Shown here: positions 1 to 42,433 of the stretch, piece after piece
Position numbering within the stretch: position 1 is the first letter of the stretch
Layout: each line of letters starts with the position of its first letter
Origin: Ferrimonas futtsuensis DSM 18154
GTDB lineage: Bacteria; Pseudomonadota; Gammaproteobacteria; Enterobacterales; Shewanellaceae
Length of the DNA stretch: 42,433 nt
Assembly: GCF_000422645.1 (NCBI RefSeq)
Contig: NZ_AUGL01000031.1
Span: 1 to 42,433 of the forward strand
Direction of reading: 5' to 3'
The notes under the pieces: generated by a model
What the model was told of the DNA's origin: nothing
What the model saw: the letters and a program-made list of their open reading frames with translations, nothing else
Database searches by the model: none
Position numbers and translations under genes: made by a program

Positions 1-328
<328 letters not shown>

Positions 329-422
329 CCATGGTAGAGCCCTTATCAAGACACCCATAGTTAGGCCTATCTGCTGCGACCTTCTTGTATCGCGGTTGCA
401 CTACACTTAGCACTCGCTTTTG

Positions 423-431
423 GAAAGGAGG
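423..431 (+). promoter_or_regulatory. Strong ribosome-binding site of the RAYT-like gene
   Basis: A near-perfect Shine-Dalgarno sequence, AAAGGAGGG, sits about five bases before the ATG at 437. It fixes the start of the transposase gene and excludes the overlapping ATG at 420 in another frame. Confidence 0.75.
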
Positions 432-436
432 GAACC

Positions 437-1411
437 ATGCCAAAGGCCAGGAAGCAACAAGTCAGCTTGGATGACACGCGCCACTACCACTGCATCAGCC
501 GATGTGTCCGGCGCTCATTTCTGTGTGGTAGGGACCAGTACAGTGGTAAAAGCTACGAACACCGTCGTCAATGGGTGGAGGACAGGCTGTTGTCCCTCGC
601 CAAAGTGTTTGCCATTGAGGTCGCAGCCTATGCGGTGATGAGCAACCACACCCACCTTGTGCTCTATGTGAATGTGGAGCTCGCGAAGGATTGGGATGAT
701 GTCGAGGTCGTCTCTCGATGGCATCAGCTCTTCTCTGGGAACTCTCTCACTAAACGTTTTGCTGATGAAGAGCAGAGAGATTCCATGGAGTCCTGGGAGC
801 TGGACATTGTCAAAATACAGGCTGAGCTCTATCGAACACGCTTGATGGACATCAGCTGGTTTATGCGGACTCTTAATGAATACATCGCCCGTAAAGCCAA
901 TAAAGAAGACGAGTGCACTGGCAGGTTTTGGGAGGGGCGGTTTCGTTCCCAGGCCTTACTGGATGAGCAAGCGCTTCTAGCGTGCATGGCATATGTCGAT
1001 CTCAACCCGGTACGTTCAGGCATGGCAAAGAAGCCTGAGGAGTCTAAACACACCAGCATTCGACGGCGAATTCAATCTGCAAAGGTCGGCAAGCAGCCTG
1101 CGCTCCTAAAGAGCTTTACCTCATCCGGTGGTAAAGACGACGCTTTGCCCTGTCACCTTAATGATTACCTGGATCTGGTGGACATGACCGCCAGGGTGAT
1201 GGTGGAGGGAAAAGGGCATATGGATGACTGTACTCCTTCCTTGCTACAACGCCTGAACGTGGAGGCTGATTGTTGGCTGGAGCTGACTCAGGGGTTTGAG
1301 TATCAGTTCAGTCACTATGCAGGGCGCGTGGACAGCCTCAAGCGCTGTGGTGATGCGAATCAGATGCAGCGAGTTCGGGGTACTGCAGCGGCGAAACGAT
1401 TGCTCGGCTAA
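437..1411 (+). CDS. RAYT/IS200-like tyrosine (Y1, HUH) transposase, large variant
   Basis: A single-strand DNA transposase of the Y1_Tnp superfamily, the group that includes REP-associated tyrosine transposases (RAYTs), domesticated enzymes linked to extragenic palindromes. The HUH metal motif is His-Thr-His at residues 71-73 (SNHTHLVLY). The candidate nucleophile is Tyr149 in LNEYIARKANK. The typical GRFWEGRFRSQ and YVDLNPVRSG segments follow at about 162-193. At 324 residues it is far longer than IS200 TnpA (about 150) and longer than Escherichia coli RAYT (about 165). The extra length is an insert between HUH and Tyr and a C-terminal extension of about 120 residues of unknown role. It has no IS200/IS605-like partner gene and no recognisable element ends; long repeats follow it. 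It lies just after an IS3 end, suggesting an insertion-prone site. Family call is secure; the RAYT subclass is likely. Confidence 0.85.
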   Translation: MPKARKQQVSLDDTRHYHCISRCVRRSFLCGRDQYSGKSYEHRRQWVEDRLLSLAKVFAIEVAAYAVMSNHTHLVLYVNVELAKDWDDVEVVSRWHQLFSGNSLTKRFADEEQRDSMESWELDIVKIQAELYRTRLMDISWFMRTLNEYIARKANKEDECTGRFWEGRFRSQALLDEQALLACMAYVDLNPVRSGMAKKPEESKHTSIRRRIQSAKVGKQPALLKSFTSSGGKDDALPCHLNDYLDLVDMTARVMVEGKGHMDDCTPSLLQRLNVEADCWLELTQGFEYQFSHYAGRVDSLKRCGDANQMQRVRGTAAAKRLLG

Positions 1412-1558
1412 CTTCCAATTTTCTTTTCGGCTTTGAACTCACCCATTGAGTGGGGTGAAGGGATAAGTGTGCCTCTTGTTTGGTTAATAGGCCTGTTGTA
1501 GTTGATTGGAGTGGTTGCAGCTGTCCTTTTAAGGGGCTGAGCCAACAAAGATGGGGCG
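1412..1558. other. Gene-free spacer after the transposase
   Basis: No reading frame here looks coding. A short imperfect hairpin is possible around 1439-1458 (TCACCC pairing with GGGTGA), but it lacks a T-tract and is not a convincing terminator. The spacer leads into the long direct repeats that begin at 1559. Confidence 0.5.
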
Positions 1559-1881
1559 CTGCCGGTGGCAACTGAGCGTGGAAGTTGGGATTTGGGAATG
1601 GAGGTGTGGGGGAGGGTGAAAAATTGGGTGTCTGTGTATGGAGAGCGGGGGAACGATGATGGATGTCTTGGTAAGGAGGATTGGGGAGGGTGAAAAGTTG
1701 GGTGTCAGTGTATGGAGGGCGGAGGAACGATGATGGATGTCTTGGTAAGGAGGATTCTGCCGGTGGCAACTGAGCGTGGAAGCGGGGGATTTGGGAATGG
1801 AGGTGTGGGGGAGGGTGAAAGGTTGGGTGTCTGTGTATGGAGGGCGGGGGAATAATGATGGATGTCTTGATAAGGAGGATT
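1559..1881. repeat. Three-copy direct repeat, G-rich, 73-125 bp units
   Basis: A long unit occurs at 1559-1682 and again at 1757-1881 and is nearly identical, starting CTGCCGGTGGCAACTGAGCG and ending TAAGGAGGATT. Between them, 1683-1756 repeats only the second part of the unit (GGGAGGGTGAAAAGTTGGGT through TAAGGAGGATT), so that sub-unit of about 73 bp occurs three times. Differences are scattered single bases and one or two short indels. The copies abut each other, with no unique spacers, so this is not a CRISPR array. The + strand is strongly G-rich. No coding capacity is supported: minus-strand frames through it give Pro/Thr-rich translations that merely repeat. It lies between a RAYT-like transposase and the borosin precursor gene. 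Confidence 0.9.
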
Positions 1882-1993
1882 ACCTTTACCTTGTGACATT
1901 CCTATTGTTATGATTTCTTATGGAAAAAATTCATATCAATTCAGCTTATAACTATCAAAAGTAGAAGCTTTAGAACACTAAGGGAATAGAGAG
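1882..1993. other. A/T-rich upstream region of the borosin precursor gene
   Basis: Directly after the last repeat copy, base composition turns A/T-rich up to the start of the small gene at 1994. A promoter is expected here. TATGAT at about 1909 and TATAAC at about 1947 are possible -10 elements, but neither has a well-spaced -35 box that I would defend. No operator was recognised. Confidence 0.35.
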
Positions 1994-2209
1994 ATGTCGA
2001 AACTTATCAGTTACCTCAATGAGTTAGATTCCAATGCTGAGCTGCAGTCTGCTCATGCGGAGGATGCGGAAGCGTCGATGCGTAGCTTCGGCCTTGGTGA
2101 CAATGAAATTGCCGCAGTGCTCTCAGGAGACAACACTAAAATTGCTGAAGCGGCAGGGGTGGACGATCCTGAGATGATTGTTCGTACACCTCAAGTTCAG
2201 CAGAATTAA
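1994..2209 (+). CDS. Putative split-borosin precursor peptide (SonA-like, borosin-binding domain plus C-terminal core)
   Basis: A 71-residue acidic, helical protein without signal peptide or Cys. Its pattern is LISYLNELDSNAELQ, then EASMRSFGLGDNEIAAVL, SGDNTKI and a C-terminal tail. As I recall it, Shewanella oneidensis SonA, the split-borosin precursor, is also about 71 residues. It shares the register Leu-x(3)-Phe/Tyr near residue 7, MR-x-x-GL at 29-34, AVxxGD at 41-46, and a short exposed tail. Residues 1 to about 55 would be the LigA-like helical borosin-binding domain that docks on the methyltransferase. Residues from about 56 (DDPEMIVRTPQVQQN) would be the core. SonA is methylated near residues 63 and 65, which here are Val63 and Thr65. 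The start has a moderate purine-rich site (AGGGAATAGAGAG). The diguanylate cyclase gene begins nine bases later. Alternative: an unrelated small LigA-like or Nif11-like protein; the methyltransferase nearby makes the borosin reading better. Confidence 0.75.
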   Translation: MSKLISYLNELDSNAELQSAHAEDAEASMRSFGLGDNEIAAVLSGDNTKIAEAAGVDDPEMIVRTPQVQQN

Positions 2210-2218
2210 CGGACTCCG

Positions 2219-4051
2219 ATGCGCATTTGGCTCAGGGGTCTAATATCACTGTTGCTGAGTGCCGTATTGTTGTACGCAGGCGCCGTATTTGCTAATGGCG
2301 CTTCGGTTTCGGATCTCAGTCAGGAGATAGAGCGCATTCCTCAGCTTGCCTATGAGTCGCCAGCTGACGCTGAAGCGATCATCAAGCGCGTGAGGCGGAG
2401 CCTGGATCTGTTGACTCAGGAGTCTAAAGAGCGCTTCTTTCTCTTTGAGGCTTACTTTTATGGCGTAAGCCAAAAGCATCAAAAACGTCTTGAGTTACTT
2501 CTTTCATATGATTGGAGTGCTTCTCAACCTAAATATCAGGCCAGAGCATTCCAACAATTGGTTGATGTTCATATGAATCTTAACCAATTTGATTTGGCCT
2601 TGGACAATCTGGATCTGGCCATTCACCTGCTGCCTTTATTGCAGGAGGATACGGCCAAGATGTTGATTCTCCATTCTGCATATACTGTTTTTTCCAACCT
2701 TTATCGATATGATCAAGCTCTTAAATTTGCCGATCGAATTACAGCCCTTGGGATAGAGGGCAACTCTAAGCGAATTCAATGTTATGGCATGACTAATCGG
2801 TTGGATGCCCTGTTTCTTGATGGGCAGTTTAAGCGAGTATTACTGGAGGCCGAAGATGCCAGAGAGCTGTGCCTTTCAAGCCAGGACCAGCTTTCAGCGG
2901 ATCTTATTCATGTTTATCAACTGGTTGCATCCATACAGGTGTATGGCGGCGCGATGTACCAGGAGCAGGCAGAAGCCCTGTATGCTCAACTAAAAAACAA
3001 TCATCATGAATACACAATCCTTCTAGAGCATGCACTTGGTTCCCATTATTTTTATCAGGGACATATTGAAAGGGCGGGCGAGTTCTTCCTCAGAGCATTT
3101 AATCGGGCAGATGAACTGGATCTGCTGCGACTAAAACCCAAGCTTGCGGAGGCGGTGGCTAAGGTGAAGTGGCGCCAGCAGCGCTGGGATGAGTACGCCG
3201 CGTTCATCAATTTGACCATCGATGCTCACAAAGCCTACGAGCAGGATCTTTATGACAAGTCGGTCTATTTTCACCTGGCAAAAATTAATGCTGAGGATAT
3301 AGAAGGCCAGTTAAAGATCATCGAGGCTAAAAACCGAGAGTTGCAGCTGGAAAACCAGTTGGCAGAAACTCGTTTCAAGCACATCAGAATACTTTTTGCC
3401 TGGGCATCCATCGGCTGCTTAGCGCTGTTTGCTTTGGTGGTTTTTGTTCAAAGGCAGAAGGCCAAGATTAAGGTGTCACTGGAGACAGATACCCTGACCA
3501 AAGTGCTGTCCCGGGTGAGTTTGATGGAATCTTGTACCAAGGCGGTGGCTGAGGCGAAGCGGCGGGAGCAGCCGTTGTCTCTGGTGGTGTTTGATTTGGA
3601 CCACTTCAAGAGGGTTAACGATACCTTTGGTCATGCGGTGGGTGACTGGGTGCTGAAGACGGTGTCTCGTGTGGTGCGCAACAGTATTCGTGACAAGGAT
3701 ATTCTGGGTCGTCTTGGTGGTGAGGAGTTTGTTATCTGCCTGCCCAATACGGATATCGAACAGGCCAGGCAGTTGTCGGAGCGTTGTCGTGAGGGTTTGG
3801 AGCGGATCATTGCGCCAGTGGCCAACAACAAGCTGGATATCAGTGCCAGTTTTGGGGTGGCCAGGTTGGACGCGACCGTGGACAGTCTGGATAAGCTTCT
3901 GGTGACCGCCGATAAGTGCCTGTATCAGGCCAAGCATCTGGGGCGCAACCGGGTGGCGACGGTGCTGGATGACGACTGTACCGAAGCCTATCAGCCGTCG
4001 ATGGGCCTGTGTTCTCTGCAGGCTGAGCATGGCCAGATTCCACTGAAGTAG
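2219..4051 (+). CDS. Membrane-bound diguanylate cyclase with periplasmic TPR-like sensor
   Basis: Makes cyclic di-GMP from two GTP. The order is a signal peptide at about 1-26, a helical, TPR-like periplasmic region to about 350, a coiled coil (about 358-385), one membrane segment (about 391-411) and a GGDEF domain (about 420-585). The active site is intact: metal-binding Asp459 in FDLDHFKRVND and GGEEF at 500-504. An inhibitory site RDKD lies at 491-494, exactly five residues before GGEEF, so feedback inhibition by c-di-GMP is expected. The last 20 or so residues are unstructured. The gene begins nine bases after the precursor stop with no clear Shine-Dalgarno, suggesting translational coupling. 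The sensor part is A/T-rich (22 of 60 G+C at 2521-2580), unlike the GGDEF part and neighbours, which hints at mosaic origin. The sensed ligand is unknown. Confidence 0.92.
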   Translation: MRIWLRGLISLLLSAVLLYAGAVFANGASVSDLSQEIERIPQLAYESPADAEAIIKRVRRSLDLLTQESKERFFLFEAYFYGVSQKHQKRLELLLSYDWSASQPKYQARAFQQLVDVHMNLNQFDLALDNLDLAIHLLPLLQEDTAKMLILHSAYTVFSNLYRYDQALKFADRITALGIEGNSKRIQCYGMTNRLDALFLDGQFKRVLLEAEDARELCLSSQDQLSADLIHVYQLVASIQVYGGAMYQEQAEALYAQLKNNHHEYTILLEHALGSHYFYQGHIERAGEFFLRAFNRADELDLLRLKPKLAEAVAKVKWRQQRWDEYAAFINLTIDAHKAYEQDLYDKSVYFHLAKINAEDIEGQLKIIEAKNRELQLENQLAETRFKHIRILFAWASIGCLALFALVVFVQRQKAKIKVSLETDTLTKVLSRVSLMESCTKAVAEAKRREQPLSLVVFDLDHFKRVNDTFGHAVGDWVLKTVSRVVRNSIRDKDILGRLGGEEFVICLPNTDIEQARQLSERCREGLERIIAPVANNKLDISASFGVARLDATVDSLDKLLVTADKCLYQAKHLGRNRVATVLDDDCTEAYQPSMGLCSLQAEHGQIPLK

Positions 4052-4056
4052 AAAGG

Positions 4057-4101
4057 GCATACCCGGTGGTGGCTTATCGCCGCTATCGGGTATGCTTTTT
4101 T
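4057..4101 (+). terminator. Rho-independent terminator between diguanylate cyclase and methyltransferase genes
   Basis: GCATACCCG at 4057-4065 pairs perfectly with CGGGTATGC at 4087-4095, followed by six T. The 21-base loop can form a small inner stem (GGC/GCC). It begins six bases after the diguanylate cyclase stop and ends about 20 bases before the methyltransferase start. It should limit read-through into the methyltransferase gene. Confidence 0.8.
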
Positions 4102-4122
4102 GTTGTAGGAAGAGATAGAGCG

Positions 4123-4926
4123 ATGAGCAATCAGGGCAGTTTGGTTTGTGTGGGCTCCGGGATGCGGCTGGCGGGTCAGCTGACCCCGAAATCCAAGAGC
4201 TGCATCGAGCAGGCGGACGTGGTGCTGGCGGCCATGGCCAACCACCTGAGCCGCCAATGGATCAAGGAGATGAGCAAGGAGTATCGTTGTCTTCTGGACC
4301 TCTACGGTGAAGGCGGCGGCGAAGGCAAGCCTCGGGGCCAGACCTACGATGAGATGGCCGAGCGCATTATGGAGGAGGTGCGCAAGGGGCGCAGGGTGTG
4401 CGCGGTGTTCTATGGCCACCCCTCGGTGTTCTCCTGCATCTCCAAGAAGGCGATAGACCTCGCCCGGGCAGAAGCGTTTCCGGCGCATATGGAACCGGGA
4501 ATTTCGGCGGCGGATTGTCTGTACGCGGATCTGGAGATCGACCCGGCCAGTGCCGGCGAGCAGGCGATGGAGTGCACCCAGTTTATGATCTACGAGCGGC
4601 GCATCGACCCCAGTGCGCTGCTGATCCTGTGGCAGCCTGGCGTCGCCGGGGATCTCTCCATGAAGCGGTTTGAGACCCATCAGGCCTATATCAATTTGTT
4701 GGTGGAGAAGCTGTCCCGGGATTATCCGCTGGACCATGAGGTGATCCTGTACGAGGCGGCCACCTCGCCGTTGGAGTCCACCCGCATCGAGCGCCTGCCT
4801 CTGGCCGAGTTGACCCAGGCCACCCTGAATCAGATCACCACTTTGGTGGTGCCACCCTGTCGGGAGATGGCTGCGGATAATGCCATGTTGGATAAGCTGA
4901 AAACCTTGGCTGAAACCGTGTGGTAG
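4123..4926 (+). CDS. Borosin-type peptide alpha-N-methyltransferase (SonM/OphMA-like, tetrapyrrole methylase fold)
   Basis: 267 residues of the tetrapyrrole (corrin/porphyrin) methylase superfamily, but matching the borosin branch and not CobA/RsmI/DphB. Such enzymes transfer methyl groups from SAM to backbone amide nitrogens of a precursor peptide. N-terminal SLVCVGSGMRLAGQLT is the SAM-site strand and glycine turn. LDLYGEGGGEGKPRGQTYDEM (57 on) carries Tyr61, Arg71 and Tyr75, aligning by eye with catalytic Tyr63, Arg72 and Tyr76 of OphMA. OphMA Tyr66 has no counterpart here, as in SonM. VFYGHPSVF (95-103), EPGISAADCLYADLEIDP (124-141) and the late RIERLPLAEL and TTLVVPP segments are family hallmarks. 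The fused precursor tail of fungal borosins is absent, so this is a split form. I chose ATG 4123, which has GGAAGAGA upstream; the frame extends to 4066 but that start lies inside the terminator. Enzyme class is strong; substrate is inferred from the gene at 1994. Confidence 0.88.
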   Translation: MSNQGSLVCVGSGMRLAGQLTPKSKSCIEQADVVLAAMANHLSRQWIKEMSKEYRCLLDLYGEGGGEGKPRGQTYDEMAERIMEEVRKGRRVCAVFYGHPSVFSCISKKAIDLARAEAFPAHMEPGISAADCLYADLEIDPASAGEQAMECTQFMIYERRIDPSALLILWQPGVAGDLSMKRFETHQAYINLLVEKLSRDYPLDHEVILYEAATSPLESTRIERLPLAELTQATLNQITTLVVPPCREMAADNAMLDKLKTLAETVW

Positions 4927-4954
4927 TGTCGGCTTTAGAACGGAATGAAAATAG

Positions 4955-4980
4955 AAAGGGCAGCCCAATGGCTGCCCTTT
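4955..4980. terminator. Bidirectional terminator between methyltransferase gene and his operon
   Basis: AAAGGGCAGCC at 4955-4965 pairs perfectly with GGCTGCCCTTT at 4970-4980 around a CAAT loop. With T-rich sequence on one side and A-rich on the other, it can end the plus-strand methyltransferase transcript and the minus-strand his transcript, which converge here. Confidence 0.85.
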
Positions 4981-5004
4981 GTTCTATGCAGTTCTGTTAA
5001 ACCG

Positions 5005-5601
5005 CTACTTATGCCGCTGCGCCAGTCTGGCGATCACCTCGGGCAAGGGCACCTGCTGCTGCTCCAGCAGTACGGTGAGGTGGTAGAGCAGGTCGGCGGT
5101 CTCATCCAGCAGGTTTTCCCTGTCGTTGGTGGCGGCGGCCAGGGCCACTTCCACGCCCTCTTCACCCACCTTCTGGGCCACCCGTCTGGGGTTGCCCGCC
5201 AACAGTTTGGCGGTGTAGCTGCTGTCTGGGTCGACGTCTCGGCGGGCGGCCACCACCTGGGCCAGTTTGCCCAGGAAGGGCTGATTGTCCAAGTCGTTAA
5301 AGCAGCTGGTGTTGCCCAGGTGGCAGGTGGGGCCGGCTGGGGTGGCCTGCACCAGGATGGCGTCGTTGTCGCAGTCGGTGCCGATGCTCACCAGGGTAAG
5401 CACATTGCCGGAGCTCTCCCCCTTGGTCCATAGCCTGTCCTTGGAGCGGCTGTAGAAGGTGACCTTGCCGCTCTCCAGGGTGACCGCCAGGGCCTCCGGG
5501 TTCATGTAGCCCAGCATCAGCACCTGACCACTGTGGTGGTCCTGAACCACGGCGGGGACCAGGTTGTTCATCTTGTTCCAATCGATTGAGAGAGTGGTCA
5601 T
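5005..5601 (-). CDS. hisI: Bifunctional phosphoribosyl-AMP cyclohydrolase / phosphoribosyl-ATP pyrophosphatase HisIE
   Basis: Catalyses steps two and three of histidine synthesis: hydrolysis of PR-ATP to PR-AMP (HisE part) and opening of the purine ring (HisI part). The 198 residues hold the HisI domain first (about 1-110), with the metal-binding [10 protein letters not shown] and the Cys-bearing [12 protein letters not shown]. The HisE MazG-like helical domain follows from about 115, with [12 protein letters not shown]. The length is that of the enteric fusion. It is the last gene of the operon; its ATG overlaps the hisF stop by four bases, so translation is probably coupled. The plus-strand frames across it are shadows. 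Confidence 0.97.
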
Positions 5602-6371
5602 AGCCGTACCTCGATGCCTTGCTGTTTCAGATAGCCCTTGAGCTCCATGATATCGATGATCTGTTTGTGGAACACCGAGGCGGCCAGGGCGCCGTCCACC
5701 CGGGCCTGCTTGAACACGTCGGCGAAGTGCTCCATGGCCCCGGCGCCGCCGGAGGCGATCAGCGGCAGGCCACTGACCTGACGGATGGCGCTGAGCTGAT
5801 CGATGTCGTAGCCCTTACGCACGCCGTCCTGGTTCATCACGTTGAGGACAATCTCGCCGGCCCCGCGCTTCTCCACCTCCTGGGCCCACTCCTGGGTGTA
5901 CCACTGGGTCTGACGGGTGGCAGACTCGTCGCCGGTGAACTGGTACACCTTGTAGCTGCCGCTTTCCCTGTCGAACCAGGAGTCGATGCCCACCACCACG
6001 CACTGGCGGCCGAAGGTGTCGTTGAGGCGGGTGATCAGGCTGGGGTCCGCCAGGGCAGGGGAGTTCACCGAGATCTTATCTGCGCCATCCGCCAGGATCT
6101 GGCGGGCGTCTTCGATGGTGCGAATGCCGCCGGCGACGCAGAAGGGGATGTCCAGGCGCTCGGCCACGGCGCTGACCCAGCTCTTGTCCACGGTGCGGCC
6201 GTCGCTGCTGGCGGTGATGTCGTAGAACACCAGCTCGTCGGCACCTTCGTCGGCGTAGCGCTGAGCCAGGTTGAGGATGTCGCCCACCACTTCATGGTTG
6301 CGAAACTGCACGCCCTTGACCACCTGGCCCGCCTTGACGTCCAGACAGGGGATTATCCGTTTTGCCAGCAT
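5598..6371 (-). CDS. hisF: Imidazole glycerol phosphate synthase, cyclase subunit HisF
   Basis: A (beta/alpha)8 barrel that, with HisH-supplied ammonia, converts PRFAR to imidazole glycerol phosphate and AICAR. 257 residues starting [20 protein letters not shown]; catalytic Asp11 is in PCLDV and the second Asp lies in VVVGIDSW at about 130. Phosphate-binding glycine loops are present ([14 protein letters not shown]). The open frame extends upstream to 6584 but that part is the antisense-like out-of-frame portion of hisA; the family start is the ATG at 6371. It overlaps the end of hisA by 19 bases. Confidence 0.97.
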
Positions 6372-7090
6372 GCCAGAGCCTCCTCGATGGTAAAACGGCC
6401 GGTGAGCAGGGCCTTGCCGATGATGATGCCGCCGATGCCGATGGCTTTCAGTTGCTTGAGATCCTCCAGCTCGGCGATGCCGCCGGAAGCTTGCCAGCTT
6501 ATCTCCGGATACTGGCCAATCAGGGTCTGGTAGAGGGCCACGTTGGGGCCGGTGAGCATGCCGTCGCGGTCGATGTCGGTGCACAGCACGTGCTTGAGGC
6601 CAGCCTGGCGCAGCGGGGCGATCACCTCTTCCACCAACTTGCCTGAGCCTTTCTGCCAGCCGTGGGTGGCCACCTGGGCGTTACCCTGATCGTCCAGCAG
6701 CAGGTCCAGGGCGACGGTGATGCGCTCGGCGCCGAACTCCTGGATCCAGTCCGCCACCAGTTGTGGGTCGCGGGCGGCCAGGGAGCCGATGACCACCTTG
6801 TCCACGCCCAGCTTCAGCAGGGCTTGCACTTCGGCTTTGTCGCGGATGCCACCGCCCACCTGGATGGGGCAGCTCAGGTTCTCCACCAGTCGGGTCAGGG
6901 TGTCCAGCTGGCGATTGGCGGGATCCTTGGCGCCGTCGAGGTCGACGATGTGCAGCAGGGCGCAGCCGGCGTCGCGGTAGTGGCTGAGCTGGGCCAGGGG
7001 GTCGGTATCAAATTGGGTCACCTGGTTGAAATCGCCCTTTTTCAGACGCACCACCTGGCCGTTGATTAAATCGATGGCTGGAATGATCAC
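6353..7090 (-). CDS. hisA: Phosphoribosylformimino-AICAR ribotide isomerase HisA
   Basis: Opens the ribose of ProFAR by an Amadori rearrangement, giving PRFAR, the HisF/HisH substrate. 245 residues, a barrel homologous to HisF. It begins [16 protein letters not shown] with catalytic Asp8, and the second catalytic Asp is in [11 protein letters not shown] near 129. Glycine phosphate loops ([16 protein letters not shown]) are intact. The start overlaps the hisH stop by four bases and the 3' end runs 19 bases into hisF, typical tight packing of this operon. Confidence 0.97.
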
Positions 7091-7707
7091 GCTGTCATCT
7101 CCAAGAAATTGCTGAGTATCTTAGCGCCCACGGCGCCACTGCGTTCGGGGTGAAACTGCACCCCCATCAGGTTGTCCCGGCCCACGGCGGCGGAGAAGGG
7201 CTGGCCGTAGTCGCTGCTGGCCAGGGTGAGTTCGCCCACCGGTGCCGCGTAGCTGTGGACGAAGTAGACGTAGCTGCCCTCATCGATGCCTTTAAACAGC
7301 GGATGGTCGCTGGGGGCCAGGGTGTTCCAGCCCATGTGGGGCAAAGGCTGACCGGCGGTGTCCAGCTGGGCCACCTTGAAGGGCAGCAGGCCGGTCATGG
7401 GCGTCTGCTCGCCGCCGGTGGCACTCTCCTCGCTGGCCAGGCCCAGCAGCTGCATTCCCAGGCAGATCCCCAGCAGGGGCTGGGTGACCTTGGTGAGGGT
7501 GTCCAGCACGCCGCTCTGTTTCAGGGCAGCCATGCCGGCGCCGGCGCTGCCGACCCCGGGGAGGATCAATCTCGGGCTGGCGAGGATCACCTCCGGATCC
7601 CGGCTGACGGTGACCTCGGCGCCCAGGCGGGCCAGGGCGAAGCGTACCGACGCCAGGTTGGCGCAGCCGGTGTCGATGATGGTGACTTTGGGGGCGTCCT
7701 GGCTCAT
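7087..7707 (-). CDS. hisH: Imidazole glycerol phosphate synthase, glutaminase subunit HisH
   Basis: A class I glutamine amidotransferase that releases ammonia from glutamine and channels it to HisF. 206 residues. The nucleophile Cys is in LGICLGMQLLG at about 80, the oxyanion region is LPGVGSAG, and the His and Glu of the triad are in GVQFHPERSG near the C-terminus. It starts [20 protein letters not shown]. Its ATG overlaps the hisB stop by one base, and its own end overlaps hisA by four. Confidence 0.97.
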   Translation of the reverse strand: MSQDAPKVTIIDTGCANLASVRFALARLGAEVTVSRDPEVILASPRLILPGVGSAGAGMAALKQSGVLDTLTKVTQPLLGICLGMQLLGLASEESATGGEQTPMTGLLPFKVAQLDTAGQPLPHMGWNTLAPSDHPLFKGIDEGSYVYFVHSYAAPVGELTLASSDYGQPFSAAVGRDNLMGVQFHPERSGAVGAKILSNFLEMTA

Positions 7708-8774
7708 CAGAGCACCCCCTTGGAGGAGGGCAGCTCACTGCCTTCGATGCGCACCGCCTGGCGCAGGGTTCGGCCAAACACCTTGAACAGCGCCTCCACC
7801 TTGTGGTGCTCGTTGTCGCCGTCCACGGACAGGTGCAGGGTGGCGCCCAGGCTGTCGGCCAGGGAGCGGAAGAAGTGGGAGACCATCTCGGTGCTGAGAT
7901 CGCCTACCTTGTCGCGGCTGAACTCGGCCTCGAAGCGCAGGTAGGGGCGACCGGACAGGTCCAGCAGGCACTGGGCACCGGTCTCGTCCATGGGCAGGGC
8001 GAAGCCAAAGCGGCCGATGCCTCGCTTGTCGCCCAGGGCCTGCTTCAGGGCCTGGCCCAGGGTCAGGGCCACGTCCTCGACGCTGTGGTGTTCGTCGATG
8101 TGCAGGTCGCCGCTCATGGACAGGGTCAGGCCGATGCCGCCGTGGGTGGCAATCTGCTCCAGCATGTGGTCGAAGAAGCCCACGCCGGTGTTGATGCTCA
8201 CCGGGCCCGGGCTGTCGAGATCCACCTCAATCTGGATGTCGGTCTCACGGGTGGTGCGCCGGGCGGTGGCACGACGTTCACCCTGGGTGAGCTGAGCCAG
8301 GATCTGTTCCCAGCCGAAGTTGTCTCTGTCGTAGCGGATGCCGGCCACGCCCATGGCGCGGGCCAGCTCCATGTCGGTCTCCCGGTCGCCGATGACGGCG
8401 GAGCGGGTGAAGTCCACCTTGCCCTGGGTCAGGTAGTCGCGTACCAGTCCCAGCTTGGGCTTGCGGCAGCTGCAGTTGTCGCTGTCGAAGTGGGGGCAGA
8501 TCAGCACCTCGTCGAAGCGCACCCCCTGGCTGGTGAACAGCGCCATCATGGCGTTGTGGGGGGCATCGAAGTCTGCCTGGGGGAAGCTGTCGGTGCCCAG
8601 ACCGTCCTGGTTGGAGACCATCACCAGACGGTAGCCCGCCTGCTGCAACGCCAGCAGGGCCGGCACCACCGCGGGCTCAAATACCAGCTTCTCCAGGGAG
8701 TCGAGCTGTTTGTCGATGGGCGGCTCCTCTACCAGGGTGCCGTCACGGTCGATAAAGAGGATGGGTTGTTTCAT
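7707..8774 (-). CDS. hisB: Bifunctional histidinol-phosphatase / imidazole glycerol phosphate dehydratase HisB
   Basis: A two-domain enzyme of 355 residues, the enteric fusion. The N-terminal HAD-type histidinol phosphatase has the nucleophile motif DRDGTLV at about 9-15. Its zinc loop is [15 protein letters not shown] and the late HAD motif is [13 protein letters not shown]. The C-terminal dehydratase (from about 165) has the paired metal motifs [14 protein letters not shown] and [12 protein letters not shown], repeated as [11 protein letters not shown] and DNEHHKVEA. It performs two non-consecutive steps of histidine synthesis. It starts two bases after hisC ends. Confidence 0.97.
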
Positions 8775-8776
8775 GG

Positions 8777-9823
8777 TTATGCATCCTGTTGAAAAGCGGT
8801 CAGGGCGTTGGTGAGCAGCTCCATTTCGGAATCGCTGCCGATGCTGATTCTGAGCCAGCCGGGCAGGGCGCCGTAGGCTCGAATCAGTATCCCCTGAGAT
8901 TGTAGGGTGTTAAAGAGGTCGTCGGCGCCATCGGCCTTAAACAGAACAAAGTTGGCGGCGGACTCCAGCACCTGATCGACATACGTCAGTGTGCTGAGGG
9001 CGGCCACCAGGGCGCTGCGGCGTGCATTAAGCTGAGCCACCTGGCTCTGCATGCGGCGGATGCCAAAGTCGCTCAGGGTCTCCAGGGCCAGGTCGGCCAC
9101 GGGCTTGGGCACCGGGTAGGGGGCGATCACCTTCTCCAGCATGGTGATGATCTCTTTGCCTGCCAGCAGGAAGCCGCAACGGGCGCCGGCCAGGGCAAAC
9201 GCCTTGGAGAGGGTGCGCAGCACCACCAGGTTGGGGCAACCGCCAATGGCGTCTGCCAGGCTCTGATCGGCGCAGAACTCAATGTAGGCTTCATCCACCA
9301 CCACCAGGGTGTCTGGCAGGGCGTCCGCCAGGGCCAGCAGATCCTCGCGAGGTACCAGGGTGCCGGTGGGGTTGTTGGGGTTGCAGACGAACACCAGCTT
9401 GGCGCCGCGGCCTGCCTCGGTCAGCGCCAATGGCAACTGATAGCCCTCCTCCCAGGGCACCGCCTGATACTCGACGCCGCAGGTGAGGGCGCTGATGCCG
9501 TACATGCCGTAGCTGGGGGCCAGGCTGACCACCTTGTCTTGGCCCGGGACACAGAAGGTGCGGATCAGCAGTTCAATCCCTTCGTCGGCGCCGCGGGTGA
9601 TCAACAGCTGCTCTGGACGCACGCCGGCATAGCCAGCGTAGGCGGCGCGCAGCTCAGGTGGCTGACAGTCCGGATAGCGGTTGACGTCCGCCACATTGGC
9701 GTTACGCCAGGGGCTTTCGTTGGCATTGAGCCAGACATCGCCACCACTCATGCTGCGGCGGGCGGAGGCGTAGGGAACGAGTTCCCTCAGTTCGGGGCGA
9801 CAGAGGCGTTCGGCCAGGTTCAT
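8777..9823 (-). CDS. hisC: Histidinol-phosphate aminotransferase HisC
   Basis: A PLP-dependent fold-type I transaminase making histidinol phosphate from imidazole acetol phosphate. 348 residues. [22 protein letters not shown] and the PLP lysine in [17 protein letters not shown] are all present. The open frame extends upstream to 9979, but the ATG at 9823 has a good ribosome-binding site (AAGGAGAG) and gives the usual N-terminus ([18 protein letters not shown]). Seventeen bases separate it from hisD. Confidence 0.97.
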
Positions 9824-9840
9824 TACTGCTCTCCTTACTC

Positions 9841-11121
9841 TTAATCCAGTTGCGCCATGCGTAGGGACACTGCCTTGGCGTGGGCATCCAGGCCTTCGGC
9901 GTCGGCCAGGGCAATCACCGTGGGGGCCAGTCCCTTGAGGCCGTCGCGGCTCAGCTCCTGCACCGTATAGCGACGGCAAAAGTCCGCCAGAGACAGACTC
10001 GACGCACTGCGGGAGGCGCCATAGGTGGGCAACACGTGGTTGGTGCCACTGGCGTAGTCGCCCACAGACTCCGGAGACCAGGGCCCAAGGAAGATGGAGC
10101 CGGCGGCGCGCAGTGTGCCCAGCAATTCTCTGGGGGCTTTGGTCTGCACAATCAGGTGCTCGGGGCCATAGGCGTTGGAGACCTCACAGGCCTGCTCCAG
10201 GCTCTGTACCACCAGGGCGCGGCTCTGTGACAGGGCGGCGGCGGCGATCTCCTTGCGGCTCAATGTGGTGAGCTGACTCACCAGGGCGGCGTTGACCTTG
10301 TCGGCAAAGTCGTCGCTGAGACACACCAGCATCGCCTGGCTGTCTTCGCCGTGTTCTGCCTGGGAGAGCAGGTCGGCGGCCACAAACTCGGGGTTGGCGT
10401 CGTCATCGGCTAACACCAGCACCTCGGAGGGGCCGGCGGGCATGTCGATGGCGGTGCCACTCTGGCTGACCTGGGTCTTGGCTTCGGTGACGAAGCGATT
10501 GCCCGGGCCGAAGATCTTGTCCACCTTGGGCACGGTCTCGGTGCCAAAGGCGAGGGCGGCGATGGCCTGGGCGCCGCCGATGGGGAACAGTTGCTGCACC
10601 CCGCAGCGCCAGGCGGCGTAGCAGATGGCGTCGCTTACCGGAGGCGGAGTGGTCATCACCCGCACGTCGCAGCCAGCCAGCTTGGCGGGCAGGGCCTGCA
10701 TCAACACCGAGGAGACCAGGGGGGCACTGCCGCCGGGAACATAGAGGCCCACTCGCTCAATGGCTTCGCTGCGCAGTTCGCAGACGACGCCGGGCTGGGT
10801 TTCCACTCGTACCGGCTGGAACTGCTGAGCGTCGTGGAAGGCAATCAGGTTGTCGATGGCAACATCGATGGCGGCCTTGAGGCTGGCATCGATGCGCTGG
10901 CCGCGGCGGCCCAGTTCGTCGTTGTCGTAGGCCAGGGCGTCGGGGCGGCCGCCGTCGAACTTCTCGCTCAGCTCAAGCAGGGCGTTGTCGCCACCGCGGC
11001 GGACCTGGTCGAGGATGCCCGCCACCGCTTGGGTCAGGTCCATGCTTTGCACCTGATCCGCCCGGGCCAGGGCCAGAGTCTGTTCGGTGTCGCACAGCTG
11101 GTTCCAGTTGAGTACTTTCAT
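9841..11121 (-). CDS. hisD: Histidinol dehydrogenase HisD
   Basis: A zinc enzyme that oxidises histidinol to histidine in two NAD-dependent steps, the end of the pathway. 426 residues starting MKVLNWNQLCDTEQ. Recognisable blocks include GLYVPGGSAPLVSSVLM, the NAD/Zn-site region DMPAGPSEVLVLAD, LLSQAEHGEDSQ and YGPEHLIV, with SGTNHVLPT towards the end. The frame is open to 11178, but the ATG at 11121 is the family start and lies ten bases after the end of hisG. Confidence 0.97.
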   Translation of the reverse strand: MKVLNWNQLCDTEQTLALARADQVQSMDLTQAVAGILDQVRRGGDNALLELSEKFDGGRPDALAYDNDELGRRGQRIDASLKAAIDVAIDNLIAFHDAQQFQPVRVETQPGVVCELRSEAIERVGLYVPGGSAPLVSSVLMQALPAKLAGCDVRVMTTPPPVSDAICYAAWRCGVQQLFPIGGAQAIAALAFGTETVPKVDKIFGPGNRFVTEAKTQVSQSGTAIDMPAGPSEVLVLADDDANPEFVAADLLSQAEHGEDSQAMLVCLSDDFADKVNAALVSQLTTLSRKEIAAAALSQSRALVVQSLEQACEVSNAYGPEHLIVQTKAPRELLGTLRAAGSIFLGPWSPESVGDYASGTNHVLPTYGASRSASSLSLADFCRRYTVQELSRDGLKGLAPTVIALADAEGLDAHAKAVSLRMAQLD

Positions 11122-11131
11122 CTCTAACCTC

Positions 11132-12028
11132 TTAACCCAGCATCTTCTCAATGGGCAGCACCAGGATGGAGCTGGCACCCAGGGCTTTAAGCTGTTCCAT
11201 GGTTTCCCAGAACAGGGTTTCGGAGCTGACCGCGTGCAGGGCCACCCGCTCGCTGTCCTGGGCCAGGGGCAGGATGGTGGGGTTCTCGGCGCCGGGCAGC
11301 AGGGCCACCACCTGATCCAGGGTCGCCTTGGGGGCGTGCAGCATGATGTACTTGCTCTCCCGGGCCTGGATGACGCCGTTGATGCGGGTCAGCAGCTTGT
11401 CCACCAACTCCTGGTTGGTGGCGCTCAGGGGGGAGGCGGTCTGAATCAGGGTGGCCTTGGAGCGGAAGATCACCTCGGTCTCCTTCAGGCCATTGGCTTC
11501 CAGAGTGGCGCCGGTGCTCACCAGATCACAGATGGCGTCGGCCAGACCGGCGCGGGGGGCCACCTCTACCGAGCCCTTGAGCATACAGTCGCTGAAGGGG
11601 ACGCCGGTCTTTTTCATGTAGCTGGCCAGCAGGTAGGGGTAGGAGGTGGCGATGCGCTTGCCCGCCAGGGTGGTGGGGCCGTCCCAGGCCAGATCCTTGT
11701 CCACCGCCAGGGAGAGGCGGCAACCGCCGAAGTCCAGGCGGCGCAAGGTGGTGAACTCACAGGGGCGATTCATCGCCTCGCGCTCCAGACGCTCCTCCTC
11801 CAGCACGTTCTCGCCGACGATGCCCAGGTCCACCACGCCGTCCATCACCAGGCCGGGGATATCGTCATCACGGACACGCAGGATGTCGATGGGCAGGTTC
11901 TGGCAGTGGGACAGCAGGCGCTGGTCCCGCAGGTTGAGCTTGAGGCCGGCCCCCTTGAGCAGGGTCTGGCACTCATCGGCCAGGCGGCCGGATTTTTGGA
12001 TGGCGATTCTCAGTCGTTGTTGAGTCAT
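11132..12028 (-). CDS. hisG: ATP phosphoribosyltransferase HisG, long form
   Basis: First and committed step: condenses ATP with PRPP; feedback-inhibited by histidine. 298 residues is the hexameric long form with its own C-terminal ACT-like regulatory domain (from about 225), so no HisZ partner is needed. Two periplasmic-binding-like catalytic subdomains include [20 protein letters not shown] and the PRPP loop in [19 protein letters not shown]. It is the first structural gene, 122 bases downstream of the hisL leader stop. Confidence 0.97.
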
Positions 12029-12041
12029 GATTCAGTCCTGA

Positions 12042-12078
12042 TAAAAAACAAAAAACCCTGGGCGCTTGCTCCAGGGTT
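12042..12078 (-). terminator. his operon attenuator terminator
   Basis: On the minus strand, AACCCTGG pairs with CCAGGGTT (plus coordinates 12071-12078 and 12054-12061), followed by a T-rich run corresponding to plus 12042-12055. It lies between hisL and hisG, where the classical histidine attenuator sits, so it should form when the leader peptide is translated without stalling. Confidence 0.88.
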
Positions 12079-12101
12079 CTTATGTGTTCAGGTTCTGAAT
12101 C

Positions 12102-12137
12102 CGCTGGAGGGCGCCGTTTAAACAGCAGCCTCCAGCG
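12102..12137 (-). promoter_or_regulatory. his leader hairpin competing with the attenuator
   Basis: CGCTGGAGG at 12102-12110 pairs perfectly with CCTCCAGCG at 12129-12137, just after hisL. The arm transcribed second contains CCCTCCAG preceded by GGCGC. It can instead pair with CTGGAGC...GCGCC in the terminator stem, giving the expected anti-terminator switch. Pairings are read directly; the regulatory logic follows the known enteric his system. Confidence 0.7.
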
Positions 12138-12150
12138 ACAATGCCAAAGG

Positions 12151-12198
12151 CTACCGCTTGAAATGATGATGGTGATGTAGGGCGGTAAACTTCAGCAT
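12151..12198 (-). CDS. hisL: his operon leader peptide HisL
   Basis: A 15-codon reading frame on the minus strand, MLKFTALHHHHHFKR, containing five consecutive histidine codons. Ribosome stalling on these codons when charged tRNA-His is scarce prevents the downstream terminator from forming and lets transcription enter hisG. Position, length and His run match the leader peptides of enterics, which have seven His codons. Confidence 0.92.
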   Translation of the reverse strand: MLKFTALHHHHHFKR

Positions 12199-12234
12199 GG
12201 GTGAATTCCTAATGATTCAGTACAAAATTCTGTG

Positions 12235-12247
12235 CACGTTCAACGTG
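12235..12247. promoter_or_regulatory. Perfect inverted repeat CACGTTCAACGTG upstream of hisL
   Basis: A 13-base palindrome with a single central base, 36 bases before the hisL ATG. It falls where the his promoter should be, so it could be an operator. I do not recognise the factor. No convincing -35/-10 pair was found around it. Confidence 0.3.
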
Positions 12248-12387
12248 GCGTGCTTTTAAGCTAATTCAGTGAATAAATAATTGCAACAACCAATTTACGC
12301 TTTTTTTCTGATGAATCCATAACCCCGCTGTCAGGGGGCAGCGGCTGTGTCATAATGGCCGACCCTTAAGACTCCGTGTGCTACTCC

Positions 12388-14301
12388 ATGTCCCGTTTCT
12401 CCAGCAAAATCAAAAAGGCGTTCGCCGCCGATGGCCTGCTGGCCGATACTCTGGAGGAGTTTCGTTACCGCCCGCAACAGCAGCAGCTGGCCCACGCGCT
12501 GGCACAGCACAGCACCTCGGGCAGGGTGCTGGTGGCGGAGGCGGGCACCGGCATCGGCAAGACCTTCGCCTACCTGCTGCCAGCCCTGTTGAGCGGCAAG
12601 AAAGTGGCCATCAGTACCGGCACCAAGAACCTGCAAGATCAGCTCTTTTTCAAAGATCTTCCCCGACTTTTGCCGCTGATCGACTCGGGCATCAAGGTGG
12701 CGCTGCTCAAGGGACGGGGCAACTACCTGTGCCTGTATCACCTGACTCAGCAGCTGGCGGACCCGGAGGCCCAGACCCCGGTGGAGATGGACCAGCTGAT
12801 TCGCATCCGCAGCTGGGCCAACGGCACCGGCACCGGGGATATGGCGGAGATGGACGCCCTGGCGGAGGACGCCCCGATACTGCGCAAGGTGACCTCCACC
12901 CAGGACAACTGTCTGGGTAAGGCCTGCCCGGATTTTGACCGCTGCTTCCTGAAAAAGGCCAGGGCCAAGGCGATGGGGGCGGATCTGGTGGTGATCAACC
13001 ACCACCTGTTCTTCGCCGATTCGGCGCTGAGAGAGGGGGGCTTTGGTGAGCTCCTGCCTGAGCTGAACTGGATCATCTTCGATGAGGCCCATCAACTGCC
13101 GGACATCGCCCTGACCCGCTACGGCGAGCGCCTCTCCGCCTCCAGTTTTCACTACCTGGGACGGGACGTGCGCCGGGTGTATAAGACCCTGAAGGACTGC
13201 AAATCGCTGGAGACCCGGGCCGACGAGCTCAGCCAGTGGGCCGATGAACTGACCGAGGCGATCCAGGCCAATGGCGAACCGGCCTGGCAGGCACAGCTGG
13301 GGTTTGAGGCGGTGTCTGGCGCTTGGCAGGGGCTGACCCGCTCCCTGGGCTTACTGAAGACCGAACTGGGCTACCATCTGGGACGGGATGAGCTGGGTGA
13401 CCAGTGCTTCGAGCGCAGTGCCCGGCTGATGGGGCTGCTGGAGCACTTCGGCAACCCGGATGCCAAGCGCATCTACCGGCTGGAGCGGCGGGAGCGCGGC
13501 TTTGGTCTGGTCTCCAGTCCCATGTCGGTGCGGGATGAGCTCAAGGCCCTGTATAACAGCTACCACTGCGCCTGGGCCTTTACTTCGGCCACTTTGCAGG
13601 TTGGGGGCGACTTCGGCTACTTCACCCGGCAGATGGCGTTGGAGAAGGCCGATTCGCTGATCCTGGACAGCCCTTTCGATTACGCCAGTCAGGCGCTGAT
13701 GTGTGTGCCCCGCCACCTGCCTCAGCCGCACGAAGCCAATGTGGCCGAGCACCTGGCCGAGATCGCCTCCAGGCTGATTGAGGCGGCGGACGGGCGCACC
13801 TTCCTGCTGTTCACCAGCTACCAGATGATGTACCGGGTGGGGGAGTTGCTCAGTCACCGTCAGAGCCGGCCTCTGCTGGTGCAGGGGATGGACTCCAAGC
13901 GGCAGTTGCTCAGCCGCTATCACGCCTACGGCAATGCCGTGCTCTTAGGCACCGCTGCGTTCTGGGAGGGGGTGGACGTTAGAGGGCGTGCGCTCTGTTG
14001 TGTTATGATCGACAAGCTGCCTTTCGTCTCTCCGGACGACCCCCTGACCCAGGCCAGGCTGACCGCCTGTGAACGCAGTGGTCAGGATCCCTTTGCCATG
14101 GTGCAATTGCCTCAGGCGATCCTCGCCTTGAAGCAGGGTGTCGGCCGATTGATTCGCAGCGAGAAGGACCAGGGGGTGCTGGTGATCTGCGACCCCAGAC
14201 TGGTTCAGCGCCCCTATGGCGAACAGTTTATACGCAGCCTGCCTCCGATGACGCGGACCCGCGGGCTGGACAAGGCTCTAGCACGATTAAGAGAAGTTTG
14301 A
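12388..14301 (+). CDS. yoaA: ATP-dependent DNA helicase of the YoaA/DinG (XPD-like) family
   Basis: A superfamily 2 iron-sulfur helicase, 5'-3', implicated in replication-fork repair; Escherichia coli YoaA works with the HolC (chi) subunit. 637 residues. Walker A is in AEAGTGIGKT (50-59), the Walker B DEAH box at 232-235 (IIFDEAHQLPD). Four Cys at 115, 175, 180 and 186 fit the XPD-type 4Fe-4S cluster. Helicase motifs V and VI are AFWEGVDVRG and QGVGRLIRSEKDQG. It resembles YoaA more than DinG by the NCLGKACPDFDRCF and LPPMTRTR segments. The frame also allows GTG at 12376; I prefer ATG 12388, but no good ribosome-binding site decides it. The stop overlaps tsaB. Confidence 0.92.
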   Translation: MSRFSSKIKKAFAADGLLADTLEEFRYRPQQQQLAHALAQHSTSGRVLVAEAGTGIGKTFAYLLPALLSGKKVAISTGTKNLQDQLFFKDLPRLLPLIDSGIKVALLKGRGNYLCLYHLTQQLADPEAQTPVEMDQLIRIRSWANGTGTGDMAEMDALAEDAPILRKVTSTQDNCLGKACPDFDRCFLKKARAKAMGADLVVINHHLFFADSALREGGFGELLPELNWIIFDEAHQLPDIALTRYGERLSASSFHYLGRDVRRVYKTLKDCKSLETRADELSQWADELTEAIQANGEPAWQAQLGFEAVSGAWQGLTRSLGLLKTELGYHLGRDELGDQCFERSARLMGLLEHFGNPDAKRIYRLERRERGFGLVSSPMSVRDELKALYNSYHCAWAFTSATLQVGGDFGYFTRQMALEKADSLILDSPFDYASQALMCVPRHLPQPHEANVAEHLAEIASRLIEAADGRTFLLFTSYQMMYRVGELLSHRQSRPLLVQGMDSKRQLLSRYHAYGNAVLLGTAAFWEGVDVRGRALCCVMIDKLPFVSPDDPLTQARLTACERSGQDPFAMVQLPQAILALKQGVGRLIRSEKDQGVLVICDPRLVQRPYGEQFIRSLPPMTRTRGLDKALARLREV

Positions 14302-14990
14302 TGTCTGAAAAGATTTTGATCATCGACACCGCCACCGAGAACTGCTCGGCGGCTCTGGTGCTCGGTGACCGGGTTATCGACCTGTGTGAAGAGGCTCCCC
14401 GTGAGCACAGTCAGAAGATTTTGCCCTTTGTGGAGCAGTTGCTGGCAGAGGGGGGCGTGACCCTGGCCCAGCTGGATGCCATCGGTTTCGGTCGTGGTCC
14501 CGGCAGTTTTACCGGCATTCGTATCGGCACCGCCATGATGCAGGGACTGGCCCTGGGGGCGGAGCTGCCGGTACTGCCGATCTCCAACCTGGCCGCCATG
14601 GCCCAGGGCGCCATCGAGGCCGGTGCCGAAACGGTGATCGCCGCCATCGACGCCCGCATGGGCGAGGTGTATGTGGGACGTTACGAGAGCCGCGATGGCC
14701 TGGCCACCCTGGTGGGTCAGGAGCTGGTGATTGCCCCCGACGAGCTGGTGACTCTGGAACTGATGCAGGGAGAGGCGCTGGTGGCCGTGGGCACCGGGTT
14801 TGAGACCTACCCAGAGCTACTGGCTGAGGGGCGTCTGAGCGTCAGTGGCGATCATCGTCTGCCCAGTGCTAAGATGATGGTGCCTTTGGCACTGGAACTC
14901 TATCGCAACGGCGGCGCCCTGCCTCTGGAGCAGGTCGAGCCGGTGTATCTGAGAGACAACGTCGCCTGGAAAAAGATGCCGGGCAAATGA
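14301..14990 (+). CDS. tsaB: tRNA threonylcarbamoyladenosine biosynthesis protein TsaB
   Basis: An ASKHA-fold protein that scaffolds TsaD and TsaE in forming t6A at position 37 of ANN-decoding tRNAs. 229 residues, matching enteric YeaZ. It begins MSEKILIIDTATENCSAAL, with the GFGRGPGSFTGIRIG signature near 60-75. It lacks the metal-binding HxxxH of TsaD, as expected for TsaB. The ATG at 14301 overlaps the yoaA stop (TGATG), so the two are co-translated; the same pair is adjacent in Escherichia coli. Confidence 0.95.
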   Translation: MSEKILIIDTATENCSAALVLGDRVIDLCEEAPREHSQKILPFVEQLLAEGGVTLAQLDAIGFGRGPGSFTGIRIGTAMMQGLALGAELPVLPISNLAAMAQGAIEAGAETVIAAIDARMGEVYVGRYESRDGLATLVGQELVIAPDELVTLELMQGEALVAVGTGFETYPELLAEGRLSVSGDHRLPSAKMMVPLALELYRNGGALPLEQVEPVYLRDNVAWKKMPGK

Positions 14991-15033
14991 TACCAAATTC
15001 ATTAGATAGACCACCTATCTAATACTATTGGTA
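14991..15033. repeat. Nested extragenic palindrome (REP-like) after tsaB
   Basis: Inner arms ATTAGATAG (15001-15009) and CTATCTAAT (15015-15023) enclose a five-base loop. Outer arms TACCAA (14991-14996) and TTGGTA (15028-15033) pair around it with short unpaired bulges. The whole would fold into a long hairpin starting directly at the tsaB stop. There is no T-tract, so it is not a standard terminator. It looks like the repeated palindromes dispersed between genes in related genomes; dispersal here cannot be tested from one window. Confidence 0.65.
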
Positions 15034-15057
15034 CGAGGGAGAGCGAGCGACACCACC

Positions 15058-15336
15058 ATGATCCATCACGTTGGATTATCCACCCAGGCCCCTTTGCCGG
15101 CGAAGCCGCAGAGTAAGGGCAGCCCGGAGAAAGCCAAAGAGGCGGAGCCGGCGGTCAGGACCGCCGAGCTGGTGGTGCCCAGCGATCCTCAGGGCTGGCA
15201 GACGTTCGCTGCCGGCCGAACCCGCCTGACCCAGGATCACCCCGACTCCCGGGCCATCTCCGCCTACATGGAAACCGCCAATCAGGGACTGCGCCAGGAG
15301 CTGCAGTCGATGATGGGCGTCGATCTCTACGTTTAA
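15058..15336 (+). CDS. Conserved-looking small protein of unknown function
   Basis: 92 residues with no family I recognise. The first half is low-complexity (Pro, Lys, Glu, Ala). The second half looks ordered: TAELVVPSDPQGWQTFAAGRTRL followed by DHPDSRAISAYMETANQGL and a C-terminus MMGVDLYV. There is no signal peptide or membrane segment. ATG 15058 follows GGGAGAGCGAGCGAC; a TTG at 15028 in the same frame would start inside the palindrome and is less likely. G+C-rich codon use like its neighbours and the orderly C-terminal half make it probably real. Confidence 0.6.
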   Translation: MIHHVGLSTQAPLPAKPQSKGSPEKAKEAEPAVRTAELVVPSDPQGWQTFAAGRTRLTQDHPDSRAISAYMETANQGLRQELQSMMGVDLYV

Positions 15337-15460
15337 TCCCCGGAGCCTTAGTCGCGCCGCCATCTTTTGTGACATCTTCTGGCCGCAGCGCCATTGCAAT
15401 CTCCCAGTGCCGCGATAGGTTATAGACTTTGACCTGAAAACTGAGTCTTAGGAGGGAACC

Positions 15461-16279
15461 ATGAGAACCTTATTGCTGGCGTCTGCCCTGACCCTGATGA
15501 GCCTGCCGACTCTGGCGGGGAGCAGCGACAACCAGAACGCCCTGAACCAGTGGGCCAACGGTGAGCATCGAAGCCAGGCCAATATCGAGCGCAACCAGTA
15601 CCGCCATCCCGCCGAGACCCTGGATTTCTTTGGGCTCCACCCCCACATGCGGGTGATTGAGCTGTGGCCCGGCGGCGGCTGGTACAGTGAGATTCTGGCG
15701 CCCTACCTGAAGGACAAGGGCAAGTTGATCGCCGCCAGTTTTGACACCACCCCCGCCGAAGACACTCCTCGCACCCGTTATCGGGCCAACGCCGGTAAGC
15801 GCTATGAGACCAAGTTAGCCGCGGAGCCTGAGCTCTACAGCAAGGTGGAGGTGGTAACCTTCGACCCGCCAGCCAAGACCAAACTGGGTGTGGAGGCCAG
15901 CGTGGATATGATGCTGACCTTCCGTAATCTGCACAACTGGGCGATGGCCGGTGCCCTGGAACCGGTATTTCAGGCGGCCTTTGAGGTGCTGACCCCGGGC
16001 GGGGTGTTTGGTGTGGTCGAGCACAGGGCCAATCCCGGTATGCCGGCAGAATCCGGTTACATGGATGAAGCCCAGATGATTGCCCTGGCTCAGAAGGTGG
16101 GCTTCAAGCTGGCGGCCCAGAGTGAGGTCAATGCCAACCCCAAGGACACCAAGGACTATGAGCGCGGGGTGTGGACCCTGCCTCCTTCACTGCGCCTCAA
16201 GGATCAGGACAGGGAGAAGTACCTGGCCATCGGCGAGTCCGATCGCATGACCCTGAAATTTTACAAACCGGAGATTTGA
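15461..16279 (+). CDS. Exported class I SAM-methyltransferase-like protein
   Basis: 272 residues. A cleavable signal peptide (MRTLLLASALTLMSLPTLAG) is followed by a Rossmann-like domain. Its motif I is MRVIELWPGGGWYSEILAPYL (about 63-83), and a motif resembling the later methyltransferase strands is GGVFGVVEHRANPG. This matches the group of predicted periplasmic methyltransferases found in many proteobacteria; no reaction is known to me. An excellent ribosome-binding site (TAGGAGGGAACC) precedes ATG 15461. The next gene starts two bases after the stop, so they form an operon. The exported location is odd for a SAM-dependent enzyme. Confidence 0.8.
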   Translation: MRTLLLASALTLMSLPTLAGSSDNQNALNQWANGEHRSQANIERNQYRHPAETLDFFGLHPHMRVIELWPGGGWYSEILAPYLKDKGKLIAASFDTTPAEDTPRTRYRANAGKRYETKLAAEPELYSKVEVVTFDPPAKTKLGVEASVDMMLTFRNLHNWAMAGALEPVFQAAFEVLTPGGVFGVVEHRANPGMPAESGYMDEAQMIALAQKVGFKLAAQSEVNANPKDTKDYERGVWTLPPSLRLKDQDREKYLAIGESDRMTLKFYKPEI

Positions 16280-16281
16280 TA

Positions 16282-17163
16282 GTGACCCAAGAGCCGGGCC
16301 GGGAGCGGCGCTTTCAACTCGAGAATCTGTCGCTGGCCGCATTGGAGTGGGGTCCACAGCAGGGCCCGTTGGTGCTGGCGCTGCATGGCTGGATGGACAA
16401 CGCCAACAGCTTTGCTCCGCTGGCTCCCGCCTTAACTGATCTGGGATACCGGCTGCTGGCATTGGAGTTTCCCGGTCATGGCCATTCGGACCATAGGCCC
16501 CAAGGCAACTACTACCATTTCCTCGACTACCTCTATGACCTGCACCAGGTGTGGCCACAGTTACCTGAACAGCCGGTTCTGCTGCTGGGCCATTCCATGG
16601 GCGGGATTCTCGGGGGGCTGTTTGCCTCCCTCTACCCGGAGCGGGTCTCCAGGCTGGCGATCATCGAGGCGATGGGGCCTCTGACCGCCGAGCCGGGAGA
16701 GAGTCTGGAGCGGATGCGGGCCGGCTTTGTCAGTCGGGACAAGGGATTTAAGCCCAGGGGCTATCCGGATCTGGCGCCCCTGGTGAGTGCCCGGGCGGCG
16801 GCGGGAGGACTGGACGACGCTTTGGCCCGATTGCTGCTGGAGCGAAACCTGCAAAACCGCGAAGGTGTGTGGCACTGGCGTTCCGATCCCAGGCTGCGCA
16901 CCCGCTCTCCCTGGATGATGACCGATGCTCAGGGTGAGCGGCTGATGTCGGATCTGCGGGCCGACACCCTGGTGGTGTTGGGTGAATGCGGGTTTGAAGG
17001 ACTCAGGGAGGCCTGGGAAGATCGCCAGCAATGGCTGAACCGACCTCAGTTGGAACGGATCGCCGGAGGGCACCACTGCCATATGGAGTCTCCACAGGCC
17101 CTGGCGAGGCTGATTGACGGTTTTATTGGCGTAAAAAGCAGCGAACACACCAACTTAGGTTAG
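16282..17163 (+). CDS. Alpha/beta hydrolase, SERHL-like
   Basis: 293 residues of the alpha/beta-hydrolase fold, probably an esterase; substrate unknown. The oxyanion region is [16 protein letters not shown], the nucleophile elbow is [12 protein letters not shown], and the catalytic His is in [11 protein letters not shown] near the C-terminus. The HGWMDNA block is typical of serine-hydrolase-like (SERHL) proteins. The frame is open far upstream inside the preceding gene, so I chose GTG 16282, two bases after that gene's stop and preceded by GGAG. No terminator separates it from fadD. Confidence 0.85.
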
Positions 17164-17264
17164 GTTTCGCCGCATATGAAGGTATCATTGGGCCATTAAC
17201 GTCGCGCTCGCCATTCGCTGTGGGCGCAGAGACCCGAAGTCCTGTTCCAGTAAAGGAGAACAGT

Positions 17265-18950
17265 GTGGACAAGGCATGGCTTAACAGCTATCCCGCCGGT
17301 GTTCCGGCGGAGATTCATCCCGAACAGTATCGTAACCTGCTTGACCTGTTTGAGCAGAGCTGTCACACCTACGCCGATCAGGTGGCGTTCATCAATATGG
17401 GCGCGGTACTCACCTATCGTCGCGTCGAAGAGCAGAGCCGCGCCTTTGCCGCCTACCTGCAGAACGAACTGAAGCTGCAGAAGGGGGATCGTGTCGCCAT
17501 CATGATGCCCAACCTGTTGCAGTATCCGGTGGCCCTGTTGGGCGTGCTGCGTGCCGGCATGGTGGCGGTGAACGTTAACCCTCTCTACACCCCCAGGGAA
17601 CTGAAGCATCAGCTGTGTGACGCCGAGGCCAAGGCGATTGTGCTGGTGACCAACTTTGGCCAGAGCCTGCAGCAGATCGTTGACGATACCCCGGTGGAGC
17701 ACGTCATCCTGACCAAGATTGGTGACCACCTGTCTGCGCCCAAGCGCACCCTGGTCAACTTCGTGGTGAAGTATGTGAAGAAGATGGTGCCCAAGTACCA
17801 TCTGCCTTACGCGGTATCCATGCGCAAGGCGCTGACCGTGGGCCGTCGCCTGCAGTACATCAAACCCAAGGTGGAGTTGGATGACATTGCGGTGCTGCAG
17901 TACACTGGTGGCACCACTGGCGTGGCCAAAGGGGCGATGCTGACCCACAAGTCCCTGATCTCCAACATGCTGCAGGCGGAGGCCTACTTTGGCCCTGTAC
18001 TCGATGAGGGGTCTGAGATGGTGGTGACGCCACTGCCGCTCTACCATGTGTTTGCCAACACGGTGAATCTGCTGCTGTTCTTCAAGCTGGGCGGTCAAAA
18101 CCTGTTGATCACCAATCCCAGGGATATGCCGGCTTTCCTGGGCGAGCTGAAGAAATACCCCTTCACCGTGCTGACCGGGGTCAACACCCTGTTCAACGCC
18201 ATGCTCAACCAGGAGGCGTTCTGCGGGCTGGATTTCAGCCAGTTCAAGATCACCATCGGCGGTGGCATGGCGGTGCAGCGCGCCGTGGCCGAGCGTTGGC
18301 AGGAGGTCACCGGGCAACCGTTGATTGAGGGTTATGGCCTGACCGAGTGCTCCCCTGTGGCCGCCGCCGGCACCTATGATCAGAAAGAGTACACCGGCGC
18401 CATTGGCCTGCCCATCCCCTCCACCGAGATGCGTGCCGTGGACGATGACGGCAATCCTGTCACCCCCGGTGAGACCGGTGAGCTGCAGGTTCGCGGTCCC
18501 CAGGTGATGAAGGGCTACTGGCAGCGGCCCGAAGAGACCGCCAAGGTGCTGACCGATGACGGCTGGTTGTTTACCGGGGATATCGGCTACATGGACGATA
18601 AGGGCCAGTTCTACATCGTCGACCGTAAGAAAGACATGATCCTGGTGTCCGGCTTCAATGTGTTCCCCAACGAGGTGGAAGACGTGGTGGCCAGCCACCC
18701 CAAGGTACTGGAAGTGGCTGCGGTAGGTGTGCCTCACGAGGTGTCCGGCGAGCTGGTGAAGATCTTCGTGGTGGCCAAGGACCCCTCCCTGACCGACAAG
18801 GAGCTGATCGCTCACTGTCGCAAGTCTCTGACCGGGTACAAAGTGCCCAAGCTGGTGGAGTTCCGCGATGACCTTCCCAAGACCAATGTGGGCAAGATCC
18901 TGCGCCGGGAGCTGCGGGAGGAGCAGATGAAAGAGGCCAGCAACGCATGA
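17265..18950 (+). CDS. fadD: Long-chain fatty acid-CoA ligase FadD (first copy)
   Basis: Activates free fatty acids to acyl-CoA at the inner membrane through an acyl-adenylate, feeding beta-oxidation. 561 residues, the length of Escherichia coli FadD. The ATP/AMP P-loop is [16 protein letters not shown], the A5 motif is [10 protein letters not shown], the A7/A8 hinge is [22 protein letters not shown], and the C-terminal Lys motif is [15 protein letters not shown]. The start is GTG 17265 after AAGGAGAACA; the frame open to 17220 lacks a site. The gene overlaps rnd (ATGA). A second copy lies 1.3 kb downstream. I see no FadR-type or PsrA-type site before this copy. Confidence 0.95.
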
Positions 18951-20062
18951 GTGAACTGAACTGGCAATGGGTCGATACCGATGAAGCTCTGGCGCAGTTG
19001 TGCGCACAGGCCAGCCGGGCAGAGGCGGTGGCCCTGGACACCGAGTTTGTCCGTACCCGCACCCTCTACGCCCAGTTGGGGTTGATTCAGATCTATGACG
19101 GCACCACCCTGGCGCTGGTGGATCCCCTGACCATCGACGACCTGGGGCCATTCTGGCGCCTGCTGGAGAATGAGTCCGTGGTTAAGGTGCTGCACTCCTG
19201 CAGCGAGGATCTGGAGATCTTCGCCCAGCAGGGCGGCGTCCAGCCCAAACCGCTGTTTGATACCCAGGTGGCGGGGGTGCTGCTCAACAAGGGCGCGCCC
19301 ATGGGCTACGGCAAGATGGTGGAGGCGTACCTTGGTCTGGCCCTGGATAAGGGAGAGGCCCGCACCAACTGGCTGGCCCGTCCCCTGCGGGATACCCAGT
19401 TGGAGTATGCCGCGGCCGACGTGCTTTACCTGCTGAAGATCTACCACACCATGAGGGAGGAGATCGCCGAGGCCGGTCGTCACGACTGGCTGATGGAGGA
19501 GGGGGAGCGCCTGACCGAGGGGCGGCTGGATCCGGTGGATCCTGAGACTGCCTACCTCAAGGTGAAGAACGCCTTTCAGCTTCGTCCTGAGCAGTTGGCG
19601 GTCCTCAAGTCCCTGGCGGCCTGGCGACTGGGCGTGGCCCAGAAGCGGGATCTGGCGCTGAACTTTGTCATCAAGGATGCGGCGCTGCTGACCCTGTCCA
19701 AACGGGCACCGAGGAGCATCAATTATCTGAATCAGCTCGACTGCCTGACAGAGCGCGATGTGCAGCGTCATGGCAAGGCCATTTTGAAGGCGGTGGCCGG
19801 GGCGGATCTGGACAACCCGCCGGAGCCGGTGGACGCCCTGTCTGCCGATCCCCAGTTCAGAGACGCATCCAAGCTGGTGCGTAAGACCCTGACTCAGGTG
19901 TGTGAGCAGCATCAGGTGGCTGCCGAACTGATGGCCTCCAAGAAGCTGGTGCATCAATACCTAAAGTGGCGCATGACCGGCCAGCAGGGCCGAGAGCCTG
20001 TGGTCCTGCGTGGCTGGCGTGGTGAACTGACCCGAAGCAGCCTGGATGGCTTGAGTCTTTAG
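18947..20062 (+). CDS. rnd: Ribonuclease D
   Basis: A 3'-5' exoribonuclease of the DEDDy group that trims tRNA precursors and other small RNAs. 371 residues. The exonuclease domain is N-terminal: VALDTEF (ExoI), [10 protein letters not shown] (ExoII), and the ExoIII Tyr/Asp in [13 protein letters not shown] at about 165. HRDC domains follow from about 210 ([15 protein letters not shown]). ATG 18947 overlaps the fadD stop by four bases. The fadD-rnd pair is also adjacent in enterics. A strong terminator follows. Confidence 0.96.
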
Positions 20063-20080
20063 GAGCAATTGCTTGAAACA

Positions 20081-20107
20081 GGGGGACCCTATGGGTCCCC
20101 CTTTTTT
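20081..20107 (+). terminator. Terminator after rnd
   Basis: GGGGGACCC (20081-20089) pairs with GGGTCCCCC (20093-20101) around TAT, followed by six T. It closes the transcription unit containing fadD and rnd and isolates the second fadD. Confidence 0.9.
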
Positions 20108-20227
20108 GTGTCTGTCGCCAGTCATCGAAGGCTTGATATCAAAATAGAATAAAGATGTTAAATTCATGTATATCAAGGCTGACAACTGACTAAATATGTG
20201 TGATGATGCTCACGTTTATACGCCTGT

Positions 20228-20245
20228 TTAATACAAGCGCTTAAA
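20228..20245. promoter_or_regulatory. Possible PsrA operator before the second fadD
   Basis: TTAATACAAGCGCTTAAA agrees at 14 of 18 positions with the stronger PsrA-like palindrome found before psrA at 30824. It contains the perfect core AAGCGCTT. It lies about 44 bases before the fadD ATG, in the promoter region. PsrA control of fatty-acid genes is known in Shewanella and Pseudomonas; this site is an inference by similarity. Confidence 0.35.
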
Positions 20246-20288
20246 AGGATAAGTGGCGTGGAGAAGCCGCATAGACAAGGAGTGACAC

Positions 20289-21959
20289 ATGGAAAAGGTC
20301 TGGTTAGCGAGTTACCCCGAAGGCGTTCCGGCGGAGATCGATCCTGACCGATTCTCCTCTCTGGTCGACCTGTTCGAGCAGTCGGTGGCCCGCTTTGGGG
20401 ATAAACCTGCCTTTATCAACATGGGACAAACCATTACCTACTACGAGTTGGACAAGCTGAGCCGGGATTTTGCCGCTTACCTACAGCAGGATCTCAAGCT
20501 GGAGCAGGGGGACCGGGTGGCGATCATGATGCCCAACTTGCTGCAGTATCCGGTGGCTCTGTTTGGTGTGCTTCGTGCCGGGATGGTGGTGGTCAATGTG
20601 AACCCTCTCTATACCGCAAGGGAGTTGAAGCACCAGCTCAACGACGCCGGCGCCAAGGCGATTGTGGTGGTGTCCAACTTTGCCTCCACCTTGGAACAGG
20701 TGGTGGACGATACGCCGGTTGAGCACGTCATCCTGACCAAGCTGGGGGATCAGCTCTCCCCCTTCAAACGCACCCTGGTCAACTTCGTCGTCAAATACAT
20801 TAAGAAGATGGTGCCGAAGTACCACATCCCCCATGCGCACACCATGCGCAGCGCTTTGTACAAAGGCAGTCAACGCCCCTTTACCAAGCCCAAGGTGTCC
20901 AATGACGACCTGGCGTTTCTGCAGTACACCGGAGGCACCACAGGGGTGGCCAAAGGCGCCATGCTCACCCATAGAAATCTGGTGGCCAACCTGGAGCAGG
21001 TGAGTTCCTGGATTGGGCCGACACTGAATGAGGGGGAGGAGATGGTGGTCACCGCGCTGCCGCTGTACCACATCTTTGCCCTGACCTGTAACTGCCTCAC
21101 CTTCATGAAGCTCGGCGGCACCAACCTGATGATCACCAATCCCAGGGACATGCCGCTGTTCATCAAGACCATCAAGCAATACCCCTTCACCGCCATTACC
21201 GGGGTAAACACCCTGTTCAACGGTTTGCTTAACACCCCAGGGTTCGATGAGCTGGATTTCAGCAAGCTCAAGGTGGCCCTGGGGGGCGGTATGGCGGTTC
21301 AGGCGGCGGTGGCAGAGAAGTGGCAGCAGGTCACCGACTCGCGCCTGCTGGAAGGTTTCGGGCTGACCGAGAGCTCGCCGGTGGCTTCGGTGGCGCCCTA
21401 TAACGCCAAGGGCTATGACGGCACCATCGGTCTGCCACTGCCCTCCTGCTCCATCCGCTTGGTGGATGAGCAGGGTCAGGTGGTCGGTGTCGGTGAACGG
21501 GGAGAGCTGCAGATCCAGGGGCCCAATGTCATGAAAGGCTACTGGCAGCGCCCTGAGGCCACCGCCGAGACCATTTCAGCCGAGGGTTGGCTCTCCACCG
21601 GCGACATCGCCACCATGGATGAGCGCGGCTTCTTCAAGATTGTGGACCGTAAGAAGGACATGATCCTGGTGTCGGGTTTCAACGTGTTCCCCAACGAGAT
21701 TGAGGACGTAGTGGTGATGCACGACGCGGTGGTGGAAGCGGCCGCCATCGGGGTGCCCAATCCGGCCTCCGGTGAGGTGGTCAAGGTGTTCGTGGTGGCC
21801 AAACCGGGCACCAGTGAGGAGGCGATCATCCGTCACTGCAAGAAGCATCTGACCGGATACAAGATCCCCAAGATCATCGAATTCAGGGATGATCTGCCCA
21901 AAACCAATGTGGGTAAAATTTTGCGCCGTGCCCTTCGCGAGGAGGAGCAGGCGGCCTGA
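20289..21959 (+). CDS. fadD: Long-chain fatty acid-CoA ligase FadD (second copy)
   Basis: A 556-residue paralogue of the fadD at 17265, closely similar over its whole length. Both open with a [10 protein letters not shown]-type N-terminus and share [16 protein letters not shown], the A5 block ([10 protein letters not shown] here), [19 protein letters not shown] and [15 protein letters not shown]. All adenylate-forming motifs are intact, so it should be active. Differences cluster in the middle, around the acyl-tunnel region and the 370-420 stretch, so chain-length preference may differ. It has its own promoter region after the rnd terminator; ATG 20289 follows AAGGAGTGAC. A terminator follows about 80 bases after the stop. 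Confidence 0.95.
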
Positions 21960-22315
21960 GATCACGCTGTCACGCCGGAGCGATGGCCTGCCACTCACCG
22001 CTGTTCGGTACCCACGCTGATCCCGCCCGGATTTACTGATGGCGCCCTTAATGGGCGCCTTTTCTATTCAAGGGGCAATTGGAGGCGCTGGTCGGCAAGA
22101 ACCCGGATTTTGGCCCGGTTGAACCTCAGCCTGGTCTGAGTTTGATGTAAGGAAATGACGAATAGTGGTTGTGCGTCGCGTCGCATAATGGCGGGCCCAT
22201 CAGGGTGGCGTGACCAAAATTGGCGCCTGATTGAGCTGCGAATCACCTTGATGGTTGCTTTTGGGGGCAAACTTTGATCATATGATGTCAGTCCTGAAAA
22301 TATTGATGAGACAAT
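21960..22315. other. Intergenic region between second fadD and AraC-type gene
   Basis: Apart from the terminator at 22041-22063, about 250 bases remain without a believable gene. A perfect palindrome ATCATATGAT occurs at 22277-22286, about 30 bases before the AraC-type gene, and could be an operator; I do not recognise it. No well-spaced promoter was identified. Confidence 0.4.
22041..22063 (+). terminator. Terminator after second fadD
   Basis: GGCGCCC (22041-22047) pairs with GGGCGCC (22053-22059) around TTAAT, followed by four T. Confidence 0.8.
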
Positions 22316-23323
22316 ATGGCGGAGAAACGATATCCGTTAGATGCCAAATGGCGATACGCTTTCGAACGATTGGGGTTGGACTCTCGTGCGGTGCTCGAGC
22401 GTGCCGGCCTCTCCCTGGAGGTGCTGGAAAATCCCGACAGTCGCCTGAACACCCTGCAGTATCTGGACCTCTGGCACTCTCTGGAGCAGAGTGTCGAGCC
22501 GGGGCAGTTGAGCCAGAATGTGGCCCAGTTTTGTTCCAGCACCTTTGCGGCACCCATGATGGCTGCACTCTGCTGTCCGACGCTCCTCGATGCCATTTTG
22601 CGTGTGGTGCGCTTCAAACCCCTGCTGGGTCCCCAGCGTCTCAGGGTGGAGGAGCGTGACGATAAGATCGTCATTGTCCAGTTCTGCGAACCGGACACAC
22701 ACAGGTTACCCAATTCGCTGATCGTGCTTGAGTGGTACCTGATCCTGAATCTGGCACAGATGGCCACCAAGGTGGACCCCTTAGTCACCTCCCTGACCCT
22801 GCCAGAGGATTGCCCTGAGGGGCGCCAGCTGGCAAGGCGCCTGGGCCTGGAGCTGCAGGTGGGTGAAAACAATGCCCTGGTTCTGCCTAAGGGGGAGTGC
22901 CAGCGTCCCTTCATGACCCTGAATGACGCCATGTGGCAACACTTTGAGCCTGCGCTCCTGGCGCAGATTCGCAGTTTGCACTCCGAGGGAGGCGCCGCCA
23001 ATGAAGTTATGGCGATCTTATTGGAGTGCCTGCCCTCAGGGATGGCGGATAAGGAGCGGGTGGCTGAGCGCCTCGGGGTCAGTCCCAGTACCCTTAAGCG
23101 TCGCCTGGCAGCAGAAAAGCGTCCTTTTAAGGAGCTATTGGCTCAGGCCAGAAAGGAGCTCGCCTGCCACTACCTGCAACAATGTCATTTGTGTCATACC
23201 GAGATCAGCCTGTTGCTGGGCTTTGATGACCCCGCCAGCTTTTACCGGGCCTGTCAGCGTTGGTTTGGCCTCACCCCGGAACAGGTGAAAAAAAGAGAGG
23301 CCGGCATAAAGCCGGCCTGGTAA
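22316..23323 (+). CDS. AraC-family transcriptional regulator, OruR/ArgR-like type with large N-terminal domain
   Basis: 335 residues. An N-terminal domain of the Arabinose_bd type (about 1-205) begins with the helical YPLDAKWRYAFERLGLDSRAVLERAGL. The C-terminal AraC DNA-binding domain has two helix-turn-helices, VAERLGVSPSTLKRRLA and ISLLLGFDDPASFYRACQRWFGLTPEQ. Regulators of this subtype often control lipid, amino-acid or quorum-related genes next door; the target here may be the adjacent fadD, but nothing shows it. The ATG at 22316 has only a weak purine-rich site (GATGAGAC). The last codons contain a perfect inverted repeat that serves as terminator for rimO on the other strand. Confidence 0.87.
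   Translation: MAEKRYPLDAKWRYAFERLGLDSRAVLERAGLSLEVLENPDSRLNTLQYLDLWHSLEQSVEPGQLSQNVAQFCSSTFAAPMMAALCCPTLLDAILRVVRFKPLLGPQRLRVEERDDKIVIVQFCEPDTHRLPNSLIVLEWYLILNLAQMATKVDPLVTSLTLPEDCPEGRQLARRLGLELQVGENNALVLPKGECQRPFMTLNDAMWQHFEPALLAQIRSLHSEGGAANEVMAILLECLPSGMADKERVAERLGVSPSTLKRRLAAEKRPFKELLAQARKELACHYLQQCHLCHTEISLLLGFDDPASFYRACQRWFGLTPEQVKKREAGIKPAW
23288..23317 (-). terminator. rimO terminator embedded in the 3' end of the AraC-type gene
   Basis: GGCCGGC (23299-23305) pairs with GCCGGCC (23311-23317) around ATAAA. Read on the minus strand, the stem is followed by TCTC and a run of T (plus-strand A at 23288-23294). It therefore ends the rimO transcript, yet lies wholly inside the last 12 codons of the convergent gene. 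Confidence 0.8.
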
Positions 23324-23342
23324 CGAGTTCGGGGAGTCGGGG

Positions 23343-24785
23343 TTAGCCGAGATCGTCGATCTTGCCCTCTTCATCGCGGACGATGGTGGCGTAGAGATCA
23401 TACTCGTTGGCGAACTCGATGGAGGCCCACACCATCTGGCCCACATCCACGTCGAACTCGCCGCCGAGGATCACCTTGCCGTCGATCTCCGGGGCGTCGG
23501 TATAGGCTCGGGCAACGGCGCCCTCATCGTTGAGCTCATCGACAATCACCCGCATCTCGGTGCCCACTCGGGCCTGCAGCCGTTCGGCACTGATGCGCGC
23601 AGCCACCGCCATAAAGCGCTGGAATCGATCCTCCATCACTTCCTCGGGCACCAGCTCCGCCAGGTCGTTGGCCACGGCGCCGTCCACCGGGCTGTATTTG
23701 AAGCAGCCGACGCGGTCCAGCTGGGCTTCTTCCAGCCAGTCCAACAAGATCTGGAAATCCTCTTCGGTTTCACCGGGGAAACCAACGATGAAGGTGGAAC
23801 GGATCACCAGCTCGGGACAGATCTCGCGCCACTTCTTGATCTGCTCCAGGGTGCGCTCCGCCTTGCCGGGGCGTTTCATCGCCTTGAGGACACGCGGGGA
23901 GGCGTGCTGGAAGGGGATATCCAGGTAGGGCAGGATCTTGCCCTCGGCCATCAGGGGGATCACCTCATCCACATGGGGGTAGGGGTAGACGTAGTGCAGA
24001 CGCACCCAGATCCCCATCTCAGCCAGTTTCTGACACAGCTCGGTCATTCGGGTCTTCACCGGCATGCCGTTCCAGAAACCGGTCTTGTGCTTCACGTCGA
24101 GGCCGTAGGCACTGGTGTCCTGGCTGATCACCAGCAACTCCTTCACGCCGGCGTCCTTCAGGCGTTTGGCTTCATCCAGCACTTCGCCGATGGGGCGGCT
24201 GACCAGGTCGCCGCGCAGGGCAGGGATGATGCAGAAGGTGCAGCGGTTGTTGCAGCCCTCGGAGATCTTCAGATAGGCGTAGTGACGGGGTGTCAGCTTG
24301 ACGCCGTGATCCGGGATCAGAGAGGTCAGCGGGTCGTGCTGCGGCTTGGGCAGATGCTGATGCACCTGTTCCAGCACCATCTCATAGGCGTGGGGACCGG
24401 TGATGCCCAATACCTTGGGGTGCACCTCGCGGATCTCGTTCTCCTTGGCGCCCAGGCAGCCGGTGACCAGCACCTTGCCGTTTTCACTCAGGGCTTCGCC
24501 GATGGTGTCCAGGGACTCCTGAACGGCGCTGTCGATGAAGCCACAGGTGTTGACGATCACCAGGTCGGCGCCTTCGTAGGTGTTGACCACGTCGTAGCCT
24601 TCGGTGCGCAGCTGAGTCAGGATGCGCTCACTGTCCACCAGGTTCTTGGGGCAACCCAGGGAGATGAAGCCGATGCGACTGCCACTGCCCTGGCCCATGG
24701 CCGGAGCCACCTTGGTGGCGTGGGTGGTGTTAGGCTGCTCAGCCTTGGGCTGATCGTCGCCGGGAACGAAGGTTTCGACGGTCAT
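23343..24785 (-). CDS. rimO: Ribosomal protein S12 methylthiotransferase RimO
   Basis: A radical-SAM enzyme that adds a methylthio group to Asp88/89 of ribosomal protein S12. 480 residues. The N-terminal UPF0004 domain carries one iron-sulfur cluster (Cys in [20 protein letters not shown] and VTGCLGAKE). The radical-SAM domain has CxxxCxxC at Cys178, 182 and 185 (GCNNRCTFC), and a C-terminal TRAM domain binds S12. It is about 40 residues longer than Escherichia coli RimO, by a low-complexity N-terminal lead ([14 protein letters not shown]...). I keep the ATG at 24785 because it has AAGGACT upstream and similar leads occur in Shewanella; Met30 (24698) is an alternative start. Confidence 0.96.
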
Positions 24786-24824
24786 AGAGTCCTTATCTGT
24801 TCACTACTGGAATTAAGAGCGCGG

Positions 24825-24830
24825 ATTATA
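24825..24830 (-). promoter_or_regulatory. Probable -10 box of rimO
   Basis: A perfect TATAAT on the minus strand, 40 bases before the rimO ATG. No good -35 hexamer lies 16-18 bases upstream, so the promoter may depend on other contacts. Confidence 0.4.
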
Positions 24831-24983
24831 CCTGAACCGGACCGCATGTACAGGTCAGAAAAACGTCAGTTCCCGTTTGCCTAAATGGTCGTCGGGGCGC
24901 ACTATTGGAGGTAGGCGAGGGTAGGGCAACGTTGTTATTGGCCCTCCTTTTCAGGGAGATAACTGACGCCGGGAGGGCGCTTT

Positions 24984-26420
<1,437 letters not shown>

Positions 26421-26748
26421 GGCGATTTTTTCACCGAATGAACGTCGTTTCGGCAATCCCGACTAAAGTCCCCCTCGTCACAGGTCGATAACAGGATCAT
26501 GGCAGGGGGAGTCCATTGCGTCCGTGAAGTTTGGCTAATTTCATGTAAGCAACTGTACTATTTTTACAATAACACTTCGCAGAAACCCCCTCCAGATTGA
26601 TAATGCTCGCAAATTGCGCGGCGGTTTATGTGATCAAAATTACTGAAACGTAACTCGCATAAACTTTAGTATTGCTCACTGGCAGCGCAAAAAAGCACAA
26701 TCCAGCGCCAAATGTTAACGCCAATGTAAAGGCGGAATGAGGGGTCAC
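26421..26748. other. Intergenic region before the chemoreceptor gene
   Basis: About 330 bases without a believable gene. The first part holds a possible sigma-28 promoter (26464-26491). Further on, TGTGATCAAAATTACTGA near 26628 resembles one half of a CRP site but its second half is poor. The 3' half is A/T-rich. Confidence 0.4.
26464..26491 (+). promoter_or_regulatory. Possible sigma-28 (FliA) promoter of the chemoreceptor gene
   Basis: TAAAGTCC, a 12-base spacer, then GTCGATAA. This resembles the flagellar sigma-28 consensus TAAAGTTT-N11-GCCGATAA, with seven of eight matches in the -10 part but one extra spacer base. The 5' leader would be about 250 bases, which is long. Confidence 0.35.
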
Positions 26749-28203
26749 ATGAGAGAAGTAGAGTTCAGAACCATAGACAGGTTGTTTATCAAACTGACGC
26801 TGAACGAGAAATTTTGGGTGCTGTTCCTGATGGCCGCGTTGGCGGTGATGGGCGTAGCCACCAAGGGCTATCTGGACGTCAGTCGCCTGGCGGAGCAGAA
26901 GAGCCTGGCTCAGGCCCAGGGGCAACTGACCTCTGCAGTGAAGGTGGTGAACAGTCTCAAGGGCGATGCCAGGGAGCAGGCTGTGGCAGCTCTGGGCTTG
27001 AAGCTCAACGGCCTCAGCGGTGAGCCGCGTCGTCAGGGCGAGCGCATCATTGTCAGTGCCCCCCTGGCTGGTGGCGGCCACAGCGAGTTGTCCATGGCGG
27101 TGCCCGCTGAAGAGGCACAGCTGAAATCCCAGGCTCTGACCCGGGTGGGCCTTAGTGCTCTGCTGCTTATTCCCATCGCGCTGTTCAGCTACTGGCTGGC
27201 CACTTTCCTGGGCGGTGCCCTGTGGGTGAAACACCAGGCGATTCAACGCATCGCCGATGGGGATCTCACCTCTCGTCTCGGCTTTCACGTGGGCCGCGAG
27301 GAGTTTGGTATCATCGGTCACCAGCTGGATCGCACCATGGATACTCTGAGTGAACTGGTGAGTACGGTGCAGAACAGCTCTGCCACCCTCAATCAGAGCG
27401 CGTCGGTCTTCAGCGCCGACAGTCGCAACAGCCAGGATCAGATCGCCTCCCAGTACAGCTCTCTGGATTCTGTGGCCACCGCCATGGAGGAGATGAGTGC
27501 CACCGCTAAGGACATTTCCAACCTGGCGCAGCAGACCTCCACTCAACTGGAGCAGGATGGTCATAAGGTGGCCCAGAGCAACGAGAAGGTGCAAAACGCC
27601 ATCGTTGAGACCACCGAACTGGCGGATAAGACCGATGCGGCTTCGGTGACGGTGAATAACCTCACCGCCAAAGCCACCGAGATCAATGAAGTGATCACCA
27701 CCATCAACGCCATCAGTGAGCAGACCAACCTGTTGGCACTGAACGCGGCCATCGAGGCGGCTCGCGCCGGTGAGCAGGGGCGTGGATTTGCGGTGGTGGC
27801 CGACGAGGTACGCACCCTGGCCAGCCGCACTCAGCAGGCCACCGTCGAGATTCAGGCGATGATCGACAACCTGCAGACCGAAACCCGCGGCATTGCCGAC
27901 ATCACCTCCCATACCCTGAAGCAGGCCCACCATAGCCGAGAGCTGATCAGTGAAATTGGCCAGGACGTGAACGCCATCGCCGACTCCGCCCGTGGTGTGA
28001 TGGAGATGAGTGCCCAGATCGTGGCCGCGGTGGAGCAGCAGACCGCGGCGGCCAATGACATTGCGTCGGAGCTGTATGACATCCGAGGCCAGTCCAACGC
28101 CATCCGCACCAGTGCCGAGCAGTCTGCGGTGAGCGTGAGCGAACTGGCGGAAAGCTCCCTGCAACTGGGAGAGATATTGAAGAAGTACCGCACCCAGGCG
28201 TAA
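26749..28203 (+). CDS. Methyl-accepting chemotaxis protein
   Basis: A transmembrane chemoreceptor that controls CheA kinase. 484 residues. TM1 is at about 15-36 ([21 protein letters not shown]), a short periplasmic region of about 90 residues follows, and TM2 is at about 130-155 ([21 protein letters not shown]). A HAMP domain ([20 protein letters not shown]) comes next, then the cytoplasmic coiled coil. The hairpin tip [36 protein letters not shown] is intact. No C-terminal pentapeptide (NWETF-like) is present, so CheR/CheB docking must occur otherwise. The sensory part is too small for a dCache domain; ligand unknown. I prefer ATG 26749 (GAGGGG five bases upstream) over ATG 26737. Confidence 0.94.
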
Positions 28204-28220
28204 GGGAGCGGGATTGCACC

Positions 28221-28245
28221 GGGGAGCTCAGGCTCCCCTTTTTTT
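28221..28245 (+). terminator. Terminator after the chemoreceptor gene
   Basis: GGGGAGC (28221-28227) pairs with GCTCCCC (28232-28238), followed by seven T. Confidence 0.88.
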
Positions 28246-28297
28246 GGCGTGTCTACCCTGATACCCTGCGGGCATCTGAGTAGAGTGAGATTGTGAT

Positions 28298-28744
28298 ATG
28301 ACCATCTGGGTCGACGCCGACGCCTGTCCTGTCGTCATTAAAGAGATTCTGTTCCGCGCCGCGGATCGCACCCAAACACCTGTGGTGCTGGTGGCCAACC
28401 GGGGCATGCGCACGCCGCCTTCAGCCTGGATACGGGTGCAGGTGGTGCCGGCAGGGTTTGACGTAGCGGACAACGAAATCGTCAAGCAGGTGCAGCCGGG
28501 GGAGATGGTGATCACCAGTGACATCCCGCTGGCGGCAGAGGTGATTGAGAAGGGCGCAGAAGCCCTCAGCCCCAGGGGGGAGGAGTTCAATGCGGGGAAC
28601 ATCCGCGGTCGTCTCAATATGCGTGACTTCATGGATACCATGCGTGCCAGCGGGGTACAGACCGGCGGGCCACCGCCCCTGAGTCAGCAGGAGCGCCAGT
28701 CCTTTGCCAACGCTCTGGACCGTTACCTGGCAAAGCTTAAATAA
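28298..28744 (+). CDS. yaiI: YaiI/YqxD family protein (UPF0178, DUF188)
   Basis: 148 residues, matching Escherichia coli YaiI along its length. It begins [17 protein letters not shown], with the PIN-like acidic N-terminus. [25 protein letters not shown], and [18 protein letters not shown] are hallmark blocks. A PIN/NYN-like nuclease fold has been suggested for the family, but its function is not established. It is a single-gene unit between two terminators. G+C content and codon use match the neighbours. Confidence 0.94.
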
Positions 28745-28772
28745 AAAAGAACCCGGCCAATTGGCCGGGTTC
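28742..28772. terminator. Terminator between yaiI and the M2 peptidase gene
   Basis: GAACCCGGCC and GGCCGGGTTC pair around AATT (28749-28772). On the minus strand a T run follows (plus-strand A at 28742-28747), so it is strongest for the peptidase gene. It may also stop yaiI transcription. Confidence 0.85.
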
Positions 28773-28791
28773 TGGGTTTCTGCGCCTTGGT

Positions 28792-30627
28792 TTACCAACC
28801 GCACTGGCGGCCTGCGGCCTGGTTTTGCTGGTCCAGCCAGGTGTGCAGCGGCTTGAAGTAGTTGAGGATGGCATCACCACTCATCTTCTCCGAGCCGGTG
28901 ACCATGGCCAGGGCCTGAGGCCAGGGCTGGGACAGGCCGGATTCGAGCATGGTGTTCAGCTTGGCCCCCGCTTCCTGGTTGCCGTAGATGGAGCAGCGGT
29001 GAATGTCGCCCTCGTAGCCTGCGGTGTCGCACAGGGACTGATGGAACTGGAACTGCAGGATGTGCGCCAGGAAGTAGCGGGTGTAGGGCACATTGCCGGG
29101 TACGTGGTATTTGGCACCCGGGTCGAAGTCCGTTTCGGTGCGCGCCACCGGACTGGCGATGCCCTGATACTTGGCGCGCAGTTCCCACCAGGCCTGGTTA
29201 TAGTTCTCCGGGGTGATGTCGCCGGAGAACACCTTCCAGCGCCACTGGTCAATCATCAGGCCGAAGGGGAGAAAGGCCACCTTATCCAGGGCCTGGCGCA
29301 GCAGCAAACCGATATCGGCATCGGCACTGGGCACCTCCTCCAGCAGGCCGATCTGCTTCAGGTAGCTTGGGGTGATGGAGAGGGCGATGGTGTCACCAAT
29401 GGCTTCGTGGAAGCCATCGTTGGCGCTGTCCTTAAACAGGAAGGGCTGGTTCTTGTAGGCACGCTGGTAGATGTTGTGCCCCAGTTCATGATGAATCACC
29501 ACGAAGTCCTCGGCGTTTTTCTGGATGCACATCTTGATGCGGATGTCGTCTTCGTTATCCAAGTCCCAGGCGCTGGCGTGACACACCACGTCACGGTCCT
29601 GAGGCTCGACAAACAGGGAACGTTCCCAGAAGGTCTGAGGCAGGGGCTCGAAGCCCAGTGAGGTGAAGAACTGCTCCCCCTGCTCCACCATCTTGATCTC
29701 GTCGTAGTCGTGTTTGGCCAGCAGCGCGGTCAGATCAAAGCCGGGGTCCGCCTTTTCCGGGGCCACCAGATCGTAGATGTTGCCCCACTGCTGAGACCAG
29801 AGATTCCCCAGGAGGTGGGCGGGGATCATGCCGTCCTGGGGCACGACGTCGCTGCCATACTCCTCACCCAACTCACCACGCACATAGCAGTGCAGGGCGT
29901 CATACAGCGGCTTCACCTCACCCCAGAGGTTGTCCAGCTCTTTGGGGAACTGGGCGGCGGGCATGTCGTACTTGGAGCGCCACAGCTCTCCCACATCCTG
30001 GTAACCCAACTGCTTGGCCCCTTCGTTGGCCAGCTCTACCTGGCGGGTAAACAGGGGACGCATCGGCTTGGCGATCTCACGCCAGCCCTGCCACACCTCC
30101 AGCAGCTGCTCCGGATCCCGGGAGGTGGCCATCAGCGAGGAGATCTGTGGCTGACCCAGGCAGTCACCGTTTGCCATGCAGTAGCGGCCTTTGCCATAGA
30201 GGCCACCGAGTTCGGCGTTGAGTTTGGCCAGCTCTTCGCTTTTGGCCGGACTGTCGGGGGAGGGCAGCACTATGGTGCGCTTGAGCACCTCCAGTTTGCG
30301 CAGCTCCTCCTGGGTCAGGCCCTGAGTGTCCGCCTTAGCGGCGAGGCTGGCGTACTCCACCGCTTTGTCGTTGAAGCGGCGCTCGGCGTCGGAGGCCAGG
30401 GCGGCGGTGTCTTCGGTGATGAAGTTGCTGTAGATCCAGGCGGCGCGGCCGGACTCCTCAATCAGGTTGGAGAGATCCGCTTCGGCGTTGGCGATGAATT
30501 CGCTGGTGCTGGGTTGGGGTGCCTGGTTCGCGTCGGCTTTTTCGTTGGATTTTTCGGCCGGTGCGCAGGCGGTGAGCAGCGCAAGTGCCACGGCCGACAG
30601 GGCCATGGGAGATCGCATAAGAGCCAT
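28792..30627 (-). CDS. M2-family peptidyl-dipeptidase (ACE-like) lipoprotein
   Basis: A zinc metallopeptidase that removes C-terminal dipeptides, homologous to angiotensin-converting enzyme and to bacterial Dcp-like M2 enzymes. 611 residues. The zinc site is HELGH at 380-384 with the third ligand Glu408 in DGFHEAIGD, exactly the 24-residue spacing of ACE (His387 to Glu411). The substrate-stabilising region near the C-terminus (FDPGAKYHVPGNVPYTRYF) contains the conserved His and Tyr. The N-terminus is a lipoprotein signal with lipobox LLTAC (Cys21), so the enzyme should be anchored in the envelope, probably facing the periplasm. ATG 30627 follows AAAGGAAAG. A terminator ends the unit; no partner gene is nearby. 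Confidence 0.94.
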   Translation of the reverse strand: MALMRSPMALSAVALALLTACAPAEKSNEKADANQAPQPSTSEFIANAEADLSNLIEESGRAAWIYSNFITEDTAALASDAERRFNDKAVEYASLAAKADTQGLTQEELRKLEVLKRTIVLPSPDSPAKSEELAKLNAELGGLYGKGRYCMANGDCLGQPQISSLMATSRDPEQLLEVWQGWREIAKPMRPLFTRQVELANEGAKQLGYQDVGELWRSKYDMPAAQFPKELDNLWGEVKPLYDALHCYVRGELGEEYGSDVVPQDGMIPAHLLGNLWSQQWGNIYDLVAPEKADPGFDLTALLAKHDYDEIKMVEQGEQFFTSLGFEPLPQTFWERSLFVEPQDRDVVCHASAWDLDNEDDIRIKMCIQKNAEDFVVIHHELGHNIYQRAYKNQPFLFKDSANDGFHEAIGDTIALSITPSYLKQIGLLEEVPSADADIGLLLRQALDKVAFLPFGLMIDQWRWKVFSGDITPENYNQAWWELRAKYQGIASPVARTETDFDPGAKYHVPGNVPYTRYFLAHILQFQFHQSLCDTAGYEGDIHRCSIYGNQEAGAKLNTMLESGLSQPWPQALAMVTGSEKMSGDAILNYFKPLHTWLDQQNQAAGRQCGW

Positions 30628-30823
30628 AGAGCTTTCCTTTGCTTGTGGTTGTTGTTGATCTGTGCGGCATTCTAGTATGCCAGCCCAGGTGTGAAAAGCG
30701 ACAATGCTGTGTGACCCTAATTCGCAAGGGATTTACTGCTAACGCCTGGAAAAGGCGGGATTATTCTTAAGTTCAAACAGTTTGCCCTTGGCTGCTTTGA
30801 CATTACCCAGGCCGCAGAGTAAG

Positions 30824-30841
30824 TTAAAACAAGTGTTTTAA
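30824..30841. promoter_or_regulatory. PsrA-type operator before psrA-fadE
   Basis: TTAAAACAAGTGTTTTAA is a palindrome apart from the two central bases. It fits the published PsrA box pattern AAACAnnTGTTT (as I recall it) except for one A/T swap in each arm. It ends 16 bases before the psrA ATG, over the probable promoter, so autoregulation and control of fadE are likely. Confidence 0.65.
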
Positions 30842-30857
30842 TCAGGAAGGCGCACAC

Positions 30858-31523
30858 ATGTCTAATAAGCAAGGTACAAAGTCTCGTATCTTGGACGCTG
30901 CGGAAAGATTGTTTGCAGAACGTGGGTTTGCGGATACCTCGCTGCGACTGATCACCAGCAAGGCGGAGGTGAATCTCGCCTCGGTCAATTACCATTTCGG
31001 CTCCAAGAAGGAGCTGATACAGGCTGTACTGGCGCGCTACCTGGACCAGTTTATGCCTGCCTGTGAGGAGGCCCTGGCTGAGCTTGATGGTCAGTCCGAG
31101 CTGAGCGTGTCTGCCATTTTCGAAAGCCTGGTTCAGCCGCTGTTGTCGCTGGACCAGTTGCGCAATCGCGGCTCGACCATATTTCTGCAGCTGTTGGGGC
31201 GTGGCTACATCGAGAGCCAGGGCCATCTGCGCTGGTTTGTCACCACCCACTACGGCAAGCCCCTGGAGCTGATCGTCAAACTGATTCACCAGGTGGATAA
31301 GGATATCGACGATGCAGAGCTGTTCTGGCGCCTGCACTTTACCCTGGGCACCATGGTGTTCACCATGGCCTCTCTGGATGCATTGAACGACATCGCCCAG
31401 GCCGATTTTGATCAGCAAAACGACGTGGAGTCGGTGATCAAGAGATTGATCCCCTACGTGGCTGCAGGCGTGGTCGCCCCGGCTCCCCATCTGTCAAGGA
31501 CACAGATTAAGGAAGTATCATGA
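30858..31523 (+). CDS. psrA: TetR-family fatty-acid-responsive regulator PsrA
   Basis: 221 residues. The N-terminal TetR helix-turn-helix (SRILDAAERLFAERGFADTSLRLITSKAEVNLASVNYHFGSKKELI) is almost identical to Pseudomonas PsrA, and the C-terminal ligand domain keeps LLGRGYIESQGHLR and LFWRLHFTLGTMVFTM. PsrA senses long-chain fatty acids or acyl-CoA and controls beta-oxidation genes in Pseudomonas and Shewanella. The gene is upstream of fadE and overlaps it by four bases. A PsrA-like palindrome lies before it. ATG 30858 follows AGGAAGG. Confidence 0.93.
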   Translation: MSNKQGTKSRILDAAERLFAERGFADTSLRLITSKAEVNLASVNYHFGSKKELIQAVLARYLDQFMPACEEALAELDGQSELSVSAIFESLVQPLLSLDQLRNRGSTIFLQLLGRGYIESQGHLRWFVTTHYGKPLELIVKLIHQVDKDIDDAELFWRLHFTLGTMVFTMASLDALNDIAQADFDQQNDVESVIKRLIPYVAAGVVAPAPHLSRTQIKEVS

Positions 31524-33796
31524 CGCTGTTTATTCTGGTAATCATCGCCCTGCTGGTGTTGTTTGGCGTGACGGACATTCGCCGACAGTTCATCACCAAG
31601 CCGGTGTTTTCCTTCTTTAGAAAGGTTTTGCCGCCTCTTTCCCAGACCGAACGGGAAGCGATGGAAGCGGGCACCGTCTGGTGGGATGGCGAACTGTTCT
31701 CCGGTCGCCCCGATTGGCAGCAGCTGCACAATATGCCTGCCTCCGAACTGACCGGTGAGGAGCGCGCCTTCCTGGATAACCAGGTGAACACCCTGCTGAA
31801 GATGCTGGACGATCACCAGACGGTCCAGGGCGACAAGGACCTGCCGAAAGAGGTGTGGGATTACCTGAAGCAGGAGCGGTTCTTCTCCATGATCATCCCC
31901 CGGGCCTACGGCGGCCTGGACTTCTCCGCACTGGCGGCGTCCACCATAGTGGCGCAGATTGCCTCTCGCAGTCTGACTGCCGCCATCACCGTGATGGTGC
32001 CCAACTCCCTGGGACCGGGTGAACTGTTGGCCCACTATGGCACTGAAGAGCAGAAACAGCGCTGGTTGCCTGGCCTGGCCGAAGGTTCTGAGGTTCCCTG
32101 CTTTGCTCTGACCGGTCCGGAAGCGGGCTCCGATGCTGGCGCCATTCCCGACAGCGGTGTGGTGTGCATGGGTGAGTTTGAAGGCAAAGAGGTCCTCGGC
32201 CTCAAGCTGAACTGGGATAAGCGCTACATCACCCTGGCCCCTGTGGCCACGGTGTTGGGGCTGGCGTTCAAGATGCGCGACCCGGATGGGCTGCTGGGGG
32301 ATAAGAAGGAGATTGGCATCACCTGTGCGCTGATCCCCGCCGACCATCCTGGTGTAGAGCTGGGTAATCGTCACAATCCGCTGAACATGGCCTTTATGAA
32401 CGGCACCACCCGGGGCAAGGATGTGTTCATCCCCCTGGAGTGGATCATTGGTGGTCCGGACTACGCCGGTCGCGGCTGGCGGATGTTGGTGGAGTGTCTC
32501 TCCGCTGGCCGTGGCATCTCCCTGCCTGCGCTGGCGACCTCGGCGGCCCATATGGCCACCCGGACTACGTCGGCCTACTGCGGCGTGCGTCAGCAGTTTG
32601 GGGTGAATATTGGCCAGTTCGAAGGGGTCCAGGAGGCGCTGGCGCGCATCGTCGGCAACACCTATCTGCTTGAGGCGGCGCGTAAGATGACCGTCGGTGC
32701 CATCGACATGAAGCAGAAGCCCTCGGTGGTGACCGCCATTGCCAAGTACCACATGACCGAGCTGGGTCGCTCCATCATCAACGACGCCATGGACATCCAC
32801 GGCGGCAAGGGGATTCAGCTGGGGCCCAAGAACTACCTGGGGCACCAGTATATGGCTCAGCCGGTTTCCATCACCGTTGAGGGGGCCAACATCCTCACCC
32901 GTAACCTGATGATCTTCGGCCAGGGTGCCACCCGCTGCCACCCCTATGTGCTGTCCGAGATGGAAGCGGTGGCGATGGAGGACAAGGATCAGGCACTGAA
33001 GGTGTTTGACGGTCTGCTGCTCTCCCACATGATTCACGGTGCCCGCAACGCCCTGGTGTCTCTGGGCAGTGCCCTGACCGGCTCCCGCTTCAACAATGCA
33101 CCTGTAGCCGGTGATACGGCTCAGCACTACCGCAATCTGGGTCGCCTCAGTGCCAACCTGGCATTGATGTCGGATCTGGCCATGGCCACTCTCGGTGGCA
33201 GCCTGAAGCAGAAGGAGATGATCTCCGCTCGTCTGGGTGATGTGCTTAGCCAGCTGTACCTGGCCTCTGCGGTGCTGCGTCACTACGAAGCGGAAGGGCG
33301 CCAGCAGGGGGACCTGCCGCTGGTGCACTATTCGGTGGCGCGTTGCACCCACCTGGCCGCCAAGGCGATGGAGGAGGTGATTCGCAACTTCCCAAGCCTG
33401 CCGGCACGCTGGCTGGCCAAGGTGATGATCTTCCCCATCGGCAACCATTTCCATATGCCCTCCGATGAGTTGGCGCAGCAGGTGTGCGACACCGTGGCTC
33501 AGCCCGGTGTGCTGCGTGAGCGGCTGACTCACCTTTGCCCGGTACCTGAAGGGCTGAACGACGGCATCAGCGAAGTGGAGTCTGCCTTCCTGGCTCTTCA
33601 TAAGCAGCAGCCGCAGATGAAGAAGATCAAGCAGGCGATGCGCCAGGGTACCCTGGCCAAGCAGGCGATCACCCCGGAGGTGATTGAGCAGGCCAGAGAG
33701 GAGGAGGTGCTGACCGAATCGGAAGCCTGTGAGCTGATGACCGCCTGGACGCTGCGCACCGCAGCCATCCATGTGGACGAGTTCGCCACCCTCTAG
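31520..33796 (+). CDS. fadE: Acyl-CoA dehydrogenase FadE
   Basis: The FAD-dependent enzyme of the first beta-oxidation step, oxidising acyl-CoA to trans-2-enoyl-CoA. 758 residues, the large enteric/Shewanella FadE type (Escherichia coli about 814). It has an N-terminal hydrophobic segment (MTLFILVIIALLVLFGVTDI), then the dehydrogenase core. Motifs include FALTGPEAGSDAGAIPD, CLSAGRGISLPA and the IHGGKGIQLGPKNYLG segment, and a large C-terminal extension is typical of this group. Its ATG overlaps the psrA stop (ATGA), so they form one operon. The electron acceptor, ETF, is not in the window. Confidence 0.96.
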   Translation: MTLFILVIIALLVLFGVTDIRRQFITKPVFSFFRKVLPPLSQTEREAMEAGTVWWDGELFSGRPDWQQLHNMPASELTGEERAFLDNQVNTLLKMLDDHQTVQGDKDLPKEVWDYLKQERFFSMIIPRAYGGLDFSALAASTIVAQIASRSLTAAITVMVPNSLGPGELLAHYGTEEQKQRWLPGLAEGSEVPCFALTGPEAGSDAGAIPDSGVVCMGEFEGKEVLGLKLNWDKRYITLAPVATVLGLAFKMRDPDGLLGDKKEIGITCALIPADHPGVELGNRHNPLNMAFMNGTTRGKDVFIPLEWIIGGPDYAGRGWRMLVECLSAGRGISLPALATSAAHMATRTTSAYCGVRQQFGVNIGQFEGVQEALARIVGNTYLLEAARKMTVGAIDMKQKPSVVTAIAKYHMTELGRSIINDAMDIHGGKGIQLGPKNYLGHQYMAQPVSITVEGANILTRNLMIFGQGATRCHPYVLSEMEAVAMEDKDQALKVFDGLLLSHMIHGARNALVSLGSALTGSRFNNAPVAGDTAQHYRNLGRLSANLALMSDLAMATLGGSLKQKEMISARLGDVLSQLYLASAVLRHYEAEGRQQGDLPLVHYSVARCTHLAAKAMEEVIRNFPSLPARWLAKVMIFPIGNHFHMPSDELAQQVCDTVAQPGVLRERLTHLCPVPEGLNDGISEVESAFLALHKQQPQMKKIKQAMRQGTLAKQAITPEVIEQAREEEVLTESEACELMTAWTLRTAAIHVDEFATL

Positions 33797-33810
33797 GGGC
33801 AGCGATGGAA

Positions 33811-33838
33811 AAGGGCCGGCATATAGCCGGCCTTTTTT
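33811..33838 (+). terminator. Terminator after fadE
   Basis: GGCCGGC (33814-33820) pairs with GCCGGCC (33826-33832) around ATATA, extended by A-T pairs and followed by six T. Confidence 0.9.
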
Positions 33839-34041
33839 GTGCCCTCATCTGAAGTGATTGACGTGTCCAGGCGTTTGCAGAAAAGAGGGGCATTGGGTCT
33901 TGTGACCTGATAGGGCATGGCCGGTGTCTCTGCTCAGAGTCAGTTGTCTCAGGTGTCGTCGCTGCTTCAAGAGTGGATCGTAGCAGGGCATTTGAGATGG
34001 GGTGCGTACTTTTGGGGGCAGAGTGGTTTCCGAATTGGAAA

Positions 34042-34068
34042 CAAAAAAGGGTTGGCCAAAGCCAACCC
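34042..34068 (-). terminator. Terminator after pykA
   Basis: On the minus strand GGGTTGGC pairs with GCCAACCC around a short loop (plus arms 34049-34056 and 34061-34068). A T run follows (plus-strand A at 34043-34048). Confidence 0.88.
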
Positions 34069-34090
34069 TTAATCATCTGTTCAGTAGAGA

Positions 34091-35527
34091 TTACTCGACT
34101 ACAACAACCTTGGTGGTGTTGGTGCCGCCGATGGTCTCCATCATGTCACCCTTGGTAACCAGAACCATGTCGCCGCTGTTCAGCAAGCCAGCTTCTTTGA
34201 TCTCGGTGATGGCAGCCGCCACCATGTGACCAGGAGTGTGCTCGGTGGAGTCGAAGCGTACAGGGTACACACCACGGTACAGGGCCATGCGGGCCAGGGT
34301 GGCGTCGTGACGAGACAGGGCAATGATGGGCAGGCCGGAGGTGATGCGGCTCATGATCATCGGAGTGTTGCCAGACTCGGTCAGGGCGACAATGGCCTTA
34401 ACGCCTTCCAGGTGGTTGGCGGCGTACATGGTGGCCAGGGCGATGGTCTCTTCAACGGTCTTGAAGCGCTCATCCAGACGGTGGCCGGAAACCTGAACAC
34501 GGGGGTTCTTTTCGGCGCCGATACACACGCTGGCCATCGCCTTCACGGTCTCTTCAGGGAAGTCACCGGCGGCGGTTTCGGCAGACAGCATGACCGCGTC
34601 GGTACCATCGAGGACGGCGTTGGCCACGTCCATCACTTCGGCACGGGTCGGCATCGGGGCGGTGATCATGGACTCCATCATCTGGGTCGCGGTGATCACA
34701 ACACGGTTCAGCTGACGGCAGCGGGCGATCAGCTTCTTCTGTACGCCCATCAGCTCGGCATCACCGATCTCAACACCCAGGTCACCACGGGCAACCATTA
34801 CGGCGTCGGAGGCCAGGATCACGTCGTCCATGGCTTCGTCGGTGGCAACGGCCTCGGCGCGCTCTACTTTGGAAACGATGTGGGCATTGCAGCCAGCTTC
34901 GCGAGCCAGTTCGCGAGCGTAGTGCAGATCTTCACCGGTGCGTGGGAAGGACACGGCCAGGTAGTCCACGCCAATCTTGGCAGCGGTCTTGATGTCAGCC
35001 TTGTCTTTCTCGGTCAGGGCTGCTGCGGAGAGACCGCCACCCTGCTTGTTGATGCCTTTGTTGTTGGACAGAGGGCCGGCGACGGTCACGGTGGTGATAA
35101 CGCGGTTGCCTTCTACCTTCTCAACACGAAGCTGAACACGGCCGTCATCCAGCAGCAGGATGTCGCCGGTGTCTACGTCCTGAGGCAGGGTTTTGTAGTC
35201 CAGACCTACTTGATGCTCATCGCCTTCGCCTTTGGCGAGATCGCTGTCCAGTACGAAGGTGTGGCCCAGGGGCAGGTGCACCTTGCCGTCCTTAAAGGTG
35301 GATACTCGAATCTTGGGACCCTGCAGGTCGCCGAGGATGGCCACGTGGCGGTTGTGCTTGGCAGCAAGTTCGCGTACCTCGTTGGCGCGCTGAATGTGAT
35401 CCTCAGGGCTGCCGTGGGAAAAGTTCATCCGTACGACGTTGGCGCCGGCGAGGATGATCTTCTCCAGGTTGCCGTCGCGATCAGTCGCTGGACCCAACGT
35501 GGTTACGATCTTAGTTCTTCTGAGCAT
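34091..35527 (-). CDS. pykA: Pyruvate kinase, PykA type
   Basis: Converts phosphoenolpyruvate and ADP to pyruvate and ATP. 478 residues, matching Escherichia coli PykA (480; the AMP/sugar-phosphate-activated isoform) more than PykF. It begins [20 protein letters not shown]. The active-site blocks are [42 protein letters not shown] and [11 protein letters not shown]. The allosteric C-domain ends GSTNTT-like ([12 protein letters not shown]). The frame also has an ATG four codons earlier (35539), but GGAG lies six bases before the ATG at 35527 and E. coli PykA begins similarly. A candidate HexR box lies in the promoter. The gene is a divergent partner of neither neighbour; hexR is transcribed toward it. 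Confidence 0.96.
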
Positions 35528-35602
35528 AGGTAACTCCATCAGAATACTGGCTCTAAAGTTTAAGTTGATGAAACTCCCGACCTTATGGCTGAAAGTTCAA
35601 CA

Positions 35603-35617
35603 TGAAAGAAAATTACG
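35603..35617 (-). promoter_or_regulatory. Candidate HexR box in the pykA promoter
   Basis: Minus strand CGTAATTTTCTTTCA matches 12 of 15 positions of the HexR consensus as I recall it (TGTAATTWWWTTACA). It lies immediately downstream of the -10 box TATAAT at 35621-35626, a place where bound HexR would repress. Confidence 0.4.
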
Positions 35618-35620
35618 TAA

Positions 35621-35626
35621 ATTATA
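35621..35626 (-). promoter_or_regulatory. Probable -10 box of pykA
   Basis: A perfect TATAAT on the minus strand about 95 bases before the pykA start. No strong -35 hexamer lies at normal spacing; TTGTCA is present but only 12 bases upstream. Confidence 0.4.
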
Positions 35627-35719
35627 GATGTTGCCGCATGACAAAAATGTGACCTGGCGCAAGGTCGACAAGCCTAAGGAAGCATTTTGTTGAGGTCAAG
35701 TGTAGTCGTTGTGACAAAG

Positions 35720-35754
35720 AAAATGCCGCTGAGTGGGATTCACAGCGGCATTTT
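35720..35754 (-). terminator. Terminator after hexR
   Basis: ATGCCGCTG (35723-35731) pairs with CAGCGGCAT (35743-35751), extended by AAA/TTT. Read on the minus strand it ends in TTTTCTTT. It lies about 13 bases beyond the hexR stop. Confidence 0.82.
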
Positions 35755-35766
35755 GGGGAGAGGGGC

Positions 35767-36621
35767 TTACAAATTAGAAGGTTTTTCGAAACGTGATTCG
35801 CGTATCGCTTCTTTGACGCGCTTCAAATTCTCACGGAAGCGCGGGCCACGGCGCAGGGTGAAACCGGTGGCCAAAACATCAATCACCGTCAGGTGCGCCA
35901 GGCGGGACGCCATGGGGATAAACATGTCGGTATCCTCTGGCACCTCCACGCTGACGGCCAGGGTGCTCTCCCGGGCCAGGGGGCTGTCCTTGGCGGTAAT
36001 GGAGATCACCTGGGCGTTGCTTTCGCGGGCCAGGCGCGCCACCTCCACCAGGGCCTTGGTACGGCCTGTGTGGGAGAACAGCACCAGCACGGAGCCGGCG
36101 CTGGCGTTGATGCAGCTCATGCGCATCATCAGCACGTCGTCGAAACAGCTTACCGGCACATTGAACCGGAAGAACTTGTTCTGGGCGTCATGGGCCACGG
36201 AGGAGGAGGCCCCCAGGCCGAAGAAGGAGATGTGCTGAGCCTGGGTGAGGATGTCCACTGCACGATTGATTGCCATGGGATCAATGGATTGGCGTGCAAC
36301 GTCCAGGGCTGCCATGGAAGATTCAAAGATCTTGTTGGTGTAGGAGTCTGGACCGTCATCCTCGTCCACATGACGGGAGACGTATGGAGTGCCGTTGGCC
36401 AGGCTCTGTGCCAAATGTAACTTGAAGTCCGGGAATCCCTTGGTGTCGAGGCGGCGGCAGAAACGGTTCACCGTAGGCTCACTCACGTCTGCCATCTTAG
36501 CCAAGGTGGCTATGCTGGCGTGTATAGCGGTTTGGGGTGAGGTTAAGATGACTTCCGCTACCTTTCGCTCGGACTTACTGAAGTTACTGAGGTTCGTCTG
36601 TATTTTTTCTAGTGTATTCAT
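35767..36621 (-). CDS. hexR: RpiR-family transcriptional regulator HexR
   Basis: 284 residues. The N-terminal RpiR helix-turn-helix domain (about 1-77) includes SIATLAKMADVSEPTVNRFCRRL. The C-terminal SIS sugar-phosphate-binding domain (about 110-250) includes ISFFGLGASSSVAHDAQNKFFR and VLVLFSHTGRTKALVEVA. HexR binds 2-keto-3-deoxy-6-phosphogluconate, the edd product, and in Shewanella and Pseudomonas controls zwf-edd-eda and central carbon genes. The open frame runs to 36690, but ATG 36621 gives the family N-terminus MNTLEKIQTNL. It is divergent from zwf with 267 bases between, and sits next to its likely targets. Confidence 0.94.
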   Translation of the reverse strand: MNTLEKIQTNLSNFSKSERKVAEVILTSPQTAIHASIATLAKMADVSEPTVNRFCRRLDTKGFPDFKLHLAQSLANGTPYVSRHVDEDDGPDSYTNKIFESSMAALDVARQSIDPMAINRAVDILTQAQHISFFGLGASSSVAHDAQNKFFRFNVPVSCFDDVLMMRMSCINASAGSVLVLFSHTGRTKALVEVARLARESNAQVISITAKDSPLARESTLAVSVEVPEDTDMFIPMASRLAHLTVIDVLATGFTLRRGPRFRENLKRVKEAIRESRFEKPSNL

Positions 36622-36747
36622 AAGAATAATCGCCCAGTTAACCGAGAGTACAACTGCGGCTCTTTGCCTGAACACGCCTATAATTGCCAATAAAGCACTG
36701 TATACTGAGGCGTTGCTCTCAGGTTATGAGATGCAGTTAGGATAAGT

Positions 36748-36765
36748 TTACAAACAGTGTTGTAA
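36748..36765. promoter_or_regulatory. Inverted repeat between hexR and zwf
   Basis: TTACAA and TTGTAA are perfect inverted arms separated by ACAGTG, about 130 bases from each divergent gene. Its spacing differs from the HexR consensus. It is operator-like; the factor is not recognised. Confidence 0.35.
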
Positions 36766-36794
36766 TTTATCTAGCTTTTGAGTGACCGCTAAGG

Positions 36795-36823
36795 TTGCGT
36801 CAGCGAAAAAAATTCTCTTTAAT
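36795..36823 (+). promoter_or_regulatory. Probable sigma-70 promoter of the zwf operon
   Basis: -35 TTGCGT (36795-36800), a 17-base spacer, and -10 TTTAAT (36818-36823). The start of transcription would be about 60 bases before the zwf GTG. The HexR-like box begins at the last base of the -10. Confidence 0.5.
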
Positions 36824-36837
36824 GTAGTTAATTTACG
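36823..36837 (+). promoter_or_regulatory. Candidate HexR operator of the zwf operon
   Basis: TGTAGTTAATTTACG matches 13 of 15 positions of the recalled HexR consensus TGTAATTWWWTTACA. It overlaps the end of the -10 box and covers the likely transcription start, so binding would repress. The regulator gene is divergent next door. Confidence 0.6.
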
Positions 36838-36888
36838 AAAATGTGACGCCACGGACGTGGCAACATCCTTCTATATAGGAGTTGGATA

Positions 36889-38367
36889 GTGACTCACTTT
36901 ACCGGCTCGGTAGCCAAGCCCTGCGATTTCGTGCTCTTCGGCACCGTTGGCGATCTGGCTCGCCGCAAATTGATCCCCTCCCTGTACCAGCTGGACAAGG
37001 CTGGTCTGCTTCACAGCGGCACCCGGATCTTTGGTGTGGCCCGTCGTGAAATGACCCAGGACGATTACCTGCAGGTGATTCGCACCTCCCTCGGTGAGTT
37101 CCTGAAAGAGGAGGTGGAGACCGACACGCTGGAGCGGCTGCTGGCCCGCTGTACCTACGTTGCCATGGACTTCACCCAGCCTGAAGGGTATGAGCAGTTT
37201 CACACCCTGCTGAAGGCTCAGCCGGACAACGTCATGGTGAACTACTTCGCCACTCCACCCTCTATCTACGGTGACATCTGCCGTTGTCTGAAGTCTGCCG
37301 ACCTGATTGAGCCTGCCACCCGTGTGGTGCTGGAAAAGCCCATTGGTCACGATCTGGCATCCTCCATGGTGATCAACAACCAGGTGGCAGAGTTCTTCCA
37401 GGAGAACCAGATCTACCGTATTGACCACTACCTGGGTAAGGAGACGGTTCAGAACCTGGTGGCGCTGCGCTTCGCCAACTCGCTGTTTGCCTCCAAGTGG
37501 GACAACCGCACCATCGACCATGTGCAGATTACCGTGGCCGAAGAGGTGGGCATCGAAGGTCGCTGGGATTACTTCGATAAAGCGGGCCAGATGCGCGACA
37601 TGATCCAGAACCACCTGCTGCAGGTGCTGTCTCTGGTGGCCATGGATCCTCCGGTGAATCTGGATGCGGATTCCATTCGTGACGAGAAGGTGAAGGTGCT
37701 CAAGTCCCTGCGCCCCATCGACAGCAACAACGTTTTTGAGAAGACGGTTCGGGGCCAGTACTCCGCCGGCTTCCTTAAGGGCAGCCCGGTGCCCGGTTAT
37801 CTGGAGGAGGAGGGGGCCAACCTGGACTCCGACACCGAAACCTTCGCTGCCCTGCGGGTGGACATTGACAACTGGCGCTGGTCCGGAGTGCCATTCTATC
37901 TGCGTACCGGCAAACGGATGCCCTATAAGTGCTCCGAGATCGTGGTGAACTTCAAGAACCCACCGCACAACCTGTACCGGGACAGCTATCGTCAGTTGCC
38001 ACCCAATAAGCTGACCATCCGTCTTCAGCCCCACGAAGGGGTGGAGATCCAGATGATGAACAAGGTGCCGGGCCTGGATGAGACTCAGCGTCTGCAAACC
38101 ACCAAGCTGGACCTCTCCTTCTCTGATACCTTCAAGAATGAGCGGGTTGCTGATGCCTATGAGCGTCTGTTGCTGGAGTGCATGCTGGGTAACCAGTCTC
38201 TGTTTGTCCGCCGTGACGAGGTGGAGCAGGCCTGGAAGTGGTGCGACTCCATTCTGGCGGCCTGGGCAGACTCCCATGAGCCACCCAAGGCTTATCCGGC
38301 AGGCACCTGGGGACCCGTGGCGTCGGTGGCACTGATCACCCGCGATGGCCGTTCCTGGGATGAGTAG
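36889..38367 (+). CDS. zwf: Glucose-6-phosphate 1-dehydrogenase Zwf
   Basis: Oxidises glucose-6-phosphate to 6-phosphogluconolactone with NADP, the entry to the Entner-Doudoroff and pentose phosphate routes. 492 residues. The dinucleotide motif is [18 protein letters not shown] at the N-terminus, and the substrate/catalytic block is [13 protein letters not shown] at about 180. The start is GTG 36889 after TAGGAG; this is the family N-terminus. The zwf-pgl-edd-eda order makes a single compact operon that takes glucose-6-phosphate to pyruvate and glyceraldehyde-3-phosphate. Confidence 0.97.
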
Positions 38368-38377
38368 GAAAGATCAG

Positions 38378-39079
38378 ATGATTACCTTGCCCGTATATAA
38401 AGAGTTTGATACCGCCCAGGATCTGGCAGAGATTTTGGCGGTGAAGATTGCTTCCCGACTGCAAGATGCCATCGATGCCAGGGGCAGTGCCTCGCTGGTG
38501 GTGTCCGGTGGAAGCACTCCCCTTAAGTTGTTTGCCCAGCTGTCCCGACAGCTGATCGACTGGCAGGATGTTTTTATCACCCTGGCCGATGAGCGCTGGG
38601 TTGCTCCCGAGCACGCAGATTCCAATGAGCGGCTGGTGCGTGAACACCTGCTGGTACGCCGGGCGGCCAAGGCCAAGTTCCGCAGCCTGAAGAACATCTA
38701 CTCCGTGGTGGATGAGGGTGTGGGGATGACCGAGGAGGTACTCTCCAATGTGCCGCGCCCCTTTGATGTGGTGGTACTGGGTATGGGCAACGACGGCCAT
38801 ACCGCGTCGCTCTTCCCCTGTTCTGATCAACTTCAGGAGGGGCTGACCACTGGCCGCACCTGTCTGGCGGTTCATCCGACGACCGCCCCTCACGGGCGCC
38901 TGTCTCTCTCTTTGAAAGCGCTGCTGGACAGCAAACAGATCTACCTGCACCTGCATGGTGAGCCTAAGCGCGAGGTGTTGCAGCAGGTACTGCAGTCCGT
39001 GGATGTGAATGAGATGCCGATCCGGGCGGTGCTCAATCAGCGACAGACCCCGGTGGACGTATATTGGAGCCAAGCCTAA
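38378..39079 (+). CDS. pgl: 6-Phosphogluconolactonase, SOL/DevB type
   Basis: Hydrolyses 6-phosphogluconolactone to 6-phosphogluconate. 233 residues of the glucosamine-6-phosphate-isomerase-like fold. [17 protein letters not shown] (phosphate loop), [18 protein letters not shown] and [14 protein letters not shown] (catalytic region) are all intact. ATG 38378 has AGGAA eight bases upstream; the frame also offers ATG 38360, overlapping the zwf stop, without a site. Its stop overlaps the edd start (TAATG). Confidence 0.95.
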
Positions 39080-40893
39080 TGACCCATGAAACCCTAGTGG
39101 CGGTAACTGAACGCATTATTCAGCGCAGTCGGGCCCGTCGTCAGGCTTACCTGGCACGGATGGCCAAGCTCGAGGAGCAGGGGGTAAACCGAGAGGCGCT
39201 CTCCTGTTCCAACCTGGCCCACGGTTTTGCCGGTTGTGGCAAGCAGGATAAAGATGACCTGCGTCACTTCAACAAGGCCAACATCGGCATCGTCACCGCC
39301 TACAACGACATGTTGTCGGCCCACCAGCCCTATGGTGTCTACCCGGACATCATCAAGGAGGCCTGCCGTGAAGTGGGCTCCGTAGCCCAGGTGGCCGGGG
39401 GTGTCCCCGCCATGTGTGACGGTGTGACCCAGGGCCAGCCCGGCATGGAGCTGAGCCTGATGTCCCGTGATGTCATTGCCATGGCCACTTCCGTCGGTTT
39501 ATCCCACGCCATGTTCGATGGCGCGCTGATGCTGGGGATCTGCGACAAAATCGTCCCCGGACTGCTGATGGGCGCCATGAGCTTTGGTCATCTGCCGACT
39601 CTGTTCGTGCCTGCCGGCCCGATGCCATCGGGCCTGCCCAACAAGGAGAAGGCCAAGGTGCGTCAGGAGTACGCCGAGGGCAAGGTGAGTGACGAGGATC
39701 TGCTCAAAGCGGAATCGGCCTCCTACCACAGCCCGGGAACTTGCACCTTCTACGGTACCGCCAACTCCAACCAGCTGGTGCTGGAAGCCATGGGCCTGCA
39801 ACTGCCTGGTTCCTCCTTCGTGAATCCCACCAGTCCGCTGCGTCACGAGCTGACCAAGCTGGCCAGCCAGCAGGTGTGCCGCATGGCTCAGCCGGGTGAC
39901 GGCTTTACCCCCCTGTATAAGATGGTGGATGAGAAGAGTGTGGTGAACGGCATCGTCGGCTTGCTGGCCACCGGTGGTTCCACCAACCTGACCATGCACA
40001 TCGTCGCCGCAGCCCGGGCTGCCGGCATCATTGTCGACTGGCAGGACTTCGCCGAGCTGTCCGCAGTGGTGCCTCTGCTGGCGCGGGTTTACCCCAATGG
40101 CCAGGCAGACATCAACCACTTCCATCAGGCGGGCGGTATGGCTTTCCTGATTCGTGAGCTGCGCCGAGGTGGCCTGCTCCATGAGGATGTCACCACCGCG
40201 GCGGGCCAGGGCCTGGCGCGTTACACCCAGAAGCCTGAGCTGGTGGATGGCAAGGTGGTGTGGAATGACATCCCCGAAGCCAGTGGCGATGACGAGGTGC
40301 TGCGCCCCATCGACAACCCCTTCCTCGCCAATGGCGGTATGAATCTGGTGAAGGGCAACCTGGGTCGTGCGGTAATCAAGACCTCCGCCGTGGCGGATGA
40401 GCATCAGGTGGTGGAAGCCCCCGCCATGGTGTTTGAGTCTCAGGCGGCGCTCACCGAGGCGTTCAAGGCAGGAAAGATGAACAAAGACCTGATTGCGGTG
40501 GTCCGCTATCAGGGGCCTCAGGCCAATGGTATGCCTGAGCTTCACAAACTGTTGCCTCCTCTGGGAGTTTTGCAGGACAAAGGATTCAAGGTGGCACTGG
40601 TGACCGATGGTCGCATGTCCGGTGCTTCTGGTAAGGTGCCCGCGGCGATCCACGTCAGTCCGGAAGCCCTGGATGGAGGCCTGTTGGCCAAAGTTCGGGA
40701 TGGCGATCTGGTGAGATTGGATGCCAAGCGTGGCGTAGTTGAATTGTTGGTTGACGAAACTGAGCTGGATGCCCGTGAAGTTACTCCCGTCGACCTGCGG
40801 GACAATGATGAAGGCTTTGGCCGTGAACTGTTCCGCAATGTGCGTAAGCTGCTCTCCAGTCCGGAAACTGGGGCTTCGGCGCTGTTAGATTAA
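39079..40893 (+). CDS. edd: Phosphogluconate dehydratase Edd
   Basis: Dehydrates 6-phosphogluconate to 2-keto-3-deoxy-6-phosphogluconate, the first Entner-Doudoroff-specific step. 604 residues of the IlvD/Edd family. Cys residues for the iron-sulfur cluster are visible in [16 protein letters not shown] and [15 protein letters not shown]. Blocks such as [22 protein letters not shown] and [23 protein letters not shown] are hallmarks. The ATG at 39079 overlaps the pgl stop; a TTG 15 bases earlier is in frame but unlikely. Its product is the ligand of HexR, giving the operon product-induced control. Confidence 0.97.
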
Positions 40894-40904
40894 GCGAGGA
40901 AATG

Positions 40905-41546
40905 ATGGAAAATTGGAGCATCCAGCCTGAACAGGTGTTTGAGATCAGCCCGGTGGTGCCTGTGATGGTGATTGAACACCTGGATCAGGCGGTTCCCCTG
41001 GCCAGGGCCCTGGTGGCCGGTGGCATCCGAATTCTTGAAGTGACCCTGCGCACCGAGTGTGCCTTGGAAGCGATCAAGCTGATTCGGGAAGAGGTGCCTG
41101 AGGCATTGGTCGGGGCGGGCACCGTGCTCAACCCTGAGCAGCTTCAGGCCGTAGCCGACGCCGGCGCGCAGTTCGCCATCAGCCCGGGTGTGACCACCGC
41201 GCTGCTGGAAGCAGGCGCCCACAGCACCATTCCGCTGATCCCCGGCGTGGCGTCCGTGTCTGACGCCATGAAGGCGATGGACTTTGGCTACACCTACCTG
41301 AAGTTCTTCCCGGCGGAGTCCAGTGGTGGTGCCAAGGCGATCAAGTCCATGGGCAGCCCCCTGTCCGGACTGGTGTTCTGCCCAACCGGCGGCATTGGCC
41401 TGGCCAACTGCAAGGATTACCTGTCCCTGGATAATGTGGCCTGTGTGGGCGGTTCTTGGGTTGCCCCGATGGACGCTGTCCGTGACGGCGATTGGCAGCG
41501 GATCAGTGACCTCTCCTGCCAGGCACTGGCCCACATCAACGGGTAA
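40905..41546 (+). CDS. eda: KDPG/KHG aldolase Eda
   Basis: Cleaves 2-keto-3-deoxy-6-phosphogluconate to pyruvate and glyceraldehyde-3-phosphate. A 213-residue class I aldolase barrel. The Schiff-base Lys lies in YTYLKFFPAESSGG, and catalytic Glu in ILEVTLRTECALEAI; VGAGTVLNPEQ and FCPTGGI are phosphate-binding blocks. Two adjacent ATGs occur at 40902 and 40905; I chose the second because AGGA is then six bases away and it aligns with the Escherichia coli start. It follows edd by 11 bases and ends the operon. Confidence 0.97.
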   Translation: MENWSIQPEQVFEISPVVPVMVIEHLDQAVPLARALVAGGIRILEVTLRTECALEAIKLIREEVPEALVGAGTVLNPEQLQAVADAGAQFAISPGVTTALLEAGAHSTIPLIPGVASVSDAMKAMDFGYTYLKFFPAESSGGAKAIKSMGSPLSGLVFCPTGGIGLANCKDYLSLDNVACVGGSWVAPMDAVRDGDWQRISDLSCQALAHING

Positions 41547-41572
41547 CTGGAAGAGGCGTTACAGAATGAACA

Positions 41573-41605
41573 AAGGCCGCTACCTTCGGGTAGCGGCCTT
41601 TTTGT
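41573..41605 (+). terminator. Terminator after eda
   Basis: AAAGGCCGCTAC pairs with GTAGCGGCCTTT around C-TTCG-G, an extra-stable UUCG tetraloop, and is followed by T. It should be strong, and it could also serve the convergent lipoprotein gene. Confidence 0.93.
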
Positions 41606-41636
41606 TTGTGGGTGCCGCGGGAGTGCAAGGTGTCGC

Positions 41637-42230
41637 TTAGTCTACGGGAAGGTCTATCCAGATCTCAGACACCACCGGGTTCACCCTTTGCATCTCGGGA
41701 GCCTCAGAGGGAAACTGGGTGTCTCCAAGCAGCTTGATGGTGTCCTCACTCACAGAGTCTGGTGTCAGGCGCAGGCTGAGATGTGGGGCGAATTTGGCCA
41801 TCTTTCCCTGGCGCCAATTCGTCACGGTCCCCCCCAGATCCCACTCGAAGCCATAGAGCGCAAAGGGGCCGCCATTGGTTTGTTCCAACTGCTTCAGACT
41901 GCTGCCTATGCCAATTTCGCCAACCAGGTGACATCGGCTGTCAGTGGCATCAATATGGGCCGCGATGAGCCTTTGCCGAGAATCCATGAGGAATTCGATG
42001 CGGTTGGCCTCGTCGTTGGCGAAGATGGCCACCCCCAGGGCAGACTCTCCCTCGCCGAGGTTGATCTGTATCGGCTGAACATTGGCTGCCCCAAACAGTG
42101 TTTTGGCATCAGTCAGTGTTGCGCCGGCCTGAAGGTCGCCCACTGCGGCCCCGGGCACCATGAGTCGATTGGGCCCGGCGGTCTGAGTGGTACAGCCAAG
42201 GAGCAGTAATGTAAGCAGCAGCACTCTCAT
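41637..42230 (-). CDS. Putative lipoprotein of unknown function
   Basis: 197 residues. The signal peptide is short (MRVLLLTLLLLGC) with a lipobox LLLGC, so the mature protein should begin at Cys13 and be lipid-anchored. No family I recognise. The mature part has an early Gly/Ala-rich DAKTLFGAANVQPIQINLGEG, one further Cys (SRCHLVGEIG), and a WDLGGTVTNWRQGKMAKFAP segment. This last suggests a beta-rich SmpA/BamE-like domain in which a short GDLQAGATLTDAKTLFG recalls the BamE-type start, but this is only a resemblance. It is convergent with eda. Real coding is supported by the signal sequence and good G+C codon pattern. Confidence 0.75.
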   Translation of the reverse strand: MRVLLLTLLLLGCTTQTAGPNRLMVPGAAVGDLQAGATLTDAKTLFGAANVQPIQINLGEGESALGVAIFANDEANRIEFLMDSRQRLIAAHIDATDSRCHLVGEIGIGSSLKQLEQTNGGPFALYGFEWDLGGTVTNWRQGKMAKFAPHLSLRLTPDSVSEDTIKLLGDTQFPSEAPEMQRVNPVVSEIWIDLPVD

Positions 42231-42329
42231 TTTGAGGCCCCTTTTCTGACAGTGGGCTTTGGATAATGGGAGGGTCCGGCGCCGGGGTCAAGATTAACTC
42301 CCGGCCGAAGGCTGTGGTTGAGCTGACAA

Positions 42330-42433
42330 CTAGGCCATTACTTTCACCAGGCGACCGTTCACTCGGTTCTGAGTGGCGTCGAAGGGGGAGGCGGTTGTGG
42401 GTCTGGCGGCTGTGGTTGAAGTCGATGAGTACC
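42330..42433 (-). CDS. Possible C-terminal end of a gene continuing past the window
   Basis: On the minus strand a frame is open from the window edge to a TAG at 42330-42332, about 33 codons. The last residues read DATQNRVNGRLVKVMA. Lipoprotein transcription would then read away from it in the same direction. No family can be assigned from so short a piece and it might be chance. Confidence 0.3.
   Translation of the reverse strand, partial: YSSTSTTAARPTTASPFDATQNRVNGRLVKVMA

Follow-up and report, generated by a model that had tools for sequence, protein, structure and literature searches.

A locus at positions 1994–4926 of the window (the whole 42,433-nucleotide stretch of DNA that was analysed, from the marine bacterium Ferrimonas futtsuensis DSM 18154) is a three-gene cassette of borosin precursor, receptor and methyltransferase (MT), all encoded on the forward strand. 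We propose, with a probability of roughly two in three, that this is a split-borosin peptide-signalling cassette in which a periplasmic TPR receptor dedicated to the peptide senses it and, in this locus, feeds into c-di-GMP. This reading rests on homology, catalytic residues, linkage, receptor architecture, output switching and the matched divergence of core and ectodomain; methylation in the source species, cleavage, export, binding and the direction of the c-di-GMP response are what we infer. A preliminary description had predicted a split-borosin locus from the two outer genes, whose positions and 1.9 kb spacing it gave correctly. Matches to SonM and SonA uphold that classification, but it was incomplete, having overlooked the third gene (2219–4051) between them. 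Because this intervening gene resembles the peptide's own sensor, borosin peptides of this family may be bacterial signals.

The precursor gene (1994–2209) encodes a SonA-like protein of 71 residues, identified by a phmmer search of the PDB, modelling and Foldseek. The protein matches SonA residues 1–55 (E = 2.3e-5), and the best 22 Foldseek matches of its model (pLDDT 83) are all SonA chains (r.m.s.d. 0.8–1.4 Å, with E-values of 0.04–0.45 for this 71-residue query); OphMA-type chains give a weak structural match. These results bear out the earlier assignment of the gene as a SonA-like precursor. The borosin binding domain, a helical bundle, is assigned to residues 1–53 (1994–2152) from the SonA match and the model, with limits taken from the SonA domain, which spans residues 1–53 (PMC8429565 section 7). 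Linker and core, AGVDDPEMIVRTPQVQQN, follow at 2153–2206, placed by ungapped register with SonA. Methylation of SonA occurs at L63 and I65 (PMC8429565 Discussion), and by this register V63 and T65 are the residues expected to be methylated in the window precursor. A proline directly follows T65. No export signal is evident on inspection of the precursor sequence. A LigA subunit, matched in Pfam below cut-off (E = 0.006), was considered for the 71-residue protein and rejected. Structural homologues of the SonA binding domain cap dioxygenase active sites (PMC8429565) and LigAB is among the structural matches of the precursor model, so the likeness to LigA reflects a known relation and not a rival function.

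The MT gene (4123–4926) encodes a SonM-type α-N-methyltransferase of 267 residues from the ATG at 4123, as judged by sequence search and catalytic residues. A GTG at 4066 is an alternative start that would give 286 residues. The open reading frame contains the blocks LLDLYGEGGGEGKPRGQTYDEM, VFYGHPSVF and PGISAADCLYADLEIDP, on which the preliminary description had based its identification of a borosin MT. That identification is strengthened by the search, in which SonM (7ltc) is matched over residues 5–260 at E = 2e-73 and OphMA-type enzymes at 1e-40 to 1e-37. Residues Y61, R71, Y75 and Y97 are the counterparts of SonM Y58, R67, Y71 and Y93, the Tyr/Arg/Tyr/Tyr catalytic set reported for that enzyme (PMC8429565). 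In 41 MT sequences the three tyrosines are invariant and R71 is conserved in at least 90%. A reading in which the enzyme is instead a methylase of the cobalamin, RsmI or MazG-associated kind, with the 71-residue protein unrelated to it, is very improbable. The only Pfam family found on the MT is TP_methylase, and an NCBIfam search gives nothing above cut-off, with YabN as the best match, far under its own cut-off; however, the best uroporphyrin or precorrin (cobalamin-type) methylase reaches just 4e-5, the catalytic residues are kept and the 71-residue protein has the binding-domain fold. A CobA, RsmI or YabN identity was rejected on the difference between the SonM and cobalamin-type E-values. 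Grouping with CobA/RsmI-type methylases, named beforehand as an outcome that would speak against a borosin enzyme, was not found: the search places the MT with SonM and OphMA, and in a tree built without CobA or RsmI rows the window MT and SonM share one side of a supported branch. The backbone of the small peptide is probably methylated.

The receptor gene (2219–4051) starts 9 nt past the precursor gene and encodes 610 residues. Pfam, hydropathy and modelling indicate a signal anchor, a TPR ectodomain that is predicted to be periplasmic, a membrane helix and a GGDEF domain. Hydropathy places the signal anchor at residues 7–25 and the transmembrane segment at 391–409. The GGDEF domain (3485–3952; Pfam E = 1.7e-42) has an RDKD sequence resembling an RxxD I-site and a GGEEF sequence at 3716–3730, and is a predicted diguanylate cyclase domain with an intact GG[DE]EF motif. 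TPR matches in Pfam are below cut-off, and the model of residues 1–412 is an all-helical TPR superhelix (pLDDT 85). Its top fold matches are to eukaryotic LGN, and peptide-binding TPR proteins, among them Rap and NprR, are also matched; matches to the TPR fold are frequent, however, and say nothing about function. The ectodomain contains a conserved cysteine pair, Cys188 (2780–2782) and Cys218 (2870–2872), suited to a periplasmic disulphide. The pair is present in 102 of 118 receptors of MT loci and absent from 11/13 with a kinase, 4/14 with no output domain found and 1/91 with GGDEF (a 315-residue open reading frame). Membership of a generic TPR–GGDEF family was rejected, as six weaker control TPR proteins (L177–L182) lack a cysteine pair at the 29–31-residue spacing. 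Four of these six have two cysteines 37–40 residues apart. A terminator-like hairpin with a T run lies between the receptor and MT genes (4053–4099, forward strand), and by eye two other loci (L034 and L035) have similar inverted repeats at this place.

The receptor is a regular companion of this type of MT. It is found within 4 kb of 104 of the 114 MT open reading frames examined, on the same strand in 102 cases, and at 62 of 72 in a test set of loci kept out of receptor profile building (L097–L165). The SonM/SonA locus, which we take to be that of S. oneidensis MR-1, has a receptor too, beginning at the very next base after the sonA stop. Conversely, 43 of 45 receptor matches at E ≤ 1e-60 in 60 relatives adjoin MT matches by position. 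This adjacency, with the 104/114 linkage, rules out a GGDEF gene that is a neighbour by chance. Receptors are also seen without an MT or precursor (L173–L176). Neither a receptor nor a recognisable precursor was found at six class-level MT loci (L100–L105) or beside two fused MTs (L152 and L162), so the cassette is a mark of a single MT clade rather than of borosins in general; one of these receptor-less loci, L104, is a long branch inside the cassette clade in the MT tree. A scan of genome contigs gave eight loci, three from close Ferrimonas and five distant, and the distant ones (L076–L080) contain no cassette part at the thresholds used.

The TPR half of the receptor is retained and its output varies between GGDEF, degenerate GGDEF, histidine kinase and none. 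The receptor nearest each MT has a GGDEF output in 81 cases and a kinase in 13, with the output absent or cut off in 10. Mapped onto the MT tree, the kinase output requires six changes, at least five of them forced by well-supported branches. The motif is intact in 77 of 89 GGDEF outputs, and eight loci encode TPR proteins without an intracellular output. Because of these eight loci and the 12/89 GGDEF domains that are degenerate, c-di-GMP is not the general output.

The peptide core and the receptor ectodomain vary together. We compared 17 S. oneidensis-like Shewanella loci with whole receptor open reading frames. Ectodomain identity is 58–99% within a core type and 45–54% between types; the ranges do not overlap, core and ectodomain types agree in 17/17 rows, and the identities of the MT and GGDEF domain are independent of core type. 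The ectodomain tree needs a single core-type change (support 100/100), compared with seven for the MT tree and five for the GGDEF tree, about the number obtained with shuffled labels. In the profiled Shewanella pairs divergence begins at the core and stops ahead of the GGDEF domain. The MT tree of 20 Shewanella loci is poorly resolved, and its well-supported branches force only two core-type changes. It offers two independent pairs on well-supported branches and six on all branches, numbers too small for the MT-tree pairs to reach significance. Five Ferrimonas loci have median identities of 94% for the MT, 92% for GGDEF and 27% for the ectodomain, the ranges over all 10/10 locus pairs being 91–95%, 89–96% and 23–43%, respectively. 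Their cores have diverged along with the ectodomains, and so have their binding domains (47–78%), so that the Ferrimonas changes extend beyond these two parts. Pheromone–receptor pairs diverge in a like manner.

In the mechanism that we propose, the MT would dock on the precursor's binding domain and methylate backbone amides of the short C-terminal core. The core would be released from the precursor and reach the periplasm, where the membrane receptor encoded next door would bind it through its TPR ectodomain. Binding would determine how active the receptor's cytoplasmic GGDEF domain is, and with it the c-di-GMP level. Among related bacteria the MT and output would stay near-constant and matched core and ectodomain alleles, or pherotypes, would differ.

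The main rival to this reading is linkage, because the coding sequences of core and ectodomain adjoin. The borosin could be an ordinary secreted natural product, with the TPR–GGDEF protein sensing something else or regulating the cluster, and the alleles could travel together because the genes touch. A single recombination tract could move core and ectodomain without any binding, and the precursor–receptor distance, at most 120 nt in 94 of the 98 loci with both found, means that joint inheritance could follow from linkage alone. Precursor cores are, moreover, variable in many RiPP families. We nevertheless consider this explanation unlikely: in the Shewanella set only core and ectodomain diverge strongly, the MT, binding domain and GGDEF domain being much more alike; the precursor keeps closer to the receptor than it does to the MT, which lies within the same 120 nt of the precursor in 67 loci; and in two loci (L147 and L109) one MT is shared by two precursor–receptor pairs, whose receptors have ectodomains 31% alike and outputs 53% and 87% alike.

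Other roles for the TPR protein would suit the switching of output domains and the TPR-only proteins of eight loci, which by eye have signal-like N termini. It could be a periplasmic carrier, a processing platform or an immunity protein to which the cytoplasmic domain was added later. Retention of an output domain in most loci argues against this, as do the intact motifs of most GGDEF domains, which suggest signalling, and we think it improbable. It is harder still to credit a scheme without export, in which the SonA-like protein, methylated or not, regulates the cytoplasmic side of the receptor by itself or in complex with the MT. Such a scheme would accommodate the precursor's lack of an evident export signal and the finding that, among gene clusters found in several families, no exporter or leader peptidase recurs beside window-type cassettes. 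However, the receptor's variation with the core is found in its ectodomain, which is flanked by the signal anchor and the membrane helix, and not in its cytoplasmic domain, and the conserved cysteine pair would also suit the periplasm.

The signalling reading has partial precedents. In the ComQXPA and Agr pherotype systems the peptide diverges in step with the ectodomain of its receptor, whose output domain stays conserved. The same matched polymorphism is found in Shewanella, and in Ferrimonas with the binding domain diverged too; unlike those systems, the window cassette has a conserved modifying enzyme, a predicted N-methylated borosin as its peptide, a GGDEF output and a Gram-negative host. 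RRNPP receptors such as Rap and NprR, which in Firmicutes detect re-imported peptides in the cytoplasm, bind short peptides in a TPR superhelix, a fold that the window receptor is predicted to share. Its TPR part, by contrast, is predicted to be periplasmic and continues into a membrane helix and a GGDEF domain, and because of the two hydropathy segments we do not file it as RRNPP. The OphMA-type fused fungal borosins have a homologous MT domain, with MT and substrate in one chain where the window has two genes; we know of no receptor for them. The type IV split borosin SonM/SonA of Shewanella oneidensis has the same separate MT and 71-residue precursor (PMC8429565), and shares with the window the catalytic residues, the binding-domain fold and a receptor in the locus. 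Its gene order is MT–precursor–receptor rather than precursor–receptor–MT, and the window differs further in its core and in the hairpin ahead of the MT gene. RcbB of Vibrio vulnificus is likewise a TPR–GGDEF protein, in which the TPR domain controls the diguanylate cyclase; its partner is another TPR protein, RcbA, and the main text does not contain the word 'methyltransferase' (PMC12282931).

The main text of PMC8429565 contains neither 'GGDEF' nor 'diguanylate', and its supplement may draw the neighbouring gene. We found no literature joining borosins and c-di-GMP; two borosin genome-mining papers from the founding group, Imani 2022 and Lee 2024, could mention the receptor gene. We lean towards a broader view, held a little less firmly than the reading of the window itself, in which the split borosins of this gammaproteobacterial clade form a widespread class of Gram-negative communication: ribosomal peptides with N-methylated backbones would serve as type-specific pheromones for a dedicated TPR receptor in the periplasm, with an exchangeable output (c-di-GMP, phosphorelay or none) and pherotypes shared across species. 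If true, the proposal would give type IV borosins their first function, provide Gram-negative bacteria with a new peptide-pheromone class, tie signalling to backbone N-methylation and supply natural matched peptide–receptor pairs for studies of specificity. If the receptor reads the peptide, that function would be directly testable in the model strain, where its gene adjoins sonA. The biofilm and motility choices of marine and of metal-reducing bacteria may then hinge on peptide type.

The methyltransferase (MT) gene of the window (4123–4926, + strand, 267 aa) matches SonM over residues 5–260 at E = 2e-73 in a sequence search, with E values of 1e-40 to 1e-37 against OphMA-type enzymes versus 4e-5 at best against cobalamin-type methylases. 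An alignment of 41 relatives shows that the catalytic-type residues are kept: Y61, Y75 and Y97 (SonM Y58, Y71 and Y93) are invariant and R71 (SonM R67) is at least 90% conserved. The roles of these SonM residues are described in PMC8429565. The 71-aa ORF at 1994–2209 (+ strand) aligns ungapped with SonA residues 1–55 (E = 2e-5). A model of this precursor, built from four Ferrimonas sequences, has a pLDDT of 83. SonA chains make up its top 22 structural hits, with an rmsd of about 1 Å; the E values are poor, the lowest being 0.04, a weakness to be expected of a chain this short. The sequence matches and the precursor fold therefore bear out the preliminary description of a SonA-like precursor at 1994 and a SonM/OphMA-like MT at 4123, and the pair is a further example of an already known system. 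Upstream lie an IS3-type transposase fragment (9–320), a REP-associated tyrosine transposase-like gene (437–1411) and a 96-nt direct repeat in three copies (1587–1881).

Between the two genes, beginning 9 nt past the precursor, is an ORF (2219–4051) for a protein that we call the receptor. It has hydrophobic segments at residues 7–25 and 391–409 and a GGDEF domain (E = 1.7e-42, motif GGEEF). Its TPR matches fall under the cut-off, and residues 1–412 are modelled as an all-helical TPR superhelix (mean pLDDT 85), which is predicted to be periplasmic by the usual topology. A terminator-like hairpin separates the receptor and MT genes, and similar inverted repeats are visible by eye at the same site in the related loci L034 and L035.

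Genome G1152, which we take to be S. oneidensis MR-1, encodes a protein 100% identical to the 255-residue SonM sequence in the PDB. The gene order in this genome is sonM, sonA (71 aa) and a gene for a 596-aa TPR-GGDEF protein, whose ORF begins immediately after the sonA stop and matches our receptor profile at E = 4e-109. The terms 'GGDEF' and 'diguanylate' are absent from the main text of the founding SonM/SonA paper (PMC8429565). We found no account of the receptor gene, its conservation or the pherotype signature described below in the open-licence literature, an earlier mention of the neighbouring gene being possible.

An MT search gave 43 matches in 28 of 60 related genomes, and the window together with 40 fetched stretches covers 42 of these 43 (the second match of G011 was left out). 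MT, binding-domain precursor and TPR protein occur together in the window and in all 40 stretches, with the precursor recognized by an iterative profile made from these same loci; the receptor ORF is split in L053, and a contig end cuts the L059 locus. A receptor profile built from 39 proteins of this first set was tested on loci outside it, namely all nine further class-level genomes, three stretches from a phylum search and 57 order-level stretches hand-picked from a longer list, with families other than that of the window favoured. A receptor lies within 4 kb of 104 of the 114 MT ORFs (42/42 in the first set and 62/72 in the test set) and is on the same strand in 102. The ten exceptions are L100–L105, in which neither receptor nor precursor was recognized; L152 and L162, which are fused MTs and probably represent fused borosins of other types; and L126 and L144, both near contig ends, which have a precursor and lack a receptor. 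The MT domains of L152 (600–2516) and L162 (2840–6364) sit within ORFs of 638 and 1,174 aa.

Precursor and receptor are separated by at most 120 nt in 94 of the 98 loci with both, and precursor and MT in 67, as counted from longest ORFs, the starts of which may be placed too early. L147 and L109 each combine one MT with two precursor–receptor pairs, the paired ectodomains being 31% alike. Extra SonA-like ORFs adjoin the MT in other Ferrimonas (L034:7344–7930, L037:5009–5155 and L038:7210–7542), where a single MT perhaps serves several precursors.

Searching the 60 relatives with the receptor profile returned 45 matches at E ≤ 1e-60, of which 43 adjoin MT matches by position and two (G017 and G021; loci L173 and L174) lie away from them. 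Two G027 fragments on two contigs (E = 1e-51 and 4e-47) ranked next, and the matches below them, starting at E = 2e-38, are weaker TPR proteins. Ten weaker or orphan places were fetched: six hold generic TPR proteins (L177–L182) that lack the ectodomain Cys pair treated in the next paragraph, and L175 and L176 hold two further orphan receptors. All four orphans (L173–L176) are of the Cys-pair type, and no MT or precursor was found near them. In the window's own genome the only strong receptor matches are the two MT-linked proteins (next, E = 4e-7). The second of these (L033) has a degenerate GGDEF motif, GGNQI; its cassette (G000:C12, L033:4251–7083) encodes an ectodomain with an additional Cys pair.

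The ectodomain Cys pair, spaced by about 30 residues, is present in 102 of 118 receptors (GGDEF 90/91, kinase 2/13, without output domain 10/14). The window model places the two Cys near the start of helix 184–200 and the end of helix 204–220, positions that make a disulphide plausible.

Pherotypes, that is, matched core and ectodomain alleles, were examined in Shewanella. Of 20 fetched loci whose MTs share 79 to 99% identity with SonM, 19 were analysed alongside the SonM/SonA locus; L202 (the most distant, with a core of another kind) was left out. Nine loci have cores ending NHGNN (type II); the other 11 are type I, most ending like ISHGNGD. Core type requires seven changes when mapped on the MT tree (a number as low arose in 348 of 500 shuffles) and five on the 17-row GGDEF tree (196 of 500), versus a single change on the tree of ectodomains (support 100/100). 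Core and ectodomain types agree in 17 of 17 loci, three with broken receptor ORFs being left out. Ectodomain identity is 57.8–98.6% within a core type (66 pairs) versus 45.2–54.1% between types (70 pairs); the MT median is 89.3 for both kinds of pair, and the GGDEF medians are 84.4 (same type) versus 85.6 (different type). In the three different-type pairs profiled, divergence runs from late in the precursor to before the GGDEF domain. Resolution of the MT tree among these close relatives is poor: two changes are forced by well-supported branches, which also provide two independent pairs, against six on all branches. Core and ectodomain are coded side by side, and linkage therefore contributes to their matched divergence. 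In L190, L191 and L192 the receptor ORFs are interrupted and the MT and precursor ORFs whole, which could reflect sequencing errors or cells that make the signal without reading it.

Among five Ferrimonas loci, window included (L038, MT 60% identical, was left out), the ectodomain is strongly diverged in all ten pairs. Median identities are 93.6% for the MT, 91.9% for GGDEF, 59.8% for the binding domain, which has diverged as well, and 27.4% for the ectodomain.

There is a second class of cassettes, whose precursors carry a PAEDD-like motif and have long acidic tails. Among the 110 loci in which neighbouring genes were counted, one BLAST cluster, with a GNAT acetyltransferase as its Pfam-tested member, is found in 32 loci (34 ORFs), and another, with a pepsin-like aspartyl protease as its tested member, in 18; these may act in tailoring and maturation. 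Examples are L041:7857–8537 and L042:5750–7471.

The receptor nearest each MT ORF carries a GGDEF output in 81 cases, a histidine kinase in 13 and none or a cut-off end in ten: the split L053, the contig-cut L059 and eight that are TPR-only by Pfam, with signal-like N termini as read by eye. Four of the TPR-only receptors (L128, L130, L131 and L135) adjoin apparently glycine-cleavage-like genes; the others (L151 and L154–L156) lie downstream of genes presumably resembling an rnf/rsx operon. The GGDEF motif is intact in 77 of 89 GGDEF receptors of at least 500 aa. A supported branch (99/91) divides a 115-row MT tree: one side (108 rows) holds every receptor-linked MT plus L104, L126 and L144, and the other holds L100–L103, L105, L152 and L162. 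The kinase label requires six changes on this tree, at least five of them forced by well-supported branches. Among these receptors the TPR sensor is constant and the output changes.
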